Shown here in pieces: positions 1-64,000 of a DNA stretch of 64,000 nt. The notes beneath the pieces were generated by a model. The model ran no database searches. It worked only from the letters and a program-made list of their open reading frames with translations, and was not told the origin of the DNA. This DNA is from Acidaminococcus fermentans DSM 20731 (GTDB taxonomy: Bacteria; Bacillota; Negativicutes; Acidaminococcales; Acidaminococcaceae), in assembly GCF_000025305.1 (NCBI RefSeq), contig NC_013740.1, positions 930,001 through 994,000 of the forward strand, given 5' to 3'. Both the position numbers and the translations under genes were made by a program. Each line of letters begins with the position of its first letter. Positions within the stretch are counted from its first letter, which is position 1.

Positions 1-180
1 GATACCTGCGGCCATTTCTGCCGGTATTGTTACGCCAATACCAGCAGGGAAGCGGTAATCCGGAACCGGAAACAGCACGACCCGGCATCTCCCTTCCTGA
101 TCGGCCACAGCCAGCCCGGGGACCAGGTCCATGAAGCCCGCCAGGAAAGCTGGAAGGAGTGGGAGAGGAGTTTGTTTTGA
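1..180 (+). CDS. DUF1848 family protein, C-terminal fragment
   Basis: The window opens inside this gene; 59 codons and the stop TGA are present. The fragment begins with a cysteine cluster, C-GHFC-RYCYAN, followed by a stretch containing HDPASPFLIGH and a basic tail. The CxYCYAN signature followed closely by HDP-S-P-L matches the C-terminal end of DUF1848 proteins, which carry a cysteine cluster of the radical-SAM or iron-sulfur type; their reaction is not established. The reading frame stays open from base 1, and a strong hairpin follows the stop directly, so this is a true gene end. The call rests only on the C-terminal motif. Confidence 0.75.
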   Translation, partial: DTCGHFCRYCYANTSREAVIRNRKQHDPASPFLIGHSQPGDQVHEARQESWKEWERSLF

Positions 181-231
181 AAAGGGGTGTTGCATGTGTA
201 TGTTGTTACACACGCAACACCCCTTTTTGCT
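181..231. terminator. Intrinsic terminator, probably bidirectional
   Basis: A long inverted repeat with arms of the form GGGGTGTTGC and GCAACACCCC, flanked by A-rich and T-rich tracts, lies between convergent genes (the DUF1848 fragment and the GNAT gene). It belongs to a hairpin family seen at many gene ends in this window. Confidence 0.8.
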
Positions 232-232
232 T

Positions 233-655
233 TTATCCCACTTGTTTCTTCATCCACTGATGGGGGACGCCTTCTTCCGGTTCCACGGGCCCGTAGGCTT
301 CATAGCCCAGGGTTTTGTAAAAATGCTGGGCCCGGACCTGGGCGTGGAGACGGATTTCCGTTCCTCCCAGTTCCTTTACGGCTGCCTCGGTGCCTTTTAC
401 CAGAAGGCTGCCGGCCCCCTGGCCACGGACGGACCTGGATACGGCAATCCGTCCCAGGATCCATACCCCCGGTTCCGATCCAGGGAAAAAACGACAGACG
501 CCCACGGCATCTCCCTGATCATTCCATAAAAGACCATGGCGGCAATGGAGGTCCTGGGCGTCGAATTCTTCCTGGAATCCCTGTTCTTTGCAGAATACCT
601 CTTCCCGCAGGGCACGGGCCTCCGGAGGGAGGTGGGTGTAGGTTTTGAAGTTCAT
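233..655 (-). CDS. GNAT family N-acetyltransferase (ElaA/YjcF-like)
   Basis: A 140-residue single-domain GCN5-related acetyltransferase, predicted to move an acetyl group from acetyl-CoA to an unknown small-molecule or protein amine in the cytoplasm. The N-terminus has the ElaA-like pattern LR-EVFCKEQGF; the acetyl-CoA loop is seen as RSVRGQGAGSLL around residues 73-85, preceded by GRIAVS. The C-terminus contains YKTLGYEAYGP-EPEEGVPHQWM, typical of this subfamily. The start is supported by AAAGGAG upstream on the minus strand. Length is normal. It appears monocistronic and converges with the DUF1848 gene. The substrate cannot be inferred. Confidence 0.88.
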   Translation of the reverse strand: MNFKTYTHLPPEARALREEVFCKEQGFQEEFDAQDLHCRHGLLWNDQGDAVGVCRFFPGSEPGVWILGRIAVSRSVRGQGAGSLLVKGTEAAVKELGGTEIRLHAQVRAQHFYKTLGYEAYGPVEPEEGVPHQWMKKQVG

Positions 656-678
656 GATGTGTCTCCTTTTATTTGGCG

Positions 679-880
679 GATATTGCGGGCGGCCGGGCCT
701 GCCGCCCCTACGGATTTGGCAGATATTGCGGGCGGCCGGGCCTGCCGCCCCTACGGATTTGGCGGATATTGCGGGCGGCCGGGCCTGCCGCCCCTACGGA
801 TTTGGCAGATATTGCGGGCGGCCGGGCCTGCCGCCCCTACGGATTTGGGCGGATATTGCGGGCGGACGCTGTTTTATTCC
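679..880. repeat. 43-bp tandem array of a GC-rich palindrome (4 full units and a partial fifth)
   Basis: The motif GATATTGCGGGCGGC starts at 679, 722, 765 and 808, a strict 43-bp period, and again at 852 in truncated form. Each unit contains an imperfect palindrome (GGGCGGC, loop CGGGCCT, GCCGCCC) followed by CCTACGGATTTGGC. Units differ at about one position (GGCGGATA versus GGCAGATA). The array lies between the GNAT gene start and the 3' end of the GGDEF/EAL gene. Because 43 is not a multiple of 3 and the unit lacks stops, several reading frames stay open across it, which makes false ORFs. Confidence 0.95.
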
Positions 881-3800
881 TTGGGGAATTTCCGGTGCCG
901 CTGGCGGCTTTTCTGCCGGTACATCAAGGCATCGGCCCGGGTGAGCACGGTGTCGATATCGTCAATGGGAGATGCGGCGGTGGTGCAGCCCAGGGCAATG
1001 CTGATCCCGGCCGTCTGGAAATGGGCTTCCAGCTTGTTCACCAGGGCGTTGGCATCCTCCGGATGACGGATTTCCTGGATCATGAGGAATTCGTCCCCGC
1101 CCATCCGGAAGATAAAATCCGTCTGTCCCACATGGCGGAATACATCCGCTGCTGCAACGATCAGCTGATCCCCGGCTTCGTGGCCCTCAGTATCGTTGGC
1201 TTTCTTCAGACCGTTCAGATCTCCGAAGACAAAGGCGTATTGTCTGTTCTCCGGCAGGGCGGCCAGGCAGTCCTTGAAGCCCCGGCGGTTCAAAAGACCG
1301 GTCAGCTGGTCGGATTTGCTCAGCCGGTCCAGCCGCTGCATCAGGTCCCGGTTCCGCAGCAGGATGGCGAAGAACCGGGTCAGGGAGGACAGCAGTTCCT
1401 CCGCCAGGTGGAATTTGTCTTCGGCGGGGTTGATGGCATCAATAAAGCCATAGGGCTGGCCGTCCAGCATCAGCCGGGCCAGGGCCACCCTTTTGAGCCC
1501 CGGGACGTGGGGAGACAGATCGGGATTGGCCTTCCAGTATGCGGTCATGTCCGGAATGGAGAATGTGCTGTTTTTTGAGAACTGGTCGAACACAGGACGG
1601 AGTTCTCTCCGGGGGATGGGCTGGAAATCTCTTCCCAGGGGAATTATACCGTCTGCTTCCCAAACGTAGGTCAGAGTCACCGTATCGCCGGTTTCTTCCG
1701 CCAGCAGGATCCGGTCCGCTCCCAGCTGCCGGCCGATGCGGCTCATCATCTGCCGGATGCCGTGGACCGGGTCCGTTTCATACATGCCCAGGCGGATGGC
1801 ATCGTTCACTGACGTTTCAACGGACAGCATATGGCTGAACTGGGTGTCTTTCACCAGGTAATCATCCAGATTCAGACAGATGGAAAAATGGCAGTTTTTC
1901 CCATGCCAGGGAATCAGGGTATCCCGCAGCAGGAAATCAGCTCCGGCCACCGGATTGTGGAAAACCCGGGATATAAAACGGCCGCAGCGGAGCCGGGGCT
2001 CACAGCAGTCGGGACAGGGAGCGGAAAGGCCGGCCATCTGTTCATAGCATTTCAACCCGTTCAGAGGGGCATCCAAAGGAATGCCGCTGCGTTTCCGCAT
2101 GGCCGGATTGCAGTACAGCAGGTCATGGGTGTCCGGATCAGAGACCACCACACTCAGGTCGGTGCTGTCAAAAGCTTCCCGGTCGAAAATGAACCGGTCA
2201 CCGGTATACAAAGCCTGTCCGTACTGGCCTTCTTCCGATTCGCGCATGCGCTTGATCAGCAGCTGGAGAAGACTGTCCAGGCTCCGGGCTTCCGAACCCC
2301 GGACAATGGCATAGTGCATGTACAGGGTGCAGGGGAAGCCGTCCACCTGCTGGATTTCGTGGATGGCATTGGCCATCTGGACATGGGCTTCCCGGAGCTG
2401 GGCTATCTGGGTGGATTTCTGGAACAGCAGGAAGCAGCAGCTGCCGATATGGGAAATGGTGATGGTGGAGGGCAGGTACTGCGTCAGGATGCCAGTGACT
2501 TTTTGAAGCAGGTGACGGCGGAATTCCTGGCCGTAGGTCAGTCCGATGGCATCAAATTCCGGTACATCGATGAGGGTGGCGGTGTAATCGTCCCCATACA
2601 GCCGGAAGGTGTCTGCATAGCGCAGCCCGGCCATGACCATGCCCCGGTAGTTGAGCAAACCGGTCTCTTCATCGGTTACCGCTGCATGCATATCCTCCAG
2701 CGGCCGGTTTTCTTCTTCGTCCAGATCATGGAAACACAGGGCAATACCGGTGATCCGGTCATTTTGATACAGGGGGAATCTGTCCACCTGGACCCGATGG
2801 GGCATGTGGCTGATCACAAAATGGAAAACCCGGTTGGTGAGACAATGACCGATGCGCAACACTTCTTCATCCGCTTCATAGGTTTCCTGACGGTTCACGC
2901 AGATCCCCAGGTCCTCGACCGTTTTGCCCAACAGGTCCTTTTGGGGGATTCCCACCCATTGACTGAAGGCGCGACTGGCACCCATGATCCGGTGGGAATG
3001 GTCCTTCCAGACGACTTTTTCCCGGCTGTACCGGAGAAAGGTCTGCCACAGGGTGGAGGAGGGGTCGTTCCGGTCAGTATCAAAAGATTTCGTCGTGATG
3101 CCGTTGCTTTGGAGCATTTCCAGCAGGATGGGGCGCATGGCCTTGTTGTGGGCGACGGGAAGTTTGGTGATGTAGAACAGGATATCTCCTTTGGGGGATT
3201 TGGGCAGTGCCAGGCCGGTGATGATCAGCCATTCGAAATTGCCGTTGGAGCGGAGAATGCGGAAGGGCTCCCGCACAACGGAACATTGGGAGGCGGCTGC
3301 CCGCTGGTGAAACCGGTTCCGGTCCACAAAGGCCAGGAACCGCTGCCGGTCCCTGGGATGGACAAAGTAGTCGGTGAAATGCCGGAATGTGCCATCAATA
3401 TCCCCGTTGACGGTTCCTGTCTGCTGATCGGCGGTCAGCGGCACGATGATTTCCAGCACCTTGTGTTCCAGATCCAGATACCATACCCCTTCGTAGGTGA
3501 GGATGATGTTCCGGAGCAGGGTGTCAAAATGCCGGGACTGTCTGTCCCGGGCTTCTTCATCCAGACTGATGTTGTACAGTTCCGCCCGGTGGATGCAGTG
3601 GTGTCCCACCTGGGCTACGGTCCGGAGATTCACCCGCATGTACTGTCCGTTGTCCACATAGGTCATGGTTTCCTGCTGTCCGCTTTTCCGGGCTCTGTCA
3701 GCGAAGCGGCGGAACTTCTGGTGCATGGGAAAATCCAGAGAACTGAGGAACTGGTTGCTGTCCGAAACATTTCTCGTTCCCATGCTCTGGAGGGCCTGCA

Positions 3801-5229
3801 GGTAGCCGGCATTGGCCTGGAGGAACTGAAGCGTCTGGGAATCGTCATACACAATGGCCACCGGAGAAGACTGGCTCACATCGATGAGGCCGGCTTTATC
3901 CAGGAGGACGGCTTCTGGGAGGGTTTCGAAGGACAGGTTCCGGTCACGGCAGTAGGGCCGGCATTCTGCAGCCGGCAGGGGCCTGCCGAAATAATAGCCC
4001 TGGAGTTTTTCACAGCCGATATCCCGGAGAAACTGCGCCTGTTCCCTGGTCTCCACCCCTTCTGCCAGGGTGTGGACTCCCAGTTCTTTGGCCATCCGAA
4101 CAATGGCCGTAAGGATGGTACGGCTTTCTTTGGTGAAAGGATGGAGAAAGGCCATGTCCAGTTTCAGGGTATGGAAGTGGTAATCCTTCAGCACGTTCAG
4201 AGAAGAATAGCCGCTGCCAAAATCGTCCAGCCAGACTTTGAAACCGGCTTTCCGGAACCGGCACAGACCCTGGCGGATGGAATCATCCTGCAGGACCAGG
4301 GCGTTCTCCGTCACTTCCGGGTAAAGGAGATTCCGGGACAGCTGGTATCGGGTCAGGGTATCTTCCAGCAGCCGGACCGGATCCATCAGCTGGAAATCCA
4401 GACGGGAGAAATTGATGGAAATGGGCAGGACCGGCTGGCCCTGCTTCAGCTGGCTGTGGAGCCGCCGGGCCATCTGTTCCACCACATACCGGTCCAGACG
4501 GTCGATCAGCCGGGCTTCTTCCAGGGTGGGGATGAACAGGGCGGGGGAAAGGAGACCGTATTCCGGGGAATCCCAGCGGGCCAGGGCTTCGCAGCTGCAG
4601 ACCTTGCCGTTCAGAGAACGGACGATGGGCTGGCAGTACACCTTGATGTGATGGCTGGCCAGGGCCTTGTCCAGGTTTTCCCGCACATAGTTCTGGAGCT
4701 GATGGATGCGTCCCATTTCCTTTGTATAGACCGCATAGTGCCGGGTGGCATCCTTTGAGATGGATTTGCAGGCCAGGGCGGCATCGTTGTCGAAAGCCAG
4801 GGTCAGGGCCTCGTTGGAAAGAGGCTTGTTCAGATAGCGGATCCCTGCCTTCAGTTCGATGTTGGGATTGGTGATCAGTGACCGCAGGTCGTGACAGGAG
4901 GACTCGATCCGTTCCGTCACATCGGAGGTGGCGGCCAGCACGGCAAAATGATCGGCACCCAGATGGGTCAGGAGTCTGCCGGGAAAATTTTTCCGGAGGA
5001 TTTCCGCAATCTGCTGGAGACAATGGTCTCCCTCTTCAATGCCGCAGGAGGCATTGTAAAGCCGGAAGTTGGTGATGTTGAAGAAAACCGGACAGGACTT
5101 CAGCTCCTGTCCCGCGGCCCATTCCTGTTCCAGCTGTTCCCTGGCAGACTGATAGAAGGCCCGCATGGAAGGCAGAGCCAGATGCAGCGGTTCACTTTCA
5201 TTCCGGACAGTGTGTGTGGTTTCGGTCAT
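874..5229 (-). CDS. Multidomain cyclic-di-GMP enzyme: GGDEF-EAL-PAS-GGDEF-GAF-GGDEF
   Basis: A 1451-residue predicted cytoplasmic regulator of cyclic di-GMP with no obvious membrane segment. Order by eye: degenerate GGDEF (about 45-165, signature read as LGADHF), EAL domain (about 185-420), PAS-like regions (about 440-850), second degenerate GGDEF (about 860-1010, read as IGSCCF), a PAS-like segment with a CPDC cysteine pair, a GAF-like region (about 1130-1290) and a C-terminal GGDEF (about 1300-1451) with an intact FRMGGDEF motif near 1377. The EAL domain keeps EAL (214-216), INFS, EVTEN, DDFGSG (335-340), KLDMAF and EGVET (390-394), so phosphodiesterase activity is plausible. The start at 5229 is chosen because GGGAGGA lies 8 bases upstream; a longer in-frame start at 5247 would put that ribosome binding site inside the gene. 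Domain limits are approximate. Confidence 0.93.
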   Translation of the reverse strand: MTETTHTVRNESEPLHLALPSMRAFYQSAREQLEQEWAAGQELKSCPVFFNITNFRLYNASCGIEEGDHCLQQIAEILRKNFPGRLLTHLGADHFAVLAATSDVTERIESSCHDLRSLITNPNIELKAGIRYLNKPLSNEALTLAFDNDAALACKSISKDATRHYAVYTKEMGRIHQLQNYVRENLDKALASHHIKVYCQPIVRSLNGKVCSCEALARWDSPEYGLLSPALFIPTLEEARLIDRLDRYVVEQMARRLHSQLKQGQPVLPISINFSRLDFQLMDPVRLLEDTLTRYQLSRNLLYPEVTENALVLQDDSIRQGLCRFRKAGFKVWLDDFGSGYSSLNVLKDYHFHTLKLDMAFLHPFTKESRTILTAIVRMAKELGVHTLAEGVETREQAQFLRDIGCEKLQGYYFGRPLPAAECRPYCRDRNLSFETLPEAVLLDKAGLIDVSQSSPVAIVYDDSQTLQFLQANAGYLQALQSMGTRNVSDSNQFLSSLDFPMHQKFRRFADRARKSGQQETMTYVDNGQYMRVNLRTVAQVGHHCIHRAELYNISLDEEARDRQSRHFDTLLRNIILTYEGVWYLDLEHKVLEIIVPLTADQQTGTVNGDIDGTFRHFTDYFVHPRDRQRFLAFVDRNRFHQRAAASQCSVVREPFRILRSNGNFEWLIITGLALPKSPKGDILFYITKLPVAHNKAMRPILLEMLQSNGITTKSFDTDRNDPSSTLWQTFLRYSREKVVWKDHSHRIMGASRAFSQWVGIPQKDLLGKTVEDLGICVNRQETYEADEEVLRIGHCLTNRVFHFVISHMPHRVQVDRFPLYQNDRITGIALCFHDLDEEENRPLEDMHAAVTDEETGLLNYRGMVMAGLRYADTFRLYGDDYTATLIDVPEFDAIGLTYGQEFRRHLLQKVTGILTQYLPSTITISHIGSCCFLLFQKSTQIAQLREAHVQMANAIHEIQQVDGFPCTLYMHYAIVRGSEARSLDSLLQLLIKRMRESEEGQYGQALYTGDRFIFDREAFDSTDLSVVVSDPDTHDLLYCNPAMRKRSGIPLDAPLNGLKCYEQMAGLSAPCPDCCEPRLRCGRFISRVFHNPVAGADFLLRDTLIPWHGKNCHFSICLNLDDYLVKDTQFSHMLSVETSVNDAIRLGMYETDPVHGIRQMMSRIGRQLGADRILLAEETGDTVTLTYVWEADGIIPLGRDFQPIPRRELRPVFDQFSKNSTFSIPDMTAYWKANPDLSPHVPGLKRVALARLMLDGQPYGFIDAINPAEDKFHLAEELLSSLTRFFAILLRNRDLMQRLDRLSKSDQLTGLLNRRGFKDCLAALPENRQYAFVFGDLNGLKKANDTEGHEAGDQLIVAAADVFRHVGQTDFIFRMGGDEFLMIQEIRHPEDANALVNKLEAHFQTAGISIALGCTTAASPIDDIDTVLTRADALMYRQKSRQRHRKFPKE

Positions 5230-5351
5230 AAAACAAATCCTCCCCATCCTTACGGATCCGGGACAGTTTCAGAGCCCGGACGTGTAAGGTCATATCTAAT
5301 ATTATACACCTGTTTTGACTGGGGAGGAAATGGGGGATTTTGCCGTTTCCC
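5230..5351. other. Divergent intergenic region upstream of the GGDEF/EAL gene and thiW
   Basis: The gene-free stretch between the two divergent genes is 5230-5586. This part holds a possible minus-strand -10 (ATTATA at 5301-5306, read TATAAT) for the GGDEF/EAL gene without a convincing -35. The rest of the gap holds the thiW promoter and riboswitch listed next. Confidence 0.5.
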
Positions 5352-5380
5352 TTGAACAATCCCGTCCAATCTGCTATACT
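5352..5380 (+). promoter_or_regulatory. Promoter of the thiW-thiM operon
   Basis: TTGAAC (5352-5357), a 17-base spacer, and TATACT (5375-5380) match the housekeeping sigma consensus closely. Transcription would start near 5387, just before the riboswitch candidate. Confidence 0.75.
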
Positions 5381-5407
5381 TGTACCGATCGAGGGGGAGC
5401 GCCCTGG

Positions 5408-5555
5408 ATCGGTATTCATTTTGCAGCGAGGGAGCCCGTGTGCCGGGTTGAGAGGGTACCAAAGTACCGACCGCCATGACTGGCTTCGGCCGTCTTTTGG
5501 GGACTGTGGAATGGATACGGGAAATGGAATCGATTCCACGCCTGAAGGATCGGCT
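5408..5555 (+). promoter_or_regulatory. Candidate TPP (THI-box) riboswitch, atypical 3' half
   Basis: The segment contains GAGGGAGCCC, then CCGGGTTGAGAGG, a hairpin GGTACC-AAA-GTACC and GACC, in the order of the 5' half of a TPP aptamer (the GGGGAGCCC...GCUGAGA...GACC core). Closer to the gene, ATACGGGAAATGG resembles the closing GCGNAGGGAA element, and TTCATTT upstream can pair with AAATGGAA to form P1. The middle part, where CCUGAUCUGG and CCAGCG are expected, does not match the consensus. Position before thiW and thiM fits thiamine control. No clear intrinsic terminator was seen. Confidence 0.55.
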
Positions 5556-5586
5556 GCACCGGTCCATAAAGGAGTGGAGTTTTTTT

Positions 5587-6174
5587 ATGGAAAGCAAACA
5601 GCAAAAAGTCCTGCGTCTGGTGTTTTTGTCCATGATGATCGGCCTGGGTGTGGTGATTTCCCCCATTCTCCGGGTGGAAGGCATGTGCCCCATGGCCCAT
5701 CTGATCAACATTACCTGTTCGGTGATGCTGGGGCCCTGGTATTCCCTTCTGTGCGCCACCCTGATCGGCATCATCCGGATGACCGTCATGGGGATCCCGC
5801 CGCTGGCGCTGACCGGGGCTGTGTTCGGAGCTGCGCTGTCCGGGATCTTCTACCGGGTCAGCGGGGGCAAGATCATTGCCGCCTGCCTGGGTGAAGTGAT
5901 CGGCACCGGGATCATCGGGGCCATGGTGTCCTACCCTGTAATGGAAATCCTGATGGGCCGCACCGGGCTTTCCTGGATGTTCTATGTGCCCAGCTTCATT
6001 GCCGGCACCCTCATCGGCGGTTCCATTGCCTTCGGGCTGCTCACCATCCTGTCCCGGAACGGGACCCTGTTGGAATTCCAGAGAAAATTGGGAGTGAATA
6101 TCTATGACCGGGGAAGTCATCAGCAAGCTGCCCGGAACCTTTATGGACATCATGTCCAGGGTGCGGGAAAATGA
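5587..6174 (+). CDS. thiW: ThiW, S component of a thiazole ECF transporter
   Basis: A 195-residue integral membrane protein, the predicted substrate-binding subunit of an energy-coupling-factor transporter for the thiamine precursor hydroxyethylthiazole. Hydrophobic segments fill about residues 8-165. The stretch RVEGMCPMAHLINITCSVMLGPWYS is characteristic of ThiW. The start at 5587 is preceded by AAAGGAGTGGAG; an in-frame start at 5476 would lie inside the riboswitch. It is followed by thiM with a 71-base overlap. The shared EcfA/EcfT module is not in the window. The last 20 residues, lying wholly in the overlap, are hydrophilic and look unlike the family. Confidence 0.9.
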   Translation: MESKQQKVLRLVFLSMMIGLGVVISPILRVEGMCPMAHLINITCSVMLGPWYSLLCATLIGIIRMTVMGIPPLALTGAVFGAALSGIFYRVSGGKIIAACLGEVIGTGIIGAMVSYPVMEILMGRTGLSWMFYVPSFIAGTLIGGSIAFGLLTILSRNGTLLEFQRKLGVNIYDRGSHQQAARNLYGHHVQGAGK

Positions 6175-6949
6175 ACCACTGATCCACTGCATGACCCATG
6201 CCATCACCATGAATGACAGCGCCAACGCCATATTGGCCGTGGGTGGGAGTCCCACCATGGCCTCCCATCCCCAGGAAGTGGAGGAAATCGTGGAGGCGGC
6301 GGATTCCCTGGTGGTGAATCTGGGGAACATCAATGAAGAACGGTTGGAAGCCATGAAGATTGCCGGGGAAAAGGCCCATGAACGGGGCATCCCCCTGCTG
6401 CTGGATGCGGTGGGGGTGGCCTGCAGCACCCTGCGGCTGGTGTACGCCCAGCAGTTCATCGAACATAACCGGCCCCAGATCATCAAGGGCAACAGTTCGG
6501 AAATCCGGACCCTCTGCGGTCTCACCGCCCATGCCCACGGAGTGGATGCCGGGGCAGAGGACGCGGTGACGGCGGAAAACTTTGCCGGGGATGCCCGGGC
6601 ATTCGGCCAGTATGCCCGGCAGCATGGGGCAGTCCTTTTGGTCACCGGACCGGTGGACCTGGTGACGGATGGGGAGACCACCCTGGGCATTGCCAACGGG
6701 ACACCCCTTCTGGGGCGGCTGACCGGTACCGGCTGCATGGTGGGGGCCCTGGCCGGCACCTGGCATGCCTGCGGTCCGTCCCTGGCGGCAGCGGCCCTGG
6801 GCACGGCGGTGCTGGGGATTGCCGGGGAAGAGGCAGCTAAAGACTGTCCCGGCCTGGGGACCTTCCACATCCGCCTGCTGGATGCCCTGTCCAACCTTAC
6901 AGGAGAAAAGGTGGCGGAGAAAGTGAAGATGGTGGGGGCTGTTGCATGA
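6104..6949 (+). CDS. thiM: Hydroxyethylthiazole kinase
   Basis: A 281-residue ribokinase-fold enzyme that phosphorylates 4-methyl-5-(2-hydroxyethyl)thiazole for thiamine salvage. Visible family motifs include PLIHCMTHAITMND-AN near the N-terminus, ILAVGGSPTMA, DAVGVACS-LR, IKGNSSEI and the C-terminal anion-hole motif GTGCMVGAL. The start at 6104 has GGGAGTG 8 bases upstream but lies 71 bases inside thiW; a later ATG at 6143 would reduce the overlap but lacks a clear binding site. With thiW it forms a two-gene salvage operon behind the riboswitch. A hairpin and T run overlap the stop codon. Confidence 0.95.
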   Translation: MTGEVISKLPGTFMDIMSRVRENEPLIHCMTHAITMNDSANAILAVGGSPTMASHPQEVEEIVEAADSLVVNLGNINEERLEAMKIAGEKAHERGIPLLLDAVGVACSTLRLVYAQQFIEHNRPQIIKGNSSEIRTLCGLTAHAHGVDAGAEDAVTAENFAGDARAFGQYARQHGAVLLVTGPVDLVTDGETTLGIANGTPLLGRLTGTGCMVGALAGTWHACGPSLAAAALGTAVLGIAGEEAAKDCPGLGTFHIRLLDALSNLTGEKVAEKVKMVGAVA

Positions 6950-6968
6950 GCAGCAGCCTTCTTTTTTT
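6937..6968 (+). terminator. Intrinsic terminator of the thiWM operon
   Basis: The stem GGCTGTTGC, loop ATGA, GCAGCAGCC is followed by TTCTTTTTTT. The 5' arm and loop include the thiM stop codon. Confidence 0.85.
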
Positions 6969-7074
6969 GTCCCTTTACAATAGACATAGCTCCATCTTTT
7001 CTCATGGGTCATTCACAAATAATTTCTTTTATCATAAAATATCTGAAATTACCGTAAATACGCAAAATTCAGAC

Positions 7075-7103
7075 TAGACGAAAAACTCCCCATCCGTTAT
7101 AAT
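7075..7103 (+). promoter_or_regulatory. Promoter of the AbgT transporter gene
   Basis: TAGACG (7075-7080), a 17-base spacer and TATAAT (7098-7103), 33 bases before the start codon. The preceding sequence is AT-rich compared with its surroundings. Confidence 0.65.
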
Positions 7104-7135
7104 GGGGCCAACGATACTATTTTCGAGGTGATCCC

Positions 7136-8728
7136 ATGGCAAAAGAAAAGAAGTCTCTCATGAACCGTTTCATCCACATCATTGAAAAAGGCGGCAACAA
7201 ACTTCCCCATCCCTTTATCCTGTTCGGTATCCTCCTGGTGGCTGTCCTGATCCTGTCCTTTGTGTTCAGTCAGCTGGGAACCAGTATCACCTACTTCAGC
7301 GCTTCCAAAACAGCTGGCGCAGCCGGGAAGGAAGTGACCGTCAAGGTGGTCAATCTCCTGTCTGCGGACAATCTCCGGTATCTGATCACCAAATATCCGG
7401 ATATCTATGTGGGATATACGCCGCTGAAACTGACCCTGATTATGATGGCCACTACGGCCTTCATCGACAAAACCGGCTTTTTTGAGACCCTGATGAAAAA
7501 ATACCTGCTGAAGGCTCCCAAATCCCTGATTACGTTTGCGGTGGCTTTCATGGCCGTCAACGCCAATCTGATGAGTGATGCCGGGACCTATTTTTCCCTG
7601 GCCATCGGCGGGGTCATTTTCCATGCCATGGGACGGAATCCTCTCATCGGGGTGATCCTGGGGTACGCCGGCTGCAGCGGAGGCTTTACGGCCAACCTGT
7701 TCCTGGCAGGCACGGATGCTCTCCTGGCAGGGATTACGGAAAACATCGTGGAGCAGATGGGGCTGTCCATCCCCATCAATCCGGCCATCAACTATTTCTT
7801 CATGGCTTCGGCCACGGTATTCCTGGCCATTACCCTGACCTTGTTTACAGAGAAGGTTGTGTGTAAAATGGTAGGGGACGGAGAAGGGGTGGTGGACCGG
7901 TCCCTGCTGGAGCAGTACCAGCCCACCCCGGAACAGGAAAAAGGCCTGCGGTGGAGCGGGTACGGTTTTCTGTTTTTCCTGGTGGTGATGGCCCTTCTGA
8001 CGGTGCCCCAGACGGCCATCCTGCGGAACCAGGCAGGAGGCTTCCTGCCCAAATCTCCTCTGTTCCAGGGGATTACCATGATCATCGCCTTTTTGTTCGT
8101 CAGCACCGGGCTGCCCTATGCCTGGGCCACCGGACAGGTGAAGAAGGGCCGTGACCTGGCCAATATCCTCAATGCCGGTCTGAAAACCGCCATTCCGCTT
8201 ATGACCACCACCTTTATGGCCTGTGTATTCATCGATATGGTGAACAAATCCAACATTTTCAAAATTGTAGCCATTGCCGGGGCGGAAGTACTGAAGGGTG
8301 CCCATGTGGGGGTGCTGCCTCTGTGCCTCCTGGTGATTATCGTCACCACCCTGGTGAACCCGTTTATGACCAGCGGTTCTTCCAAATGGCTGCTGATCGC
8401 CCCCATGGTGGTACCCATGTTTGCCGTGCTCCATGTGCATCCGGCCTATGCCCAGCTGGCCTACCGGATTGGGGACTCCTGCACCAACATCTGTTCTCCT
8501 CTCCATTCAGCTCTGCCGGTGATCATCGGTCTCCTGGAAGAATACCAGGCCGAGGGACTGATCCCGCTCCGGCCGGGAGAAACGGAGCAGCCGGAAATCG
8601 GGATGGGAACCATTTTCTCCCTGACCATTCCCTATTCCATGGTGCTCCTGTCCACCATGACCGTCATGTTCATCATCTGGATGGTGCTGGGCCTGCCCAT
8701 CGGACCTGGGGTGACCATGTACATCTGA
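7136..8728 (+). CDS. AbgT family transporter
   Basis: A 530-residue inner-membrane protein with roughly a dozen hydrophobic segments, matching the AbgT (p-aminobenzoyl-glutamate transporter) family. Signatures: NKLPHPFILFG near residue 20, NANLMSDAG, GYAGCSGGFTAN, VNPFMTSGSSKWLLIAPMVVP (with the SGSSKW motif) and YRIGDSCTNICSPLHSALP. Family members import p-aminobenzoyl-glutamate or export sulfonamide-like compounds. ATG 7136 is preceded by GAGGTG. The next gene is an amidohydrolase 79 bases downstream with only a short tandem repeat between them, suggesting uptake and hydrolysis of an amide-linked substrate; the substrate itself is inference. Confidence 0.92.
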   Translation: MAKEKKSLMNRFIHIIEKGGNKLPHPFILFGILLVAVLILSFVFSQLGTSITYFSASKTAGAAGKEVTVKVVNLLSADNLRYLITKYPDIYVGYTPLKLTLIMMATTAFIDKTGFFETLMKKYLLKAPKSLITFAVAFMAVNANLMSDAGTYFSLAIGGVIFHAMGRNPLIGVILGYAGCSGGFTANLFLAGTDALLAGITENIVEQMGLSIPINPAINYFFMASATVFLAITLTLFTEKVVCKMVGDGEGVVDRSLLEQYQPTPEQEKGLRWSGYGFLFFLVVMALLTVPQTAILRNQAGGFLPKSPLFQGITMIIAFLFVSTGLPYAWATGQVKKGRDLANILNAGLKTAIPLMTTTFMACVFIDMVNKSNIFKIVAIAGAEVLKGAHVGVLPLCLLVIIVTTLVNPFMTSGSSKWLLIAPMVVPMFAVLHVHPAYAQLAYRIGDSCTNICSPLHSALPVIIGLLEEYQAEGLIPLRPGETEQPEIGMGTIFSLTIPYSMVLLSTMTVMFIIWMVLGLPIGPGVTMYI

Positions 8729-8755
8729 GTGAAGAGAGAAGCGGCCCCGCTGGGG

Positions 8756-8790
8756 CAACGATCAACGATGAACGACCAACGATCAACGAA
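8756..8790. repeat. Heptad repeat, five units (CAACGAN type)
   Basis: Five 7-bp units in register: CAACGAT, CAACGAT, GAACGAC, CAACGAT, CAACGAA. It sits between the AbgT stop codon and the ribosome binding site of the amidohydrolase. Confidence 0.9.
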
Positions 8791-8807
8791 CCAAAGGAGG
8801 CAATATC

Positions 8808-9902
8808 ATGCTGATCCGCAATGCCAATCTGCTGAACCCCGGTACGGAACGGGGCATCTATGACATCCTGATCCGGGAGGGGAAAATCGCCCGGATCGCT
8901 CCCCATATCGAAGCGGAAGAAGAAGTGGAACTGGATGTCCAGGAAATGTATGTGACGCCCGGGCTGGTGGATGCTCACACCCATCTGGGACTGAAAGCGG
9001 ATTCCCAGGGGGAATTCTATGCCGACCACAATGAAAAAAAGAGCATCCTGTCCCCGGAAATGCGGGCCATCGATGCCATCAATCCCCAGAACGTGAATTT
9101 TGAGGAAGCCCGGAAAGCCGGGATTACCACCTGCGCCAGCGGTCCGGGGTCCCTGAACGTGATCGGGGGGCAGTACGCCTGCATCAAAACCCTGGGCCAC
9201 ATCGTCGACGACATGGTCCTGGACCCCTATTTCGCCATGAAATGTGCCCTGGGGGAAAACCCCAAGAAAGGGTATGAGACCACCCGGATGGGGATCGCTG
9301 CCACCCTGCGGAACTTCCTGTTCCAGGCCAAAGCCTATGCGGAAGACCCCAACCACAAATTCGACATGAAACTGGAACCCATGGTGCCGGTGATCCGGGG
9401 CGAAAAAGCCCTGAAGATCCACTGCCATGAAGCCATCGATATTGTGACGGCGGTACGGATCTGTGATGAATTCCATCTGAAATTCACCCTGGACCATGTA
9501 ACCTGCGGGGCCGAGGTGCTGGATTTCCTCCAGAAACGGCCGGAAATCCCCCTGCTGCTGGGGCCCACCCTGGGGCACAGGGGCAAGGTGGAGCTCCATG
9601 GCAAAAGCTTCGAAAACGTGGTGAAGCTGGCGGAAGGCCGGGATGTGTGCCTGATCACGGATGCGCCGGTGATCCCTCTGGAATATCTGCCGGTATGCGC
9701 CGGTCTGGCCATTGCCAAAGGGATGCCCTATGAACGGGCCCTGGAAGCGGTGACCATTAACCCGGCCCGGGTCATGGGGGTGGAAGACCGGGTAGGGAAC
9801 CTGGCTCCCGGCAAAGACGCCGACCTGGTGATCTGGAAGGACAAACCCTTCGTGGTGATCCAGGATCCGGTGGCGGTGTTCATCGAGGGGAAGAGGGTGT
9901 AA
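8808..9902 (+). CDS. Amidohydrolase (dihydroorotase/imidazolonepropionase-like)
   Basis: A 364-residue metal-dependent hydrolase of the amidohydrolase superfamily. The N-terminal beta domain leads to the metal motif PGLVDAHTHLG (about residues 50-60); further metal-site candidates are IHCHEAID, FTLDHVTCG and LITDAPV, which supplies the catalytic aspartate. The C-terminus has the usual GNLAPGKDADLVIW. Composition fits a cytoplasmic enzyme without a signal peptide. ATG 8808 follows AAAGGAGG. Placed directly after the AbgT transporter, it may cleave the imported amide in place of the M20 peptidases AbgA/AbgB of E. coli. Specificity is unknown. Confidence 0.88.
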   Translation: MLIRNANLLNPGTERGIYDILIREGKIARIAPHIEAEEEVELDVQEMYVTPGLVDAHTHLGLKADSQGEFYADHNEKKSILSPEMRAIDAINPQNVNFEEARKAGITTCASGPGSLNVIGGQYACIKTLGHIVDDMVLDPYFAMKCALGENPKKGYETTRMGIAATLRNFLFQAKAYAEDPNHKFDMKLEPMVPVIRGEKALKIHCHEAIDIVTAVRICDEFHLKFTLDHVTCGAEVLDFLQKRPEIPLLLGPTLGHRGKVELHGKSFENVVKLAEGRDVCLITDAPVIPLEYLPVCAGLAIAKGMPYERALEAVTINPARVMGVEDRVGNLAPGKDADLVIWKDKPFVVIQDPVAVFIEGKRV

Positions 9903-9906
9903 AAAA

Positions 9907-9950
9907 GGGGGGTGTGAAAAAATGAAGAATCATTTTTTCACACCCCTTTC
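9907..9950. terminator. Bidirectional terminator between convergent genes
   Basis: A long perfect stem, GGGGTGTGAAAAAATGA paired with TCATTTTTTCACACCCC, is followed by T-rich sequence on both strands. It separates the amidohydrolase from the convergent flavin oxidoreductase. Confidence 0.85.
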
Positions 9951-9952
9951 TG

Positions 9953-10963
9953 TCATTCTCCCAATATCTTCCGGAACACCTGATGGTCTTTCAGGGCAGC
10001 CCGGCCCAGACCGATCAGGTCGGCCTGGCCGGTGGCCAGGAACTGTTCCGCCTGTTCTCCGGTGGTAATGCCTCCCGTAAGGAGCACCGGGATCCGGGCC
10101 GTTTCTTTGGCTGCCCGGGACAGTTCCGCAAAATACCCGGCTTCCGGATGGCCGGGACGGAAAAAGATGCACAGGCCCCCGGAGAGGCTGATGCCGTCCA
10201 GGCCGGCCTGCTGGAGATATTCCACCGCCTGGGGCAGTTCCTCCGGGCGGGAGCCTCCTTCCATATAGTCTCCGCCGCCCAGCCGGAGGGTCACCACAAA
10301 GTCCCGGGGCAGGGAGGAACGGACGGCCTGGATTACTTCCACCAGGAACCGGGTGCGACCTTCCAGGGTGCTGCCGGTATAGGCGTCCGTACGGCGGTTG
10401 GTGAGCGGAGAGTAGAACTGATTCAGCAGATAGCCGTGGGCAGCGTGGATTTCCACTCCGTCGTAGCCGGCCTCCCGGGCCTGGAGGGCCGCTGCGGCAA
10501 AAGCGTCCCGCACCCGGCGGATGTCTTCTTCCGTCATGGGACGGGGCTGTTCCGGCTGGCCGTAGGCGGAAGCCGTCCGGGCCGGATTCAGGACGGCGCT
10601 GGGGCCTATGGGTTCCAGCCCGGTCATGGCCTGGTGGGCAGCACTGCCGGCGTGGCTCAGCTGGGCCAGGATGGGGACCCGGTGTTCATGGACAGCAGAT
10701 GTAAGCTGCTTCAGCCCTGCCAGATCCGCCGTTTCGTCAAAAGCGATCTGGTGGACGCTGGCCCGGCCTTCCGGGGAGACGAAACAGTGTTCCTGGATGA
10801 TCAGGGCCGGCCCGCTCTTGGCCATATCCCCATAGTAATCCACAAGAGCCTGGGTCACCTGGCCCTTATCGGATTTTTCCGTAGCCATGGGAGGCAGTAC
10901 CAGACGGTTTTTCAGCGTCAGGGAACCCAGCTGGATGGGTTGGTGGAGCAAGGGATGATGCAT
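9953..10963 (-). CDS. NADH:flavin oxidoreductase, old yellow enzyme family
   Basis: A 336-residue FMN-dependent TIM-barrel oxidoreductase without the C-terminal pyridine-nucleotide domain of the 2,4-dienoyl-CoA reductase type. Motifs: LKNRLVLPPMAT near the start, AQLSHAGS, GYDGVEIHAAHGYLLNQFYS with the substrate-binding His pair, the strand NRRTDAYTGS (a variant of the usual YGGS), and LLTGGITT-EQAE. It would reduce activated double bonds with NAD(P)H. The start has AGGAGG upstream. It faces the 26-codon gene in divergent orientation across a region with two strong promoters and a palindrome. The natural substrate is unknown. Confidence 0.93.
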   Translation of the reverse strand: MHHPLLHQPIQLGSLTLKNRLVLPPMATEKSDKGQVTQALVDYYGDMAKSGPALIIQEHCFVSPEGRASVHQIAFDETADLAGLKQLTSAVHEHRVPILAQLSHAGSAAHQAMTGLEPIGPSAVLNPARTASAYGQPEQPRPMTEEDIRRVRDAFAAAALQAREAGYDGVEIHAAHGYLLNQFYSPLTNRRTDAYTGSTLEGRTRFLVEVIQAVRSSLPRDFVVTLRLGGGDYMEGGSRPEELPQAVEYLQQAGLDGISLSGGLCIFFRPGHPEAGYFAELSRAAKETARIPVLLTGGITTGEQAEQFLATGQADLIGLGRAALKDHQVFRKILGE

Positions 10964-10980
10964 AACGGAATTCCTCCTGT

Positions 10981-10999
10981 AATTGTTTTAGATACAATT
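10981..10999. promoter_or_regulatory. Candidate operator upstream of the flavin oxidoreductase
   Basis: An inverted repeat AATTGT, nine-base loop region, ACAATT (AATTGTTTTAGATACAATT) lies between the -10 and the start codon of the oxidoreductase gene. AT-rich dyads like this often bind MarR- or HxlR-type redox regulators; the binder is unknown. Confidence 0.4.
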
Positions 11000-11000
11000 C

Positions 11001-11029
11001 ATTATACAGGGGAGCCGGGAGAAAAGCAA
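11001..11029 (-). promoter_or_regulatory. Promoter of the flavin oxidoreductase
   Basis: On the minus strand TTGCTT (11029-11024), a 17-base spacer and TATAAT (11006-11001). Confidence 0.7.
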
Positions 11030-11053
11030 GAAGAGCCAGGACATCCTGTAAGA

Positions 11054-11082
11054 TTGCTTTCCCCCAGTTAGCTTGCTATAAT
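11054..11082 (+). promoter_or_regulatory. Promoter of the 26-codon gene
   Basis: TTGCTT (11054-11059), 17 bases, TATAAT (11077-11082). It uses the same -35 hexamer as the divergent oxidoreductase promoter, 25 bases away. Confidence 0.75.
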
Positions 11083-11126
11083 AAAGGTAAACAGGCAGGG
11101 ATGGACCTGCAAGGGGGTAGAGAACC

Positions 11127-11207
11127 ATGAAACAGCATAAATTCTGGGACTGGGCAACGGTCTTTGCCTTTGCCATGACCATGATTACCGGGATGAAACG
11201 GAAATGA
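11127..11207 (+). CDS. Small hydrophobic protein, 26 residues, unknown function
   Basis: A 26-codon reading frame with its own transcription unit: a near-consensus promoter at 11054-11082, a GGGGG-containing ribosome binding site about 10 bases before ATG, and a hairpin with a T run starting 6 bases after the stop. The peptide starts MKQHKFWDW, runs through one hydrophobic segment (about residues 7-22, WDWATVFAFAMTMITG) and ends in MKRK, so it should be a single-span membrane peptide with basic ends. I do not recognise it. It could be a regulatory membrane peptide, a type I toxin-like peptide, or a leader peptide for the downstream dipeptidase. Confidence 0.6.
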   Translation: MKQHKFWDWATVFAFAMTMITGMKRK

Positions 11208-11212
11208 AAAAG

Positions 11213-11243
11213 GGGCTGCTGCGGTGGCGGCAGCCCTTCTTTT
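11213..11243 (+). terminator. Intrinsic terminator after the 26-codon gene
   Basis: GGGCTGCTGC, loop GGTG, GCGGCAGCCC, then TTCTTTT. It lies immediately upstream of the dipeptidase ribosome binding site, so it could also act as an attenuator. Confidence 0.8.
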
Positions 11244-11265
11244 GTACAGGAAAGGAGCCGAAACA

Positions 11266-12732
11266 ATGCCTTGCACTACATTACTGGTGGGAAAAAATGC
11301 TTCTTATGACGGATCGACCATGATGGCCCGGAACGAAGATTCTCCTTCGGGACAGTTTACTTCCAAGAAATTCATTGTGGTCCGGCCGGAAGACCAGCCC
11401 CGGCATTACAAAAGTGTGATTTCAAAGGTGGAAATCGATCTGCCGGACAACCCTCTCCGGTATACGGCCATGCCCAATGCCCAGGCTACGGAAGGAATCT
11501 GGGGCGAAGCGGGGATCAATGCCGCCAACGTGGCCATGACGGAAACGGAGACCATTACGTCCAATCCCCGGGTGCTGGGGGCGGATCCCCTGGTGCCGGG
11601 GGGCATCGGGGAAGAAGATCTGCTGACCCTGGTGCTGCCCTATATCCGGTCTGCCCGGGAAGGGGTGCTGCGGCTGGGGAACCTGCTGGAACAGTACGGC
11701 ACCTACGAGATGAACGGCATCGGATTTCAGGATGTCAATGAAATCTGGTGGCTGGAAAGCATCGGCGGCCATCACTGGATCGCCAAACGGGTGCCCGATG
11801 ACGAGGCGGTGGTGATGCCCAACCAGCAGGGCATCGATTTCCTGGATCTGGCGGATGCCCTGGGTCCAGGGAAGGACAACCTGTGTTCCCGGGATCTGGC
11901 GGAATTTATTGAGAAAAACCATCTGGACCTGACCCTGGCGGAAGACCGGGAAGGACCGGTGGCGGAAGATACGGCCTTTGACTGCCGGTCTGCCTTTGGC
12001 AGCCATGACGATGCGGACCACACCTACAATACCCCCCGGGCCTGGTACATGCTCCGGTGCCTGATTCCCTTCAGTGTGGAATGGGATGGACCGGAGGCGC
12101 CGTTCCAGCCGGAAGATGATGATCTGCCCTGGTCCGTGGAGCCGGACCGGAAGGTGACGGTGGAAGATGTGAAGTACATCCTCAGCAGCCATTACCAGGG
12201 GACTCCCTATGATCCCTATGGTCACAAAGGGGACGGCAGCCTCCGGGGAAAATACCGGCCCATCGGCATCAACCGGACCAATTTCCTGGCGCTGACCCAG
12301 CTGCGGCCGGATCTGCCGGAAGACCGGCGGGCCGTGGAATGGATCGCTGAAGGGTGCAATGTGTTCAACGCCTTCGTACCTTTCTATACCAATGTGGAGA
12401 AAACCCCGGAGTATCTGGCGGTGACGGACGCAGAACCGGATTCCAACCAGTTCTACTGGGCCAACCGGCTGATCGGCACCCTGGCCGATGCCCATTTCGG
12501 AGCCTGCGCCAACCTGATCGAACGGTACCAGAACAAGGTGGGGGCCCGGGCCCACGCCCTGCTGAAAGAAGGAGACCGGGGCGGTGCCGGGGAGAAGGTG
12601 AACCGGTATCTGGAGGAACGGAACGAAAAAATGGCCGCCATGGCCCAGGAAGAAACCCGGAAGCTGCTGGGGCAGGTGCTCTACGCCGCCAGCAATGGGA
12701 TGAAGAACGGATTTGCCCGGTCGGATGCGTGA
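11266..12732 (+). CDS. C69 family dipeptidase
   Basis: A 488-residue Ntn-hydrolase dipeptidase of MEROPS family C69 (PepD/PepDA), which hydrolyses dipeptides in the cytoplasm. The start at 11266 is set by AAAGGAG upstream and by the family pattern: M-P-CTTLLVGKNASYDGS, where the cysteine at position 3 would become the N-terminal nucleophile after processing. ARNEDS follows. Further family stretches are YTAMPNAQATEGIWGEAG-N and NEIWWLESIGGHHW. Length is normal. It follows the terminator of the small gene with no separate promoter evident, so it may depend on read-through. Confidence 0.92.
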   Translation: MPCTTLLVGKNASYDGSTMMARNEDSPSGQFTSKKFIVVRPEDQPRHYKSVISKVEIDLPDNPLRYTAMPNAQATEGIWGEAGINAANVAMTETETITSNPRVLGADPLVPGGIGEEDLLTLVLPYIRSAREGVLRLGNLLEQYGTYEMNGIGFQDVNEIWWLESIGGHHWIAKRVPDDEAVVMPNQQGIDFLDLADALGPGKDNLCSRDLAEFIEKNHLDLTLAEDREGPVAEDTAFDCRSAFGSHDDADHTYNTPRAWYMLRCLIPFSVEWDGPEAPFQPEDDDLPWSVEPDRKVTVEDVKYILSSHYQGTPYDPYGHKGDGSLRGKYRPIGINRTNFLALTQLRPDLPEDRRAVEWIAEGCNVFNAFVPFYTNVEKTPEYLAVTDAEPDSNQFYWANRLIGTLADAHFGACANLIERYQNKVGARAHALLKEGDRGGAGEKVNRYLEERNEKMAAMAQEETRKLLGQVLYAASNGMKNGFARSDA

Positions 12733-12760
12733 GGGGTCCTGCTGCAGCGAAGCAGGACCG

Positions 12761-12788
12761 GTCAACGGTCAGCTGTCAGCTGTCAACG
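12761..12788. repeat. Heptad repeat, four units (GTCANNN type), with linked hairpin
   Basis: Units GTCAACG, GTCAGCT, GTCAGCT, GTCAACG, followed by the linker GCCGAAGGATC and a palindrome AATTTGC-AG-GCAAATT (about 12800-12816). A GGTCCTGCT hairpin precedes it and may terminate the dipeptidase transcript. Confidence 0.9.
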
Positions 12789-12823
12789 GCCGAAGGATCA
12801 ATTTGCAGGCAAATTTCATGAAG

Positions 12824-12912
12824 GTACAAACCGGAACCGTATGGGCTCCACTTGAATCGACATGATAAAAAAGAAAAAAACAGTGTACAAATCGGAACCG
12901 CAGGGGCTCCAC
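12824..12912. repeat. 28-bp direct repeat pair upstream of arsR
   Basis: GTACAAA-Y-CGGAACCG-Y-A-K-GGGCTCCAC occurs at 12824-12851 and 12885-12912, 25 of 28 bases identical, start to start 61 bp. The second copy continues into a hairpin GGCTCC-GGAGCC, just upstream of an extended -10 (TGTTATAAT, 12933-12941). Confidence 0.85.
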
Positions 12913-12932
12913 GCCGGGGAGCCCGCTTGTTG

Positions 12933-12941
12933 TGTTATAAT
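12933..12941 (+). promoter_or_regulatory. Extended -10 promoter of arsR
   Basis: TGTTATAAT, an extended -10, 30 bases before the ArsR start codon. No good -35 is visible. Confidence 0.5.
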
Positions 12942-12971
12942 AATCCTAACAAGTCTATTGGAGGGATCCTT

Positions 12972-13349
12972 ATGTCAGCAGACCAACTGCCCCACAATCA
13001 TGGAGAAAACATCAACTATATCCTGAAAGATCTGCCGGAGAATGCCAATTTTTCTGCGGTTTCCGGGCTTTTCAGCAGCCTGGCGGATGCCAACCGGATC
13101 AAGCTGTTCTGGTATCTGTGCCATATGGAAGAATGTGTCATCAACCTGTCGGCCCTGATGCACATGAGCAGCCCGGCCCTGTCCCATCACCTGAAGATCC
13201 TCCGGGAAAACGGCCTGATCACCAGCCGCCGGGCCGGAAAAGAAATGTACTACAAAGCCACCAATACGGAAGAAGTCCGGCTGCTCCACCATATGATCGA
13301 ACTCCTCATCGACATCACCTGCCCGGAGCATGAGGGAGAAAGACAGTGA
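12972..13349 (+). CDS. ArsR/SmtB family transcriptional regulator
   Basis: A 125-residue winged-helix repressor. The recognition region reads LADANRIKLFWYLCHMEECVINLSALMHMSSPALSHHLKILRENGLI, where EECVINLS corresponds to the alpha-3 metal site (ELCVCDL in arsenic sensors) but retains one cysteine only. A YKA-like wing and a C-terminal ITCPEHE follow; the C-terminal cysteine, His and Glu could add ligands. The start at 12972 has GGAGGG upstream; a longer in-frame start would overlap the repeated leader. It has no adjacent transport or resistance gene, so its targets are not evident. The inducer, metal or not, cannot be assigned. Confidence 0.9.
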   Translation: MSADQLPHNHGENINYILKDLPENANFSAVSGLFSSLADANRIKLFWYLCHMEECVINLSALMHMSSPALSHHLKILRENGLITSRRAGKEMYYKATNTEEVRLLHHMIELLIDITCPEHEGERQ

Positions 13350-13379
13350 AGGGGGCAGACCACTTAACCACTTCCAATG

Positions 13380-13411
13380 CCCTTGTCCCCATGGGACAGG
13401 GGCGTTTTTTT
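13380..13411 (+). terminator. Intrinsic terminator after arsR
   Basis: GCCCTTGTCCC, ATGG-type loop, GGGACAGGGGC, then TTTTTTT. It ends directly at the ptsH -10 region. Confidence 0.85.
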
Positions 13412-13412
13412 A

Positions 13413-13421
13413 TGGTATAAT
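13413..13421 (+). promoter_or_regulatory. Extended -10 promoter of ptsHI
   Basis: TGGTATAAT immediately after the arsR terminator T run. The ATGGTATAAT form recurs at several promoters in this window. Confidence 0.6.
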
Positions 13422-13465
13422 GGACTATAAGCAACAATTTCTCTACATTCAAGGAGGTCATTCTC

Positions 13466-13723
13466 ATGATTCAATTTACGTATACCATCCAGGATCCCCA
13501 GGGCATCCATGCCCGTCCCGCCGGCATGCTGGTGAAGGAAGCCGCCAAATTCCAGTCCAAATGCAGTGTGGCCGGCAATGGCAAGACCGGCGACCTGAAA
13601 CGGATTTTCTCCCTGATGGGCATGGGCATCAAGGCTGGCATGGAACTGACGGTTTCCGTGGAAGGCCCGGATGAAAAAGAAGCGGCTGCCGCCCTGGAAG
13701 CATTTCTGAAAGCCAATCTGTAA
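13466..13723 (+). CDS. ptsH: HPr family phosphocarrier protein
   Basis: An 85-residue phosphocarrier that takes phosphate from enzyme I on His15 (GIHARPAG, residues 13-20) and passes it to sugar-specific EIIA components. The region that normally carries the regulatory Ser46 reads GDLKRIFSLMGMGI, placing arginine at position 46, so HPr kinase control at Ser46 looks lost. Strong AAGGAGG site upstream. It forms an operon with ptsI 12 bases downstream. Sugar-specific EII genes are absent from the window. The Ser46 change is read directly from the sequence; its consequence is inference. Confidence 0.95.
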   Translation: MIQFTYTIQDPQGIHARPAGMLVKEAAKFQSKCSVAGNGKTGDLKRIFSLMGMGIKAGMELTVSVEGPDEKEAAAALEAFLKANL

Positions 13724-13735
13724 GGAGGATTGTCC

Positions 13736-15370
13736 ATGAAGGTTGTACAAGGGAAGGGGGCTTCCGCCGGGGTGGCCGTGGGCCCGATCCTGGTGAAGCC
13801 GGTGGAACGGCAACCGGAAATCCACCTGGACACCTGTCTGGATCCCCAACAGGAACTGAAACGGCTCCAGGCTGCCCAGCAGCAGGTGATCCAGACCCTG
13901 GAAGGGTTGAAGGAAAAAGCCCGGCAGCAGGTGGGAGAAGAGGAAGCCGGCATTTTTGAAGTCCATCAGATGATGGTCCAGGATCCGGATCTTTGTGACA
14001 CCATCCAGGGACTGATCCAGGAAGAGCACATGACGGCGGAAGCTGCTGTCCGGGAAGCAGGCAGCCAGTTTGCCGCCATGCTGGAAGCCATGGACGATGA
14101 ATACATGCAGGCCCGGGGCGCCGATGTACGGGCCATCTGCGGCCAGCTGGAAGATGCCCTGTCCCAGGGCGGACGGAGCTGGACGGAACTTCTTACCCAG
14201 CCTTCCATCATCTGCGCCGATGACCTGACGCCCAGTGAAACCCTCCAGCTGGACAAATCCCTGATCCTGGGCTTTGTCACCAGCGGGGGCAGCGCCAATT
14301 CCCATACGGCCATCCTGGCCCGGACCATGAAGATTCCGGCCATCGTCCATACGGAAATCGCCCTGGACGAAGACTGGAACGGAACTCTGGGGGCCCTGGA
14401 CGGCAGCACCGGGAATTTCTGGCTGGATCCGGAACCCCAGGTGCTGGAACAGCTGAAGGAAAAACAGCTGCAGCACCGGGCGGCGGAAGACGCCCTGGAA
14501 CAGTTCCGGGGCAGACCCACCTGTACGGCGGACGGCCGGACCATTGCCCTGTACGGGAACATCGGCCAGCCGGAAGACATCGATCTGGTACTCCAGAATG
14601 ACGGGGAAGGGGTGGGCCTGTTCCGCAGCGAATTCCTCTATCTGGGCCGGGAAGACTATCCCACGGAAGAGGAACTGTTTGAAGCCTACTGCACGGCGGC
14701 CCAGGAACTGGAAGGCCGGAAGCTGATCATCCGGACCCTGGACATCGGGGCGGACAAAAAAGTGGGCTATTTCCAGCTGCCGGAAGAGGAAAATCCGGCC
14801 TTGGGCTTTCGGGCCATCCGGATCTGCCTGAAACGGCCGGAAATCTTCCTGACCCAGTTGCGGGCCATTCTCCGGGCTTCTGCTTATGGGGAAGTGGCGG
14901 TGATGTTCCCCATGATCATTTCCGTGGAGGAAGTGAAGGCGGCCCGGGCTCTTCTGGAAGAAGCCAAAGCCGGTCTCCGGGCAGAAGGGATCCCCTTTGA
15001 CGAAAAAATGGAAGTGGGGATCATGATCGAAACCCCGGCGGCAGCCCTGATCAGCGATGATCTGGCCCGGTATGTGGATTTCTTCAGCATCGGGACCAAC
15101 GATCTGGTCCAGTATACCCTGGCGGTGGACCGGCAGAACGCCAGTCTGGAAGAACTGGGGAAAGCCAGCCACAAGGCGGTGCTCCGTCTCATCGACCTGA
15201 CCATCCGGAACGGTCATGCCGGAGGCTGCTGGGTGGGCATCTGTGGCGAAGCGGCGGCAGATCCGGAACTGATACCGTATTTTGTGGCCATGGGTGTGGA
15301 TGAACTGAGCATGTCCGCCGGGAAGATCCTCCAGACGCGGAAACTGATCAGCACCCTCCATGGGGCATGA
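13736..15370 (+). CDS. ptsI: Phosphoenolpyruvate-protein phosphotransferase (PTS enzyme I)
   Basis: A 544-residue enzyme I that autophosphorylates from phosphoenolpyruvate and donates to HPr. The start at ATG 13736 has AAGGAGG upstream; a TTG two codons earlier is in frame. The N-terminal swivelling domain carries the active histidine in GGSANSHTAILART (His190), one residue longer than the usual GG-TSH spacing. The PEP-binding barrel shows GLFRSEFLYL, RTLDIGADK, FRAIRICLKRPEIF, MFPMI, GIMIETPAA and DFFSIGTNDLVQYTLAVDR, and the C-terminus has CGEAAADPE. Length is slightly short of 570 but complete. It ends in overlap with the upstream region of the next gene. Confidence 0.95.
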   Translation: MKVVQGKGASAGVAVGPILVKPVERQPEIHLDTCLDPQQELKRLQAAQQQVIQTLEGLKEKARQQVGEEEAGIFEVHQMMVQDPDLCDTIQGLIQEEHMTAEAAVREAGSQFAAMLEAMDDEYMQARGADVRAICGQLEDALSQGGRSWTELLTQPSIICADDLTPSETLQLDKSLILGFVTSGGSANSHTAILARTMKIPAIVHTEIALDEDWNGTLGALDGSTGNFWLDPEPQVLEQLKEKQLQHRAAEDALEQFRGRPTCTADGRTIALYGNIGQPEDIDLVLQNDGEGVGLFRSEFLYLGREDYPTEEELFEAYCTAAQELEGRKLIIRTLDIGADKKVGYFQLPEEENPALGFRAIRICLKRPEIFLTQLRAILRASAYGEVAVMFPMIISVEEVKAARALLEEAKAGLRAEGIPFDEKMEVGIMIETPAAALISDDLARYVDFFSIGTNDLVQYTLAVDRQNASLEELGKASHKAVLRLIDLTIRNGHAGGCWVGICGEAAADPELIPYFVAMGVDELSMSAGKILQTRKLISTLHGA

Positions 15371-15389
15371 GAAGGGAGGTACAGGACCG

Positions 15390-16115
15390 TTGATCGATCT
15401 GGATCTGAAACAGGCGGCGGACAAGGCCATTGCCCTCCAGCCGGAGAAACGGGTCCTGCCTTTCCTGTACAAGGATCAGGCCCTGTTCATCAAGCGAAAA
15501 GTATCCAACCACCGGAATGCATTTGCCAAACAGAGTGTGGAAGGGGCGTTCTGGTGCGAAGTGTATAAAATCATGACGGTGAACCAGTATTTTCCCCTGG
15601 CACCGGAAATCGTCCTGCTCCAGGATGACTATTTTGTCATGAAGGCGGTGGGCAAGACTCTCCAGGGGGTGGCCAAGGAAGCTCCCTGGGCGGACTGCCG
15701 GCTGGAAGCCTACCGGAAGGCGGGAGAAAGCCTGGCCCGGCTCCATCAGATGGGGCTCCACCACGGCCGTCCGGCCCTTCGGGATATTGCCTATGACCGG
15801 GAGCAGGACAAAATCACCTTCCTGGACTGGGAAAACGAAAAGCGGTTCATTGACGCGGATCCCCGGGTACTGGACCTGTTCCTGTTTGTGCACAGCTGTT
15901 TCCGGGAAAAAAGCTGGAAGGACAGGAGCCTGCTGGAGACGGCCATGAAAGCCTACTGCAACAGTCCGGTAGGACGGGATATCCTGCGCCAGGCCAAAGC
16001 CCTGATCGGGAAATACCGGACGGCGTTTGCCCTGTGTGAAAAACTCCGGTGTTTCGGCTGGCGGGATGTGAACAGCCTGGACGATGCCCGGAAATTCATC
16101 CTGGAACGGGAGTAA
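15390..16115 (+). CDS. Kinase-fold protein of the InaA/LPS-kinase or APH type, unknown substrate
   Basis: A 241-residue protein placed between ptsI and trmK. The central part, LARLHQMGLHHGRPALRDIAYDREQDKITFLDWENEKRF, mirrors the catalytic loop (HG-RP-LRD) and metal loop (LDWE) of InaA/WaaP and aminoglycoside-phosphotransferase-type kinases, so a phosphotransferase is predicted. The start is taken as TTG 15390, 9 bases after GGGAGG; an ATG at 15360 would place that site inside the gene. No signal peptide. In a diderm organism a lipopolysaccharide-core kinase role is possible but unproven. Neighbours give no pathway. Confidence 0.6.
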   Translation: MIDLDLKQAADKAIALQPEKRVLPFLYKDQALFIKRKVSNHRNAFAKQSVEGAFWCEVYKIMTVNQYFPLAPEIVLLQDDYFVMKAVGKTLQGVAKEAPWADCRLEAYRKAGESLARLHQMGLHHGRPALRDIAYDREQDKITFLDWENEKRFIDADPRVLDLFLFVHSCFREKSWKDRSLLETAMKAYCNSPVGRDILRQAKALIGKYRTAFALCEKLRCFGWRDVNSLDDARKFILERE

Positions 16116-16125
16116 AGGAGAAACC

Positions 16126-16836
16126 ATGCATTTTGGACCTCGATTGGAGGCGGTGGCGGCCCTGGTGCCGCCCTGCCGGACCCTGGCTGATATCGGGACG
16201 GACCATGCCTATCTGCCGGTGCTGCTGCTCCAGGAAGGAAAAATCAACAGGGCCATTGCCGGGGATGTGGTCCCCGGTCCCTGTGAGGCGGCCCGGCACA
16301 CGGTACGGCAGTTCCATCTGGAAAACCGGATCACCGTGCGTCAGGGCAGCGGGCTGACAGTACTGGCCCCGGGAGAGGCGGAAACGGCTGTGATGGCCGG
16401 AATGGGAGCAGAAACCATGCTCCAGATTCTGGCAGAAACCCCGGAGGTATGGCAGCATCCCGGATTCCGGCATCTGGTGCTCCAGCCCATGAGCGATTCC
16501 GCCCGGCTCCGCCGCTGGGGCCAGGAGCATGGCTGGGCGGTGACCCGGGAAGAACTGGTCCGGGAAGGGAAACGGTTGTACGAACTGCTGCTGCTGGAAC
16601 CCTGTCCCGGCTGGCAGTATCCCGGCTGCTGCTGGGAAGTGGGGGACGACCTGCTCCGCCGGCATCACCCGCTGCTGCCGGATTTCCTGGCGGAAAAGAA
16701 AAAGAAAATCCGGATGCTGCTGACCCAGATGGACCGGAGCGAACGGGCCCGGGCCAGCCGGCAGTATGGAGAATATGAGACTCTGTGGAAACAACTGGAG
16801 GAAATGGAACGTGGAAACGGAAGAAATGGAAAGTAA
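16126..16836 (+). CDS. trmK: tRNA (adenine(22)-N(1))-methyltransferase TrmK
   Basis: A 236-residue SAM-dependent methyltransferase that modifies A22 of bacterial tRNAs. The N-terminal Rossmann part shows RLEAVAALVPPCRTLADIGTDHAYLPV with the SAM loop and GDVVPGPCEAA; NPPF-type residues are replaced by AGMGAETM as in the TrmK family; LVLQPMSD and LYELLLLEP follow; a helical C-terminal coiled segment ends the protein. Start 16126 has AAAGGAG upstream. It overlaps the downstream NIF3 gene, a pairing seen in many Firmicutes, arguing for translational coupling. Confidence 0.92.
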   Translation: MHFGPRLEAVAALVPPCRTLADIGTDHAYLPVLLLQEGKINRAIAGDVVPGPCEAARHTVRQFHLENRITVRQGSGLTVLAPGEAETAVMAGMGAETMLQILAETPEVWQHPGFRHLVLQPMSDSARLRRWGQEHGWAVTREELVREGKRLYELLLLEPCPGWQYPGCCWEVGDDLLRRHHPLLPDFLAEKKKKIRMLLTQMDRSERARASRQYGEYETLWKQLEEMERGNGRNGK

Positions 16837-17629
16837 GGAAACGACCGTAACCGACATCTGCCTGTTCATGAACGAACTGGCACCGGTGAAATATGCGGAA
16901 AGCTGGGACAATCCCGGCCTGCTGCTGGGACATCTGGCCCAGCATGTGCACAAGATCATGGTGGCGTTGGACCTGAGCCCGGAAGTGGCGGAACAGGCCA
17001 TCGAACAGGAATGTGACATCATCATTACCCATCATCCCTATTATTTCAGCCTGCCCAAGACCCTGGCGGTAACGGATACCAAGATGGAAGTGCTCTATGA
17101 GCTGATCAAACACGACATCGCCCTGTATGCGGCCCACACCAACCTGGATGCGGCCAAAGGCGGGGTCAACGATGTACTGGCAGCCCGGCTGGGACTGGAT
17201 GAAGTGACGGAGATCCCCCGGAAGGACTGCCCGGAACAGGGACTGGCCCGGATCGGGGTCCTGGATGAACCCATGGCCCTGAAGGATTTTGCCGCCAAGG
17301 TCCGGGATGACCTGGGAGCTGAACACCTGACCTACGCCGGCGGGGACGAACCGGTGTACAAAGTGGCCGTGGTGGGCGGCAGCGGTGCGGATTTCATGGA
17401 AGACGCCCTGGCCGCCGGAGCGGATACCCTGGTCACCGGGGATCTGAAATACCATGTGGCCCAGAAGGCGCTGAATCTGGGACTCAATGTGGTGGACGGC
17501 ACCCATCAGCTGACGGAAAGCCCGGTGGTGGACAAGCTGGAACAGGTACTGCAGGCCTGGTGTGAAGAATCCGGCCGTCATTTTGCAGTGATCCGTGCGG
17601 AAGAAGACCGGATCCTCCAGACGGTATAA
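16811..17629 (+). CDS. NIF3-like dinuclear metal protein (YqfO family)
   Basis: A 272-residue member of the NIF3/YqfO family, often labelled GTP cyclohydrolase I type 2, although the true reaction is unsettled. The motif ESWDNPGLLLG is near the N-terminus; metal ligands are expected in IITHHPYYF, AAHTNLDAAKGGVNDVLA and, at the C-terminus, DGTHQLTESPVVDKL. GTG 16811 has GGAGG 9 bases upstream and is preferred; ATG 16826 is an in-frame alternative with a poorer site. It lacks the long central insert of some homologues. The gene overlaps trmK by 26 bases and is followed 12 bases later by the HD nuclease gene. Confidence 0.88.
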   Translation: METEEMESKETTVTDICLFMNELAPVKYAESWDNPGLLLGHLAQHVHKIMVALDLSPEVAEQAIEQECDIIITHHPYYFSLPKTLAVTDTKMEVLYELIKHDIALYAAHTNLDAAKGGVNDVLAARLGLDEVTEIPRKDCPEQGLARIGVLDEPMALKDFAAKVRDDLGAEHLTYAGGDEPVYKVAVVGGSGADFMEDALAAGADTLVTGDLKYHVAQKALNLGLNVVDGTHQLTESPVVDKLEQVLQAWCEESGRHFAVIRAEEDRILQTV

Positions 17630-17641
17630 GGGGCGGCTGTC

Positions 17642-18565
17642 ATGATCCGAGATCTGCAGCTGGGGAATGCCATGGAACAGCCCTGTCTGGTCCGCCTCCA
17701 GAAAGTGGGGACCTCCTCCAACGGAAAGCCCTATGCCAAGGGCCTGCTGGAGGACAACAGCGGCTGCATTCCCTTTATCTGTTTTGAAGCTGGCCCCATC
17801 GGCCGGCTCCGGACCATGGAAGCCCCCACACCCTATATAATCGGGGGCAAGGTGGATGTGAACAAATATTCCACCACCATGGCCTACCAGGTGATCGTCC
17901 AGAAGGTCCAGGCGGTGACGGAAGAGGACGATTTGTCCGACCTGCTGCCCAGCGGCCACATCGATCTGGAAAAGTACAAGATGGAATTCCAGGCCTTTAT
18001 GGGCCGGATCCAGGATGACGGGCTGCGGGAGCTGGTGGAAACCCTGTTTTCCGGGAGCACCCTCCGGCAGTTTTTGAAGAACCCGGCAGGGATGCGGCTG
18101 CACCATGCCTACGTGGGAGGTCTTCTCCACCATACGGTGTGTGTTACCCGTCTGGCGGTGGCCATGAGCGGAGCCATCGGAGGGGTGGATCTGGACCTGG
18201 TAATTGCCGGGGCCCTGCTCCATGATCTGGGGAAGATCCGGGAAATTTCTTCGGATCTGGGCTTTCCCTACACCACGGAAGGCCGGCTCATGGGGCATAT
18301 TTCCATCGGAGCCATGGCGGTGGACCGGGCTGCCCGGAAAATCCCGGAACTGTCTCCTGACAAACGGGAACGGCTGCTCCACATCATCCTGAGCCATCAT
18401 GGGGACCAGGACAAGGGATCTCCGGTGGTTTGCGTTACCAAAGAAGCCTTTATCGTCCATTATGCGGATGAAGTGGATTCCATTATGAATCAGTTCCACG
18501 AAAAAGAACGGAGCGAAACCTGGGAATACGACAAAATGTTACAGCGGTACCTGTGGAAGGTTTGA
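17642..18565 (+). CDS. 3'-5' exoribonuclease YhaM-like, OB-fold and HD domain
   Basis: A 307-residue protein with an N-terminal OB-fold-like part (about 15-95) and an HD-type metal-dependent phosphohydrolase domain (about 150-285). HD ligands appear as HHAYVGGLLHHT, GALLHDLGKI, GHISIGA and LSHHGDQDKGSP, the YhaM pattern. YhaM enzymes trim short RNA from the 3' end in the cytoplasm. It is the last gene of the trmK-NIF3 group. The promoter of RNase P RNA overlaps its stop codon. Confidence 0.9.
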   Translation: MIRDLQLGNAMEQPCLVRLQKVGTSSNGKPYAKGLLEDNSGCIPFICFEAGPIGRLRTMEAPTPYIIGGKVDVNKYSTTMAYQVIVQKVQAVTEEDDLSDLLPSGHIDLEKYKMEFQAFMGRIQDDGLRELVETLFSGSTLRQFLKNPAGMRLHHAYVGGLLHHTVCVTRLAVAMSGAIGGVDLDLVIAGALLHDLGKIREISSDLGFPYTTEGRLMGHISIGAMAVDRAARKIPELSPDKRERLLHIILSHHGDQDKGSPVVCVTKEAFIVHYADEVDSIMNQFHEKERSETWEYDKMLQRYLWKV

Positions 18566-18590
18566 CGGATTGCCCAACCTATGGTATCAT
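18562..18590 (+). promoter_or_regulatory. Promoter of rnpB
   Basis: TTGACG (18562-18567), 17 bases, TATCAT (18585-18590), 8 bases before the RNA start. It overlaps the stop codon of the preceding gene. Confidence 0.8.
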
Positions 18591-18598
18591 TTCAAGCT

Positions 18599-18938
18599 GT
18601 GAGTGCGGAAAGATAATCGCGGCAGCCCTTGTGGCTGATGAGGAAAGTCCGAGCTCCGCAGGGCAGGATGCTGGATAACGTCCAGTGGGGGCGACCCTAA
18701 GGAAAGTGCCACAGAAAACAAACCGCCGGCTCGCCGGTAAGGATGAAACGGTGCGGTAAGAGCGCACCAGCGGTCAAGTGATTGGCCGGCTTGGTAAACC
18801 CCATCCGGAGCAAGACCAAATAGGGAAGGGATGAAGCGGCCCGCTGAGCCTTCCGGGTAGCGTTGCTTGAACCTGCAGGCAACTGCAGGGCTAGATAAAT
18901 GATTATCCTAGACAGAACTCGGCTTACTGAGCACTCAC
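18599..18938 (+). ncRNA. rnpB: RNase P RNA (class A)
   Basis: The catalytic RNA of ribonuclease P, which matures tRNA 5' ends. The ends pair as P1 (GTGAGTGC with GCACTCAC). Conserved blocks are present in order: GAGGAAAGTCCGAGCTCC, CAGGGCAGGATGCTGGATAA, GGGGGCGACCCTAAGGAAAG, GTGCCACAGAAAACAAACCG, AAGGATGAAACGGTGCGGTA, AGAGCGCACCAGCG, GGTAAACCCCATCCGGAGCA, and near the 3' end AGATAAATGATTATCCTAGA followed by ACAGAACTCGGCTTA. Length about 340 nt is normal for type A. Thioredoxin follows within 45 bases. Confidence 0.97.
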
Positions 18939-18981
18939 AACCTGAAAAAGTACCTTGTGCCTGAGGCACGGAGGAGGAAAT

Positions 18982-19302
18982 ATGATGGAAATGATGCATA
19001 TCGGCAGTGCAGATGCTTTTGACAAACTGGTGCAGTCCGGGGACAAACCGGTACTGGTGGACTTCTGGGCCACCTGGTGCGGTCCCTGCCGGATGCTGGC
19101 ACCGGTGATCGAAGAACTGGCCGGGGAACATCCGGAAGTCCAGTTCGCCAAGCTGGATGTGGATCAGGTACCGGATGTGGCCATGCGTTTTGGCGTGTCG
19201 GCCATTCCCACGGTGGTACTGTTCAAAGCCGGGAAGGAAGTCCAGCGCTTTGTAGGGGTCGAACCCAAAGGAGCGTATGAACAGGCTCTGGCAGCTCTGT
19301 AA
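18982..19302 (+). CDS. trxA: Thioredoxin
   Basis: A 106-residue thioredoxin with the redox pair WCGPC (Cys33 and Cys36) in VDFWATWCGPCRM and the cis-proline loop SAIPTVVLF. It reduces protein disulfides in the cytoplasm, using thioredoxin reductase, which is not in this window. GGAGGAGG lies upstream of ATG 18982. It sits 43 bases after RNase P RNA and 17 bases before a glycosyltransferase gene. Length and motifs are canonical. Confidence 0.96.
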   Translation: MMEMMHIGSADAFDKLVQSGDKPVLVDFWATWCGPCRMLAPVIEELAGEHPEVQFAKLDVDQVPDVAMRFGVSAIPTVVLFKAGKEVQRFVGVEPKGAYEQALAAL

Positions 19303-19319
19303 AAAGGAGAAGACGCTGC

Positions 19320-20261
19320 ATGAAAAAGATTTCTTTTGTCGTGCCCGTCTTCAATGAAGAGGAAAATATCCATGAGTTTCACAGGCGCCTTACGCAAGTA
19401 ATGGCGCCTTTGCCGTATGACTATGAAATCCTGTTCATTGACGATGGATCCAGGGACCGGACCAGTCTGCTGATCCGGGAACTGGCGGAAAAAGATTCCC
19501 ATGTCCAGGGGTATGTGTTTGCCCGGAACTTCGGCCATCAGCTGGCCCTGACCTGCGGTCTGGACCAGTCCACCGGGGACGCGGTGATTTCCATGGACGG
19601 GGATCTTCAGCATCCTCCGGAAATGGTGCCGGACCTTCTGAAAAAATGGGAAGAGGGCTATGAAATCGTCCAGACCGTGCGGAAATCCACGGAGGACGCT
19701 ACCTGGTTCAAAAGTATAACGTCCCGCTTATACTACAAACTGATCAATTCCATGAGCGAGGTCCGGATCACTCCCGGGGGCAGCGACTTCCGGCTTATGG
19801 ACAGGAAAGCGGTGGATGCCCTGAACCGGTTCCGGGAACGGGCCCGGTTCATCCGGGGCATGGTGAACAACCTGGGGTTCCGGTACACCACCCTGGAATT
19901 TGTGGCGCCGCCCCGGTTTGCCGGCCATTCCAAGTTCAGCCTGCGGAAAATGCTCCGATTTGCCCTGGACGGAATTACGGCGTTTTCCCGGGTGCCCCTG
20001 CGTCTGGCTCTGTATGTGGGGTGCATTGCCGGGCTGGGCAGCATCCTGCTGATCGGTCATGTCATTTATGTGAAATATATCGTCCAGGATGCGGTGCCCG
20101 GGTGGACCACTTTGGCTGCAGCAGAGTTCTTCCTGGGAGGCGTGGAGCTGATCGGCATCGGTATTGTGGGGGAATATGTGGGCCGGATCTTCGATGAAGT
20201 GAAGCAGAGACCTTTGTATATTATTCGTGAACATATCGTGAAAAATGGTAACAGCCGATAG
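19320..20261 (+). CDS. Glycosyltransferase family 2, polyprenyl-phosphate sugar transferase type (DPM1/GtrB-like)
   Basis: A 313-residue membrane-bound family 2 glycosyltransferase. The catalytic domain (about 1-230) shows FVVPVFNEEENI, FIDDGSRDRT, VFARNFGHQLALTCGLD, ISMDGDLQHPPE (the DxD motif) and GGSDFRLMDRKAV. Two hydrophobic helices near 235-260 and 270-300 close the protein. GtrB/ArnC/DPM1-like enzymes put glucose, mannose or an aminosugar on undecaprenyl phosphate for envelope glycan modification. No partner flippase or acceptor transferase is adjacent, so the sugar is unknown. AAAGGAG precedes the start. Confidence 0.92.
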   Translation: MKKISFVVPVFNEEENIHEFHRRLTQVMAPLPYDYEILFIDDGSRDRTSLLIRELAEKDSHVQGYVFARNFGHQLALTCGLDQSTGDAVISMDGDLQHPPEMVPDLLKKWEEGYEIVQTVRKSTEDATWFKSITSRLYYKLINSMSEVRITPGGSDFRLMDRKAVDALNRFRERARFIRGMVNNLGFRYTTLEFVAPPRFAGHSKFSLRKMLRFALDGITAFSRVPLRLALYVGCIAGLGSILLIGHVIYVKYIVQDAVPGWTTLAAAEFFLGGVELIGIGIVGEYVGRIFDEVKQRPLYIIREHIVKNGNSR

Positions 20262-20287
20262 ACAGGAAATAAGAGAATTGTTATAAT
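20259..20287 (+). promoter_or_regulatory. Promoter of the riboswitch-controlled NlpC/P60 gene
   Basis: TAGACA (20259-20264), 17 bases, TATAAT (20282-20287). Initiation would fall near 20294, about 18 bases before the aptamer. Confidence 0.75.
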
Positions 20288-20311
20288 AAGAGCCGGCAAA
20301 ACTAAATAAAA

Positions 20312-20423
20312 AAGCCGAATCACAGCAATGTGAACGGGGGAACCAAAGTGGGGTTAATTTCTTCGGAATAGGGCATCTCGACCCGCACCCGGCAGCTAAC
20401 TTCGTAGGCGTAATCGAGAGGAT
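20312..20423 (+). promoter_or_regulatory. Cyclic di-AMP riboswitch (ydaO-yuaA type)
   Basis: The conserved blocks are in order: GCCGAAT, AACGGGGGAACC, GTGGGGTTAAT, ATAGGGC, CTCGACCCGCACCCG, GCAGCTAACTTCGTAGGCGT and the closing CGAGAGGA. This is the ydaO-type aptamer, which binds cyclic di-AMP and usually represses cell-wall hydrolase or potassium and osmolyte genes. The aptamer ends within two bases of the first possible start codon of the downstream gene, and no terminator hairpin can be fitted between them. Confidence 0.92.
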
Positions 20424-21146
20424 GTGTTTATTATATTTAGGAGGATGATGCTTGGCGTAGTGCTGGCAGCGGCGACCACCGCAGCAGTGGCATTACCTGC
20501 GCAGAACGTATTTGCCAGTTTCAAACCAGGTCAGTCGGGACCGGAAGTGGCAGCCATCCAGGAACAGCTCCTGATGGAAGGCTATGACATCGGGATCCCT
20601 GACGGGGTCTATGGAGCCCGTACCGTGGCTGCGGTAAAGAAATACCAGGCCAGCATGGGGCTGGCGGCAGACGGGGTCATCGGGAACTTCACCTACAAAA
20701 AGCTCATGGGCAGAGAAATGCCCACCCACCGTACGCTGAACACCAACCGGGGATATGGCAGCAGCTATGGTTATGGCAGCAGTACGGCCAGAGAGCTGAT
20801 CAGCACCGCTTACGATTATGTTGGGGTGCCTTATGTTTTCGGGGGGACCACCCCCTGGGGCTTTGACTGTTCCGGATACACCCAGTATGTATTCCGGCAG
20901 ATGGGAATCGAAATTCCCCGGACAGCGGATGCCCAGTATTATGCTTTCCCGAAAGTTTCTTCCAGCGAGCTGGAACCGGGAGATCTGGTGTTTTTTGAAA
21001 CTTATGAACCGGGCCCGTCCCACTGCGGCATTTACATCGGCAACGGTCAGATGCTGCAGGCCGGGAGCAGCACCGGTGTCACAGTATCCAATGTGTTCAG
21101 TGGATACTGGGGCGCAAGATATATCGGAGCGGCACGAGTCCTCTAA
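20424..21146 (+). CDS. Secreted cell-wall hydrolase, peptidoglycan-binding and NlpC/P60 domains
   Basis: A 240-residue exported peptidoglycan hydrolase. From GTG 20424 the order is: signal peptide (basic IFRR, hydrophobic core, cleavage near NVFA), a PG_binding_1 repeat (about 33-95, GPEVAAIQEQLL and GVYGARTVAAVKKYQ), a Gly/Ser/Tyr-rich linker (about 105-120) and an NlpC/P60 domain with the nucleophile in WGFDCSGYTQ (Cys149) and the histidine in GPSHCGIYIG. It would cut stem-peptide bonds. The start is uncertain: ATG 20445 and 20448 sit almost on the AGGAGG site and give a signal peptide with no basic residue. Control by the preceding c-di-AMP riboswitch is expected. Confidence 0.9.
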   Translation: MFIIFRRMMLGVVLAAATTAAVALPAQNVFASFKPGQSGPEVAAIQEQLLMEGYDIGIPDGVYGARTVAAVKKYQASMGLAADGVIGNFTYKKLMGREMPTHRTLNTNRGYGSSYGYGSSTARELISTAYDYVGVPYVFGGTTPWGFDCSGYTQYVFRQMGIEIPRTADAQYYAFPKVSSSELEPGDLVFFETYEPGPSHCGIYIGNGQMLQAGSSTGVTVSNVFSGYWGARYIGAARVL

Positions 21147-21155
21147 GTCCGCTTG

Positions 21156-21192
21156 CCCGTCAGGGAAGATTCCCTGGCGGGTGTTTTTTTTA
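21156..21192 (+). terminator. Intrinsic terminator after the NlpC/P60 gene
   Basis: CCCGTCAGGGAA, loop GA, TTCCCTGGCGGG, then a run of T from 21184. Confidence 0.9.
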
Positions 21193-21199
21193 TAAGAAC

Positions 21200-21273
21200 G
21201 CAGCCCTGGAGGCTGCTAGCCCACCACCATTGCGCAAGCGCAACGGTCCCCCGCCCTTGAAAAGGGCGGATAT
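21200..21273. repeat. Three-hairpin intergenic element, copy 1
   Basis: Hairpin 1 GCAGCC/GGCTGC, linker TAGCCCACCACCA, hairpin 2 TTGCGC-AA-GCGCAA, linker CGGTCCCC, hairpin 3 CCGCCCTT-GA-AAGGGCGG. A second copy on the opposite strand is at 59896-59962, with different stems for hairpins 1 and 2 but the same linkers. The remaining sequence up to 21388 holds no recognisable gene. Confidence 0.8.
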
Positions 21274-21388
21274 AAAACAGGGATCAGGACCGGAGCGGGG
21301 TTGGTGCCGGAAGCTCGTGCATCTGGTGGGGCAACCGGCCTGCGCACCCTGCGGTCCTGTGCCCTGCACTCTTCATTCCCCCCGCAGT

Positions 21389-21417
21389 TTGCACTATACA
21401 CTGATATAGTGTAAAAT
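21389..21417 (+). promoter_or_regulatory. Promoter with overlapping palindromic operator, DtxR-family gene
   Basis: TTGCAC (21389-21394), 17 bases, TAAAAT (21412-21417). The spacer is almost filled by the inverted repeat CACTATA-cactga-TATAGTG (21392-21411). The geometry suggests autoregulation by the metal-dependent regulator encoded downstream. Confidence 0.65.
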
Positions 21418-21475
21418 AAAAGGTAAAATATCAAATACCCAGCATCCTGGATGCTGCAGCAATAGGGTGAAGACT

Positions 21476-21859
21476 ATGGAACACCATGAAACTGAATCGA
21501 CAGAAATGTATCTGGAAACCATCCTGGTCCTGAAAAACCGGCTGGGGCTGGTCCGGTCCATCGACATTGCCAACGAAATGGGCTATTCCAAGCCCACCAT
21601 CAGTGTGGCCATGAAGAAGTTCCGGGCAGAAGGCCTGGTCACCGTGGACGATTCCGGGTTCGTGAACCTGACGGAAACCGGCCGGGACATTGCGGAAGGA
21701 ATCTACGAGCGGCACCAGGTGCTGACCCACATCCTCATGTCCCTGGGGGTGTCCCGGGAACACGCGGAACACGATGCCTGCAAGATCGAACACGATATCT
21801 GCGACGAAACCTTCGAGGCATTGAAAAAGGAATACGTCCGCCTGCGGGCGAAGAAGTGA
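21476..21859 (+). CDS. DtxR/MntR family metal-dependent transcriptional regulator
   Basis: A 127-residue regulator with an N-terminal winged helix (ESTEMYLETILVL, SIDIANEMGYSKPTISVAMKKFRAEGLV) and a short dimerisation and metal-binding domain (ERHQVLTHILMSLGV-REHAEHDACKIEHDICDET). The glutamates, His and Cys in AEHDACKIEH match the ligand region of the family. No SH3-like third domain is present, as in MntR. It probably senses Mn(II) or Fe(II) and represses metal uptake. ATG 21476 is preferred; a GTG 9 bases earlier is possible. No transporter is adjacent; a palindromic operator overlaps its own promoter. Confidence 0.9.
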   Translation: MEHHETESTEMYLETILVLKNRLGLVRSIDIANEMGYSKPTISVAMKKFRAEGLVTVDDSGFVNLTETGRDIAEGIYERHQVLTHILMSLGVSREHAEHDACKIEHDICDETFEALKKEYVRLRAKK

Positions 21860-21863
21860 GAGA

Positions 21864-21900
21864 GGGGTGCTGCACAGAAGGTGCAACACCCCCTTTTATT
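21864..21900 (+). terminator. Intrinsic terminator after the DtxR-family gene
   Basis: GGGGTGCTGCAC, loop AGAAG, GTGCAACACCCC, then CTTTTATT. Confidence 0.85.
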
Positions 21901-21909
21901 GACACATTA

Positions 21910-21918
21910 TGGTATAAT
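21910..21918 (+). promoter_or_regulatory. Extended -10 promoter of the two-component operon
   Basis: TGGTATAAT. A TTGACA at 21899 lies only 8 bases upstream, too close to serve as its -35. Confidence 0.6.
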
Positions 21919-22020
21919 GAAAAAATAGAGTGTCAATGATTCTGCGCTCTGGTTTGGGATTTCCGCCCTGCGGGATCCTTTGAATCCGGCAGTTTCCTGC
22001 CAGAAGAGAGAGGACTGTCT

Positions 22021-22719
22021 ATGAACAAACAACAGACTGTATTGATCGCGGATGACGAACCGCAAATCCGTGAGATCTTAAGCATTTATTTCAAAAAAGA
22101 GGGATTCAAGGTCATTGAAGCGGCAGACGGTGCCGAGGCTCTGGTGCAGGTCCAGGCCGGGAAACCGGACATCATCCTGCTGGACATCATGATGCCGGTA
22201 CTGGACGGGCTGGAAGTGTGCAAACAGGTCCGGAAGATCTCCGATATCCCCATCATCATGCTCACTGCCAAGGATTCCGATGACGACCGGATCCTGGGGC
22301 TGGAAATCGGAGCGGACGACTACATTTCCAAACCCTTCAACACCCGGGAAGTGGTGGCACGGGTCAAGGCCGTGCTCCGGCGGACCAATGCCTCCATGAG
22401 CAGCCAGAACAAGCAGGTGCTGGAATATCCCAACCTGATGATCAACCTGAGCGAATACCGGGTGGTGGCCTTCGGACGGGAAATCACCTTTACCGCCAAG
22501 GAAATGGAACTGCTCTGGTGCCTGGCCTCCAACCCGGGAATCGTGTTCAGCCGGAACCAGCTGCTGGAAAAAATCTGGGGCTATACCTATTACGGGGACA
22601 CCCGCACCGTGGATACCCACATCAAACGGGTCCGGCACAAGCTGGATATTCCCCCTGATTCCACCTGGGACATTATGACGGTCTGGGGTGTAGGGTACAA
22701 GTTCGAGGTCAAAAAGTGA
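22021..22719 (+). CDS. OmpR/PhoB family response regulator
   Basis: A 232-residue regulator with an N-terminal receiver (phosphoacceptor Asp55 in IILLDIMMP, acidic pair ADDEP near 10-14, Lys in YISKPF) and a C-terminal winged helix (FTAKEMELLWCLASNPGIVFSRNQLLEKIWGY, DTRTVDTHIKRVRHKL, WGVGYKFE). It should be phosphorylated by the kinase whose GTG start overlaps its stop codon by four bases. The spacing resembles the ResD, PhoP and WalR group. Targets are not evident, but the downstream D,D-dipeptidase in the same operon suggests a cell-envelope role. Confidence 0.94.
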   Translation: MNKQQTVLIADDEPQIREILSIYFKKEGFKVIEAADGAEALVQVQAGKPDIILLDIMMPVLDGLEVCKQVRKISDIPIIMLTAKDSDDDRILGLEIGADDYISKPFNTREVVARVKAVLRRTNASMSSQNKQVLEYPNLMINLSEYRVVAFGREITFTAKEMELLWCLASNPGIVFSRNQLLEKIWGYTYYGDTRTVDTHIKRVRHKLDIPPDSTWDIMTVWGVGYKFEVKK

Positions 22720-24365
22720 AGAAATCATTAAGCACCAGGCTCATGTACAGTTACATGGGCCTGATTCTGGCTATTATCGTGGGGATTTCCGTGGGGCTCA
22801 GTTACCTGATCACGGAATATTTCTTCCGGACCAAGGAACTGGAACTCAATGACAAGGGCGGTCAGGTGGCCATGATGGTCCGGTATTTTGACGCCATGCA
22901 TATGGACAAGGCCATCCTCCGGGAATACCTGACCTCCATGGACCAGCTGGTGGGGGCACGGATCTGGGTATTCAACAACCAGTTCGAACTGATCGGGGCT
23001 TCAGAAACCGGTACGGAATACGAACAGACCCATGAGCCGGGGAGCTCCAGGCAGGAACGGGAAGCCAGGCGGCGGGAAAAATGGATGCAGAGCGTGGCGG
23101 CCATCGACCGGCAGATCAGGGAAAACGGGAACGGCCATGAACGGTTCCAGAAGATCCTCACCAAGGTCTACAGCGGGGAACGGGTCAACGAACGGATCTA
23201 TCACCCCTACTACAAGGAACAGGTACTGATGGTGGGGATTCCCCTGAAAGACCCGGTGGGCAATGTTACCGGCGCCCTGCTGCTGGCTTCTCCCCTGGGC
23301 GGACTGAACAAGGTCCTGAAGGACATTTACATTTACACCCTCATTGTGGGGATCATCGCTCTGTTTGTCAGTGTGATCATCGTCAGCGGGCTCACCCGGC
23401 GGATGGTCAAACCCCTGATTTCCATGAAGAACTCCGCCAAAGCCATCGCCCTGGGGGATTATTCCCTGAAAGTGGCGGTGGACGGAGATGACGAAATTGC
23501 AGATCTGGGCCGGAGCCTGAATTCCCTGGGCCGGGATCTGGAACAGTTTGTGCTGAAGAGCCAGAAAATGGAAAAGATGCGCCGGGATTTCGTGGCCAAT
23601 GTGTCCCATGAACTCCGGACCCCCATTACCATTATCCAGGGTTATAATGAAGCCCTGTCCGACGGAACCATTACGGATCCGGAGGATGTGAAGAAATACC
23701 GGAAGCTGATCAACGATGAAACCCGGCGTCTGGAACGGCTGATCAATGAACTGCTGGATATCAGCCGGCTCCAGCGGGGAGAAGGGGAGGAAATGGAACC
23801 CATCCCCCTGGGCAAAGTGGTGGAAAGCGTGGTGAACATGCTGGAAGGCCGGGCCAAAAAACGGGACATCCGGCTGGAACAGTATGTGGATGACAGCCTG
23901 CTGGTCTATGGCAACGGGGACCGGCTGTACCAGCTGGTGATGATCCTGGGAGACAATGCCATGAAGTATTCTCCGGACAGTTCGGTGATCCGGTTCCAGG
24001 TGATGGAAAATGGACGGAAAGGGACGGTGCTCACTGTGGCCGACCAGGGCTTCGGGATCCCGGAAGAGGATATCCCGTACATCTGGGAGCGGTTCTATAA
24101 GGCGGACAAATCCCATTCCCGGCATATCCCCGGAACCGGGCTGGGACTGGCCATCGGCAAGGAAATTATCCGGATGCACAAGGCCAAGGTCCAGGTCCAG
24201 AGCAAGGTGGGCAAGGGTACGGCTTTTGTGATCACCTTCCCGCCCTATGCGCCTCAATCCAAGGTGGATCCGGATGGGGCCCATGAAGCGGAAGTGGTGG
24301 AAGATGTCCATCCTTTGCCGGAAGATGATACTGTAGAACAGGAAGGAGAGAACCGGAATGAATAA
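22716..24365 (+). CDS. Sensor histidine kinase
   Basis: A 549-residue membrane kinase paired with the preceding regulator. Order: TM1 (about 12-33), extracytoplasmic sensor (about 34-200) with a highly charged stretch 104-145, TM2 (203-225), HAMP (225-277), HisKA with His298 in FVANVSHELRTPITIIQGYNE, and HATPase_c with LGDNAMKYSP (N box), VADQGFGIP (G1), YIWERFYKADKSHSR (F box) and GTGLGLAI (G2). A charged acidic tail of about 50 residues follows. The start is GTG in the GTGA overlap with the regulator stop. The ligand is unknown. Confidence 0.94.
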   Translation: MKKSLSTRLMYSYMGLILAIIVGISVGLSYLITEYFFRTKELELNDKGGQVAMMVRYFDAMHMDKAILREYLTSMDQLVGARIWVFNNQFELIGASETGTEYEQTHEPGSSRQEREARRREKWMQSVAAIDRQIRENGNGHERFQKILTKVYSGERVNERIYHPYYKEQVLMVGIPLKDPVGNVTGALLLASPLGGLNKVLKDIYIYTLIVGIIALFVSVIIVSGLTRRMVKPLISMKNSAKAIALGDYSLKVAVDGDDEIADLGRSLNSLGRDLEQFVLKSQKMEKMRRDFVANVSHELRTPITIIQGYNEALSDGTITDPEDVKKYRKLINDETRRLERLINELLDISRLQRGEGEEMEPIPLGKVVESVVNMLEGRAKKRDIRLEQYVDDSLLVYGNGDRLYQLVMILGDNAMKYSPDSSVIRFQVMENGRKGTVLTVADQGFGIPEEDIPYIWERFYKADKSHSRHIPGTGLGLAIGKEIIRMHKAKVQVQSKVGKGTAFVITFPPYAPQSKVDPDGAHEAEVVEDVHPLPEDDTVEQEGENRNE

Positions 24366-25380
24366 AAAAACGGCAATCCTGTCAGCCTGTCTCTGCCTGG
24401 GTTTTGCACTGACGGCCCGGGCCGGGGCCTGGGAACCGGATGACCTGAACCGGGAAGAAGCGGCCCTGGTGGGTTTCTATCAGGGCAACGGAGAACAGGT
24501 GGCGGTCCGGGAAAACAAGGGCCGGCTCCAGCTGCTGTACCGGTTCCAGAGCGGGGACCGGGATTACACCGGCAGCAATGTGTATCAGCTGGTAAAGAAC
24601 CATTACGACAATTACGAACTGCGGGAAGTGGGGCCCAATACCGATGCGGACAGCACGGTCCGGTTCGACCGGGACAAGAACGGACAGGGGATCAGCCTGA
24701 ACCTGGGACAGAAAAGCTATACCCGGAAATTCACCGGAGGAGAGAACGGCAAACCCATCCGGGTCAATCCGGCCAAACTCCTGGAAGAACTCCGGAAGGA
24801 AGCGGCGGCCGCCGCGGCTCCCAGCCTGCCCTATGACAAAACTGCGGAGCTGGTGGACCTGGCCCGGACGGTGCCAGGACTGAAACTGGATCTCCGGTAC
24901 ACCACGGACAACAATCTGTTCGGGGCGCCGCTGGTGCTCAGTTCCCAGGTCCTGCTGGACCGGAACGCAGCCCAGGCCCTGGCCCGGGTGCAGACAGGAT
25001 TGAAACCCTATGGATACGGTCTGGTGGTCTGGGAAGCCTACCGGTCCTGGCGGGACTTCAAGCTGGCCACCCTGGCCCTGGGCAAAGAGCATGCCGATAT
25101 GCTGCCCAAGGCGGAAGAAGGGTATTCCCACAATTCCGGCCGGAGCCTCGATGTGAGCCTGTACAGCCTGGAAACCGGGGAAGAGGTGCCCATGATCTCG
25201 GATTTTGACGAACCGTCCCCGGCCCAGTACGCCCAGTTTGCCGGAGGTACCCAGAAGCAGCGGTACCTGCGGGATCTTCTTCGGCAGCAGATGACCCTGC
25301 AGGGGTTCACCGCCAGCGATATGGAGTGGTGGCATTTCGATTATGATGCAGGAAACCGGTATCAGGTGCTGAATCAGTAA
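24358..25380 (+). CDS. Exported M15D-type D-alanyl-D-alanine dipeptidase (VanX-like)
   Basis: A 340-residue protein with a signal peptide (MNKKTAILSACLCLGFALTARAGA), an N-terminal region of about 120 residues of unknown type (VGFYQGNGEQVAVRENKGRLQLLYRF), and a C-terminal VanX/M15D domain. Zinc ligands appear as GYSHNSGRSLDVSL (His, Asp) and EWWHFDY (Glu, His), and the catalytic-site arginine in EAYRSW. It would hydrolyse D-Ala-D-Ala or related D,D-dipeptides outside the cytoplasmic membrane, for peptide recycling rather than glycopeptide resistance. It overlaps the kinase gene by 8 bases, so it is in the same operon and may be its target or partner. Confidence 0.88.
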   Translation: MNKKTAILSACLCLGFALTARAGAWEPDDLNREEAALVGFYQGNGEQVAVRENKGRLQLLYRFQSGDRDYTGSNVYQLVKNHYDNYELREVGPNTDADSTVRFDRDKNGQGISLNLGQKSYTRKFTGGENGKPIRVNPAKLLEELRKEAAAAAAPSLPYDKTAELVDLARTVPGLKLDLRYTTDNNLFGAPLVLSSQVLLDRNAAQALARVQTGLKPYGYGLVVWEAYRSWRDFKLATLALGKEHADMLPKAEEGYSHNSGRSLDVSLYSLETGEEVPMISDFDEPSPAQYAQFAGGTQKQRYLRDLLRQQMTLQGFTASDMEWWHFDYDAGNRYQVLNQ

Positions 25381-25486
25381 AAAGGAAGCCAGCTGGTGCT
25401 GGAGTAGAAGGGAGACGCAGCCGGGCGTCAGCTGCGTTTCCGTTCTTAAAATTTGTCTGCAAATTTTCTCCTTTTATGGTAGAATT

Positions 25487-25495
25487 AATAAGATA
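25487..25495 (+). promoter_or_regulatory. Extended -10 promoter of ylbF-murB
   Basis: TGGTAGAAT, preceded by a hairpin AAATTTG-TCT-GCAAATTT and by a GC stem (GACGCAGC/GCTGCGTTTC) that probably ends the previous transcript. Confidence 0.5.
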
Positions 25496-25522
25496 TGAAT
25501 CTATTTTTAGGAGGTTCAAACA

Positions 25523-25858
25523 ATGAATGTCTATGATGAAATGAACAATCTCTGCAAAGCCATTAAGGAATCCCATGAATATAAAGTGCTGGTGGAAGCC
25601 AAGGGGAAACTGGCCACGGATTCTTCTGCCGAATCCATGGTGAAGGATTTCCTGAAACAGAAACAGGAACTGGAAATCGCCCAGTACCAGGGCCAGAAAC
25701 CCGATGATGCGAAGGTGAAGAAGATGCAGGACCTGTACAATGTGCTGCAGCTGAACCCGGTGGCCGGGGAATACATCCAGGCCTATATCCGGTTCCAGAT
25801 GATGTTCGGGGATCTGTCCAAGACCCTCAGCGATACCTTAAAGGAAGTCATGGACTGA
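25523..25858 (+). CDS. YlbF/YmcA family protein
   Basis: A 111-residue all-helical protein of the YlbF/YmcA family (DUF964). In Bacillus these proteins form a complex (Y-complex) that affects mRNA maturation through RNase Y and so influences competence, biofilm formation and sporulation. Visible pattern: an N-terminal helix MNVYDEMNNLCKAIKES-EYK, a middle helix pair with FLKQKQELEIAQYQG, and the closing FQMMFGDLSKTLSDTLKEVM. AGGAGG lies upstream. It overlaps the murB start by one base, so the two are co-translated. Confidence 0.85.
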   Translation: MNVYDEMNNLCKAIKESHEYKVLVEAKGKLATDSSAESMVKDFLKQKQELEIAQYQGQKPDDAKVKKMQDLYNVLQLNPVAGEYIQAYIRFQMMFGDLSKTLSDTLKEVMD

Positions 25859-26769
25859 TGACCATGTCCGGTTTACTTTCCTTTCTGGAAGAACGCCTGC
25901 CGGGCAAATTCCAGATCAATGCTCCCATGGAACGGTACACCACCTTCCGGGTGGGCGGCCCCGCCGACCTGCTGGTGGAACCGGAAACCCGGGAGGAAGT
26001 GTGCAGCCTGCTCCGGGAAATCCACACCCAGCAGGTGCCTTTGACGGTGATCGGCAACGGGTCCAACCTGCTGGTCCTGGACAAAGGGATCCGGGGCTGT
26101 GTGGTGAAACTGGGCAGCTGTCTGAAGCAGCTGACCATCCAGGGCTGCACCATCCGGGTGGAAGCGGGGGTGCTCCTGTCCCGGCTGGCTTCGGCGGCGG
26201 CCGAAGGAGGACTGGCGGGGCTGGAATTCGCTTCCGGGATCCCCGGCAGTCTGGGGGGAGCCATCTTGATGAACGCCGGCGCCTATGGCGGCGAAATCGG
26301 CAACCTGGTCCGCTCTGTGACGGTGGCGGACGGTGGGGGAGAACTCCGTACCCTGAACCGGGAGGAAATGGAATTCCGGTACCGTCATTCCGCTGTCATG
26401 GACAGCGGGGACATCATCCTGGGGGCCACCCTGGAACTGACCCGGGATGATCCGGATGCCATCCGGGAACGCATCAGTGAATTGACCCGGAAACGGGTAA
26501 GCAAACAGCCTTTGAATTTCCCCAGTGCGGGAAGCACTTTCAAGAGACCTCCAGGATATTTTGCAGCGGCACTCATCGACCAGGCCGGCCTTCGGGGCTA
26601 CCGGGTGGGGGATGCCCAGGTATCGGAAAAGCATACCGGTTTTGTGGTGAACCGGGGCCACGCCACGGCCTCGGAGATCCTCCAGCTGATGGACGATGTA
26701 CGGGAAAAGGTCCACGCCATGAGCGGCGTGTGGCTGGAACCGGAAGTCCGGATCATCGGCGAAAAGTAA
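25858..26769 (+). CDS. murB: UDP-N-acetylenolpyruvoylglucosamine reductase
   Basis: A 303-residue FAD enzyme that reduces UDP-GlcNAc-enolpyruvate to UDP-MurNAc in peptidoglycan synthesis. FAD-binding motifs: YTTFRVGGPADLL, IGNGSNLLV, GIPGSLGGAILMNAGAYGGEI; catalytic region with YRHSAV, FPSAGSTFKRP (catalytic serine loop) and HTGFVVNRGHATASEIL, ending with LEPEVRIIG. It is the short type II form. It starts in a TGATG overlap with the YlbF gene. Confidence 0.96.
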   Translation: MTMSGLLSFLEERLPGKFQINAPMERYTTFRVGGPADLLVEPETREEVCSLLREIHTQQVPLTVIGNGSNLLVLDKGIRGCVVKLGSCLKQLTIQGCTIRVEAGVLLSRLASAAAEGGLAGLEFASGIPGSLGGAILMNAGAYGGEIGNLVRSVTVADGGGELRTLNREEMEFRYRHSAVMDSGDIILGATLELTRDDPDAIRERISELTRKRVSKQPLNFPSAGSTFKRPPGYFAAALIDQAGLRGYRVGDAQVSEKHTGFVVNRGHATASEILQLMDDVREKVHAMSGVWLEPEVRIIGEK

Positions 26770-26844
26770 CCATCTGTTTTCCGGGAAACGCCTTCCGCGA
26801 CGCTTCCTTGGGATCGTATCCTGGAAGGAGTCAAGTGAATTCTT

Positions 26845-27774
26845 ATGAATAAGGGGTATATTTTCGTCCTTGTAACTGCGTTCCTGTTTGGGACCATGGA
26901 AACGGCGCTGAAATTTTTTGGCGGTATGTTCCATCCCATCCAGATCACCTTCCTCCGGTTCCTGATCGGGGGACTGGTGCTGATGCCCATGGCCTTCAGC
27001 GCCCTGAAGAAAAAGAATGTCCAGCTGAACGGACAGGATCTGAAGTTCTTCCTGTTTTCCGGCTTCCTGGGGGTCGTGGTCAGCATGATCCTGTACCAGA
27101 TGGCCATTGTCTACGGGAAGGCTTCCGTCAACGGGGTCATCTTCAGCTGCAATCCGGTGTTCGTGGTGCTCTTTGCCTATTTCCTTTTGGGCGAGCCCAT
27201 TGACAAGCTGACCATCTTTTCCCTGATGGCCAGTTTCGCCGGCATCGTCTGCATCGTGAACCCGGTGAACATGACCGGCAGCCAGCTGAGCATCATCCTG
27301 ATCCTGCTGTCCGCCATGACTTTTGCCCTGTACGGCATTGCCGGACGGAAACATGCCCAGCGCTACGGAGGCATTGCCATGACCAGTCTCAGCTTCCTGT
27401 GCGGTTCTTTGGAGATGCTGGTGCTCATTGGCATTTCCACCTTTGCGCCGGTGCGGGACCTGATGCTGTCCCTGGGGCTGAAGGTGTTTACGGACATCCC
27501 CATCCTGGGGGGACTGACGGCGGCCCATATCCCGCCTCTGGCCTACATCGCCGTAGGGGTCACCGGTCTGGGCTATGCCAGCTATTTTCTGGCCATGGAA
27601 TATACGGATCCGGCCACGGCTTCTCTGGCCTTTTACATCAAGCCCATCCTCACCGCCTTCATGGCCTGGCTGGTCATTGATGAACCCATTACGGTGAATA
27701 TGATCGTGGGCATTGCCCTGATCCTGTTTGGCTCCTGCCTGTCCATTATTTCCAAACGGAAAAAGGCAGCCTGA
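26845..27774 (+). CDS. EamA family (DMT superfamily) transporter
   Basis: A 309-residue inner-membrane protein with about ten hydrophobic helices arranged as two EamA repeats (about 5-135 and 150-300). Motifs include FLFGTMETALKFFGG, FLRFLIGG, GKASVNGVIFSCNPVFVVLFAYFLLGEP and, in the second repeat, YFLAMEYTDPATASLAFYIKPILTAFMAWLVIDEP. Such proteins export metabolites or amino acids. The AAGGAG site lies about 14 bases before ATG, longer than usual; no better start is visible. A VOC gene follows 14 bases later. The substrate is unknown. Confidence 0.9.
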   Translation: MNKGYIFVLVTAFLFGTMETALKFFGGMFHPIQITFLRFLIGGLVLMPMAFSALKKKNVQLNGQDLKFFLFSGFLGVVVSMILYQMAIVYGKASVNGVIFSCNPVFVVLFAYFLLGEPIDKLTIFSLMASFAGIVCIVNPVNMTGSQLSIILILLSAMTFALYGIAGRKHAQRYGGIAMTSLSFLCGSLEMLVLIGISTFAPVRDLMLSLGLKVFTDIPILGGLTAAHIPPLAYIAVGVTGLGYASYFLAMEYTDPATASLAFYIKPILTAFMAWLVIDEPITVNMIVGIALILFGSCLSIISKRKKAA

Positions 27775-27788
27775 AGAAAGGAACTGTC

Positions 27789-28154
27789 ATGAACTTTAAA
27801 TTCGTCCACAACAACTTCAATGTGCTGGATCTCCAGAAATCCCTGGCTTTCTACAAGGAAGCCCTGGGCCTGGAAGAAACCCGGCGGATCGAAACCCCGG
27901 ATTTCACCATTGTGTATCTGGGAGACCACCAGACCAGCCATCTGCTGGAACTGACCTGGTTGAAAGACCGGAAGGAACCCTACAACCTGGGGGACAACGA
28001 ATTCCATCTGGCCTTTGAGACCGATGATTTTGCCGCCGCCCATGCCAAACACGAGAAAATGGGCTGCATCTGCTTCGAAAATCCGGCCATGGGGATTTAC
28101 TTCATCACGGATCCGGACAACTACTGGCTGGAAATCCTGCCGCCGAAAAAATAA
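27789..28154 (+). CDS. VOC family protein (glyoxalase I-like)
   Basis: A 121-residue vicinal-oxygen-chelate protein with two beta-alpha-beta-beta-beta units. Candidate metal ligands are His7 (FVHNNFNV), Glu (HLLELTW), His (EFHLAFET) and Glu at the C-terminus (YWLEILPP), the glyoxalase I arrangement, and NVLDLQKSLAFYKEALGL is typical of GloA. It may detoxify methylglyoxal or another small carbonyl. It is in an operon-like run with the EamA transporter upstream and mscL nine bases downstream. Confidence 0.87.
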   Translation: MNFKFVHNNFNVLDLQKSLAFYKEALGLEETRRIETPDFTIVYLGDHQTSHLLELTWLKDRKEPYNLGDNEFHLAFETDDFAAAHAKHEKMGCICFENPAMGIYFITDPDNYWLEILPPKK

Positions 28155-28166
28155 GGGGAGAATATG

Positions 28167-28607
28167 ATGGGAAGTTTTTTGAAAGAATTTAAAGCGTTTG
28201 CCCTCCGGGGCAATGTGGTGGACATGGCCGTCGGTGTCATTATCGGGGGTGCTTTCGGGAAGATCGTATCTTCTGCCGTCAATGACATCATCATGCCGCC
28301 GCTGGGGATCCTGATCGGCGGGGTGGATTTCTCCGATCTGTTCCTCAACCTGTCCAGCAAGAAAGTCAGCACACTGGCGGAAGCCAAGGCAGCCAATCTG
28401 CCGGTGATCGCCTATGGCAGCTTCATCACCAATGTCATCGATTTCATCATCATGGCCTTTGTGATTTTCTGCCTGATTTCCCTGCTGAACCGGTTCAAGA
28501 AAGAAGAACCCAAGGCAGAACCAACCCTGTGTCCGTTCTGCAAAATGCCGGTGGATCCGGAAGCAACCCGGTGCCCCCACTGCACGTCTGAAATTCCCAA
28601 GAAATAA
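28167..28607 (+). CDS. mscL: Large-conductance mechanosensitive channel with a C-terminal zinc ribbon
   Basis: A 146-residue MscL pentameric channel that opens on membrane tension and releases solutes on osmotic down-shock. The N-terminal [43 protein letters not shown] and the second span [30 protein letters not shown] are canonical. The C-terminus adds two cysteine pairs, [19 protein letters not shown], forming a short zinc ribbon after a charged linker instead of the usual helical bundle end. Of two adjacent ATG codons, the second (28167) has better spacing to GGGGAG. A terminator follows. Confidence 0.95.
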
Positions 28608-28656
28608 CCGGCCGGGCTGGTCAGGCGTTTTTGCCGGACCAGCCGGCTTTTTGCGT
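28608..28656 (+). terminator. Intrinsic terminator after mscL
   Basis: CCGGC-GGGCTGGTC paired with GACCAGCCGGC around a 13-base loop, then CTTTTTGC. It leaves about 25 bases before the tyrS start, so no T-box leader is present there. Confidence 0.8.
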
Positions 28657-28681
28657 AAATATCACTACAGGAGGATGTTCC

Positions 28682-29908
28682 ATGAACGTATTGGATGTAC
28701 TGGAAGAACGGGGATACCTGAAACAGATGTCCCACCCGGATGAAATCAGAGAACTGCTGGGAAAGGAAAAGATCACCTTCTATATCGGCTTTGATCCCAC
28801 CGCGGACAGCCTCCATGTAGGGCATTTCATCGCCCTGATGGTCATGGCCCATATGCAGCGGGCCGGCCACCGTCCCATCATCCTGCTGGGAGGCGGCACC
28901 GGCATGGTGGGGGACCCCAGCGGCAAGAATGAAATGCGGAAGATGCTGACTCCTGAATTCATCAACCACAATATCGAATGTTTCAAGAAACAGATCGGCC
29001 GGTTCATCGACCTGTCCGAAGGCAAGGCCATTGTGGCCAACAACGCCGACTGGCTGCTGAAGCTGAACTATGTGGACATGCTCCGGAGCGTGGGGGTCCA
29101 TTTCTCCGTGAACCGGATGCTGGCCGCCGACTGCTACAAGACCCGTCTGGCCAGCGACAACGGGCTCACCTTCTTTGAAATGAACTATATGATCATGCAG
29201 GCCTATGACTTCTATACCCTGCACAAAAACTACAACTGCGTCATGGAACTGGGCGGGGACGACCAGTGGTCCAACATGATTGCCGGGGTGGAACTGATCC
29301 GCCGGAAAGACCGGCAGCCGGCTTACTGCATGACCAACACCCTCCTGACCAACAGCCAGGGCCAGAAAATGGGCAAGACCGTGGGCGGCGCCGTATGGCT
29401 GGATCCGGAGAAATTCTCTCCTTACGATTTCTACCAATACTGGCGGAATATCGATGATGCGGATGTGGAAAAATGCCTGGCCCTGCTGACCTTCCTGCCC
29501 ATGGAGGAAGTCCGCCGTCTGGGAGCTCTCCAGGGAGCGGAAATCAACGAAGCCAAGAAAGTGCTGGCTTACGAAGTGACCAAGATCGTCCACGGGGAAG
29601 CCGAAGCGGAAAAGGCCAAAAACGCCACGGAAGCCCTGTTCGGATCCGGCAGCAACCTGGACAATGTGCCCACCATCACCGTCCGGAAGGACGAATGGGG
29701 CTGCCGTCTGCTGGATCTCCTGGCAGAAAACAAGGTGATCGCCACCAAGAGCGAAGGCCGCCGGCTGATGCAGCAGAACGGCCTTTCCATCGATGATGCC
29801 AAAGTCACCGACGTGGATACCCTGGTGGACGACGCCCTGTTCGCAGACAAAGAAAGCCTGATGCTGCGGAAAGGGAAGAAGAAGTACTACCGGTTGGTAA
29901 GGGGATAA
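28682..29908 (+). CDS. tyrS: Tyrosyl-tRNA synthetase
   Basis: A 408-residue class I aminoacyl-tRNA synthetase. ATP-binding signature [19 protein letters not shown] (HVGH as the HIGH motif, about residue 48) and QKMGKTVGG as the KMSKS loop; tyrosine-site residues in GGDDQWSNM. An S4-like RNA-binding domain ends the protein ([30 protein letters not shown]). The start at 28682 follows AGGAGG; a longer in-frame extension runs into the terminator. It has no T-box leader, unlike many Firmicute synthetase genes. Confidence 0.96.
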
Positions 29909-29912
29909 AAAA

Positions 29913-29955
29913 ATGGGGCTATTGCGTGAGCAACAGCCCTGTCAACGGTCAGCTG
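29913..29955. repeat. Hairpin plus two heptad units after tyrS
   Basis: GGGGCTATTGC-GTGA-GCAACAGCCC (hairpin family member), then GTCAACG GTCAGCT GACA. It is the shortest heptad locus in the window. Confidence 0.7.
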
Positions 29956-29963
29956 ACAAAAAA

Positions 29964-29998
29964 GGAGTACTGCACGCTCATGTGCAGTACTCCTTTTT
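29964..29998. terminator. Bidirectional terminator, tyrS and acyl-CoA synthetase-like gene
   Basis: GGAGTACTGCAC, loop GCTCAT, GTGCAGTACTCC, flanked by AAAAAA and TTTTT, between two convergent genes. Confidence 0.85.
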
Positions 29999-31455
29999 CA
30001 TTTAAGTTCCTTCTTCGCGATTTTCCCCGTTGCCAGGTGGGGCATGGTTTCCAGCTGACGGAAGACCCGGGGGACTTTGTAGATGGCCAGATTCTGCTGC
30101 AGGTATTTTTTCAGGGCCCTGGGGTCCACGGTTTCCCCTTCCCGGACCGTGTAGAAGCAGCATCCGGCCTGGCCCCGGAGCTTGTCCGGGATGCCGATGA
30201 CCGCCGCTTCGTCGATGCCCGGGTAGGCGTAGACCAGTTCTTCGATTTCCCGGGGATAGATGTTTTCCCCCATGCTGATGATCATATCCTTCAGCCGGTC
30301 CACGATCCGCAGGTATCCGTCCTGATCTTCCACCACCACATCGCCTGTGTGGAGCCATCCGTCCACCAGGGCATCTGCCGTGGCTTTCGGCAGATGCCAG
30401 TAGCCCAGCATTACATTGGGTCCTTTGACCAGCAGTTCGCCCCGGCTGCCCTGGGGCATTTCCCGGCCCTCCGGATCCACCACCTTCACCTGGATCTCCG
30501 GCAGGGGCAGGCCAATGGTGCCGCTTTTCACCTTCTCCGGGGGATTGACGGACACCACCGGCGAAGCTTCCGAAAGGCCGTATCCTTCAATGATGGGCTG
30601 ATGGTACCGGGCTTCGAAAGCCTGGAGAAGGGAAAGCGGCATGGCGGTGCCTCCCACCACGGTGTACCGGACGGAGGCCAGGTCCTCCGGCTGTCCTCGG
30701 CGGACCAGCAGGGAACAGAGGGAAGGCACCAGGTACAGCACCGTCAGCTGCTGGTCCCGGATGAAATGGACAATGTCCTTCAGGTTCACGCTGTCATACA
30801 GGAAGATGGAGGCTCCCACCAGCAGTGGATTGATCAAGGCGGTGATCAGGCAGAAACAGTGGTACAGGGGCAGCACTGCCAGTACCCGGTCCTCTGGGGT
30901 GATGCGGAGGATTTCCTGGAACTGGCGGGCGTTGCAGGTCACATTGGCGTGGGACAGCAGAGCCCCTTTGGGCCGGCCGGTGGTGCCGGAAGTATAGATG
31001 ATGAGGAAAGGCTCCTGGTCCGTGAAGGTTTCCGAAAGAGACGGCGCTTCCGGGGCCGGGCTGTCCAGATACCCGTCCAGAGGCAGCTGGCGGATGGATC
31101 CCTCCAGATCCGCTGTGGCTTCCAGGGCGTTCCAGGCAAAAGGATTACCGGTATAGAGCAGTAAACTGGACTCAGAATCCCGGAGGATGAATCCCACTTC
31201 CCGCTGGCTCAGCTGGCTGTTGATGGGTACGGCAATGGCGCCCAGGGAAGCCAGGGCCAGATAAGCAACGATGTAGTGGACGGTTTTCCGGGAAAAAATG
31301 GCAACACGGGTCTGCTGCCGGATCCCCTGGGCATACAGGGCATTCCGGCATTGACGGACCAGAGTACGGAGATCCAGGTAGGTATAGGAACGGCCCTGGT
31401 CAAAGACCGCCAGCCGGTCCGGTTCACCAAAGGACAACAGATGGTGGACGAGCAT
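29998..31455 (-). CDS. AMP-dependent acyl-CoA synthetase-like enzyme
   Basis: A 485-residue adenylate-forming enzyme that should activate a carboxylic acid with ATP and CoA. Motifs: [21 protein letters not shown] (P-loop), [78 protein letters not shown] and the catalytic lysine region GKIAKKELK at the very C-terminus. The start is taken at 31455 with AAAGGAGG upstream; a longer open frame to 31749 is not supported. No fatty-acid genes are adjacent; chain-length preference is unknown. Confidence 0.92.
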   Translation of the reverse strand: [485 protein letters not shown]

Positions 31456-31717
31456 GGTAAGGCCTCCTTTTATCAGATTTCTCTTTCTATTGTACCGTGA
31501 AAAAAGAAAATAGGGAAGAGTGAAGAGGGAGGCCGGGATGGGGTTATTGCACGTTCTGTGCAACAACCCCCTGGTCGTAGAGACGCATAGCGGCTTAAGT
31601 CTGGAGCCTGAAGGCTGGAGCCAAATATTGAATTTGCAGGCAAATTTTTGAATATGCTGCAAAAACTGGTTGCCGCATACCGCAGGCAGCAGTCCCTTTT
31701 TCTTTCTCTTTCCTTCA
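31456..31717. other. Divergent intergenic region with hairpins, no gene
   Basis: This is most of the 319-base gap between the acyl-CoA synthetase-like gene and the 31775 operon. It holds a hairpin of the GGGGTTATTGCAC/GTGCAACAACCCC type (31540-31570), a short direct repeat CTGGAGCC (twice, about 31608-31622) and the palindrome AATTTGC-AG-GCAAATT (31628-31644), identical in core to the one at 12800. No coding frame with a binding site is seen. Confidence 0.7.
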
Positions 31718-31726
31718 TGGTATAAT
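31718..31726 (+). promoter_or_regulatory. Extended -10 promoter of the degenerate-sensor operon
   Basis: TGGTATAAT, 49 bases before the start codon at 31775. Confidence 0.6.
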
Positions 31727-31774
31727 GAGGAAAAAGTCATGCTAATCACTTAGCTTGACAGGAGGGAGGGGACC

Positions 31775-33364
31775 ATGGAGCAATTTTTACAGGAAATGAC
31801 AGAGCTCCTACCGTTCCTGCAGGAACCCCGGTTTGGCATTCCTCTGCCTGTATTGTATCTGATCATAATGATCGGGGTGATCCTGTGGGGTGGGTCCCTC
31901 CGGGAACGGATCTTCCAGCTGGGGGCCCGGGAGGCGGTGGGCTGGAGCATCTGGGTGTGGCTGGTCTGGCTGACCATCCGGCTGCTGCGGCTGACCCTGA
32001 TTACCGGCTGGGCTGCCCTGGCCCGCCTGCTCTGGTACGGCTATTATCCCTGCATGGGGCTGCTGGCTTTTCTGGTGGTCTGGATCAGCTATGCCAGCAA
32101 CCGGACCCCGGAAGACAGGGCTCTTCCTCGCTGGCTCCAGGGCCTGCTGCTTGTTGACCTTCTTTTAGCCGGGCTGGCCCTGACCAATGACTGGCATCAG
32201 CTGGTGTTCCAGATCCAGCCCAGTACCAATCCCCACCAGGATATCTATACCTATGGATTTGTGTATTACCTGATCCTGTTCAGTTATCTGGCCCAGCTGC
32301 TTCTGGCCAATGGATGGCTGTGCTGGAGGGCTTTCCGGGAAAAAATCAGTCTGGAGAGGCTGTGGCAGCCCTTTACGGTCATCCTGCTGTACGGAGGATA
32401 CATTGCCAGCTATATCCTGCGGGTTTCCTGGATCTTCCGGAGTGAACTGGTCCTGTGGACGGCATTTTTCGGTTTCTTCTGGATGGAAGCCCTGCTCCGT
32501 TCCCGGCTGCTGCCGGGGAACAGTCAGTATCGGGACTGCTTTCTCCATTCCCGCCTGGGGCTGACCATCCTGGACCGGCAGGGACGTGTGGTGTACCAGT
32601 GCGAACAGCTGCCCGTCTCTCCGGACGGAGACTGGCAGCGGCGGACCATGCCCATTTCCGGAGGGCAGGTGGTATGGTACCAGGATATGGGAGAACTGCG
32701 CCAGAAGAAGAAAAAACTGGAACTGACGGCCCTGACCCTCCAACGGGTCTACCGGCTGCGGCGGAACTGGGAAAAAATCCGGAGAGAACGGATCCATCAG
32801 CAGACCCGGCAACGGATCTATGAGGAAGTGGAGGGCATCCTCCAGACCAGAGGTCCTCTTTTCCAGCAATATGCCCGGGCCCTGGCACAGGCGGAAGGGG
32901 GCCCTGAGGCCCGGCAGCTGGTGGCCCGGCTCAATGTGCTGGCCTGCTACCTGAAGAAGCAGTGTGTGCTGCTGCTCCGGGGACGGGAAGACAACTGTCT
33001 GCCGGTCCGGGAACTGCAGCTGGCGGTCCGGGAACTCTGCCATTACCTGGAACGGACCGGGGTGAAGACGCTGGTGGACGATCGTCTGGAGGGGCAGCTG
33101 CCGGTGACAACGGCCCTGGCTTTCTTCCAGCTGCTGGAGGAGGCTTCGGAAGAGGCGGTGCGCCAGGGGGAAAGTTCCCAGATCTGCTGCTTCAAAGAAA
33201 GTGAGAAGGGATGGGAGCTGTCCCTGCTCTGGGATCCCCGGCCCTGGGTCCGGGAATTTGTGGCGCAGCATCAATCTCGTTATGGCAGGGGCCTGTTCTG
33301 CCGGGAACTGGAATACGGGAGCAGTCTGGTTCTTCAGCACCAGAAGGGGGACGGATCATGGTAG
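31775..33364 (+). CDS. Membrane sensor with degenerate kinase-like C-terminus
   Basis: A 529-residue protein with about seven hydrophobic helices in the first 245 residues (WSIWVWLVWLTIRLL, YYPCMGLLAFLVVWISY, GFVYYLILFSYLAQLLL), resembling a 7TM sensor, then a short PAS-like segment (RLGLTILDRQGRVVYQCEQ) and a basic coiled region (about 310-350). The last 170 residues occupy the place of a kinase core but show no H box and no G1/G2 glycine motifs. It overlaps the next kinase gene by seven bases. I infer a pseudokinase or sensory partner of the kinase; the signal is unknown. Confidence 0.75.
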   Translation: MEQFLQEMTELLPFLQEPRFGIPLPVLYLIIMIGVILWGGSLRERIFQLGAREAVGWSIWVWLVWLTIRLLRLTLITGWAALARLLWYGYYPCMGLLAFLVVWISYASNRTPEDRALPRWLQGLLLVDLLLAGLALTNDWHQLVFQIQPSTNPHQDIYTYGFVYYLILFSYLAQLLLANGWLCWRAFREKISLERLWQPFTVILLYGGYIASYILRVSWIFRSELVLWTAFFGFFWMEALLRSRLLPGNSQYRDCFLHSRLGLTILDRQGRVVYQCEQLPVSPDGDWQRRTMPISGGQVVWYQDMGELRQKKKKLELTALTLQRVYRLRRNWEKIRRERIHQQTRQRIYEEVEGILQTRGPLFQQYARALAQAEGGPEARQLVARLNVLACYLKKQCVLLLRGREDNCLPVRELQLAVRELCHYLERTGVKTLVDDRLEGQLPVTTALAFFQLLEEASEEAVRQGESSQICCFKESEKGWELSLLWDPRPWVREFVAQHQSRYGRGLFCRELEYGSSLVLQHQKGDGSW

Positions 33365-34770
33365 ATTTTGTGAAGCTGGGACCCCTGTTTCACCGGGTGC
33401 TGGTGCTGCTGGGCTTTGTGGGGCTGATGAGCCAGAGCCTCCTGATCTATTTCCTCCAGCCCCTTCCCCGGTTCCGGTTTCGCCGCCGGAAAGCGCTGGA
33501 AGGGGTGATCCTGGTCCTCCTGATCCTCCTGGAAAGCGATCTGATCCAGGATATCCAGCTGAGCCGGGAAGAGCCCTATGGTACGGGGTTCCGTCTGGTC
33601 CTTGGCGGCAGTCTCCTGGTGCTGACCCTGTGGCAGCAGGGAGATTCAATCAGGTGTCTGTCCCTGTGCCTGGCCGGAATGGCGATTCTGCCCTTTTTCG
33701 ACGGGAGCTATCCCTGGGAGATGGGCCTGGCCCTGGGGCTTTTTCTGGTGCGGTCCCTGGATCTCCTGCCGGAAACCATCCAGGAAAAACGGATGCAGAT
33801 CACGGAGTATTCCATTCAGGAAGCCATTGATTCTTTAGAGGAAGGGGTCCTGATCTCGCTGGCCAGCGGCGAACCGGTGCTGATGAACCGGGCCCTGTTC
33901 CGGTATACGGAAAGTGTCCTGGGGGTGGGGATCCGGAACGGCAATATGCTGTGGCACTTGCTCCAGGAAGTCCGCAGGCCCGGGCTGCATCGGGAAAACC
34001 AGGGCAGAGGGCTGCTTTTCCGGCTGCCGGACGGCCGCTGGCTGCTGTTCCAGCGGGTCAAGATCTATTTCCAGGGGCAGTCCCACTGGCAGCTGACTGC
34101 CAGTGATGTCACGGAACTCCAGCGGCTGAACCAGTCCCTGGACCAGCAGAACCGGCAGCTGCAGCAGAAAAATGCCGAGCTGAAGGAACTGCTCCAGCAT
34201 GTCCAGGAAATCCAGAGCCGGGAAACCCTCCGGGAAATCCGGATCCGGATCCATGATCTGATGGGGATGCGGATCAGCCTGCTCCAGCAGGTATTGAACA
34301 ACAGGAATTTTGCCGATTACCAGCGAATCATGCCCCTTTTGGTCAGCATGCTTTCTGATGTGCGGCAGGAAATCCGGGTGAAACCCCAGGTGCGGCTGGC
34401 TGAACTGGTCTCTGTGTACCGGAAGCTGGGGGTACTGGTCACCGTGCGGGGAAATCTGCCGGAGGAGGAATGGAAAGGGGAACTGTATGTGCAGATCATC
34501 CGGGAAGCCCTGACCAATGCCGTCTGCCATGGGCGGGCCAGCCAGGTGGCTCTGGTCCTGGACGAAGAAAACCTTCTGATCCAGGACAATGGACTGGGCT
34601 GCACCGGACCCGTCCAGGCAGGAGGCGGGCTTACCGGGATCCGGGAAAAAGTGGAAAGCCGGGGCGGGAAACTGGACGTTTCCGGGACCCCTCATTTTAT
34701 ACTGAAAATCCGTTTTGGGACGGAAGAAAAGGAAGGGACGAACGATGATCCGTATTCTGCTGGTGGATGA
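33358..34770 (+). CDS. NarL-type sensor histidine kinase
   Basis: A 470-residue kinase. Four or five hydrophobic helices occupy about 10-135, a PAS-like segment about 150-250 (EEGVLISLASGEPVLMNRALFRY), and a glutamine-rich coiled coil about 252-292. The phosphoacceptor is His299 in RIRIHDLMGMRISLLQQVL, the HisKA_3 form. The ATPase part has IREALTNAVCHG (N box), IQDNGLGC (G1) and GGGLTGIREKVESRGGKL (G2). The start at ATG 33358 overlaps the upstream sensor gene. It should phosphorylate the LuxR-type regulator that follows with a 26-base overlap. Confidence 0.9.
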   Translation: MVDFVKLGPLFHRVLVLLGFVGLMSQSLLIYFLQPLPRFRFRRRKALEGVILVLLILLESDLIQDIQLSREEPYGTGFRLVLGGSLLVLTLWQQGDSIRCLSLCLAGMAILPFFDGSYPWEMGLALGLFLVRSLDLLPETIQEKRMQITEYSIQEAIDSLEEGVLISLASGEPVLMNRALFRYTESVLGVGIRNGNMLWHLLQEVRRPGLHRENQGRGLLFRLPDGRWLLFQRVKIYFQGQSHWQLTASDVTELQRLNQSLDQQNRQLQQKNAELKELLQHVQEIQSRETLREIRIRIHDLMGMRISLLQQVLNNRNFADYQRIMPLLVSMLSDVRQEIRVKPQVRLAELVSVYRKLGVLVTVRGNLPEEEWKGELYVQIIREALTNAVCHGRASQVALVLDEENLLIQDNGLGCTGPVQAGGGLTGIREKVESRGGKLDVSGTPHFILKIRFGTEEKEGTNDDPYSAGG

Positions 34771-35362
34771 CCAGAAAATCCTGCTGGATGGGCTGGCCAG
34801 GCTGCTGGAACCGTATGAAGACCTGGAGGTGGTGGGGCAGCTGCCCTTTTCGGAAATGGTGGAAACAGCCTGCGGCCGGCTGAAGCCCCATGTGGTACTG
34901 ATGGATATCTGCATGGAAGGGAAGACCAGCGGGATCGAATGTACCCGGAAGATCAAAAAGCATTTTCCCCAGATCAAAGTCATCATCATGACCGGTTTCC
35001 AGGATGTGCATTTTGTGGAACTGGCCCAGGAGGCGGGGGCGGACAGTTTCATCTACAAAGAAAGTGCTGCAGACCAGTTCGTGGACTGCATCCACCGTAC
35101 CATGGAGGGGGAGCATCTGTTCCCGGATGTCCAGGAACGGACCACCTTTGGATTTTACAACGCCACCCTGACCCAGCGGGAAATCCAGATCCTGCACCTG
35201 GTCTGCCAGAACCTGAGCTATCAGGAAATCGCCGACCGGCTGCAGCTGACCCGCCGGACCGTCAGCTTCCACATCAGCAACATGCTCAGCAAAACCGGCC
35301 ACAAAAGCCTGGTGGGACTGGCTGTGGAAGCGGCAGAGAAGGGGTATGCAGGGAGGGAGTAG
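34745..35362 (+). CDS. NarL/LuxR family response regulator
   Basis: A 205-residue regulator with a receiver domain (acidic pair VDDQ at 8-9, Asp54 in VVLMDICME, Lys in FIYKES) and a LuxR-type helix-turn-helix (LTQREIQILHLVCQNLSYQEIADRLQLTRRTVSFHISNMLSKTGHKS). It starts inside the kinase gene, with GGAAGGGACG upstream, and completes a three-gene signalling operon. Target genes are not identifiable; a hairpin follows the stop directly. Confidence 0.93.
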   Translation: MIRILLVDDQKILLDGLARLLEPYEDLEVVGQLPFSEMVETACGRLKPHVVLMDICMEGKTSGIECTRKIKKHFPQIKVIIMTGFQDVHFVELAQEAGADSFIYKESAADQFVDCIHRTMEGEHLFPDVQERTTFGFYNATLTQREIQILHLVCQNLSYQEIADRLQLTRRTVSFHISNMLSKTGHKSLVGLAVEAAEKGYAGRE

Positions 35363-35621
35363 GTCTGTTGCTGGGGCAACAGACCCTGTCAGCAGTCAAC
35401 TGTCAACTGCCGAAGGAAGCCAGTAAACTGGCTTTGAACAAGGGCAACAATTGGATAAATCGTACCTGTAGGGGCAGCAGGCCCGGCTGCCCGCCAAATC
35501 AGAAGTTGACCATGTGTTCTGCGGGGCGCCGGGCCTGCGCCCCCTACGGTTTATGCTGTTTAAAAATCAATTTGAAAATTGATTTCTATCGGCCGCTGAC
35601 CGCTGACCGTTGACAGCTGAC
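35362..35621. repeat. Repeat-rich intergenic block: hairpin, two heptad runs, two palindromic elements
   Basis: The 376-base gap after the LuxR gene holds no gene. In order: hairpin GGTCTGTTGC/GCAACAGACC (35362-35385); heptads GTCAGCA GTCAACT GTCAACT (35388-35408); linker GCCGAAGGAA and hairpin GCCAGT-AA-ACTGGC; palindrome GTAGGGGCAGCAGGCCC... (35468-35495); palindrome GCGGGGCGCCGGGCCTGCGC with CCCCTACGG (35521-35549); palindrome AAATCAATTT-GA-AAATTGATTT (about 35564-35585); heptads CGCTGAC CGCTGAC CGTTGAC AGCTGAC (35594-35621). Confidence 0.9.
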
Positions 35622-35623
35622 AA

Positions 35624-35668
35624 AATGGAGGGGTGTTGTACTTTTTGTGCAAAACCCCTCCATTTTTC
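35624..35668. terminator. Hairpin terminator upstream of the nucleoside hydrolase
   Basis: AATGGAGGGGTGTTGTAC paired with GTGCAAAACCCCTCCATT, then TTTCTC. Confidence 0.7.
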
Positions 35669-35676
35669 TCAACCCT

Positions 35677-35697
35677 GTACTTTAGTACAGTGCGGAA
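35677..35697 (+). promoter_or_regulatory. Palindromic operator copy 1 (CTGTACTTTAGTACAG)
   Basis: The 16-base palindrome CTGTACT-TT-AGTACAG is followed by TGCG and, after about 20 bases, a -10-like TATACT. The same palindrome plus TGCG is found at 38592-38612. It overlaps the -35 position, so the binder is probably an activator or a repressor of the nucleoside hydrolase operon. Confidence 0.6.
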
Positions 35698-35738
35698 ATC
35701 TCCTGCTTCCGGTATACTGGAGACAGGAGGTGAAGACA

Positions 35739-36839
35739 ATGAAGATACAGAATGATTTCAGAAAATTCTTTCGTATTGTGGGGATCCTGGCGCTTGCGGT
35801 CCTGGCCCCTTTGGGGCGGGGGCTGGCAGCTGAGAAGGAAAAGGTGATCCTGGATACGGATATGGTGGAACTGCTGGATGACGGGGTGGCCATGATGATG
35901 CTGGCCCAGGCCCCCAACATCCAGTTGGAAGGGGTGACCATCGTCTTTGGGAACACCTGGGTGGAAACCGGGACCGCAGCGGCCATCCGTCAGTTGGAAG
36001 GGATGGGACGGAAGGATATCCCGGTGTTTATGGGGGTGAATGAACCCACCCGGAAAGACCGGTTTGCCCATATGGCGGAAGAAAAACGCCTGTACGGACA
36101 GAATTTCGACAGCCATAAAGGAGCCGCCGGCTATCCCCGTCCGGCTTCCTGGCAGCAGGTATACCGGGAACGGTACCACCGGGAACCGGAACTGCAGCCC
36201 CGGAAGGAGGCGGCAGCCGATTTCATTGTCCGGACCATCCGGAAGAATCCTGGAGAGGTGACCCTGGTGGCCATTGGCAGTGGAGCCAACCTGGCGGCAG
36301 CCCTGGACCGGGATCCGTCCATTGCCGGAAAGGTGAAACGGGTGGTGTACATGGCCGGAGCCTTCATGGTGGAAGGCAATGTGATGCCCCACGGAGAATT
36401 CAATGTATGGATCGATCCGGAATCGGCCCGGAAAGTGTACCGGGCACCCTGGACGGAACAGGTGTTCCTGCCGCTGGATGTATGCAATACGGCCAAACTG
36501 AGCCGGCAGGAATATCAGGTGCTTACGGGGAAAATCACCCAGCCCTGGGCCCGTGCCATGTGGAAGGATTACTGGGCAGGGCCTCTGTTCCAGCAGGATC
36601 CGGGCTTTTCCAGCTATATCTGGGATGTGCTGGCCGCTGCCGTGGTCATCGATCCCCTGGTGATCACCCGGGAAGAAACCCTGCCGGTGGATGTGAATGA
36701 CCAGTACGGACCGGGCTATGGAGATACGCTGGCTTACCGGGGCTTTGGACCGGAAGGTACCCAGAAGGCCCGGATCGTCTTTGCCGTGGATCAGGACCGG
36801 CTGTGGCCCATGGTGGAAAAAGTCTTTGACCGGCTGTAA
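35739..36839 (+). CDS. Exported inosine-uridine type nucleoside hydrolase
   Basis: A 366-residue nucleoside hydrolase with a signal peptide (MKIQNDFRKFFRIVGILALAVLAPLGRGLAA), so it acts in the periplasm, releasing bases and ribose from nucleosides. The calcium-binding start motif reads VILDTDMVELLDDGVAMMML, two residues longer than the usual DTDxGxDDA. Other family parts: GVTIVFGN-WVETGTAAAI, VTLVAIGSGANLAAAL, VYMAGAF, PHGEFNVWIDPESARKV and LDVCNTAKLSRQ. The start has ACAGGAGG upstream. It is transcribed with the 5'-nucleotidase gene 18 bases later. Confidence 0.9.
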   Translation: MKIQNDFRKFFRIVGILALAVLAPLGRGLAAEKEKVILDTDMVELLDDGVAMMMLAQAPNIQLEGVTIVFGNTWVETGTAAAIRQLEGMGRKDIPVFMGVNEPTRKDRFAHMAEEKRLYGQNFDSHKGAAGYPRPASWQQVYRERYHREPELQPRKEAAADFIVRTIRKNPGEVTLVAIGSGANLAAALDRDPSIAGKVKRVVYMAGAFMVEGNVMPHGEFNVWIDPESARKVYRAPWTEQVFLPLDVCNTAKLSRQEYQVLTGKITQPWARAMWKDYWAGPLFQQDPGFSSYIWDVLAAAVVIDPLVITREETLPVDVNDQYGPGYGDTLAYRGFGPEGTQKARIVFAVDQDRLWPMVEKVFDRL

Positions 36840-36857
36840 AAAAGAGAGGAGAAAACC

Positions 36858-38456
36858 ATGCTCAACCGCAAGAAATTCCTGCGGGCCGGCGCTTCTGCCG
36901 CCCTCTTTGCCCTTCTGCTGCCTCTCCAGGCCTGGGCCCAGGTGGTGATACTCCACACCAACGACATCCATTGCGGGGTGGACAGGAACCTGACCCTGGC
37001 CCGGGTGGCGGCTTATAAAAAGAAACAGAAAGCCCTGAATCCCCAGACCCTGCTCCTGGACGCCGGAGATGCCATCCAGGGGGAACCCCTGGGGAAACTC
37101 ACCGACGGACGGGCCATGGTCCGGATCCTGAATGGGGCGGGCTATGATTTTGCCATTCCCGGCAACCATGAATTCGATTACGGCATGGACAACTTCCTGT
37201 CCCTGGCCAAAAAACTGGACTGCGGGTACACCAGCTGCAACTTCGTCCGGCTGGATACCGGGAAACCCGTCCTGGCCCCCTGCCGGATCTTTCCCTTCAA
37301 AGAACGGAAGGTGGCGCTTATCGGGGTCACCACCCCCGGTACCCTGGTGTCGTCCACGCCCCGGTTCTTCCAGGACGAAAAAGGCCATTTTATCTATGGA
37401 TTCTGTGAGGACAAAGCAGGGGTGAAGCTTTACAGACAGGTCCAGGATACGGTGGAGGAAGCACGGGAACAAGGGGCGGATACGGTGATCCTGGTGGCGC
37501 ATCTGGGCAGTGACGGTTCCATCCCCGTATGGAGCAGCCGGGCACTCCTGGCCCATGTAACCGGCGTGGACGGGCTCATCGACGGCCATTCTCACGAACA
37601 GTACGAAGTGTTCTATCCGGACCGGAACGGGAAAATGATCCCGGTGGCCCAGACCGGCACCAAACTCCAAAGCCTGGGGCGTATGGTCATCGAAGATGAC
37701 GGTACCATCCGGGGCGAACTGGTCCGGGAGCTGATGGAGCCGGATCCCCAGGTGGAGAAACTGGTCCGGAAAGAAATGGCCAAAGTGGACCGGGCCCTGT
37801 CCCAGAAGGTGGGAGAATCCTCTGTGGAACTGGTGGATTCCCTGGAGGGCCAGCGGGCCGTGCGCCAGAAGGAAACCAATCTGGGGGATTTTGCCGCAGA
37901 TGCTTTCCGGACCTGTTTCAAGGCGGATGCGGCCCTGATCAACGGGGGCTCCTTCCGGTCCGGTCTGCCCCGGGGCGCCTGGACCCGGAAGACCCTTCTG
38001 ACCCTGTTCCCCTTTGGGAACCAGGCGGTGCTCCGGAGTATTTCCGGCCAGCAGCTGCTGGATGCCCTGGAACTGAGCGTATCCCATGCGCCGGAAGAAA
38101 ACGGCGGGTTCCTCCAGGTATCCGGGCTGACCTTTGTCTACGATCCGGCCATCCCCTCACCGGTGAAACTGGATGACCAGGGAAATTTCGCCCGGGTGGA
38201 AGGGGAACGGAGGGTCCGCCAGGTGATGATCGGCGGCAAACCCCTGGATCCGGCGGAAGACTATCTGGTGGCCGGGACCAGCTACATCCTCAGCGACGGG
38301 GGCAACGGCTATACCATGTTCCGGGACACCACCCTGGTAGCGGAACCGGGCCTGTCCGACGTGGACATCCTGGCTGATTACGTCCAGAAACAGGGCGTCA
38401 GCGAGGCCTATCGGAAGCCGGAAGGGCAGGGGAGGATCCGGATAGACAGGAAATAA
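36858..38456 (+). CDS. Exported 5'-nucleotidase / 2',3'-cyclic phosphodiesterase (UshA-like)
   Basis: A 532-residue metallophosphoesterase with a Tat-like or Sec signal peptide (MLNRKKFLRAGASAALFALLLPLQAWA). The catalytic domain has ILHTNDIHCG, LLLDAGDAIQGEPLG, IPGNHEFDYG, VAHLGSDG and DGLIDGHSHEQYE; the C-terminal substrate domain has ETNLGDFAADAFR, AALINGGSFR, LFPFGNQ and AGTSYILSDGGNGY. It would dephosphorylate nucleotides in the periplasm, feeding the nucleoside hydrolase upstream: a two-gene scavenging operon. Confidence 0.94.
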   Translation: MLNRKKFLRAGASAALFALLLPLQAWAQVVILHTNDIHCGVDRNLTLARVAAYKKKQKALNPQTLLLDAGDAIQGEPLGKLTDGRAMVRILNGAGYDFAIPGNHEFDYGMDNFLSLAKKLDCGYTSCNFVRLDTGKPVLAPCRIFPFKERKVALIGVTTPGTLVSSTPRFFQDEKGHFIYGFCEDKAGVKLYRQVQDTVEEAREQGADTVILVAHLGSDGSIPVWSSRALLAHVTGVDGLIDGHSHEQYEVFYPDRNGKMIPVAQTGTKLQSLGRMVIEDDGTIRGELVRELMEPDPQVEKLVRKEMAKVDRALSQKVGESSVELVDSLEGQRAVRQKETNLGDFAADAFRTCFKADAALINGGSFRSGLPRGAWTRKTLLTLFPFGNQAVLRSISGQQLLDALELSVSHAPEENGGFLQVSGLTFVYDPAIPSPVKLDDQGNFARVEGERRVRQVMIGGKPLDPAEDYLVAGTSYILSDGGNGYTMFRDTTLVAEPGLSDVDILADYVQKQGVSEAYRKPEGQGRIRIDRK

Positions 38457-38493
38457 GGCGCTGTGAAAAAATCATCCCCAGCGCCTTTATTTC
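38457..38493 (+). terminator. Terminator of the nucleotide-scavenging operon
   Basis: AAGGCGCTG paired with CAGCGCCTT around a 17-base loop, then TATTTC. Confidence 0.75.
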
Positions 38494-38518
38494 GCTAGCG
38501 TCAGCTGGCTTCCATCGG

Positions 38519-38546
38519 CTAGTGACTAGAGACTAGTGACTAGTGA
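38519..38546. repeat. Heptad repeat, four units (CTAGTGA type), with linked hairpin
   Basis: CTAGTGA CTAGAGA CTAGTGA CTAGTGA. Upstream, read in reverse, lies CCGATGGAAGCCAG-CTGAC, the same linker and hairpin stem start as at 35409 (CCGAAGGAAGCCAG). Confidence 0.9.
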
Positions 38547-38547
38547 C

Positions 38548-38584
38548 GGGGTGTGAAAAAGCATTTTTTCACACCCCCTTTTTT
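38548..38584. terminator. Hairpin terminator
   Basis: GGGGTGTGAAAAA, loop GCA, TTTTTTCACACCCC, then CTTTTTT. Its stem is nearly the same as at 9907-9950. Confidence 0.8.
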
Positions 38585-38591
38585 ACCAAAA

Positions 38592-38612
38592 CCTGTACTT
38601 TAGTACAGTGCG
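38592..38612 (+). promoter_or_regulatory. Palindromic operator copy 2 (CTGTACTTTAGTACAG)
   Basis: The same palindrome and trailing TGCG as at 35677, followed after about 19 bases by TACAAT as a probable -10 for the lipoprotein gene. Confidence 0.6.
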
Positions 38613-38682
38613 TTTCTTCTGAAAATTCTGTACAATAAAAGCAGAAAGAGGACGAACGGATATCTGGAGAAAGGAGCACATG

Positions 38683-39711
38683 ATGAGAAAGACATGGAAA
38701 CAAATTCTGTTGGGAGCATTGACCCTGTGTGTCCTGGCATCCGGCTGCGGTGGGGGAAAAGGGGGCGGGGGAACCCCTGAAGACCCCAACGCCGACCTGC
38801 CGGTGCGGAAGAAAATCAGCACCCCGGTGGCATCCAGTTTTAAAGTAGACGGCCGGACGGTGAACATCTATGAATATACCGGGCTGACCTTCAAGGACCA
38901 GATCCTGTGGACGGACACCCTGGCGGTGGACGGGGACCGGATTTACTTCTTCGGCTTCGACACCAAGGACGAAACATACCGGACCAAACTCCGGTCTGTC
39001 AGTTTCAAGGATGAGACGCTCAGTGACCTGAAGGTGCTGGATGAACGGGCCTACTGGCGGGACAAACTGGTGGTATCCAACGGAACTGTCTATGACTGGC
39101 ACAAACAAGGGGATTATCAAAGTCGTGAAAAGAAAAATGAAGCTTCCTATTGGCATTATTACGACGGAAAGACCATGGTGCCCACCGATTTCACCGGCAC
39201 GACTCTGATTCCCATCGATCAGGGGAAGGATGTGGTCTTTACCCAAAAACGGGACTACTGGACCGGGACCCTGGACAAAGGGACCCTTACCAAGGGGAAG
39301 GAACTCCTTACCGCAGAGTCGATCAGGAAGGCTGGGCTGAACATCAAGAAACAATGGGCGGACAAGGACGGATTATACCTGATGGGGTATATGAAAAACG
39401 ACAAGGGTGAAAATCAAAATGTGGTCCGGCAGTACAGTCTGCAGGACGGACAGCTGATCCAGTCCTTTGAGGGACCTCTTACCAAAGAAGGCCGTGGGTA
39501 TGCGGTCACCGAGCACCGGGTGGTGCTGGGACAAGAAGGCGGCATCTACTGGATTTACCGCAAGAAGGATGGAAAGTTGTTGGGGAAATTCAAGACAGAA
39601 CCCAAACTGACCATGGAAATCCTCACCCCCATGAAAAACGATTCCATCCTGATCTACCGCCGGATCAGCCGGGAGAAAGGCGAAGCCAAACTGTACCGGA
39701 TAGATCTGTAG
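38683..39711 (+). CDS. Lipoprotein of unknown function
   Basis: A 342-residue lipoprotein: MRKTWKQILLGALTLCVLASGC with the lipobox cysteine at 22, then a glycine-rich tether (GGGKGGGG). The remainder is rich in beta strands with alternating aromatic and charged residues (DRIYFFGFDTKDETYRTKL, GIYWIYRKKDGKLLGKF), and may form a propeller-like or beta-sheet fold; I do not recognise the family. The second of two ATG codons is preferred for spacing to AAAGGAG. It shares its promoter palindrome with the nucleotide-scavenging operon, hinting at common control. Confidence 0.75.
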   Translation: MRKTWKQILLGALTLCVLASGCGGGKGGGGTPEDPNADLPVRKKISTPVASSFKVDGRTVNIYEYTGLTFKDQILWTDTLAVDGDRIYFFGFDTKDETYRTKLRSVSFKDETLSDLKVLDERAYWRDKLVVSNGTVYDWHKQGDYQSREKKNEASYWHYYDGKTMVPTDFTGTTLIPIDQGKDVVFTQKRDYWTGTLDKGTLTKGKELLTAESIRKAGLNIKKQWADKDGLYLMGYMKNDKGENQNVVRQYSLQDGQLIQSFEGPLTKEGRGYAVTEHRVVLGQEGGIYWIYRKKDGKLLGKFKTEPKLTMEILTPMKNDSILIYRRISREKGEAKLYRIDL

Positions 39712-39900
39712 GGGAGAAAAGAGGGAAGAGTGCAGAGGGGGGGCGGCAGCCTGACAAGAAGTCAGACTCGGCCCAGGGGCCTTGAGATGTCAGACATCAG
39801 CTTTGTCCGGCATAGCAGAAGGTCCGGACAGCGAAGCATGTGTCCCCCCAGGCAATCAGCAAGACGGCAAGATATGACCTGGAAGAAAGGAAGGTATACT
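39712..39900 (+). promoter_or_regulatory. Leader region with three small hairpins upstream of the SPFH operon
   Basis: Three successive inverted repeats: CTGAC/GTCAG (39751-39765), GATGT/ACATC (39786-39798) and TGTCCGG/CCGGACA (39804-39830). No clear promoter was found. The region has no open frame with a binding site other than the SPFH gene start. Confidence 0.45.
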
Positions 39901-41343
39901 ATGGGACTGATCAAAGCAGGGATGGGCGCTGTAGGCGGCGTGCTGGCCGATCAATGGAAAGAGTTTTTCTACTGCCAGATGGCACCGGACATCCTGATGA
40001 TGAAAGGCCAGAAACGGACCGGGAGCCGGAGCTCCAACCAGGGCGACGACAACATCATCAGCAACGGATCCCGGATCGCTGTGAACAACGGCCAGTGCAT
40101 GATGATCGTGGAAAACGGCAAGGTGGTGGATCTGTGTGCAGAACCGGGGGAATACACCTACGACAAAAGCACTGAACCTTCCATCTTCACCGGGGATCTG
40201 AAAGACAATGTGAAGGACATTTTCAAACAGCTGGGGAAACGGTTCACCTTCGGCGGGGATACCGGTAAGGATCAGCGGGTATACTATTTCAATACCAAGG
40301 AACTGATCGGGAACAAATACGGGACCCCCAGCGAAATCCCCTTCAAGGTGAAGGATGATACCACTGGCCAGGTGCTGACCATCCGGCTCCGGTGCTTCGG
40401 GGAATACAGCTACCGGATCACGGACCCCATCCTGTTCTATACCCACGTGGCCGGGAACGATTTCGACGAATACCGCAGGGAAACCCTGGACAGCCAGATG
40501 AAAAGCGAACTGCTCATGGCCCTGGCACCGGCTTTTGCCCAGCTCAGCGCTCAGCGGATCGACTACACGGAAATCATGGCCCATACCTTTGAACTGGCGG
40601 AAGCCCTCAACGATGTCCTGAGCAAAAAATGGCGGGATCTCCGGGGCATTGAAATCGTTTCCTTCGGAATCAGCAATATCAAAGCCAATGAAGCGGATGA
40701 AGAAAAGATCCAGAAGGTCCAGATGAGCATGACCATGGGCAGTGATCCCCGGATGGCCATGGGGGCCGTGGTGGATGCCACCGCCGATTCCATGAGGATA
40801 GCGGCAGGAAACCAGAACGCCGGAGCCGCCTTCGGGTTCATGGGCATGAATATGGCAGGGAATGCCGGGGCGAACATGTTCCAGGCCCTGGCAGGCCAGG
40901 CGGCGGCCCAGCAGCCGGCCCCACCGCCGGCAGGAGCACCACGTCAGCCCAGTGGGTTTGCCCCAGGAGCGGCGGATCCCAATGGCTGGGACTGCAGCTG
41001 CGGCCAGAAGGGCAATACCGGGAAGTTCTGCATGGCCTGCGGCGCCAAAAAGCCGGAACCGGCAGGGACCTGGGACTGCGCCTGCGGCCACAAAGGGAAT
41101 ACCGGGAAGTTCTGTATGGAATGTGGCGCTCCCAAACCGGAAACCCAGCCCCAGGGATGGACCTGTCCCGGCTGCGGCACGGTAAACCAGGGGAAATTCT
41201 GCATGAACTGCGGAGCCAAAAAACCGGAGGATGCGCCTTTGTACCGCTGTGACAAATGCGGCTGGCAGCCCCCCGATCCCCATCATCCCCCCAAATTCTG
41301 CCCTCAGTGCGGAGATCCCTTTGACGACAACGACAAGAGCTGA
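39901..41343 (+). CDS. SPFH domain protein with C-terminal zinc ribbons (YdjI-like)
   Basis: A 480-residue protein. The first 300 residues form an SPFH (band-7, virion core protein) domain: MGLIKAGMGAVGGVLADQWKEFFYC, SNGSRIAVNNGQCMMIVENG, YYFNTKELIGNKYGTPSEIPF and ISFGISNIKANE. A Met/Ala/Gly and Pro-rich linker (about 300-355) leads to four CxC or CxxC knuckle pairs (WDCSCGQKGNTGKFCMACG, a close repeat, WTCPGCGTVNQGKFCMNCG, and RCDKCGW...FCPQCG). It resembles B. subtilis YdjI, which works with a zinc ribbon and a TPM protein near PspA. GGAAGG lies upstream of ATG 39901; the longer frame from 39730 covers the hairpin leader. Confidence 0.88.
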   Translation: MGLIKAGMGAVGGVLADQWKEFFYCQMAPDILMMKGQKRTGSRSSNQGDDNIISNGSRIAVNNGQCMMIVENGKVVDLCAEPGEYTYDKSTEPSIFTGDLKDNVKDIFKQLGKRFTFGGDTGKDQRVYYFNTKELIGNKYGTPSEIPFKVKDDTTGQVLTIRLRCFGEYSYRITDPILFYTHVAGNDFDEYRRETLDSQMKSELLMALAPAFAQLSAQRIDYTEIMAHTFELAEALNDVLSKKWRDLRGIEIVSFGISNIKANEADEEKIQKVQMSMTMGSDPRMAMGAVVDATADSMRIAAGNQNAGAAFGFMGMNMAGNAGANMFQALAGQAAAQQPAPPPAGAPRQPSGFAPGAADPNGWDCSCGQKGNTGKFCMACGAKKPEPAGTWDCACGHKGNTGKFCMECGAPKPETQPQGWTCPGCGTVNQGKFCMNCGAKKPEDAPLYRCDKCGWQPPDPHHPPKFCPQCGDPFDDNDKS

Positions 41344-41361
41344 AACAGGAGGTGAGTGAAA

Positions 41362-42471
41362 ATGACCGATACCTCTGTTGCCTACAAGTGTCCCAACTGC
41401 GGCGGGCCCCTGGAATTCCAGCCGGGGGCAAGCCAGGTGGTCTGTCCCTACTGCGATACCAAACTGGACGTGGCCCAGATGGAAGCCCTCTTTGCCCGGC
41501 AGCAGGAACGGGCGGCAGCCGCCCAGGAAGCAAAGGAAGAACGCTGGAATACGGAGATGGCCGGCAAGGAATGGAGCACGGAAGAAGCTTCCGTCCTGAA
41601 AGCCTTCACCTGTTCCGCCTGCGGTGCGGAAATCGTCTGTGACGAAAACACCCTGGCCACGGAATGCTGCTACTGCGGGAATCCCACCATGATGCCCAAC
41701 CGTTTCAGCGGCATGCTGAAGCCGGATTACGTGATCCCCTTCACCAAGACCAAGGACGATGCGGTGGCGGCCCTGAAGGAATTCTACAAGGGCAAGCGCC
41801 TGCTGCCGGCGGCCTTTACGGCCAACAACCGGGTCCAGGACATCCAGCCCATGTACGTGCCCTTCTGGCTCTTCGATTCCAAAATCCATGCCAGTGCCGA
41901 CTTCCAGGGGGAAGACGACAATGTAATGGAAACCAGCGATGAGATCATTACGGAAACCCGGGTGTTCCAGTGCATCCGCAGTGGCCGGATGAGCTTCCAT
42001 AAGATTCCGGTGGACGGCTCCAGCAAAATGGACGATACCTATATGGAAAGCATCGAACCTTTCGATTATTCCCAGATGGTGCCCTTCAGCCCGGCCTATC
42101 TCACCGGTTTCCTGGCGGACAAATACGATGTGGATGCGGAAGCTTCCGTGCCCCGGGCTGATGAACGGGTGGAACGGTCCGCCGTAGGGGTGCTGGAAGA
42201 AACCGTCAAGGCCAGGGGCTATGACCGGACCATCCTCAAGGACAGCGTGGTCCGGAAGGATGAAGACCAGGTGGCCTATGCCCTGGCTCCGGTGTGGATC
42301 CTGACCACCCGGTATCAGGACAAACCCTACACCTTTATGATGAACGGACAGACCGGGAAGATGGTGGGGACACTGCCCTATGACAACCAGAAATCCCTGA
42401 TGTATATGGGGGCTGTGGCGGCCATCCTCACACCGGCCCTGTATTTTGTGGCAAAGATGTTCTTGACGTAA
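41362..42471 (+). CDS. Zinc-ribbon membrane-associated protein (YdjG-like)
   Basis: A 369-residue protein opening with a TFIIB-like ribbon (YKCPNCGGPLEFQPGASQVVCPYCDTKL), an alanine/glutamate-rich helix, a second ribbon (FTCSACGAEIVCDENTLATECCYCGNP), then a large beta-rich domain (about 110-345) with GRMSFHKIPVDGSSKMDD and a single C-terminal hydrophobic segment (YMGAVAAILTPALYFVAKMF). It lies 18 bases after the SPFH gene with AGGAGG before ATG. Gene order SPFH, ribbon, TPM mirrors ydjGHI of Bacillus; the molecular job is unknown. Confidence 0.8.
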   Translation: MTDTSVAYKCPNCGGPLEFQPGASQVVCPYCDTKLDVAQMEALFARQQERAAAAQEAKEERWNTEMAGKEWSTEEASVLKAFTCSACGAEIVCDENTLATECCYCGNPTMMPNRFSGMLKPDYVIPFTKTKDDAVAALKEFYKGKRLLPAAFTANNRVQDIQPMYVPFWLFDSKIHASADFQGEDDNVMETSDEIITETRVFQCIRSGRMSFHKIPVDGSSKMDDTYMESIEPFDYSQMVPFSPAYLTGFLADKYDVDAEASVPRADERVERSAVGVLEETVKARGYDRTILKDSVVRKDEDQVAYALAPVWILTTRYQDKPYTFMMNGQTGKMVGTLPYDNQKSLMYMGAVAAILTPALYFVAKMFLT

Positions 42472-42481
42472 GGAGGTCATC

Positions 42482-43243
42482 ATGAAGAAGTTACTGCGCA
42501 TCCTGGCACTCCTGGTGCTTCTGGTGGGCATGGCCGTTTCCGCATCGGCAGCCTCTGCCCTGGTGCTGGATCAGGCTGATCTCCTGCGGCCCCAGGAAGA
42601 GAAAGTCCTCCAGCAGTCCCTGGACCAGGTGAGCCAGAAATATCAGGTACGGCTGGCGGTGGTCACGGTGAAAAGCACCGGAAACGTGAAACCCGGAGAG
42701 TTCGCCAATGTAATGCTGGACAAGATCAAAGACAGCAAGCTCAAGGGAAATATGGTGCTGCTCCTGTCCATGAAGGATCGGGACTGGTACATTTCCACCG
42801 ACAACGGCATGCGGAAAATGATCACCGACAAAGCCGGTATCAAGGCCCTCAGCGGAAAATTCCTGCCGGCCCTGAAAAAGAACAACTATCCGGAAGCCTT
42901 CGGCCAGTATGCCAAAGGGGCGGATGAACTGCTGGCCTACTACCAGAAAGAAGGGAAGCCCTACGATCCTGCCAATGCCTTCAATCCTCTGGCCCTGGCC
43001 ATTGCCGCTGCGGTGTCCCTGGGCATCGGGTTCCTGGTGCGCCGGATCCTCATCGGCCAGATGAACAATGTGATGCCGGCCCTGGAAGCCGGGGTCTATC
43101 TGGACCGGGACAGCTTCCAGCTGGAAGAAAATGCGGACAACTACCTGTACATGACGGTCCATCGCAAGCCGAAGAAGAGCCGCGAAAGCGCCAAGGCCGA
43201 CAGTACCGATGAGGATCATGGGGGCGGCGGCGGAAAGTTCTGA
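42482..43243 (+). CDS. TPM domain membrane protein (YgcG/YdjH-like)
   Basis: A 253-residue exported protein: signal peptide MKKLLRILALLVLLVGMAVSASAAS, TPM domain (about 28-150: VLDQADLLRPQEEKVLQQSLDQVSQKYQVRLAVVTV, NMVLLLSMKDRDWYISTDNGM), a hydrophobic helix (about 170-190, PLALAIAAAVSLGIGFLV) and a cytoplasmic charged tail ending HGGGGGKF. TPM domains are extracytoplasmic and linked to envelope stress or photosystem repair in plants. It ends the SPFH-ribbon-TPM operon. Confidence 0.88.
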   Translation: MKKLLRILALLVLLVGMAVSASAASALVLDQADLLRPQEEKVLQQSLDQVSQKYQVRLAVVTVKSTGNVKPGEFANVMLDKIKDSKLKGNMVLLLSMKDRDWYISTDNGMRKMITDKAGIKALSGKFLPALKKNNYPEAFGQYAKGADELLAYYQKEGKPYDPANAFNPLALAIAAAVSLGIGFLVRRILIGQMNNVMPALEAGVYLDRDSFQLEENADNYLYMTVHRKPKKSRESAKADSTDEDHGGGGGKF

Positions 43244-43255
43244 AAAGGAGGAGCC

Positions 43256-44266
43256 ATGAAAAGAAAGGATGTCCGGAGGCCGCTGGTCTGCCTGTGCCTC
43301 ATGGCTTTTCTCACCGGCCTGCCGGTCCTGGCCGGGGCTTCCGGCGGAGAAGGAATCTATGGCCGGGAACTGGACACCCTGTATGATATGATCCAGGGAG
43401 GCAGAGACCCTGACGCTTATGGAGAGGACCGGGAGGACCTGGTGGCTGTCTGGGAAGGGATCCGGGAACTTTCCCCGGCCCAGGGGCTGGAACAGGTGAA
43501 GTATCAGCTGTTGGACTGCAACGGGGACGGGGAGCCGGAACTGCTGACGGGCCAGGACGACCGGATCACCAATCTGTTCACCATCCGGGACGGCCGGCTC
43601 CACCGGGTGTTCAGCGGCCTGTACCGGAACGCCTGGTATCCCCTGGGAAAGGGACGGTTCCTGAACCAGGGGTCCGGGGGCATCGGTCTTGCCATACTGG
43701 GAGAGTACCATCTGGACGGGGACGGGAATCTGGTGTGCGAAAACTGTTATTTCACCAACTGGGATCCTGTCAGGGAAAAAGAGGAAGTGTACTGGAACAC
43801 CCTTGGCATTCCGGACAGAGCCCTGTCGGAGAAACAGGCCATGACACCGGGGCAGTTCCAGCAACTGCAGGCAAACCTGATGGGCAAGGTGGAAAAACTG
43901 TCCTGGCAGTCCCTGGCCCGCCGGGGCAAAGGGAGTGTGGAGCTGTCCCTGACCCAGGTCAGTGAGTTTGGCGAACCCATGCTGGCGGTGACTCCCAGAG
44001 AGAGATTGGAGGATGTGCACCTGCTCACTCTCCAGGTGGCGGAGGTCAGTGACAGCGGTCAGGTGACCTGGCAGGTGGAAAAGGATGAACCATTGGGAAA
44101 TCTGGAACCGGGCAGCCGGTACAATTATCCCATACATCTGGAAGGGACGGCCCGGGCCACCGGCCTGTCCTATTACGACCGGAAGGGGTATCATCGGAAG
44201 ATCCTCCAGATCAGCGGAAAAGACGGCAGCCTGGTGGTGCGGGAGGAACAGGGAGGTGACAGTTGA
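43256..44266 (+). CDS. Exported protein of unknown function with an EF-hand-like segment
   Basis: A 336-residue protein starting with a signal peptide (about 1-28, LVCLCLMAFLTGLPVLAGA). A segment LLDCNGDGEPELLTG (about residues 84-98) has the DxNxDGxxE spacing of dockerin or FG-GAP-type calcium loops, followed by FTIRDGRLHRVFSG. The C-terminal half has long mixed strands and no family I recognise. It lies 12 bases after the TPM gene and shares a one-base overlap with the next gene, so it belongs to the same or an adjoining operon. Confidence 0.7.
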   Translation: MKRKDVRRPLVCLCLMAFLTGLPVLAGASGGEGIYGRELDTLYDMIQGGRDPDAYGEDREDLVAVWEGIRELSPAQGLEQVKYQLLDCNGDGEPELLTGQDDRITNLFTIRDGRLHRVFSGLYRNAWYPLGKGRFLNQGSGGIGLAILGEYHLDGDGNLVCENCYFTNWDPVREKEEVYWNTLGIPDRALSEKQAMTPGQFQQLQANLMGKVEKLSWQSLARRGKGSVELSLTQVSEFGEPMLAVTPRERLEDVHLLTLQVAEVSDSGQVTWQVEKDEPLGNLEPGSRYNYPIHLEGTARATGLSYYDRKGYHRKILQISGKDGSLVVREEQGGDS

Positions 44267-45066
44267 TGAAACGGATCGGTAAATTATGGACGGACCTGAT
44301 ACGGGCTCTGCTGCTGTGTATGGTCCTGGTTCTGGGGCTGACGGCCGGGGGGGTTGCTGCTCCCCGGAAAACCGTCCTGGTCCACAATGTCAAGGAAATG
44401 ATGGAGGCCCTGGATGACCATACGGAAGTCATCCTGGCACCGGGCCGCTATAACCTGTCCACCTGGCTGGCCAGCACCGCTGCGGAGCAGGTAATCCACA
44501 GATTCCCCTGGAATCCCATGAGCCCTCCAGGCCTGTATATGGCCTATGAGGACCTGGAGCTGGCCGGATTCCAGGATCTCACCATCCGGGGCCAGGATAC
44601 GGAGAAGATCACGGCAGAAATCGTAACAGAGGATCCCTATACTCCGGTGCTGCATTTCCGGAACTGTCAGAACTTCCGGCTGGCCCATCTCCGGGTCGGC
44701 CATTCCCTGCAGGCTGGCCGCTGCAGCGGAGCCGTACTGAAACTGGATCTGGTGCAGGACGCAGGGCTGGAAAATCTGGACCTGTACGGGTGCGGGACCT
44801 ATGGGTACGAAGCCCTGGGCTGCGAAAGCGTTACTCTCCAGGACAGTGTGATCCGCAGCTGCACCTATGGCCTGATCAATGCCATCGAGTGCAGGGATAT
44901 GAAAATCATCCGGACCCTGTTCAAAGACACCAGCACCAATCTCCCCCTTTTCGCCGTGGGCCAGTCCCGGCTGGAACTGATCGACTGTACCTTCAAGAAT
45001 GTCCAGGGAAGGATCAATGATATGGACCTGACGGGAGGAACCGTGAGCCAGATGGTTGAAAAGTGA
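44266..45066 (+). CDS. Exported right-handed beta-helix protein of unknown function
   Basis: A 266-residue protein with a signal peptide (MKRIGKLWTDLIRALLLCMVLVLGLTAGGVAA). The rest shows regularly spaced short strands as in pectate-lyase-like beta helices: VILAPGRYNLSTW, LTIRGQDTEKITAEI, LHFRNCQNFRLAHLRVGH, AGLENLDLYGCGTYGYEAL, VTLQDSVIRSCTYGLINAIECRDMKIIRTLF, LELIDCTFKNVQGRI. No catalytic residues are identifiable. It follows the previous gene with a TGATG overlap. Surface or periplasmic role likely. Confidence 0.72.
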   Translation: MKRIGKLWTDLIRALLLCMVLVLGLTAGGVAAPRKTVLVHNVKEMMEALDDHTEVILAPGRYNLSTWLASTAAEQVIHRFPWNPMSPPGLYMAYEDLELAGFQDLTIRGQDTEKITAEIVTEDPYTPVLHFRNCQNFRLAHLRVGHSLQAGRCSGAVLKLDLVQDAGLENLDLYGCGTYGYEALGCESVTLQDSVIRSCTYGLINAIECRDMKIIRTLFKDTSTNLPLFAVGQSRLELIDCTFKNVQGRINDMDLTGGTVSQMVEK

Positions 45067-45093
45067 AGAGGGCCGAAGAAGGGAGGGGGAACA

Positions 45094-45609
45094 ATGGATG
45101 GATCCATTAAAAAACGTGCCGCCTGGGGACTGCTCGTTCTGTTGTTGGGAGCAGCTCCGGCTCTGGCCTGTGAACGGGACCTTCCCCACAGACATGAGTG
45201 GCCCGGCGGTGTTTCCGAACCCCGGCCCCTGGCCCCCGGTGCTCTTCGGTACCAGCTCCAGATCCTTCTGGCCAACCGGGACCAGTGGGACCGGGTCCCC
45301 CAATGGGACGGTCTGGTGAACATCGCCGTGCTGGATATGGACTGGAACGGTGAGCTGGAAATCCTGGTCAATGCCGAAGGAGAGGGCAGGGACCAGGGCT
45401 ATGAGGTACAGCCAGAGACCGGGAAACTGAAGAAAATCCCCGAACAGCAGTTGTACAGATCCCTGAACAATCTCCTGAGAGCTCCGGCCTGGTTCACCAT
45501 CATGCCGGAAAAGCGGCAGGACTGGCTGCAAAAAGACCCCGCCCAGGTCATCCATATGCTGCGGGACAGCTATGAGAACTATGCGGGGATCAAAGAAGGG
45601 TTTGGTTAA
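45094..45609 (+). CDS. Small exported protein of unknown function
   Basis: A 171-residue protein with a probable signal peptide (KKRAAWGLLVLLLGAAPALAC), possibly a lipoprotein although the residues before the cysteine are not a standard lipobox. A short acidic motif VLDMDWNGELEILVNAEG resembles the DCNGDGEPE segment of the protein encoded at 43256, so the two may be related in fold. The gene converges with the porin gene and lies 27 bases after the beta-helix gene. Function unknown. Confidence 0.65.
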   Translation: MDGSIKKRAAWGLLVLLLGAAPALACERDLPHRHEWPGGVSEPRPLAPGALRYQLQILLANRDQWDRVPQWDGLVNIAVLDMDWNGELEILVNAEGEGRDQGYEVQPETGKLKKIPEQQLYRSLNNLLRAPAWFTIMPEKRQDWLQKDPAQVIHMLRDSYENYAGIKEGFG

Positions 45610-46739
45610 AAATACGCCGTTACGCTGGTCCCCAGGACCCACTCCCGGAAATCCCGGGTGAAGGGTCCTGTTTTTCTGTTCTGGAGCCGGAATCCTTCTA
45701 TGGCCCAGACCAGTCCGGGAAATACCACATAGTCCAGCCGGGCGCCCCAGCCCCGGAACCCCTGGCGCTGGAAGAATCCCGTATCCCCGTCCATGGTGTG
45801 GTAGAGGATGCTGGACTGGGGCTGGTCGTAATACCGGAGCCAGGTTTCCCAGGTGCCGCCCTTCCGCTCATCCAGTTCCCCGTAGGTCACTGCGGCCACA
45901 AAGCCGGTTTTCCGCTCCCGGTATCCGTCCCGGCCCTGGGAGCCTTTGGAACCCAGCAGTTCCAGGTCGAAAAGCCACCGGTCCCGGGGCTGGTATTCCA
46001 GTCGGGTGGTCCAGATCTGCTGCCGGTCGAACCCGGTGCCGCTGGACCCCGGCTCCAGTCCCGGCTGCTGGAGGGCCGGCAGGCTGGCAGGCAGGGACTG
46101 GCGGGTCCGGAAATCCAGGAAGGCGGACCGGAGGTTCAGCTTTCCCAGCTGCTTTTCTTCCAGGGCAAACCAGCCGGTCTTCCGATGCAGGTTGTCGTTT
46201 CCAGTGGTCTGGCCGGCAAACAGGGTGATCCGGCCGCCAGGATCCGTATTTTTCCCAAAGCTGGTACGGATCCCGTCCACCCGTTTGTCGATGACATTCC
46301 CGTCCATGAGATACAGGTTGAACCGGCCCAGTTCCCATTTGGTGTGGCGGTTTTCGTGCTGGAGATAGGCCCGGGACAGGGTGGGATGGTGGTCCTGGGT
46401 GTGGTCCTTGTCGTTCCGTTTGTCTTCGATCATGAATTTCAACTGGGTATCCTGGCTGGTATGGACCACCGGGAACAGTCGCAGCCGCCGCTGGAGCAGG
46501 AACACATCCTGATCCGTCCGGGGCCAGCGGCTTTTTTTCAGGTTGGCGGGGGTCCGGGCGGCAAACCGGCCCTTGCCGTAGAGATACCGGTAGTCCCCGT
46601 GGAGTTCCAGCCAGGGGGTGTTCCGCTGTTCCTGTTTTTCCGGAGGATCGGCCTGGGAAGGGTCCACCGGGGCCCCTTCGCCCAGAGAAACCGGGAGAGC
46701 CAGAAAAAATACGAAAGCAAGCCAGAACGGGAAAGCCAT
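45606..46739 (-). CDS. Predicted outer-membrane beta-barrel protein
   Basis: A 377-residue protein with a signal peptide (MAFPFWLAFVFFLALPVSLG) and many amphipathic strands separated by charged loops (LELHGDYRYLYGKGRF, LRLFPVVHTSQDTQLKFMIED, WELGRFNLYLMDGN, ITLFAGQTTGND, WTTRLEYQPRDRWLFDLELLGS). The C-terminus is TSVTAYF; a terminal Phe is the usual BAM-recognition signal. This supports a second membrane. The start at 46739 follows GAAGGTG; a longer frame to 46850 is not supported. It may be a porin; specificity unknown. Four bases overlap the convergent gene. Confidence 0.8.
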   Translation of the reverse strand: MAFPFWLAFVFFLALPVSLGEGAPVDPSQADPPEKQEQRNTPWLELHGDYRYLYGKGRFAARTPANLKKSRWPRTDQDVFLLQRRLRLFPVVHTSQDTQLKFMIEDKRNDKDHTQDHHPTLSRAYLQHENRHTKWELGRFNLYLMDGNVIDKRVDGIRTSFGKNTDPGGRITLFAGQTTGNDNLHRKTGWFALEEKQLGKLNLRSAFLDFRTRQSLPASLPALQQPGLEPGSSGTGFDRQQIWTTRLEYQPRDRWLFDLELLGSKGSQGRDGYRERKTGFVAAVTYGELDERKGGTWETWLRYYDQPQSSILYHTMDGDTGFFQRQGFRGWGARLDYVVFPGLVWAIEGFRLQNRKTGPFTRDFREWVLGTSVTAYF

Positions 46740-46851
46740 GACAGTCACCTTCTTTCTGTTGTTTCTTTTATCATAACAGATGCATGGGCAGGGAGTAAAG
46801 AGCGGCGGGCTGACCAGGTGGGATTTCTGATGCCCAAACCACCTGACCACA

Positions 46852-46881
46852 GCGGGGCGCCGGGCCTGCGCCCCCTACGGT
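46852..46881. repeat. Palindromic element identical to that at 35521
   Basis: GCGGGGCGCCGGGCCTGCGC then CCCCTACGGTT, identical over about 30 bases to 35521-35550. Diverged heptad-like runs (CTGACCA, CTTAACCA, CTTAATC) flank it at 46841-46907. Confidence 0.9.
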
Positions 46882-46944
46882 TGTACCTGACCACTTAACC
46901 ACTTAATCCCCCTGACTCGCTCCCTACCCACATTCCCCGGGATA

Positions 46945-46953
46945 TGGTATAAT
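46945..46953 (+). promoter_or_regulatory. Extended -10 promoter of the Asp23-NusB operon
   Basis: TGGTATAAT in the form ATATGGTATAATAAAATAA, 43 bases before the Asp23 start. Confidence 0.6.
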
Positions 46954-46995
46954 AAAATAATTAAAATGAATAAACTTGCGTTTGAGGAGAAGCCT

Positions 46996-47589
46996 ATGAA
47001 CGACGAAGAAGTAAAACAGCAGGCGCAGTTGGAAAACAGTCCGGACACGGACGATATGGGAGCCATCAAGGTGGCCGACGAAGTCCTGAGCATTGTGGCG
47101 GGGCTGGCTGCTTCGGAGGTGAACGGGGTCTACGGCATGAGCGGGGGCATCCGGGAAGGGCTCACGGACATGCTGGGCAAACAGAATTTCTCCAAGGGCA
47201 TCAAGGTCTATACGGAAGGCCATACGGTGCGGGTGGAGGTCCATGTGATCATCACCTACGGGTTCAACATTCCGGATGTGGCCATCAAGCTCCAGGAAAA
47301 GGTCAAGGAAGCCGTGGAGAACATGACCGGCTACGAAGTCACCGGGGTGGACATCCATGTGGAAGGTGTGAAGAAGAAAAAAGAAAAGGCCTTTGCAGAG
47401 AAAGACGATACGGATGAACTGATGAAGAAATGGGAGGAAGAACCGGCAGGGAGCCCGGCACTGCCGGAAGGGACTGCCGCCGGGGAAAACCGTCCGGAAC
47501 CGCCGGAAGAAGGAGAAACGGCGGCGGGAACGGAACCGGAAAAAGAACCTGACCCCAAAGGCCAGGAAATGTCAGGAGGGGAACAATGA
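46996..47589 (+). CDS. Asp23/Gls24 family envelope stress protein
   Basis: A 197-residue protein with an Asp23/Gls24 (DUF322) domain (about 18-115: IKVADEVLSIVAGLAASEVNGVYGMSGG, GIKVYTEGHTVRVEVHVIITYGFNIPDVAIKLQEKVKEAVENMTGYEVTGVDIHVEGV) and a disordered acidic, proline-rich tail. Family members coat the membrane near the division site through the anchor AmaP, encoded next. GAGGAG precedes ATG 46996; an ATG 30 bases earlier is also in frame but lacks a site. Confidence 0.9.
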   Translation: MNDEEVKQQAQLENSPDTDDMGAIKVADEVLSIVAGLAASEVNGVYGMSGGIREGLTDMLGKQNFSKGIKVYTEGHTVRVEVHVIITYGFNIPDVAIKLQEKVKEAVENMTGYEVTGVDIHVEGVKKKKEKAFAEKDDTDELMKKWEEEPAGSPALPEGTAAGENRPEPPEEGETAAGTEPEKEPDPKGQEMSGGEQ

Positions 47590-48107
47590 GCATATTCGAT
47601 CGGATTATCCTGACCCTGTATACCATCATCATGGCGGCAGTGGCGGTGCTCATCGTCATTGTCAGCGTCAACGGCATCCCGGTCCATGAGCTGACGGAAT
47701 TTGCCGTCCGGGTGCCCGGCCGGTGGGAATACACCATCGGGGGCGTGATCATCTTCCTGGTAAGCCTGCGGCTGCTCTTTGCCAGCTGGAGCCGGGGCGG
47801 CAGCAATGACCTGACTTTTGACAACGAACGGGATGGGAAGATCCATGTAAGCCAGCGGGCCATGGAAGATTATATTGCCGGGTTCACCAATGATGTGTAC
47901 GGTGTCTACGGTGCCAAATGCCGGGTGAAGCTGCTGAAGGACAGCCAGCTGGGCGTCCGGATCAATGCTTCCGTCGAGCCGGGCATCAACATTCCTGACA
48001 CCACCGACGAGGTGAAGCGGACGGTAAAGAAGAACATCATGAATGTCATCGGCGTGGAAGTGGCCGATGTGGCCGTCTACTTCAAGCATATCAAGGCGAA
48101 GGAATAG
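47586..48107 (+). CDS. amaP: Alkaline shock response membrane anchor protein AmaP
   Basis: A 173-residue protein with two membrane helices (about 7-29 and 52-70), joined by a short loop, and a cytoplasmic Asp23-like domain (VSQRAMEDYIAGFTNDVYGVYGAKCRVKLL, VGVRINASVEPGINIPDTTDEVKRTVKKNIMNVIGVEVADVAVYFKHI). In staphylococci AmaP tethers Asp23 to the membrane. It starts in an ATGA overlap with the Asp23 gene. Confidence 0.9.
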   Translation: MSIFDRIILTLYTIIMAAVAVLIVIVSVNGIPVHELTEFAVRVPGRWEYTIGGVIIFLVSLRLLFASWSRGGSNDLTFDNERDGKIHVSQRAMEDYIAGFTNDVYGVYGAKCRVKLLKDSQLGVRINASVEPGINIPDTTDEVKRTVKKNIMNVIGVEVADVAVYFKHIKAKE

Positions 48108-48121
48108 ATGGAGGATGGACC

Positions 48122-48346
48122 ATGTGGCAGGAAATTTTACGCAAATTGTTTGAAACCAGCCGGTGGCGGATCATAGGCGCCTCGGTGGGCCTGGTGGTGG
48201 GCATCCTGTTCCTGCTCCTGGGCTTTTTCCGGGCCGTGTTCCTGCTGTTCTGCATCGGCCTGGGGTTTTACATCGGTTACAAAATGGATGCAGGGGAAGA
48301 TCTGGTGGATCTGCTGGACAACCTGCTGCCTCCGTACCATAAATAA
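48122..48346 (+). CDS. DUF2273 small membrane protein
   Basis: A 74-residue protein with two close hydrophobic segments (about 16-52, GASVGLVVGILFLLLGFFRAVFLLFCIGLGFYIGYKMD) and a short acidic tail. DUF2273 proteins regularly sit between AmaP/Asp23 and NusB in Firmicutes; their role in the membrane-associated Asp23 structure is not known. Spacing to amaP is 14 bases. Confidence 0.88.
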   Translation: MWQEILRKLFETSRWRIIGASVGLVVGILFLLLGFFRAVFLLFCIGLGFYIGYKMDAGEDLVDLLDNLLPPYHK

Positions 48347-48364
48347 AAGGAGTTTACCAATCAT

Positions 48365-48784
48365 ATGAGCAGAAGAGACGCACGTACCATTGCAATGAGA
48401 AGCCTGTTTGCCCTGGAGTTCTCTCCGGAACAGTCTCCGGAAGAAACGGTCCGGACCATGGCGGAAGAAGAGGATATCCAGGATACCCGGAAAAAGGACC
48501 TGGCCTATGCCCTGGATCTGGTGAAAGGGGTCCGGGAAAACCAGGAAGCCCTGGACGGGGAACTGAACGGTCTGGATGCCAAGTGGACCCTGAAGCGGAT
48601 GAACGGCATCGACCGGAACCTGCTGCGGATCGCCGGGTATGAAATGTTCTGCAGCCCGGAACCGGTGCCTCCGGCAGTGGCCATCAACGAGGCCGTGGAA
48701 CTGGCCAAAGTCTATGGGGGGGACGATTCTCCCGCCTTCATCAACGGTCTTCTGGGGAGCCTGGTGAAGAAACATGGCCGCTGA
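48365..48784 (+). CDS. nusB: Transcription antitermination factor NusB
   Basis: A 139-residue all-helical RNA-binding protein that joins NusE, NusG and NusA on boxA in rRNA antitermination. Canonical: [17 protein letters not shown], a conserved middle helix with [35 protein letters not shown], and [35 protein letters not shown]. It overlaps the TsaD-like gene by 11 bases. Confidence 0.95.
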
Positions 48785-49733
48785 AGAAGCGGTCCTGGGA
48801 CTGGATACCAGCTGCTATACCACTTCGGCGGCCCTGATGGACCTTCACGGCCATCTCCTGGGGGATCAGCGCCGGCTGCTCCGGGTGAAGCCCGGGCACC
48901 GGGGACTGGTCCAGTCGGAGATGGTGTTCCAGCATACCCGGAATCTGCCGGACCTGCTGGAAGCCCTGGACTTGTCCGGGGTGCAGGTGAAAGCCATCGG
49001 GGTCAGCGCCAAACCCCGTCCCCGGGAAGAATCCTATATGCCCGCCTTCCTGGTGGGGCTGGGGATGGCCCGGAGCCTGGGGAAACTGATGGGACTGCCG
49101 GTCCACCGGTTCACCCATCAGCACAATCACATGTTTGCCGGTCTCTGGTCCGTGGGGAAGCCTGCCCCGGACCGGTTCCTTTTGGTCCATATTTCCGGGG
49201 GGACCACGGACCTGCTCCTTTGTGAGCGGCAGCCGGACGGGAATTTTTCCCTGGAACCCCGGGGCACCAGCATCGACCTCCATGCAGGCCAGTTCATCGA
49301 CCGGGTGGGGGTGGCCCTGGGCCTGCCCTTTCCGGCGGGGGCCCCGCTGGAAAAACTGGCGGAGACCGCTTCGGAAGCCCATCCCCTGAAGGTGTGGAGC
49401 AGGGAAGGGGAACTGTCCCTCTCCGGCCCCTGCACCCAGACCCTCCGGGCCATTGAAAAGGGAGAAGACCCGGCGGCACTGGCCCTGGGGGTGGAACAGG
49501 CCATCGGCAAAGCCCTGGCCCGGACCATTTCCTGGGTGTGCGAAAAAGAGCAGCTGTCCCAGGTGCTCCTGGCCGGAGGAGTCAGTGCCAACAGGGAGAT
49601 CCGCCGGCAGCTGGAAGATTTCCTGGGCCAGCGGCAGATCGGTCTTTGGGCCCCGGATCCCCGGTACAGTGTGGACGGTGCCGTGGGCAATGCCTGGGCG
49701 GCCCTGCTCCGGGAAAGGCAGGAAGAACCATGA
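48774..49733 (+). CDS. TsaD/Kae1-like protein (O-sialoglycoprotein endopeptidase family paralog)
   Basis: A 319-residue ASKHA-fold protein related to TsaD (tRNA t6A synthesis) but of the shorter paralogous group found beside nusB and xseA in Clostridia and Negativicutes. Seen: [17 protein letters not shown], a HxxxH-like metal site in [41 protein letters not shown] and [17 protein letters not shown]. The true TsaD usually has a different N-terminal pattern (GIETSCDET). Its role is unknown. It overlaps xseA by four bases. Confidence 0.85.
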
Positions 49734-50944
49734 TTGCAGGAAAAATCTATACGGTGTCGGAAGTCACCCGGATCGTCAAGGGGCTGTTCCGGAAAGAACC
49801 GGAATTCGCCAACCTCCAGATCCAGGGGGAAGTATCCAACTTCCGCCAGTACCCTTCCGGACACTGTTATTTCAATTTGAAAGACGGAAAGACCCTGCTG
49901 AAAGCCGTCATGTTCGCCGGTGCGGCCCGGCGCCTGAAGCAGCTGCCCAAAAACGGGGACCAGGTGCTGGGGGTGGGCCGGATCGACCTGTATGAACGGG
50001 ATGGGGTCTACCAGTTCTATGTGGATATGATGATGCCCCTGGGGGCCGGGAACCTGATGATCGCCTACGAGCAGCTGAAGGAAAAACTCACGGCGGAAGG
50101 GCTCTTCGATCCCGGCCGGAAGCGCCCCCTGCCTGCCTATCCCAAGGTGGTGGGCATTGTGACTTCTCCGGCAGGGGCGGCGGTCCGGGACATCATCAAT
50201 GTGGCCGGACGCCGGGATCCCTCGGTGAAGCTGCGGCTGTACCCGGTAAAGGTACAGGGGACGGAAGCCCCTCCGGAAATCATCCGGGGCATCCGGTTCA
50301 TGAACCGGCACAAGCTGGCGGATGTCCTGATCGTAGGCCGGGGCGGCGGGTCCATGGAAGACCTGTGGGCCTTCAATGACGAAGGGGTGGTCCGGGCCAT
50401 TGCGGCTTCGGAGATCCCGGTGATCTCTGCGGTGGGCCATGAAATCGATTTTACCCTCAGCGACTTTGCGGCGGACCTCCGGGCACCCACCCCTTCGGCG
50501 GCAGCGGAACTGGCGGTGCCGGAACGGAGCGGGGACCGGGAAATCCTGGCCAAGCTGGTCCGGCGTCTGGAACGGACCATGGAGCTCCGTCTCCAGGACA
50601 GCAGCCGGGCCCTGGAAAAACTCCAGGAAGAGTGGGTGTTCACCCATCCGGAACGGCTCTGGGAAAATGCCGGCCAGACCCTGGATACCCTGTGCCGGAA
50701 CCTGGAACAGGCGGGCACCCGGCGGCTGGAGGAACGTCAGCAGAAGCTGGATCTCCTGGCAGCCAAGCTGGGGGCGCTGGACCCGTACGGAGTGCTCCGG
50801 CGGGGCTATACCATTACGGAAAATGCCCAGGGAAGGGCCGTCCGGCAGCCGTCGGACCTGCACCCTGGTGATACCCTGGTGACCCGTTTTGCCCAGGGAG
50901 CAGTGGTCTCCCAGGTGGAAACGGTCAAGGAAGGAACAGAATAA
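49730..50944 (+). CDS. xseA: Exodeoxyribonuclease VII large subunit
   Basis: A 404-residue nuclease subunit. The N-terminal OB-fold (about 5-100: YTVSEVTRIVKGLFRKEPEFANLQIQGEVSNFRQYPSGHCYFNLKD) binds single-stranded DNA; the catalytic region has VGIVTSPAGAAVRDIINVAGRRDPSV, LIVGRGGGSMEDLWAFND, VVRAIAASEIPVISAVGHEIDFTLSDFAADLRAPTPSAAAE; a shortened coiled coil follows, ending LRRGYTITEN. It starts by ATGA overlap and ends by TAATG overlap with xseB. Confidence 0.95.
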   Translation: MIAGKIYTVSEVTRIVKGLFRKEPEFANLQIQGEVSNFRQYPSGHCYFNLKDGKTLLKAVMFAGAARRLKQLPKNGDQVLGVGRIDLYERDGVYQFYVDMMMPLGAGNLMIAYEQLKEKLTAEGLFDPGRKRPLPAYPKVVGIVTSPAGAAVRDIINVAGRRDPSVKLRLYPVKVQGTEAPPEIIRGIRFMNRHKLADVLIVGRGGGSMEDLWAFNDEGVVRAIAASEIPVISAVGHEIDFTLSDFAADLRAPTPSAAAELAVPERSGDREILAKLVRRLERTMELRLQDSSRALEKLQEEWVFTHPERLWENAGQTLDTLCRNLEQAGTRRLEERQQKLDLLAAKLGALDPYGVLRRGYTITENAQGRAVRQPSDLHPGDTLVTRFAQGAVVSQVETVKEGTE

Positions 50945-51189
50945 TGCCCAGAAAGAAAGCGGAAACGGTTTCCTTTGAAGATGGCCTGAAACGGCTGGAA
51001 ACCATTGTGGAAAAGCTGGAAAGCGGGGACCTGTCCCTGGATGAGACAGTGGCCCTGTACAAGGAAGGCATGGAACTGAGCCGGAACTGTGCGGCCCAGC
51101 TGAAAAAAGTCCAGCAGGATGTGAAAAAAATCGTGGAAACCAGCCAGGATGATTTTGCCCTGGCCCTGTTTCCGGAGGAGAAGGAATAA
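50944..51189 (+). CDS. xseB: Exodeoxyribonuclease VII small subunit
   Basis: An 81-residue helical protein with the family pattern VSFEDGLKRLETIVEKLESGDLSLDETVALYKEGMELSRNCAAQLKKVQQDVKKIVE. It binds the large subunit coiled coil. It shares one-base TAATG overlaps with both xseA and the downstream prenyltransferase, so the trio is tightly coupled. Confidence 0.95.
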   Translation: MPRKKAETVSFEDGLKRLETIVEKLESGDLSLDETVALYKEGMELSRNCAAQLKKVQQDVKKIVETSQDDFALALFPEEKE

Positions 51190-52064
51190 TGGAACTGAGA
51201 AGTTATTTGCGGAGCCGGGGAGCTCTGGTCAATGGATATCTGCAGGTACGGCTGGGAGTGGGGAGCATCTCCCCGGTGGACAAGGCCATGATGTATTCCG
51301 TGGCGGCCGGGGGCAAGCGCCTGCGCCCCATCCTGCTCATGGCCGCAGCCGATGCGGTGGGGGCCAAGGGCAGTGATTTTGTGGCCGTGGCAGCCGGGCT
51401 GGAAATGATCCACACCTATTCCCTGATCCATGATGATCTGCCTTCTATGGACAACGATGACTACCGCCGGGGCCGGCTCACCAACCACAAGGTGTTCGGG
51501 GATGCCATGGCTCTTCTGGCCGGGGACGGTCTCCTGACCCAGGCCTTTGAAGTGATGCTGGAACAGCGGGGCGTGGATCCCAAAGTGCTCCTGGAGGTGG
51601 TCCGTCTGGTGGCCAAATGTGCCGGCCCCACCGGTATGGTGGGCGGCCAGGCTCTGGACATCACATCGGAAGACCAGCAGCTGACCCTGGAACAGATGAA
51701 GAAACTCCACGAAGCCAAGACCGGAGCCATGTTTGTGGCGGCGGTCCGGGGCGGGGCCATGCTGGGCGGGGCCGATCCGGAAACCCTGCGGATCATGACC
51801 CATTTTGCCAACCTGTTCGGCCTGGCCTTCCAGATCACCGATGACATCCTGGATGTGGAAGGGGATGCCAAAGTCATGGGCAAACCGGCCCACAGTGATG
51901 AAAAGCTCCACAAATCCACCTATGTATCCCTGTTCGGTCTGGAAAAAGCCAGGGAAATGGCCGCCCAGACCCTGAAGGAAGCGGAAGAGACCCTGGCTCC
52001 TCTGGGTGAAAAAGCCCAGCCTCTGGTGGAAATCACCCGGTATCTGTACAACCGGAAAAAATAA
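51189..52064 (+). CDS. ispA: Polyprenyl synthetase, farnesyl or geranylgeranyl diphosphate synthase type
   Basis: A 291-residue trans-prenyltransferase that condenses isopentenyl diphosphate with allylic diphosphates. First aspartate-rich motif LIHDDLPSMDNDDYRRG, second FQITDDILDVEGD; GGKRLRPIL near the N-terminus and GQALDI in the middle are canonical. The two residues inserted in the first motif (DDxxxxD) fit the short-chain bacterial farnesyl synthase group. It precedes dxs, so the isoprenoid steps are co-transcribed. Confidence 0.93.
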   Translation: MELRSYLRSRGALVNGYLQVRLGVGSISPVDKAMMYSVAAGGKRLRPILLMAAADAVGAKGSDFVAVAAGLEMIHTYSLIHDDLPSMDNDDYRRGRLTNHKVFGDAMALLAGDGLLTQAFEVMLEQRGVDPKVLLEVVRLVAKCAGPTGMVGGQALDITSEDQQLTLEQMKKLHEAKTGAMFVAAVRGGAMLGGADPETLRIMTHFANLFGLAFQITDDILDVEGDAKVMGKPAHSDEKLHKSTYVSLFGLEKAREMAAQTLKEAEETLAPLGEKAQPLVEITRYLYNRKK

Positions 52065-52087
52065 GCTTTGGGGGAGGATGGACCCTT

Positions 52088-53971
52088 ATGAAACTCTTGC
52101 CAACCATACATGCACCGTCGGATTTGAAAAACATCCCCGATGCCCAGCTGCCGGAACTGTGTCAGGAAATCCGGGAGGAGATCCTGGAAGTGACCAGCCG
52201 GAACGGGGGACATCTGGCCCCCAACCTGGGAGTGGTGGAACTGACCGTCGCCCTGCATAAGGTGTTTTCCATGCCCCGGGACAAGATTGTCTGGGATGTG
52301 GGGCACCAGTCCTATGTCCACAAGCTGCTCACCGGACGGCTGGACCGGTTTCCCACCCTGCGCCAGTACGGAGGGCTCTGCGGGTTTCCCAAACGGACGG
52401 AAAGTGAATACGACTGTTTTGGCACCGGCCATTCCAGCACTTCCATTTCCGCCGCCCTGGGTATTGCCTGTGCCCGGGATCTGGCCGGGGATGACTACAA
52501 TGTGATCGCCGTCATCGGGGACGGGGCCCTGACCGGCGGGGAAGCCATGGAAGGGCTGAACAACGCCGGGGATCTCCACAAGAAACTGATCGTGGTCCTG
52601 AACGACAACGAAATGTCCATTTCCAAAAACGTGGGGGCCCTGTCGTCCTATCTCACCGAGCTCCGGACCGATCCCACCTATTCCCGGGTGAAGACCGAGG
52701 TGGAAGGCTTCCTGAAAAGCCTGCCCTCCATCGGCAGTTCCGTGGCCCGGGCGGTGGGACGGCTGAAGGACAGCTTTAAATATTTCTTTGTGCCCGGCAT
52801 GCTCTTCGAGGATTTCGGGTTCAAGTACCTGGGGCCCGTGGACGGCCACGACCTGCCCGCCCTGATGGAAACCTTCGAAAAGGCCAAGCAGCTGGACGAG
52901 CCGGTGTTCATCCATGTGCTCACCACCAAGGGCAAGGGGTACAAACCGGCGGAAGAACGGCCCAACGCCTTCCATGGCACAGGGCCCTTCGACATTGCCA
53001 CCGGTAAGAAATTCAGCAATCCCCAGGCGCCCGCCACCTATACCAAAGTGTTCAGCGATGCCCTGGTGGAACTGGGAGAGAAAAACCGGAAGGTGGTGGC
53101 CATTACCGCCGCCATGCCCGAAGGGACGGGACTGGATGTGTTCGGCAAGTATTATCCGGACCGGTTCTTCGATGTGGGTATTGCGGAACAGCACGGGGTG
53201 ACCATGGGCGCCGGGCTGGCGGCCAACGGCTACCATCCTCTGGTGGCCCTGTATTCCACCTTTGCCCAGCGGGCCTTCGACCAGCTGCTCCATGATGTGG
53301 CCATGCAGAACCTGCCCTTTACCCTGTGCCTGGACCGGGCCGGTCTGGTGGGGGACGACGGCAGCACCCATCACGGGGCCTATGACCTGTCCTATCTCCG
53401 GCTGATGCCCAATATGGTGATGATGGTGCCCGGGGATGAGAACGAACTTCGGCATATGCTGAAAACCTCCCTGGAATACAACGGCCCTTCGGTGCTCCGG
53501 TATCCCCGGGGCTCCGGGCTGGGGGTTCCCCTGGATCCGGAAATCCATACCCTGCCCATCGGGAAGAGCAAACGGCTCCAGGAAGGGAGCCAGATCGATC
53601 TGTGGGCTGTGGGGACCATGGTGGATACCGCCCGGAAAACCGCGGATCTGCTGGAAAAGCAGGGGCTGTCCGTGGGGGTGGTGAACGCCCGGTTCGTAAA
53701 GCCCCTGGACCGGGAAGCCCTGGAAGCCGCCAGCCACACCGTGAAGCTGCTGGTGACCCTGGAGGAAAACTCCCTGGCGGGAGGTTTCGGAGAAGGGGTG
53801 CTGGATGCCCTGAACCGGATGGGACGGCTGAAGGAATGCCGGGTGCTGAACCTGGGCATCCCGGATCTGTACGTGCCCCATGGAAAGCGGGAACTGCTGC
53901 TCCGTGACCTGAAACTGGATCCGGAAGGGGCCGCGGATACCATTTTGCAAGCCTGGAAAGAGGAACTATGA
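52088..53971 (+). CDS. dxs: 1-deoxy-D-xylulose-5-phosphate synthase
   Basis: A 627-residue thiamine-diphosphate enzyme that starts the MEP isoprenoid pathway from pyruvate and glyceraldehyde 3-phosphate. Motifs: RNGGHLAPNLGVVELTVALHKVF, DVGHQSYVHKLLTGR, GHSSTSISAALG, VIAVIGDGALTGGEAMEGLNNAG (TPP motif), VLNDNEMSISKNVGALS, TTKGKGYKPAE, DVGIAEQHGVTMGAGLA, DRAGLVGDDGSTHHGAYDL and the transketolase C-terminal domain. Length is normal. It overlaps tlyA by four bases. Demand for TPP links it logically to thiamine salvage at 5.6 kb. Confidence 0.97.
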   Translation: MKLLPTIHAPSDLKNIPDAQLPELCQEIREEILEVTSRNGGHLAPNLGVVELTVALHKVFSMPRDKIVWDVGHQSYVHKLLTGRLDRFPTLRQYGGLCGFPKRTESEYDCFGTGHSSTSISAALGIACARDLAGDDYNVIAVIGDGALTGGEAMEGLNNAGDLHKKLIVVLNDNEMSISKNVGALSSYLTELRTDPTYSRVKTEVEGFLKSLPSIGSSVARAVGRLKDSFKYFFVPGMLFEDFGFKYLGPVDGHDLPALMETFEKAKQLDEPVFIHVLTTKGKGYKPAEERPNAFHGTGPFDIATGKKFSNPQAPATYTKVFSDALVELGEKNRKVVAITAAMPEGTGLDVFGKYYPDRFFDVGIAEQHGVTMGAGLAANGYHPLVALYSTFAQRAFDQLLHDVAMQNLPFTLCLDRAGLVGDDGSTHHGAYDLSYLRLMPNMVMMVPGDENELRHMLKTSLEYNGPSVLRYPRGSGLGVPLDPEIHTLPIGKSKRLQEGSQIDLWAVGTMVDTARKTADLLEKQGLSVGVVNARFVKPLDREALEAASHTVKLLVTLEENSLAGGFGEGVLDALNRMGRLKECRVLNLGIPDLYVPHGKRELLLRDLKLDPEGAADTILQAWKEEL

Positions 53972-54771
53972 AAAAAGAACGGTTGGATGTATTTTTAACG
54001 GAACAGGGGTTCTTTGAATCCCGGAGCAAGGCCCAGGCTGTAATCATGGCCGGGGAAGTGCTGGTCAACGATCAGAAGATCGACAAGCCCGGCACCATGG
54101 TGAAGCCGGATGCCAAAATCACCCTGCTGGGGAAAAAGATGCCCTTTGTGAGCCGGGGCGGCTACAAGCTGGACAAATCCCTGAAGGTGTTCCCCATCTC
54201 CCTGGAAGGGAAGGTGGTGGCGGATCTGGGGGCTTCCACCGGCGGCTTTACGGACTGCGCCCTCCAGCATGGAGCCAGCAGGGTCTACGCCATCGACGTG
54301 GGCTATGGGCAGCTGGCCTGGAAACTCCGGCAGGATCCCCGGGTGGTGAACATGGAACGGACCAATGTGCGGTTTTTGGAAGCCGATTCCCTGGGGGAAC
54401 CGGTGGATGTGTTCACCATTGACGTGGCTTTTATTTCCCTGGACAAGGTGCTGCCCAGCGCCTATAAGATCCTGAAGTCCGACGGCTTCGGCATCGCCCT
54501 GATCAAGCCACAGTTCGAGGCCGGTCGGGAAAAAGTGGGGAAAAAAGGCGTGGTCCGGGATCCGGCGGTGCACCTGGAAGTGATCGAAAAGGTGATCGCC
54601 CAGGCCCGGGAACTGGGTTTTGTGGCCCGGGGACTGGATTTTTCTCCCATCCGGGGACCGGAAGGGAATATTGAATATCTGTTCTATATGGGGAAAGAAG
54701 GGGAAGACACCGTATCGCCGGAACGGATCCGGGAGGTGGTGGCGGCTTCCCACGAGACCCTGGAAAAATAA
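53968..54771 (+). CDS. tlyA: TlyA family rRNA (cytidine-2'-O)-methyltransferase
   Basis: A 267-residue protein with an N-terminal S4 RNA-binding domain (ERLDVFLTEQGFFESRSKAQAVIMAGEVLVNDQ) and an FtsJ-type methyltransferase domain (VSRGGYKLDKSL, VVADLGASTGGFTDCALQHGASRVYAIDVGYGQL, RTNVRF, FTIDVAFISL, ALIKPQFEAGREKVGKKGVVRD). Mycobacterial TlyA methylates 16S and 23S rRNA and makes cells capreomycin-sensitive. It belongs to the dxs-tlyA-nadK-argR-recN order common in Firmicutes. Confidence 0.94.
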   Translation: MKKERLDVFLTEQGFFESRSKAQAVIMAGEVLVNDQKIDKPGTMVKPDAKITLLGKKMPFVSRGGYKLDKSLKVFPISLEGKVVADLGASTGGFTDCALQHGASRVYAIDVGYGQLAWKLRQDPRVVNMERTNVRFLEADSLGEPVDVFTIDVAFISLDKVLPSAYKILKSDGFGIALIKPQFEAGREKVGKKGVVRDPAVHLEVIEKVIAQARELGFVARGLDFSPIRGPEGNIEYLFYMGKEGEDTVSPERIREVVAASHETLEK

Positions 54772-54799
54772 AGAGACAGAAAAAATGAGGGGTGGAACC

Positions 54800-55678
54800 A
54801 TGGAAAAGAGACTGCGGCTGGGGGTGTTCCCCAATCTGCCGAAAGAAAAAGTACGGGCCCTGCTGCCCAAACTGGTGGAATTCTGCCGGGCGGAAGAGAT
54901 TCCGGTGGTGTTTCCCCGGGAAATCGCGGAGAGTTTCGGGGTGCCTGGCTATGATCAGGAAGACCCTGGCAGCCTGGCTCAGCTTTCCATGGCCCTGACC
55001 CTGGGAGGCGACGGGACCATCCTCCGGGCGGCCCGGTATGTGACCCAGCTGAACATCCCCCTTCTGGGGGTGAACATGGGGAAGCTGGGGTTCCTGACGG
55101 AAGTGGCGGCTCCGGATCTGTATCCGGCCCTGCTGAAGATCAAGGGGGGGGAATACATCCTGGAAAAGCGGAACATGCTCCAGCTGACCGTATGGCAGGG
55201 AGAAAAGATGACCTGCAAGGCCCATGCCCTCAATGATATGGTGCTGGAAAGCAGCGACCGGTCCCGGCTGACCCGGATGAGCCTGAAAATCAACGGAGAA
55301 CCTACGGCCAATGCTCCCTCGGACGGGCTGATCATTGCCACGGCCACCGGTTCCACCGCGTATTCCCTGTCCGCCGGGGGACCGGTGGTCCATCCCAGTC
55401 TGAAGGCCAGCATCATCACCCCCATCTGTCCCCATGCCCTCCATGCCCGGCCTCTGGTGATCCCCATGGAACATCCCATTGAAATCACTCCCCGGCCCCC
55501 TTACGAAACCATCCTGATCTCTGCGGACGGGATGACCGTAAGCCATCTGGCCTGGAACCAGCGGGCCCTGATTGAAAAAAGTCCCTGTGATGCCCGGTTT
55601 GTGCGCATCAATCCCCTGTCCTACTATGCCACATGGCAGGACAGGATGCTGAAGAACGAAGGGCAGACCATTCTGTAG
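54800..55678 (+). CDS. nadK: NAD kinase
   Basis: A 292-residue kinase that phosphorylates NAD to NADP. The ATP/polyphosphate site is TLGGDGTILRAARYV (GGDG), followed by VNMGKLGFLTEV and the NAD region LNDMVLESSDRSR, DGLIIATATGSTAYSLSAGGPVVHP, ITPICPHALHARPLVIP. The start at 54800 follows GAGGGGTGG; a long upstream in-frame extension overlaps tlyA and is not supported. Confidence 0.95.
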   Translation: MEKRLRLGVFPNLPKEKVRALLPKLVEFCRAEEIPVVFPREIAESFGVPGYDQEDPGSLAQLSMALTLGGDGTILRAARYVTQLNIPLLGVNMGKLGFLTEVAAPDLYPALLKIKGGEYILEKRNMLQLTVWQGEKMTCKAHALNDMVLESSDRSRLTRMSLKINGEPTANAPSDGLIIATATGSTAYSLSAGGPVVHPSLKASIITPICPHALHARPLVIPMEHPIEITPRPPYETILISADGMTVSHLAWNQRALIEKSPCDARFVRINPLSYYATWQDRMLKNEGQTIL

Positions 55679-55692
55679 GAGGTGCGGAAATC

Positions 55693-56148
55693 ATGAAAAT
55701 ATCCAGACAGGAAGCCATCAAAGAAATCATCAAAGACCAGCAGATCGAAACCCAGAGTGATCTGGCAGAGGCGCTGAAAAAAGCAGGGTTCAATGTGACC
55801 CAGGCCACGGTGTCCCGGGACATCAAGGAAATGATGCTGATCAAAGTCCCCGATGAGGACGGACGGTACAAATATTCCTTCCCTTCGGAAAACAGCAAGA
55901 TCCTCACCACGGAACGGCTGGAAGATACCCTCCGGAGCTACACCCTTACCATCAGCTCCGCCGAGAACCTGATCGTCCTCCATACCCTGCCCGGTACGGC
56001 CCAGGCGGTGGCCTATGCCCTGGACCATCTCAGCTGGAAGGAACTGCTGGGGACCGTAGGGGGCGATGACACCGTGCTGCTGATCGTGGACAGCAAAGAC
56101 CACGTGGAAACGGTGAAACGCCGTCTCACGGCCAGGAAAGGACGCTGA
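55693..56148 (+). CDS. argR: Arginine repressor ArgR
   Basis: A 151-residue regulator: winged-helix N-terminus (RQEAIKEIIKDQQIETQSDLAEALKKAGFNVTQATVSRDIKEMMLIKV) and C-terminal oligomerisation and arginine-binding domain (ENLIVLHTLPGTAQAVAYALDHLSWKELLGTVGGDDTVLLIV). It controls arginine biosynthesis and catabolism; no target operator was recognised in the window. ATG 55693 follows AGGAGGTG, and the gene lies between nadK and recN as in most Firmicutes. Confidence 0.96.
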   Translation: MKISRQEAIKEIIKDQQIETQSDLAEALKKAGFNVTQATVSRDIKEMMLIKVPDEDGRYKYSFPSENSKILTTERLEDTLRSYTLTISSAENLIVLHTLPGTAQAVAYALDHLSWKELLGTVGGDDTVLLIVDSKDHVETVKRRLTARKGR

Positions 56149-56150
56149 CC

Positions 56151-57875
56151 ATGCTCAATTCCTTGGAAGTGCACAACTTTGCCCTGATCGACCGCCTGCG
56201 GGTGGATTTCACACCGGGGTTCAATGTGTTCACCGGGGAAACCGGCGCCGGGAAATCCATCCTTATCGATGCCTTCAGCATTGTGCTGGGCAGCCGGGCC
56301 AGTGTGGACTACCTGCGGCCGGGGGCGGACGCCTACTGGATCCAGGCGGTGTTCGACATCGAGGGACTGGAAACGGTCCATGATATCCTGCGGGAACTGG
56401 ACCTGGATCTGGGGGAAGACACCCTGTTCCTCCGGCGGAAGGTGACGGCCGGGGGCAAGAGCCAGGCTTTCGTGAATGAACGGCAGGTGCCGGTGTATGT
56501 GCTCAGCCGTCTGGCCAGCCAGCTGGTGGATATCCACGGGCAGCATGAAAACCAGACCCTGCTGGCGCCCGGGGCGGCCCTGACCATCCTGGATCACTGG
56601 GATCCCCGGCTCCAGGCCCTGCTGGAAAAATACCAGGAAAAATTCGTGGCCTACGACAAGGCCCGGGAAACGGTGAAAAAATGGCTGCTGAAGGATGCCC
56701 ACCAGACCGAAGACCTGGAACGGCTGGAAGGGGAAATCAAGGAAATCGACGAGGCCCGGATCCAGCCGGGAGAAGATGAGCAGCTCCGGGAAACGGTGCG
56801 GAAGCTGAGCAACCAGGAAAAGATCCTCCAGGCGGTGGGGGAAGCCCATCATTACCTGGAAGGGGGTGAGGACAGCGTCCCCAGTGCCCTGGATGCCATC
56901 AATACGGCCCGGACCACCCTGGAAGGGGTGCTGGACTATGCTCCGGAATTGAAACCCTATGCAGAAAGTATGGATTCTGCCTGGGAAACCCTGGAAGATG
57001 TGCGCCAGTCCCTGGGAGATATCCTGGCGGCGGATCATGACGACCGGGAGACCCTGGAAGCGGCCCAGGAACGGCTGGACCAGCTGTACCGGCTGAAGCA
57101 GAAATACGGGGGCAGCCTGGAAGAAGTGCTGACCTACCGGGATAAGGCCCAGGCGGAATACGAAGGACTCCTGTCCCTGGAATCCACCCTGGCCCGGCTG
57201 CGGAAACAGGAAGCCATCCTGAAGGCGGAGATGCAGACGGAAGCGGACAAACTGACCGCGGCCCGGAAAAAAGCCGCCGGATTGCTGGTGGAAGCCCTGC
57301 TGCCCCACATCCGGGATCTGGCCATGCCCGAAGGCCGGGTGGACCTCCAGTTTGCCCGGCTGCCGGAATGCCATGGCAGAGGCCAGGACAATATCCAGTT
57401 CCTGTTTTCCGCCAATGCGGGGATGGATCTGAAACCCCTGGGCCGGATCGCTTCCGGCGGGGAACTGTCCCGGTTCGCCCTGGCCCTGAAAACCGTCATG
57501 ATGAAGAAGTTCGGGGTGCCCACCATGATCTTCGACGAAATCGATACCGGGGTGGGGGGCGTCACCGCCCAGAAAATGGCAGAAAAAATGGCTTTGATCG
57601 CCCGGCAGCGCCAGGTGCTGTGCATTACCCACCTGGCCCAGATCGCCTGCTTTGCGGACCATCAGCTGTACATCCACAAAAGTGCCGACAAGGGCAGTAC
57701 CGTCAGCCAGGTGGATGTACTGGATGAAGAAGGGCGGATCCAGGAAATCATGCGTATGACCGGCGGCACCAATACCTCCCGTTCCGCCCGGGAAAACGCC
57801 AGAGAACTGCTGGCCATGGCCGCCAAATTCAAAAAAACGAAGGAGTCTGACATTCATGAAAACCCTGCACGATGA
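56151..57875 (+). CDS. recN: DNA repair protein RecN
   Basis: A 574-residue SMC-like ATPase of double-strand-break repair. The N-terminal head has NFALIDRLRVDFTPGFNVFTGETGAGKSILIDA (Walker A), GGKSQAFVNERQVPV and VDIHGQHENQTLL; a central coiled coil covers about 160-370; the C-terminal head has IASGGELSRFALALKTVMMKK (signature), PTMIFDEIDTGVGG (Walker B) and ITHLAQIACFADHQLYIHK. It overlaps the Nudix gene by 20 bases. Confidence 0.96.
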   Translation: MLNSLEVHNFALIDRLRVDFTPGFNVFTGETGAGKSILIDAFSIVLGSRASVDYLRPGADAYWIQAVFDIEGLETVHDILRELDLDLGEDTLFLRRKVTAGGKSQAFVNERQVPVYVLSRLASQLVDIHGQHENQTLLAPGAALTILDHWDPRLQALLEKYQEKFVAYDKARETVKKWLLKDAHQTEDLERLEGEIKEIDEARIQPGEDEQLRETVRKLSNQEKILQAVGEAHHYLEGGEDSVPSALDAINTARTTLEGVLDYAPELKPYAESMDSAWETLEDVRQSLGDILAADHDDRETLEAAQERLDQLYRLKQKYGGSLEEVLTYRDKAQAEYEGLLSLESTLARLRKQEAILKAEMQTEADKLTAARKKAAGLLVEALLPHIRDLAMPEGRVDLQFARLPECHGRGQDNIQFLFSANAGMDLKPLGRIASGGELSRFALALKTVMMKKFGVPTMIFDEIDTGVGGVTAQKMAEKMALIARQRQVLCITHLAQIACFADHQLYIHKSADKGSTVSQVDVLDEEGRIQEIMRMTGGTNTSRSARENARELLAMAAKFKKTKESDIHENPAR

Positions 57876-58413
57876 TCGGCTGGATGAAAAACAGCTTTCG
57901 ACCCGGACCGCCTTTGAAGGCCGTCTGCTCCATCTGTTTGTGGACAAGGTGGGACTGCCCAACGGGAACGAATCCACCCGGGAATACATCCTCCATCAGG
58001 GAGCCGTGGGGATCCTGCCCGTGCTGGAAGACGGCAGCATGGTGTTTGTGAAGCAGTTCCGGTATCCGGTCCATTCCGTGATTTATGAGATTCCTGCCGG
58101 AAAACTGGAAAAAGGGGAAGAAATCCTCCCCAGCGCCCAGCGGGAACTGTCCGAAGAAACCGGGCTTACGGCGGACCACTGGACCCGGATGACCTCCATT
58201 GTGACCACCCCCGGGTTCACCAATGAAACCATCCATCTGTTCCTGGCCACCGGCCTCCACAAAGGGGAGATGCATCCCGATGCGGATGAATTCCTCCAGG
58301 TGGAAGTGATCCCGGAAGAAAAAGTCAAACAAATGGTCCTGTCAGAAGACATCTTTGATGCAAAAACCCTGTCAGCGCTTCTATTGTACTTCCTGACAAA
58401 AAAGGCCTGTTAA
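57856..58413 (+). CDS. Nudix hydrolase, ADP-ribose pyrophosphatase type
   Basis: A 185-residue Nudix enzyme. The Nudix box is GKLEKGEEILPSAQRELSEETGL, preceded by the FVKQFRYPVHSVIYEIPA pattern typical of ADP-ribose pyrophosphatases. It would split ADP-ribose to AMP and ribose 5-phosphate. AAGGAG lies 11 bases before ATG, inside recN. It is the last gene of the housekeeping run; an AT-rich spacer follows. Confidence 0.92.
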   Translation: MKTLHDDRLDEKQLSTRTAFEGRLLHLFVDKVGLPNGNESTREYILHQGAVGILPVLEDGSMVFVKQFRYPVHSVIYEIPAGKLEKGEEILPSAQRELSEETGLTADHWTRMTSIVTTPGFTNETIHLFLATGLHKGEMHPDADEFLQVEVIPEEKVKQMVLSEDIFDAKTLSALLLYFLTKKAC

Positions 58414-58450
58414 AAAATCCTGTAATGTTACCCTAAAATTAAAAATAAAT

Positions 58451-58480
58451 GTAACAGAAAATCCTAAAGTATGTTATAAT
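58451..58480 (+). promoter_or_regulatory. Promoter of spoVS
   Basis: GTAACA (58451-58456), 18 bases, TATAAT (58475-58480) with an extended TGT upstream. The surrounding 120 bases are strikingly AT-rich for this genome. Confidence 0.55.
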
Positions 58481-58588
58481 ATCCATAAATTGATTTTTGG
58501 AAACGTTCAAGAAACAGCAGCATCAAATGGAGTACTGTGGAATGAACATTTTCCGAATTTCACAAAATAAGATGAGGGGGAACCGAAC

Positions 58589-58849
58589 ATGGATGTACTA
58601 AAGGTTTCGACAAAATCCAATCCGAATTCTGTAGCAGGTGCATTAGCAGGGGTATTGAGAGAAAACGGCAAAGCAGAAATCCAGGCCATTGGGGCTGGTG
58701 CGCTGAACCAGGCAGTGAAGGCAATCGCCATCGCCCGCGGGTTTGTGGCACCCCACGGTATGGATCTGGTTTGTGTTCCCGCATTCATCGATATCAACAT
58801 TGATGGGGAAGAACGGACCGCCATCAAACTGTTGGTAGAACCGCGCTGA
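58589..58849 (+). CDS. spoVS: Stage V sporulation protein S
   Basis: An 86-residue Alba-like protein: MDVLKVSTKSNPNSVAGALAGVLRENGKAEIQAIGAGALNQAVKAIAIARGFVAPHGMDLVCVPAFIDI. In Bacillus it affects coat assembly and septation; it is widespread in non-sporulating bacteria and probably binds nucleic acid. GAGGGGG precedes the start. It is monocistronic, with its own AT-rich promoter and terminator. Confidence 0.95.
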   Translation: MDVLKVSTKSNPNSVAGALAGVLRENGKAEIQAIGAGALNQAVKAIAIARGFVAPHGMDLVCVPAFIDINIDGEERTAIKLLVEPR

Positions 58850-58896
58850 GCATAAAAAACACCTGCCGCATTACGCGGCAGGCGTTTTTTTTATGC
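58850..58896. terminator. Bidirectional terminator after spoVS
   Basis: GCATAAAAAACACCTGCCGC paired with GCGGCAGGCGTTTTTTTTATGC; serves spoVS and the convergent ABC substrate-binding gene. Confidence 0.9.
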
Positions 58897-59868
58897 TCAT
58901 TTCACGAACAGACTGTCCACATCCACTTTCTTTTCCATCATGCCGGAGGCCACCAGGAAATCCTGGGTCTTCTTCAGGGAAGCAATGGCTTCAGGAGTGA
59001 TGGTCATGCTGAAGTCATAGAGAGGCGCCATTTCCTTTACGGCTTCCGGTTTCAGTTCCGTGGCTTTGGCGGTGAGTTCCAGGGCCTTGTCCGGATTCTT
59101 CTTCATGAAGTCCAGGGTTTCTTTCTGGACCGCCAGGAAGGTATCCACCAGGTCTTTGTGTTCCTTGTAGAACTTGCCGCTGACAGCGGTGACCGTCAGG
59201 CCGGAAACCAGGCCTTCCCCGGTGGTGACCACGTGCATGCCCTTCTTTTCCACATTGTAGGCCAGAGGACCGGCCAGCAGGGCACAGTCAGCACTGCCGT
59301 TTTCCAGGGCGGAAGCGGCGGCGGGGAGCCCCATGGAAACGAACTTCACATCCTTCATGGAAAGACCGGCCTGCTGCAGGTAGGCCGCCAGCAGTTCGTG
59401 GAGGATGGTGCCTTTGGGCCCGGCAATGGTCTTGCCCTTCAGGTCCGCAGCACTCTGGATGCTGCCGTCCTTGGAGAACAGTTTGAAGGCTTTGGGCGCC
59501 TGGGAGTACAGGCTGATGATCTTGATGTCGTTGCCGTTGGCGGCGCTGAGCAGGACGGAAGAACCGCCCACGCAGTTCAGGAACTGGATGTCCCCGCTGG
59601 CCAGGGCTGCCGTCTGGTCCGCACCGGAAGTGATGGTGGAGTAGGAGGCGGCAACGTTCTTTTCCTTGAATTTCTTTTCAAAGCTCTGGTTGGCTTTTTC
59701 TACAATAGAGGGGATGTTCAGGGGAGCCTGGACATAGGTGATGCTCACCTTATCCATTTTGGGAGCCGCTTTCTGGGCGGATTTGTCACTGCCGCATCCG
59801 GCAGCCAGGGCCCCTGCCGCCACCAGGCAGCAGGCCAGTACAACAGAGAGTTTTTTCTTCAATGACAT
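58897..59868 (-). CDS. ABC transporter substrate-binding lipoprotein (NitT/TauT, SsuA type)
   Basis: A 323-residue lipoprotein with lipobox LAAGC (Cys25). Family features: VSITYVQAPLNIPSIVEKANQSFEKKF, SGADQTAALASGDIQFLNCVGGSSVLLSAANG and LKGKTIAGPKGTILHELLAAYLQQAGL. It would capture a sulfonate, nitrate or related anion outside the cytoplasmic membrane for the permease and ATPase encoded upstream on the same strand. The start at 59868 has AAAGGATC upstream; a longer frame extends into a repeat. The gap to the ATPase gene (131 bases) contains two repeat elements. Confidence 0.9.
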   Translation of the reverse strand: MSLKKKLSVVLACCLVAAGALAAGCGSDKSAQKAAPKMDKVSITYVQAPLNIPSIVEKANQSFEKKFKEKNVAASYSTITSGADQTAALASGDIQFLNCVGGSSVLLSAANGNDIKIISLYSQAPKAFKLFSKDGSIQSAADLKGKTIAGPKGTILHELLAAYLQQAGLSMKDVKFVSMGLPAAASALENGSADCALLAGPLAYNVEKKGMHVVTTGEGLVSGLTVTAVSGKFYKEHKDLVDTFLAVQKETLDFMKKNPDKALELTAKATELKPEAVKEMAPLYDFSMTITPEAIASLKKTQDFLVASGMMEKKVDVDSLFVK

Positions 59869-59895
59869 GGTAACAGATCCTTTCATACCGAGGGT

Positions 59896-59962
59896 AGATC
59901 CGCCCTTTACAAGGGCGGGGGACCAGCCGTCAGGCTGGTGGTGGGTTAGCCGCATCAGCGGC
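59896..59962. repeat. Three-hairpin intergenic element, copy 2 (opposite strand to copy 1)
   Basis: Read on the minus strand: GCCGC/GCGGC, linker TAACCCACCACC, AGCC-TGAC-GGCT, linker GGTCCCC, CCGCCCTTGT/AAAGGGCGG. Linkers and hairpin 3 match copy 1 at 21200-21273; stems 1 and 2 differ in sequence but keep pairing. Confidence 0.8.
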
Positions 59963-59999
59963 GTTTCTTTTTAAAGGAACCTGCTGCAAGTTCCTTCCT

Positions 60000-60716
60000 T
60001 CAGCCGTTGACCGCTGACAGCTGACCGGGCTGCAGCAGCCCATTCAGCACCTGCCGCTTGGCTGCGATGAGCCCTGGAGAGAGCAGGTCCCGTTTTCCCG
60101 GGGCCAGGTGCTGTTCCTGGGTGATTCGGCCGTCTTTCAAAATCAGCAGTCGGTCCCCCAGGATCAGGGCCTCGTCCACATTGTGGGTCACCAGCACCAC
60201 CCCCATGGAGAGCTGTTCCACCATGGAGCGGAGTTCCTGCTGGAGCTGGGAACGGGTGAAATAATCCAGGGCGGCAAAGGGTTCGTCCATCAGGATCAGA
60301 TCACTGTGCATGGCCAGGGTCCGGGCCAGGGAAGCCCGCTGCTGCATGCCTCCGGACAGCTGGGAAGGATACTGGTCCGCCGCTTCCGTCAGCTGGACAA
60401 GCTGCAGCCAGTGGTCCGTTTCCCGGGGATCCGTGCCCGCCGGCAGCCCCAGGGTGATGTTTTCCCGGCAGGTGAGCCAGGGAAACAGCCGGGCTTCCTG
60501 GAACATCATCCCCAGTTTCAGGCCAGCGGGTTTTTCTACAGTGCCGCCATCCGGGGCTTCCAGGCCGGCCAGCAGCCGGAGCAGGGTGGTCTTGCCGCAG
60601 CCGCTTTTTCCCAGGATCACAGTGCATTCCCGGGGATGGAGGGTCAGGGACAGGTCCCGGAGCACGGTCCGGGTGCCATAGGTTTTGGTAATGCCGTCCA
60701 GTTTCAGCGCATCCAA
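60000..60716 (-). CDS. ABC transporter ATP-binding protein (SsuB/TauB type)
   Basis: A 238-residue ATPase with Walker A ILGKSGCGKTTLLRLLAG, Q-loop MMFQEARLFPWLT, signature QLSGGMQQRASLARTLA, Walker B LILMDEPFAALD and H-loop LVTHNVDEAL. It drives the NitT/TauT-type importer with the overlapping permease gene and the lipoprotein. The last eight residues, GQLSAVNG, and the stop codon are encoded by the heptad repeat at 60005-60025, so the original C-terminus may have been replaced. Confidence 0.93.
   Translation of the reverse strand: MDALKLDGITKTYGTRTVLRDLSLTLHPRECTVILGKSGCGKTTLLRLLAGLEAPDGGTVEKPAGLKLGMMFQEARLFPWLTCRENITLGLPAGTDPRETDHWLQLVQLTEAADQYPSQLSGGMQQRASLARTLAMHSDLILMDEPFAALDYFTRSQLQQELRSMVEQLSMGVVLVTHNVDEALILGDRLLILKDGRITQEQHLAPGKRDLLSPGLIAAKRQVLNGLLQPGQLSAVNG
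60005..60025. repeat. Heptad repeat, three units, inside the ATPase coding end
   Basis: CGTTGAC CGCTGAC AGCTGAC on the plus strand; next to it a hairpin GGAAC-CTGCTGCAA-GTTCC (about 59975-59993) and linker TTCCTTCAGC. Confidence 0.9.
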
Positions 60717-61447
60717 TAGAGTACCTTCCTTTCCACCAGGGCAAAGATCCCGTCCAGCACCAGCCCCAGGGCTCCGATGGTCAGGATGCCGATGAACACC
60801 TTGTCACTGCGGCTCATGGCCTGGGCATCCAGGATCAGATAGCCCAGGCCGCTGTCCGCAGCAATCATTTCCGCACCGATGATGGCCCGGAGACTGTAGC
60901 CCATGCCCACCCGGAGCCCGGTAAGGATCCCCGGCAGGGCAGACGGCAGGCGGATCTTCCACAGGCTCTGCCAGGGAGAAAAGCACAGCATCCGGCCCAC
61001 TTCCAGCAGCTTCCGGTCACACCGGCGGAAACCGTCGTCCATGTTCAGGTACATGGGGAAGAAGGAGGCCAGCACAATGATGATGGTCTTGGGCAGTTCT
61101 CCGATGCCGAACCAGAGAATCAGCAGGGGAATCAGGGAAAGAGGCGGCACATGGCGGAACACTTCCAGGAGTCCGGCATAACAGTCCCGGATCCGGGGAA
61201 ACAGCAGGTTCAGGCTGCTTAGGAGGCAGCTGGAAAGGAACGCCCAGAAAAAGCCCGTCACAATCCGTCGAAGACTGATCAGGATATGCCGGACCAGTTC
61301 CCCGTTTTGGATCATGTGACAGAGAGTTTCCCCCACCCGGCCCGGGGAGGGCAGGATGTAGCTGCTCCAGATCCCCTCCGCTGCGGCCCATTCCCACAGC
61401 AGGAACACCAGCACAAAGGGGAACAGGAACCGGAATTTAGCCTTCAT
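60704..61447 (-). CDS. ABC transporter permease (NitT/TauT, SsuC type)
   Basis: A 247-residue inner-membrane protein with about six helices: FRFLFPFVLVFLLWEWAAA, SLRRIVTGFFWAFLSSCLLSSL, IPLLILWFGIGELPKTIIIVLASFFPMYLN, GYSLRAIIGAEMIA and VFIGILTIGALGLVLDGIFALVERKVL. The EAA-type loop is WKIRLPSALPGILTGLRVGMG. It overlaps the regulator gene upstream by 11 bases and the ATPase gene by 13, so all three are coupled. Confidence 0.92.
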   Translation of the reverse strand: MKAKFRFLFPFVLVFLLWEWAAAEGIWSSYILPSPGRVGETLCHMIQNGELVRHILISLRRIVTGFFWAFLSSCLLSSLNLLFPRIRDCYAGLLEVFRHVPPLSLIPLLILWFGIGELPKTIIIVLASFFPMYLNMDDGFRRCDRKLLEVGRMLCFSPWQSLWKIRLPSALPGILTGLRVGMGYSLRAIIGAEMIAADSGLGYLILDAQAMSRSDKVFIGILTIGALGLVLDGIFALVERKVLYWMR

Positions 61448-61712
61448 GGGCTTCGTGGGCGGCGGAGACTTTGGCATAGGCCGTCTTGGAGGATACCCCC
61501 GGCAGCTTCCCGATCCGGCCGGACAGGTTGCTGATGATATCCTGAGGGGCATCCACCACCACGCTGATGATGTGGATGTTCCGGGCGTGATAGGGGATGC
61601 CCATCCGTCCGATTACATAAGGCCCGAAATCATGGAGGATGGCGTTCAAGTCCTCCACTGCATCCGGGTCTTCCACAATAATGCCTAAAATCGCCACACG
61701 TGTTTCTTCCAT
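61437..61712 (-). CDS. TM1266 family regulator (iron-hydrogenase-associated, NikR-like C-domain)
   Basis: A 91-residue protein of the TM1266 group (ACT/NikR-C-like): RVAILGIIVEDPDAVEDLNAILHDFGPYVIGRMGIPYHARNIHIISVVVDAPQDIISNLSGRIGKLPGVSSKTAYAK. It is usually found next to [FeFe]-hydrogenase maturation genes, which are absent here; instead it leads an ABC-transport operon. The start follows AAAGGAGG. Ligand and mode of action are unknown; no DNA-binding domain is visible. Confidence 0.87.
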   Translation of the reverse strand: MEETRVAILGIIVEDPDAVEDLNAILHDFGPYVIGRMGIPYHARNIHIISVVVDAPQDIISNLSGRIGKLPGVSSKTAYAKVSAAHEAHEG

Positions 61713-61722
61713 AAAAGACCTC

Positions 61723-61743
61723 CTTTGACCAATGACAATTGAC
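61723..61743. repeat. Heptad repeat, three units (NNNTGAC type)
   Basis: CTTTGAC CAATGAC AATTGAC, just upstream of the TM1266-like gene; its first unit overlaps the ribosome binding site. The adjoining GGGGATGCTGC/GCAGCACCCCC hairpin (61745-61770) may end the tctA transcript. Confidence 0.85.
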
Positions 61744-61831
61744 AGGGGATGCTGCAGCGCAGCACCCCCTTTACTCTGTCCCTCTTCCATCGCAAGGGGT
61801 CTTTTGATGTGAGAAGGCTTTTTTGTCAGAT

Positions 61832-63385
61832 TCAGTTTTTCTTGTTGGCTTCGTCGATTTCTTTTTCTTCTTCTGCCAGCACCGCTTCGTCCGCTTTCTT
61901 TTCCTTCTTGAAGAACTTCATCACAAAGGGAGAGAGCAGGGACAGCAGGCACAGGGCCAGCAGGATCTTGCAGATGTTGGTGGACAGCAGGATACTGGTA
62001 TCCCCGCCGGACAGGCTCAGGCTCCGCCGCAGGCCTTTTTCGCCCAGAGGCCCCAGGATCAGGGCCAGGACCACCGCCGCGGTGTTCATGTTGCATTTCC
62101 GCATCAGGTAACCGATGATCCCGAACACGAACATGACCTTTACGTCAAAGGCACTGTTGTTGATGGCGAAAGAACCCACCACACACAGCACGAAGATGCT
62201 GGGAATCAGGATGGCGTCGGACACCCGGGCGATCTTGGCGAACAGCCGGCAGCCCAGAAGGCCGATCAGCAGCATGAAGAACTGGATCACCACAAACCCG
62301 CCAAAGAAAGTATACGTCATGGGAGCATACTTTGTAAAGAGTTCCGGTCCCGGCTGGAGACCGTGGATGATCAGTCCGCCCATGAGCACGGCGGTAACGC
62401 TTTCCCCGGGAATCCCCAAGGTCAGGGTGGGAATCAGGGAACCGCCGGTCACCGCGTTGTTGGCGGCTTCCGATCCGGCAATCCCTTCAATGGAGCCCTT
62501 GCCGAATTCTTCCGGATGTTTGGAGAACCGTTTGGCTTCGTTGTAGCCCAGGAAGCAGGCGATGGAAGCACCGGCACCGGGCAGGATCCCGATGATGTTC
62601 CCGATGATCCAGCTGCGGATCACCGTAGGGGTGATCTGTTTCATTTCCTGGAGGCTCAGCATGATCCGGTCCTTGAATTTGGCGGCTTTGGCCCGTTGGA
62701 CAATGGCCTTTTCCGCCAGGATGAAGGCCTGGCTCATGGAGAACAGCCCGATCAGGGCGCAGGTGATGTTGATGCCGTTGTACAGGGAATCCTGGCCGAA
62801 CATGAACCGTTCCACACCCTGCATGGGATCCATGCCGATGGTAGACAGCACCAGCCCGAAGGCCCCGGACATAAGCCCCAGGATCATGGAATCCGTATTG
62901 ATCCCGGCGATGATGGTGAGCCCGAACAGGCTCAGCCAGAAGTATTCAGGGCTCCCGAATTCCATGGCCAGTTTGGCCAGCATGGGTGCGAAGAAATACA
63001 GGGAAATGCAGCTCAGGAGACCGCCCCAGAAAGAGGCGATGCAGGCTGTGGCCAGGGCTTTCCCGGCTTTCCCTTTCAGGGTCATGGCGTAGCCGTCTAT
63101 GGCGGTGGCCGCCGAAGCCGGTGTCCCGGGGGTGTGGATCAGGATGGCGGAAATGGATCCGCCGAAAATGGCACCGCAGTAAATGCCTCCCAGCATGATC
63201 AGACCGGCGGAAGGTTCCATCCCGAAGGTCAGGGGCAGCAGCAGGGCCACCCCCATGGCAGCGGACAGCCCCGGCATGCAGCCGATGACGATCCCCATGG
63301 TCACACTGGCAATCATGATAACGATATTCATGGGAGAAAGCGCGTTGACGAATCCCATGGCCATCAATGCATATTGATTTTCCAT
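61832..63385 (-). CDS. tctA: Tripartite tricarboxylate transporter permease, large subunit
   Basis: A 517-residue inner-membrane protein with about twelve helices. TctA features: VTMGIVIGCMPGLSAAMGVALLLPLTFGM near the N-terminus (gating glycine motif), YCGAIFGGSISAILIHTPGTPASAATAIDGY, GAGASIACFLGYNEAKRFSK and LTLGIPGESVTAVLMGGLIIHGLQPGP. It works with TctB and a periplasmic TctC for secondary uptake of tricarboxylates or other carboxylates. It lies 19 bases after tctB on the minus strand. The substrate cannot be named from the sequence. Confidence 0.93.
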   Translation of the reverse strand: MENQYALMAMGFVNALSPMNIVIMIASVTMGIVIGCMPGLSAAMGVALLLPLTFGMEPSAGLIMLGGIYCGAIFGGSISAILIHTPGTPASAATAIDGYAMTLKGKAGKALATACIASFWGGLLSCISLYFFAPMLAKLAMEFGSPEYFWLSLFGLTIIAGINTDSMILGLMSGAFGLVLSTIGMDPMQGVERFMFGQDSLYNGINITCALIGLFSMSQAFILAEKAIVQRAKAAKFKDRIMLSLQEMKQITPTVIRSWIIGNIIGILPGAGASIACFLGYNEAKRFSKHPEEFGKGSIEGIAGSEAANNAVTGGSLIPTLTLGIPGESVTAVLMGGLIIHGLQPGPELFTKYAPMTYTFFGGFVVIQFFMLLIGLLGCRLFAKIARVSDAILIPSIFVLCVVGSFAINNSAFDVKVMFVFGIIGYLMRKCNMNTAAVVLALILGPLGEKGLRRSLSLSGGDTSILLSTNICKILLALCLLSLLSPFVMKFFKKEKKADEAVLAEEEKEIDEANKKN

Positions 63386-63404
63386 CTGTTCATCCCTCCG
63401 CTTC

Positions 63405-63863
63405 CTACAGCAGTTCGTCCAGCAGCAGGCCGGCGGGCAGAGGCACAGCCAGGAATTCGCTGAAGACGATATAGATCAGGACCATGAGCACCACAACGGT
63501 GATGGCCATGTATTTCTTTTCGATGTGGAAAAAGTGCATCATAAAAACAAGATAAAGGATGGCAGCAGGATAGAATCCGATCAGCACCATCAGCACAAAG
63601 AAAAGAATGGAAGCCGCCAGGAAGGTGAAGAACTGCCGGGGCAGGAAATGGGTCCAGACTTCCGGCAGGTCGTTGATGACCGTAAAATGGCCGTGGCAGC
63701 TGCAGGCCATTTTCACCAGCTGCATCAGGGTCAGGACAGCCAGCAGGCCAATGACGAATTTGGGATAGCTCTGTGCCGCAGGAGGCAGCTGCAGTGTCTC
63801 ATAAAAGAAGAAGGCGCAGAATCCCAGCATAAAGATCACAACACTGAGTTCCGATTTTTTCAT
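63405..63863 (-). CDS. tctB: Tripartite tricarboxylate transporter, small subunit TctB
   Basis: A 152-residue membrane protein with four helices (FMLGFCAFFFYETL, YPKFVIGLLAVLTLMQLV, FFTFLAASILFFVLMVLIGFYPAAILYLVFMMHFF, AITVVVLMVLIYIVFSEFLAVPLP), the TctB layout. A cytoplasmic loop after the second helix carries CSCHGH. GAGGGG precedes the start. A GC hairpin at 63885-63907 separates it from the upstream tctC end, perhaps adjusting subunit ratios. Confidence 0.88.
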   Translation of the reverse strand: MKKSELSVVIFMLGFCAFFFYETLQLPPAAQSYPKFVIGLLAVLTLMQLVKMACSCHGHFTVINDLPEVWTHFLPRQFFTFLAASILFFVLMVLIGFYPAAILYLVFMMHFFHIEKKYMAITVVVLMVLIYIVFSEFLAVPLPAGLLLDELL

Positions 63864-63884
63864 AATGGTTTCCCCTCATAAAGA

Positions 63885-63907
63885 GGGGCTGCACGGACGG
63901 CAGCCCC
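63885..63907. terminator. Intercistronic hairpin between tctC and tctB
   Basis: GGGGCTGC, loop ACGGACG, GCAGCCCC; no T run follows on the minus strand, so it is more likely an RNA stability or attenuation element than a full terminator. Confidence 0.5.
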
Positions 63908-63928
63908 CGGTTTCATACACTGTTTCGA

Positions 63929-64000
63929 TCAGGCATCCTGGTACAGTTTGGAGACTACATCTTTGCAGAAGGTCATCTGATCCTGGATCAGTTTGCCCAG
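63929..64000 (-). CDS. tctC: Substrate-binding protein TctC, C-terminal fragment
   Basis: The window ends inside this gene; only 23 codons and the stop are present, reading LGKLIQDQMTFCKDVVSKLYQDA. An amphipathic C-terminal helix fits the end of the Bug/TctC family, and the position upstream of tctB and tctA on the same strand supports this. The identity rests mainly on context. Confidence 0.55.
   Translation of the reverse strand: MGKLIQDQMTFCKDVVSKLYQDA

Follow-up and report, generated by a model that had tools for sequence, protein, structure and literature searches.

The heptads form a genome-wide repeat family

The window analysed here is a 64,000-nt stretch of the genome of the gut bacterium Acidaminococcus fermentans (G000; 2,329,769 bp, one contig), a genome that holds more than 100 short runs of a loosely repeated 7-base motif. 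The two runs at 35388-35621 raise the question of what these heptads are, how they reached their sites and how they change. The preliminary description of the window had listed eight heptamer runs, and all eight were located where it placed them. We searched the window with the pattern GTCANNNGTCANNNGTCA, allowing at most one mismatch, and found 10 matches compared to 0.31 expected (sd 0.65; maximum 3) from 100 dinucleotide-preserving shuffles of the 64-kb window alone. For the whole genome the reversed pattern served as the control, and 164 exact matches (89 and 75 by strand) were found throughout the sequence compared to 1 for the control. Neither an equal density in shuffled sequence nor an absence of runs elsewhere in the genome, which the preliminary description had named as arguments against a family, was observed, and the runs are far from what chance produces.

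We also performed a core-free scan of the window (any 4-base core, three times in a row). Period 7 occurred at 12.5 per 100 kb, compared to 0-3.1 per 100 kb for periods 5, 8, 10 and 11 and 0 in one Markov simulation. Periods 6, 9 and 12 stood above period 7 (25.0, 21.9 and 15.6 per 100 kb), presumably because of codons.

With three exact units as the search minimum, we extracted at least 119 arrays from the genome: 74 with three exact units, 43 with four and 2 with five. An earlier estimate of hundreds per genome was therefore roughly right. That estimate had come with the consensus NNNTGAC and three variable bases, of which the core and the period stood and the free triplet did not: across 404 units, the triplet after GTCA was mostly purine, C, then G, T or A (R-C-K in short), with A or G at position 5 in 354, C at position 6 in 318 and G, T or A at position 7 in 393. 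The commonest units were GTCAACG, GTCAGCT and GTCAGCG. The arrays are more than simple microsatellites.

Loci in the window

The features are listed below; assignments were made from the sequence unless another source is named. G008 is a relative in the same genus, as is G004; the nine genus genomes are numbered G000 to G008.

8756-8790, plus strand: run from a different heptad family, with core ACGA, lying upstream of the ORF at 8808
12733-12760, plus strand: terminator-like first hairpin (H1), stem GGTCCTGCT..AGCAGGACC, right behind the stop codon of a C69 peptidase gene (gene by Pfam)
12761-12788, plus strand: heptad array GTCAACG GTCAGCT GTCAGCT GTCAACG
12789-12816, plus strand: linker GCCGAAGG and second hairpin (H2)
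29916-29939, minus strand: terminator-like hairpin left of the 29941 array (terminator scan)
29941-29957, plus strand: two GTCA units followed by a facing TGAC unit (GTCAACGGTCAGCTGAC)
29959-29998, plus strand: terminator-like hairpin right of the 29941 array, with A-run and T-run (terminator scan)
35362-35385, plus strand: hairpin H1, GGTCTGTTGC..GCAACAGACC, beginning on the last stop-codon base of a LuxR-type response regulator gene (gene by Pfam); missing in G008
35388-35408, plus strand: heptad array GTCAGCA GTCAACT GTCAACT, same sequence in G004
35409-35436, plus strand: linker GCCGAAGG and hairpin AAGCCAG..CTGGCTT (H2, class B)
35466-35545, no strand assigned: core of a REP-pair element, made up of a palindrome tagged with GTAG (from 35468) and its facing copy, which ends in CTAC
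35564-35593, minus strand: hairpin AAATCAATTT..AAATTGATTT (H2, class A) and linker
35594-35621, minus strand: facing heptad array GTCAGCT GTCAACG GTCAGCG GTCAGCG
35622-35667, no strand assigned: far-side terminator-like hairpin with A-run/T-run
38452-38583, minus strand: CTA element of about 130 bp (two outer terminator-like hairpins, heptads, linker, H2), dispersed in G000 and G008
38519-38546, minus strand: heptad array within the CTA element, GTCACTA units and one GTCTCTA
60005-60025, minus strand: heptad array GTCAGCT GTCAGCG GTCAACG, within the final codons of an ABC-ATPase ORF (60000-60716)
61723-61743, minus strand: heptad array GTCAATT GTCATTG GTCAAAG, flanked on one side by a hairpin (61744-61773) and on the other by a GGAGG-like ribosome-binding site (by eye)

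The claim that seven runs share TGAC once every 7 bases held for the most part, the GTCT unit in 38519-38546 being the departure. The 29941 run belongs to the family, with two units meeting a facing one. The run at 8756 is real and belongs to a separate heptamer family, which also appears as about ten units downstream of the array at 556410 of G000 and, in the reverse form TCGTT, in G008. The runs are mostly intergenic, as had been described, except that 60005-60025 lies inside the end of the ABC-ATPase ORF. Two structured RNAs in the window scored above the Rfam gathering score, namely a class A RNase P RNA (18599-18942) and a c-di-AMP riboswitch (20303-20425).

The arrays lie between hairpins in composite elements

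Many aligned arrays showed a recurrent order of a terminator-like hairpin, (GTCANNN)3-5, the motif GCCGAWGG and a second hairpin, and some extended further to GTAG palindromes and a facing array. H1 resembles an intrinsic terminator; its T-run lies ahead of the array at some loci, and at others the array stands at the stem foot. At 73 of the 119 arrays, a stem of 9 bp or more ended within 0-2 nt of the array, compared to 85 of 3000 intergenic control positions (2.8%), and a second hairpin at a distance of 7-10 nt (minimum score 8) was found at 48 of the 119, compared to 170 of 3000 control positions. We used this stricter test as laxer hairpin settings separated poorly (100/119 arrays, 569/1500 controls). 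The GCCGAWGG-type linker motif was present at 58 of the 119 arrays, on the side opposite H1; the linker was missing in 61 and a strong hairpin in 46. H2 comprises several unrelated sequences (AAATCAATTT, AAGCCAGC, AAAATTTGC and GGAACCCG types), so its position and pairing are kept and its sequence is not. The outer hairpins vary by locus, and some may therefore be host terminators and not parts of the elements.

A longer form of about 235 bp contains two facing GTAG palindromes and one array at each end. Both arrays at 35388-35621 are the ends of one such element, in the order array, linker, hairpin, GTAG palindrome, facing GTAG palindrome, hairpin, linker and facing array. The 119-array set holds 11 facing pairs, spaced 49-185 bp (back-to-back pairs not counted), and those at 206320, 1885963 and 2311901 have an interior other than GTAG palindromes. 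GTAG-tagged palindromes in facing pairs were seen, by eye and by motif, in the longer elements only. Elsewhere in the window, a 43-bp unit present 4.5 times at 671-865 (96% match) holds a CCCCTAC-type palindrome and forms a tandem GTAG repeat.

The CTA element (about 130 bp, terminator-like hairpins at both ends, GTCACTA units) is dispersed in two species. Besides the window copy, it occurs in at least 18 places in G000 (91-98% identity among the matches listed) and in at least 30 places in G008 (85-99% identity among the matches listed). Seven copies fitted the strict pattern, with 2 to 5 units, and a looser search gave longer arrays (L177, L078). The element was also examined for the two traits of a MITE, terminal inverted repeats and a target-site duplication. 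The element ends, AAAAAGGSGSTGTGAAAAAAT, are inverted relative to each other by eye. A direct repeat of at least 5 bp that could be a target-site duplication was found in 0 of the 7 copies, and shorter matches (3-4 bp) were seen in 5 of the 7, A/T runs being excluded.

The arrays lie past gene 3' ends

Gene neighbours were assigned with our own crude gene model, trained on Pfam-supported genes. Five of the 119 arrays overlapped a predicted gene 3' end, 10 lay at stretch edges and 104 had two predicted neighbours. Of these 104, 100 were past at least one gene 3' end and 4 lay in gaps between divergent genes; such gaps account for 8,204 of the 48,948 bp of intergenic DNA in these stretches. This avoidance of divergent regions depends on the choice of gene model, as two earlier models did not show it (21 and 22 arrays classed as divergent); both had been discarded for wrong-strand calls, such as 35682-38087 on the minus strand against Pfam-supported genes on the plus strand. 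The GTCA strand showed no preference relative to the genes (40 sense, 30 antisense, 30 between convergent genes). The array at 61723 is an exception, lying next to a GGAGG-like ribosome-binding site.

Five arrays lay 36-44 bp past 5S rRNA genes, behind a hairpin (L003, L004, L035, L048 and L099, at 29897, 62933, 385589, 642333 and 2072214 of G000). They appeared in three wordings (CTG-ACG-CTC, TTG-ACG-CTC and ACG-GCT-CTC) and are a natural set of paralogous arrays. Six rRNA operons are reported for the genome of A. fermentans VR4 (PMC3035267).

The GTCA core is confined to part of the genus

Exact matches to GTCANNNGTCANNNGTCA in the nine genus genomes, G000 to G008, numbered 164, 0, 0, 66, 108, 0, 1, 3 and 45. 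Four of the nine species (164, 66, 108 and 45 matches) are thus array-rich and the other five have 0-3, while 2 of 50 genomes from other genera of the family had one match each. The triplets differed by species, being mostly ACG/GCT/GCG in G000, ATG/GCG/ACG/ATT in G004 and mostly CTA in G008. The TGAC core, first proposed to be conserved together with the period, belongs to part of one genus. G005 had no GTCA arrays, yet the core-free scan found period-7 arrays with other cores at 12.0 per 100 kb, a few of them of low complexity. Across the seven species scanned, period 7 stood above periods 5, 8, 10 and 11 in five, with differing cores (G003 being represented by 20 kb and 3 hits), and the excess was absent in G001 (2.5 per 100 kb) and G002 (0). 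Other heptad cores within the genus were GTCT, ACGA and AGTG. The G005 arrays (L242-L251) were of GGCATTT, AGTGGTT and TTAGCCG types, and some adjoined the 12-mer AAAAGCGCCTTT. This 12-mer had 10 copies in the 200 kb of G005 searched and none in the 195 kb from G001 and G002.

In a sample of the phylum, a four-unit match was found in 33 of 398 genomes (G000 included), each with its own triplets; this is a count of genomes and not an excess, since outside the genus the reversed pattern is no neutral control and was as frequent as the pattern itself or more so in some genomes (for example G219 and G417), partly because arrays such as (GTCAACT)n hold ACTG every 7 bases. Among 30 loci of this sample read by eye, some arrays lay right behind a stop codon or ahead of a hairpin (L222, L229, L235, L236).

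Array wording turns over faster than the flanking DNA

The in-depth comparison covered two relatives, G004 and G008; G008 was taken mostly as continuous blocks, and G000 itself mainly around its arrays. When 23 G000 array sites were placed in G004, 14 had a GTCA array and 9 had none, a comparison biased to shared arrays because many G004 stretches had been picked for arrays. We compared 12 arrays common to both genomes, comprising 10 of 15 rows of paired sites together with 169341 and 1532422; the five rows dropped (L270 minus, L282, L285, L289 and L297) had no G000 array or arrays that could not be aligned. The triplets differed at 45 of their 114 positions. For the core the count was 4 of 152, a figure biased by the core-based selection. 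Unit number, which the preliminary description had proposed to compare at orthologous sites, differed in 7 of the 12. The flanks at the shared arrays were 83-99% identical, which indicates that the wording of the arrays turns over faster than the DNA around them. Triplets were identical in 3 of the 12 (1375967, 495157 and 965388), two of which had a flank at 99-100% identity. At 35388-35621 of the window the flanks were 99-100% identical to G004, compared to 83-97% for the majority of the other shared arrays, a difference that points to a possible recent exchange between the two species.

Sites were also found in different states. At 990005 and 991723 (window 60005 and 61723), G004 had degenerate remains only. 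At 262693, G004 had one plain terminator hairpin and G000 the same hairpin followed by facing heptads, a second hairpin and a T-run. At 965388 (window 35388), G004 lacked about 165 bp of the element (about 35451-35614), and a single base is shared at the junction; G008 had a plain terminator at this site. At window 38450, flanks conserved in four species enclosed three different insides: the CTA element in G000 and G008, one unrelated hairpin in G004, and GTCT-type heptads, hairpins and a REP pair in G003. Between close species, sites are filled, altered or replaced.

Fifteen G000 array sites were placed in G008, where six had a period-7 stretch (5 or more of the 7 columns fixed; 405945, 414083, 530180, 537960, 709833 and 1711340, four of them CTA-type) and nine had none; control periods 5, 8, 10 and 11 at the orthologous sites were positive in 1 of 60 tests. 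The CTA pairs of G000 and G008 differed by one unit at 1711340 and 414083 and by none at window 38450. At 530180, G008 had GTCACGA/ATCACTA, which keeps the GTCA core with other triplets, and at 537960 it had a related but different core (RYCACTN vs GTCANNN).

No mobilising enzyme was found in A. fermentans

Searches of G000 with the Y1_Tnp and RVT_1 profiles, together with inspection of its Y1 locus, found no mobilising enzyme for the heptad elements. The sole Y1 transposase of G000 sits beside TnpB, its 3.4-kb locus carries neither heptads nor GTAGGGG palindromes, and no RAYT (TnpA-REP) was seen in this genome. Array-rich G004 had zero Y1_Tnp matches and G005 had six with no GTCA arrays, so that an IS200/RAYT enzyme was rejected as a common driver.

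Discussion

We lean, by a modest degree, towards reading the heptads as a linker module of genus-restricted, BIME/BOX-like, non-autonomous and non-coding mosaic repeats that sit at terminator-like hairpins at gene 3' ends and are homogenised within species. Copies would spread as DNA, encoding no enzyme themselves, and would survive chiefly where the terminator is kept or restored. Units may be gained, lost and swapped via slippage and recombination among the many arrays, and such exchange would keep the core alike while making the triplets species-specific. A regulatory role of the heptads is not needed in this account. We counted in its favour the dispersal within the genus, the CTA copies, the hairpin register, the place at gene 3' ends, the site states, the fast turnover and the 11 facing pairs; we counted against it the lack of a target-site duplication of at least 5 bp in the seven CTA copies, the lack of a mobilising enzyme, and the 61 and 46 of 119 arrays lacking the linker and a strong hairpin, respectively. 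The GTAG palindromes suggest a RAYT.

The preliminary description was thus partly confirmed in what it observed and partly supported in how it interpreted it. It missed the hairpin-linker role within larger dispersed elements, the terminator-like hairpins at gene 3' ends and the limitation of the core to part of the genus.

A sequence-specific protein, such as a transposase or a DNA- or RNA-binding factor, might instead read GTCA every 7 bases as an iterated putative binding site, with the triplet tolerated or co-evolving. The low divergence of the core beside that of the triplet at the 12 arrays common with G004, and the same core in four species despite differing triplets, fit this idea, but core conservation is biased because the arrays were found by their core, and other families in the genus have other cores (GTCT, ACGA, AGTG). 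A 7-bp spacing sets neighbouring sites on different helix faces, so a simple dimer array is not favoured. On balance we hold the binding-site explanation to be unlikely.

A general period-7 process of slippage or template switching at hairpins could also generate heptads in place, whatever their sequence, and the elements would then carry them. The elevated period 7 in five of seven species with different cores and the changed core of G008 at 537960 agree with this, and a polymerase-slippage hypothesis for heptamers is cited by Rehm et al. (PMC4692102). However, an origin in place leaves unaccounted for the linker and hairpin modules that recur at many loci, the period-7 excess is missing in two of the seven species, the 15 comparisons with G008 are few, and the core change at a fixed site is seen at one site only, as G008 retains the GTCA core at 530180. 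We consider such an origin quite improbable.

Action in RNA, for example pyrimidine-C every 7 nt helping Rho to back up leaky terminators, appears very improbable. Rho uses pyrimidine-C sites spaced every 7 nt, the arrays, read in the GTCA direction, offer G-Y-C every 7 nt, and they stand at terminator-like hairpins; against this, their strand shows no preference relative to the upstream gene, for which a Rho-site role was rejected, they have 3-5 units only, and arrays right behind T-runs would rarely be transcribed. Copying of a short template into arrays by a telomerase-like reverse transcriptase, which short tandem units with a fixed core might recall, is barely credible and was rejected, since array-rich G000 and G003 (164 and 66 matches) have no match to the RVT_1 model, the one model used, and units vary inside one array.

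Returning to the heptads as a linker module of mosaic repeats, we found no earlier description of them from Acidaminococcus in the open-licence literature. The cyanobacterial likeness first proposed holds in a general way, and the nearest published cases are the intergenic heptamers of Xanthomonas and Nostoc (GGGANTN / GGGGAYT), which have heterogeneous units with some fixed positions, number 186 and 183 arrays in two Xanthomonas genomes with four units commonest, favour non-coding DNA, are rare between divergent genes, and mostly keep their gene neighbours while length and sequence vary between related species (PMC4692102). The Acidaminococcus arrays share the exact 7-nt tandem units with conserved and variable positions, the non-coding location (5/119 overlaps; 4/104 divergent by our own gene model) and the wording that changes between species at shared sites. 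They differ in having 3-4 units (3 being the search minimum), often between hairpins and in dispersed composite elements, and in lacking G-tracts, with no GGG in the commonest units. The Xanthomonas/Nostoc set has been discussed as quadruplex DNA, its four-unit preference being tied to the four G-tracts required, and heptamers are described there as over-represented in many bacterial genomes, their role unexplained (PMC4692102). A GTCA core without a G-tract forms no quadruplex, and quadruplexes are therefore not needed for heptamer habits, because the G-tract-free Acidaminococcus set behaves similarly.

The TAACTGA heptamers of Beggiatoaceae, with 169 sets in one genome, are likewise short arrays of patchy distribution; they are described as having a single unit sequence, mostly immediately 5' of putative start codons (PMC4679880), whereas the Acidaminococcus units are not TAACTGA, vary, and lie past gene 3' ends (61723 excepted). 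BOX of Streptococcus pneumoniae, with 125 copies in one genome, has a tandem middle module of variable copy number between fixed end modules (PMC3049150). The Acidaminococcus composite resembles it in plan and differs in its 7-bp middle module and interchangeable end hairpins. Facing GTAG-tagged palindromes inside the longer elements are shared with REP/BIME (PMC3733652), the differences being the presence of heptads and the RAYT not seen in G000; the main text of that paper contains neither "heptamer" nor "Acidaminococcus".

The Acidaminococcus heptads are a variant of a known sort of repeat, that of the heptamers of Xanthomonas, Nostoc and Beggiatoaceae. The habits shared with the Xanthomonas/Nostoc set are a number of 3-4 units, a place at gene 3' ends, scarcity between divergent genes, and common sites with altered wording between species. 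Heptamers might even be a general bacterial phenomenon, in which the period and the place beside hairpins are kept while the sequence and, in time, the core are rewritten, so that a hairpin-linked period-7 process, and not a protein or a quadruplex, would join Xanthomonas, Nostoc, Beggiatoaceae and Acidaminococcus; we regard this broader claim as rather improbable. In Acidaminococcus, heptamers are linked both to composite elements that are dispersed and to terminator hairpins being replaced. Strain typing could make use of the variable unit number, and because the wording outpaces the flanking DNA, the genus gives a direct view of how such arrays evolve.
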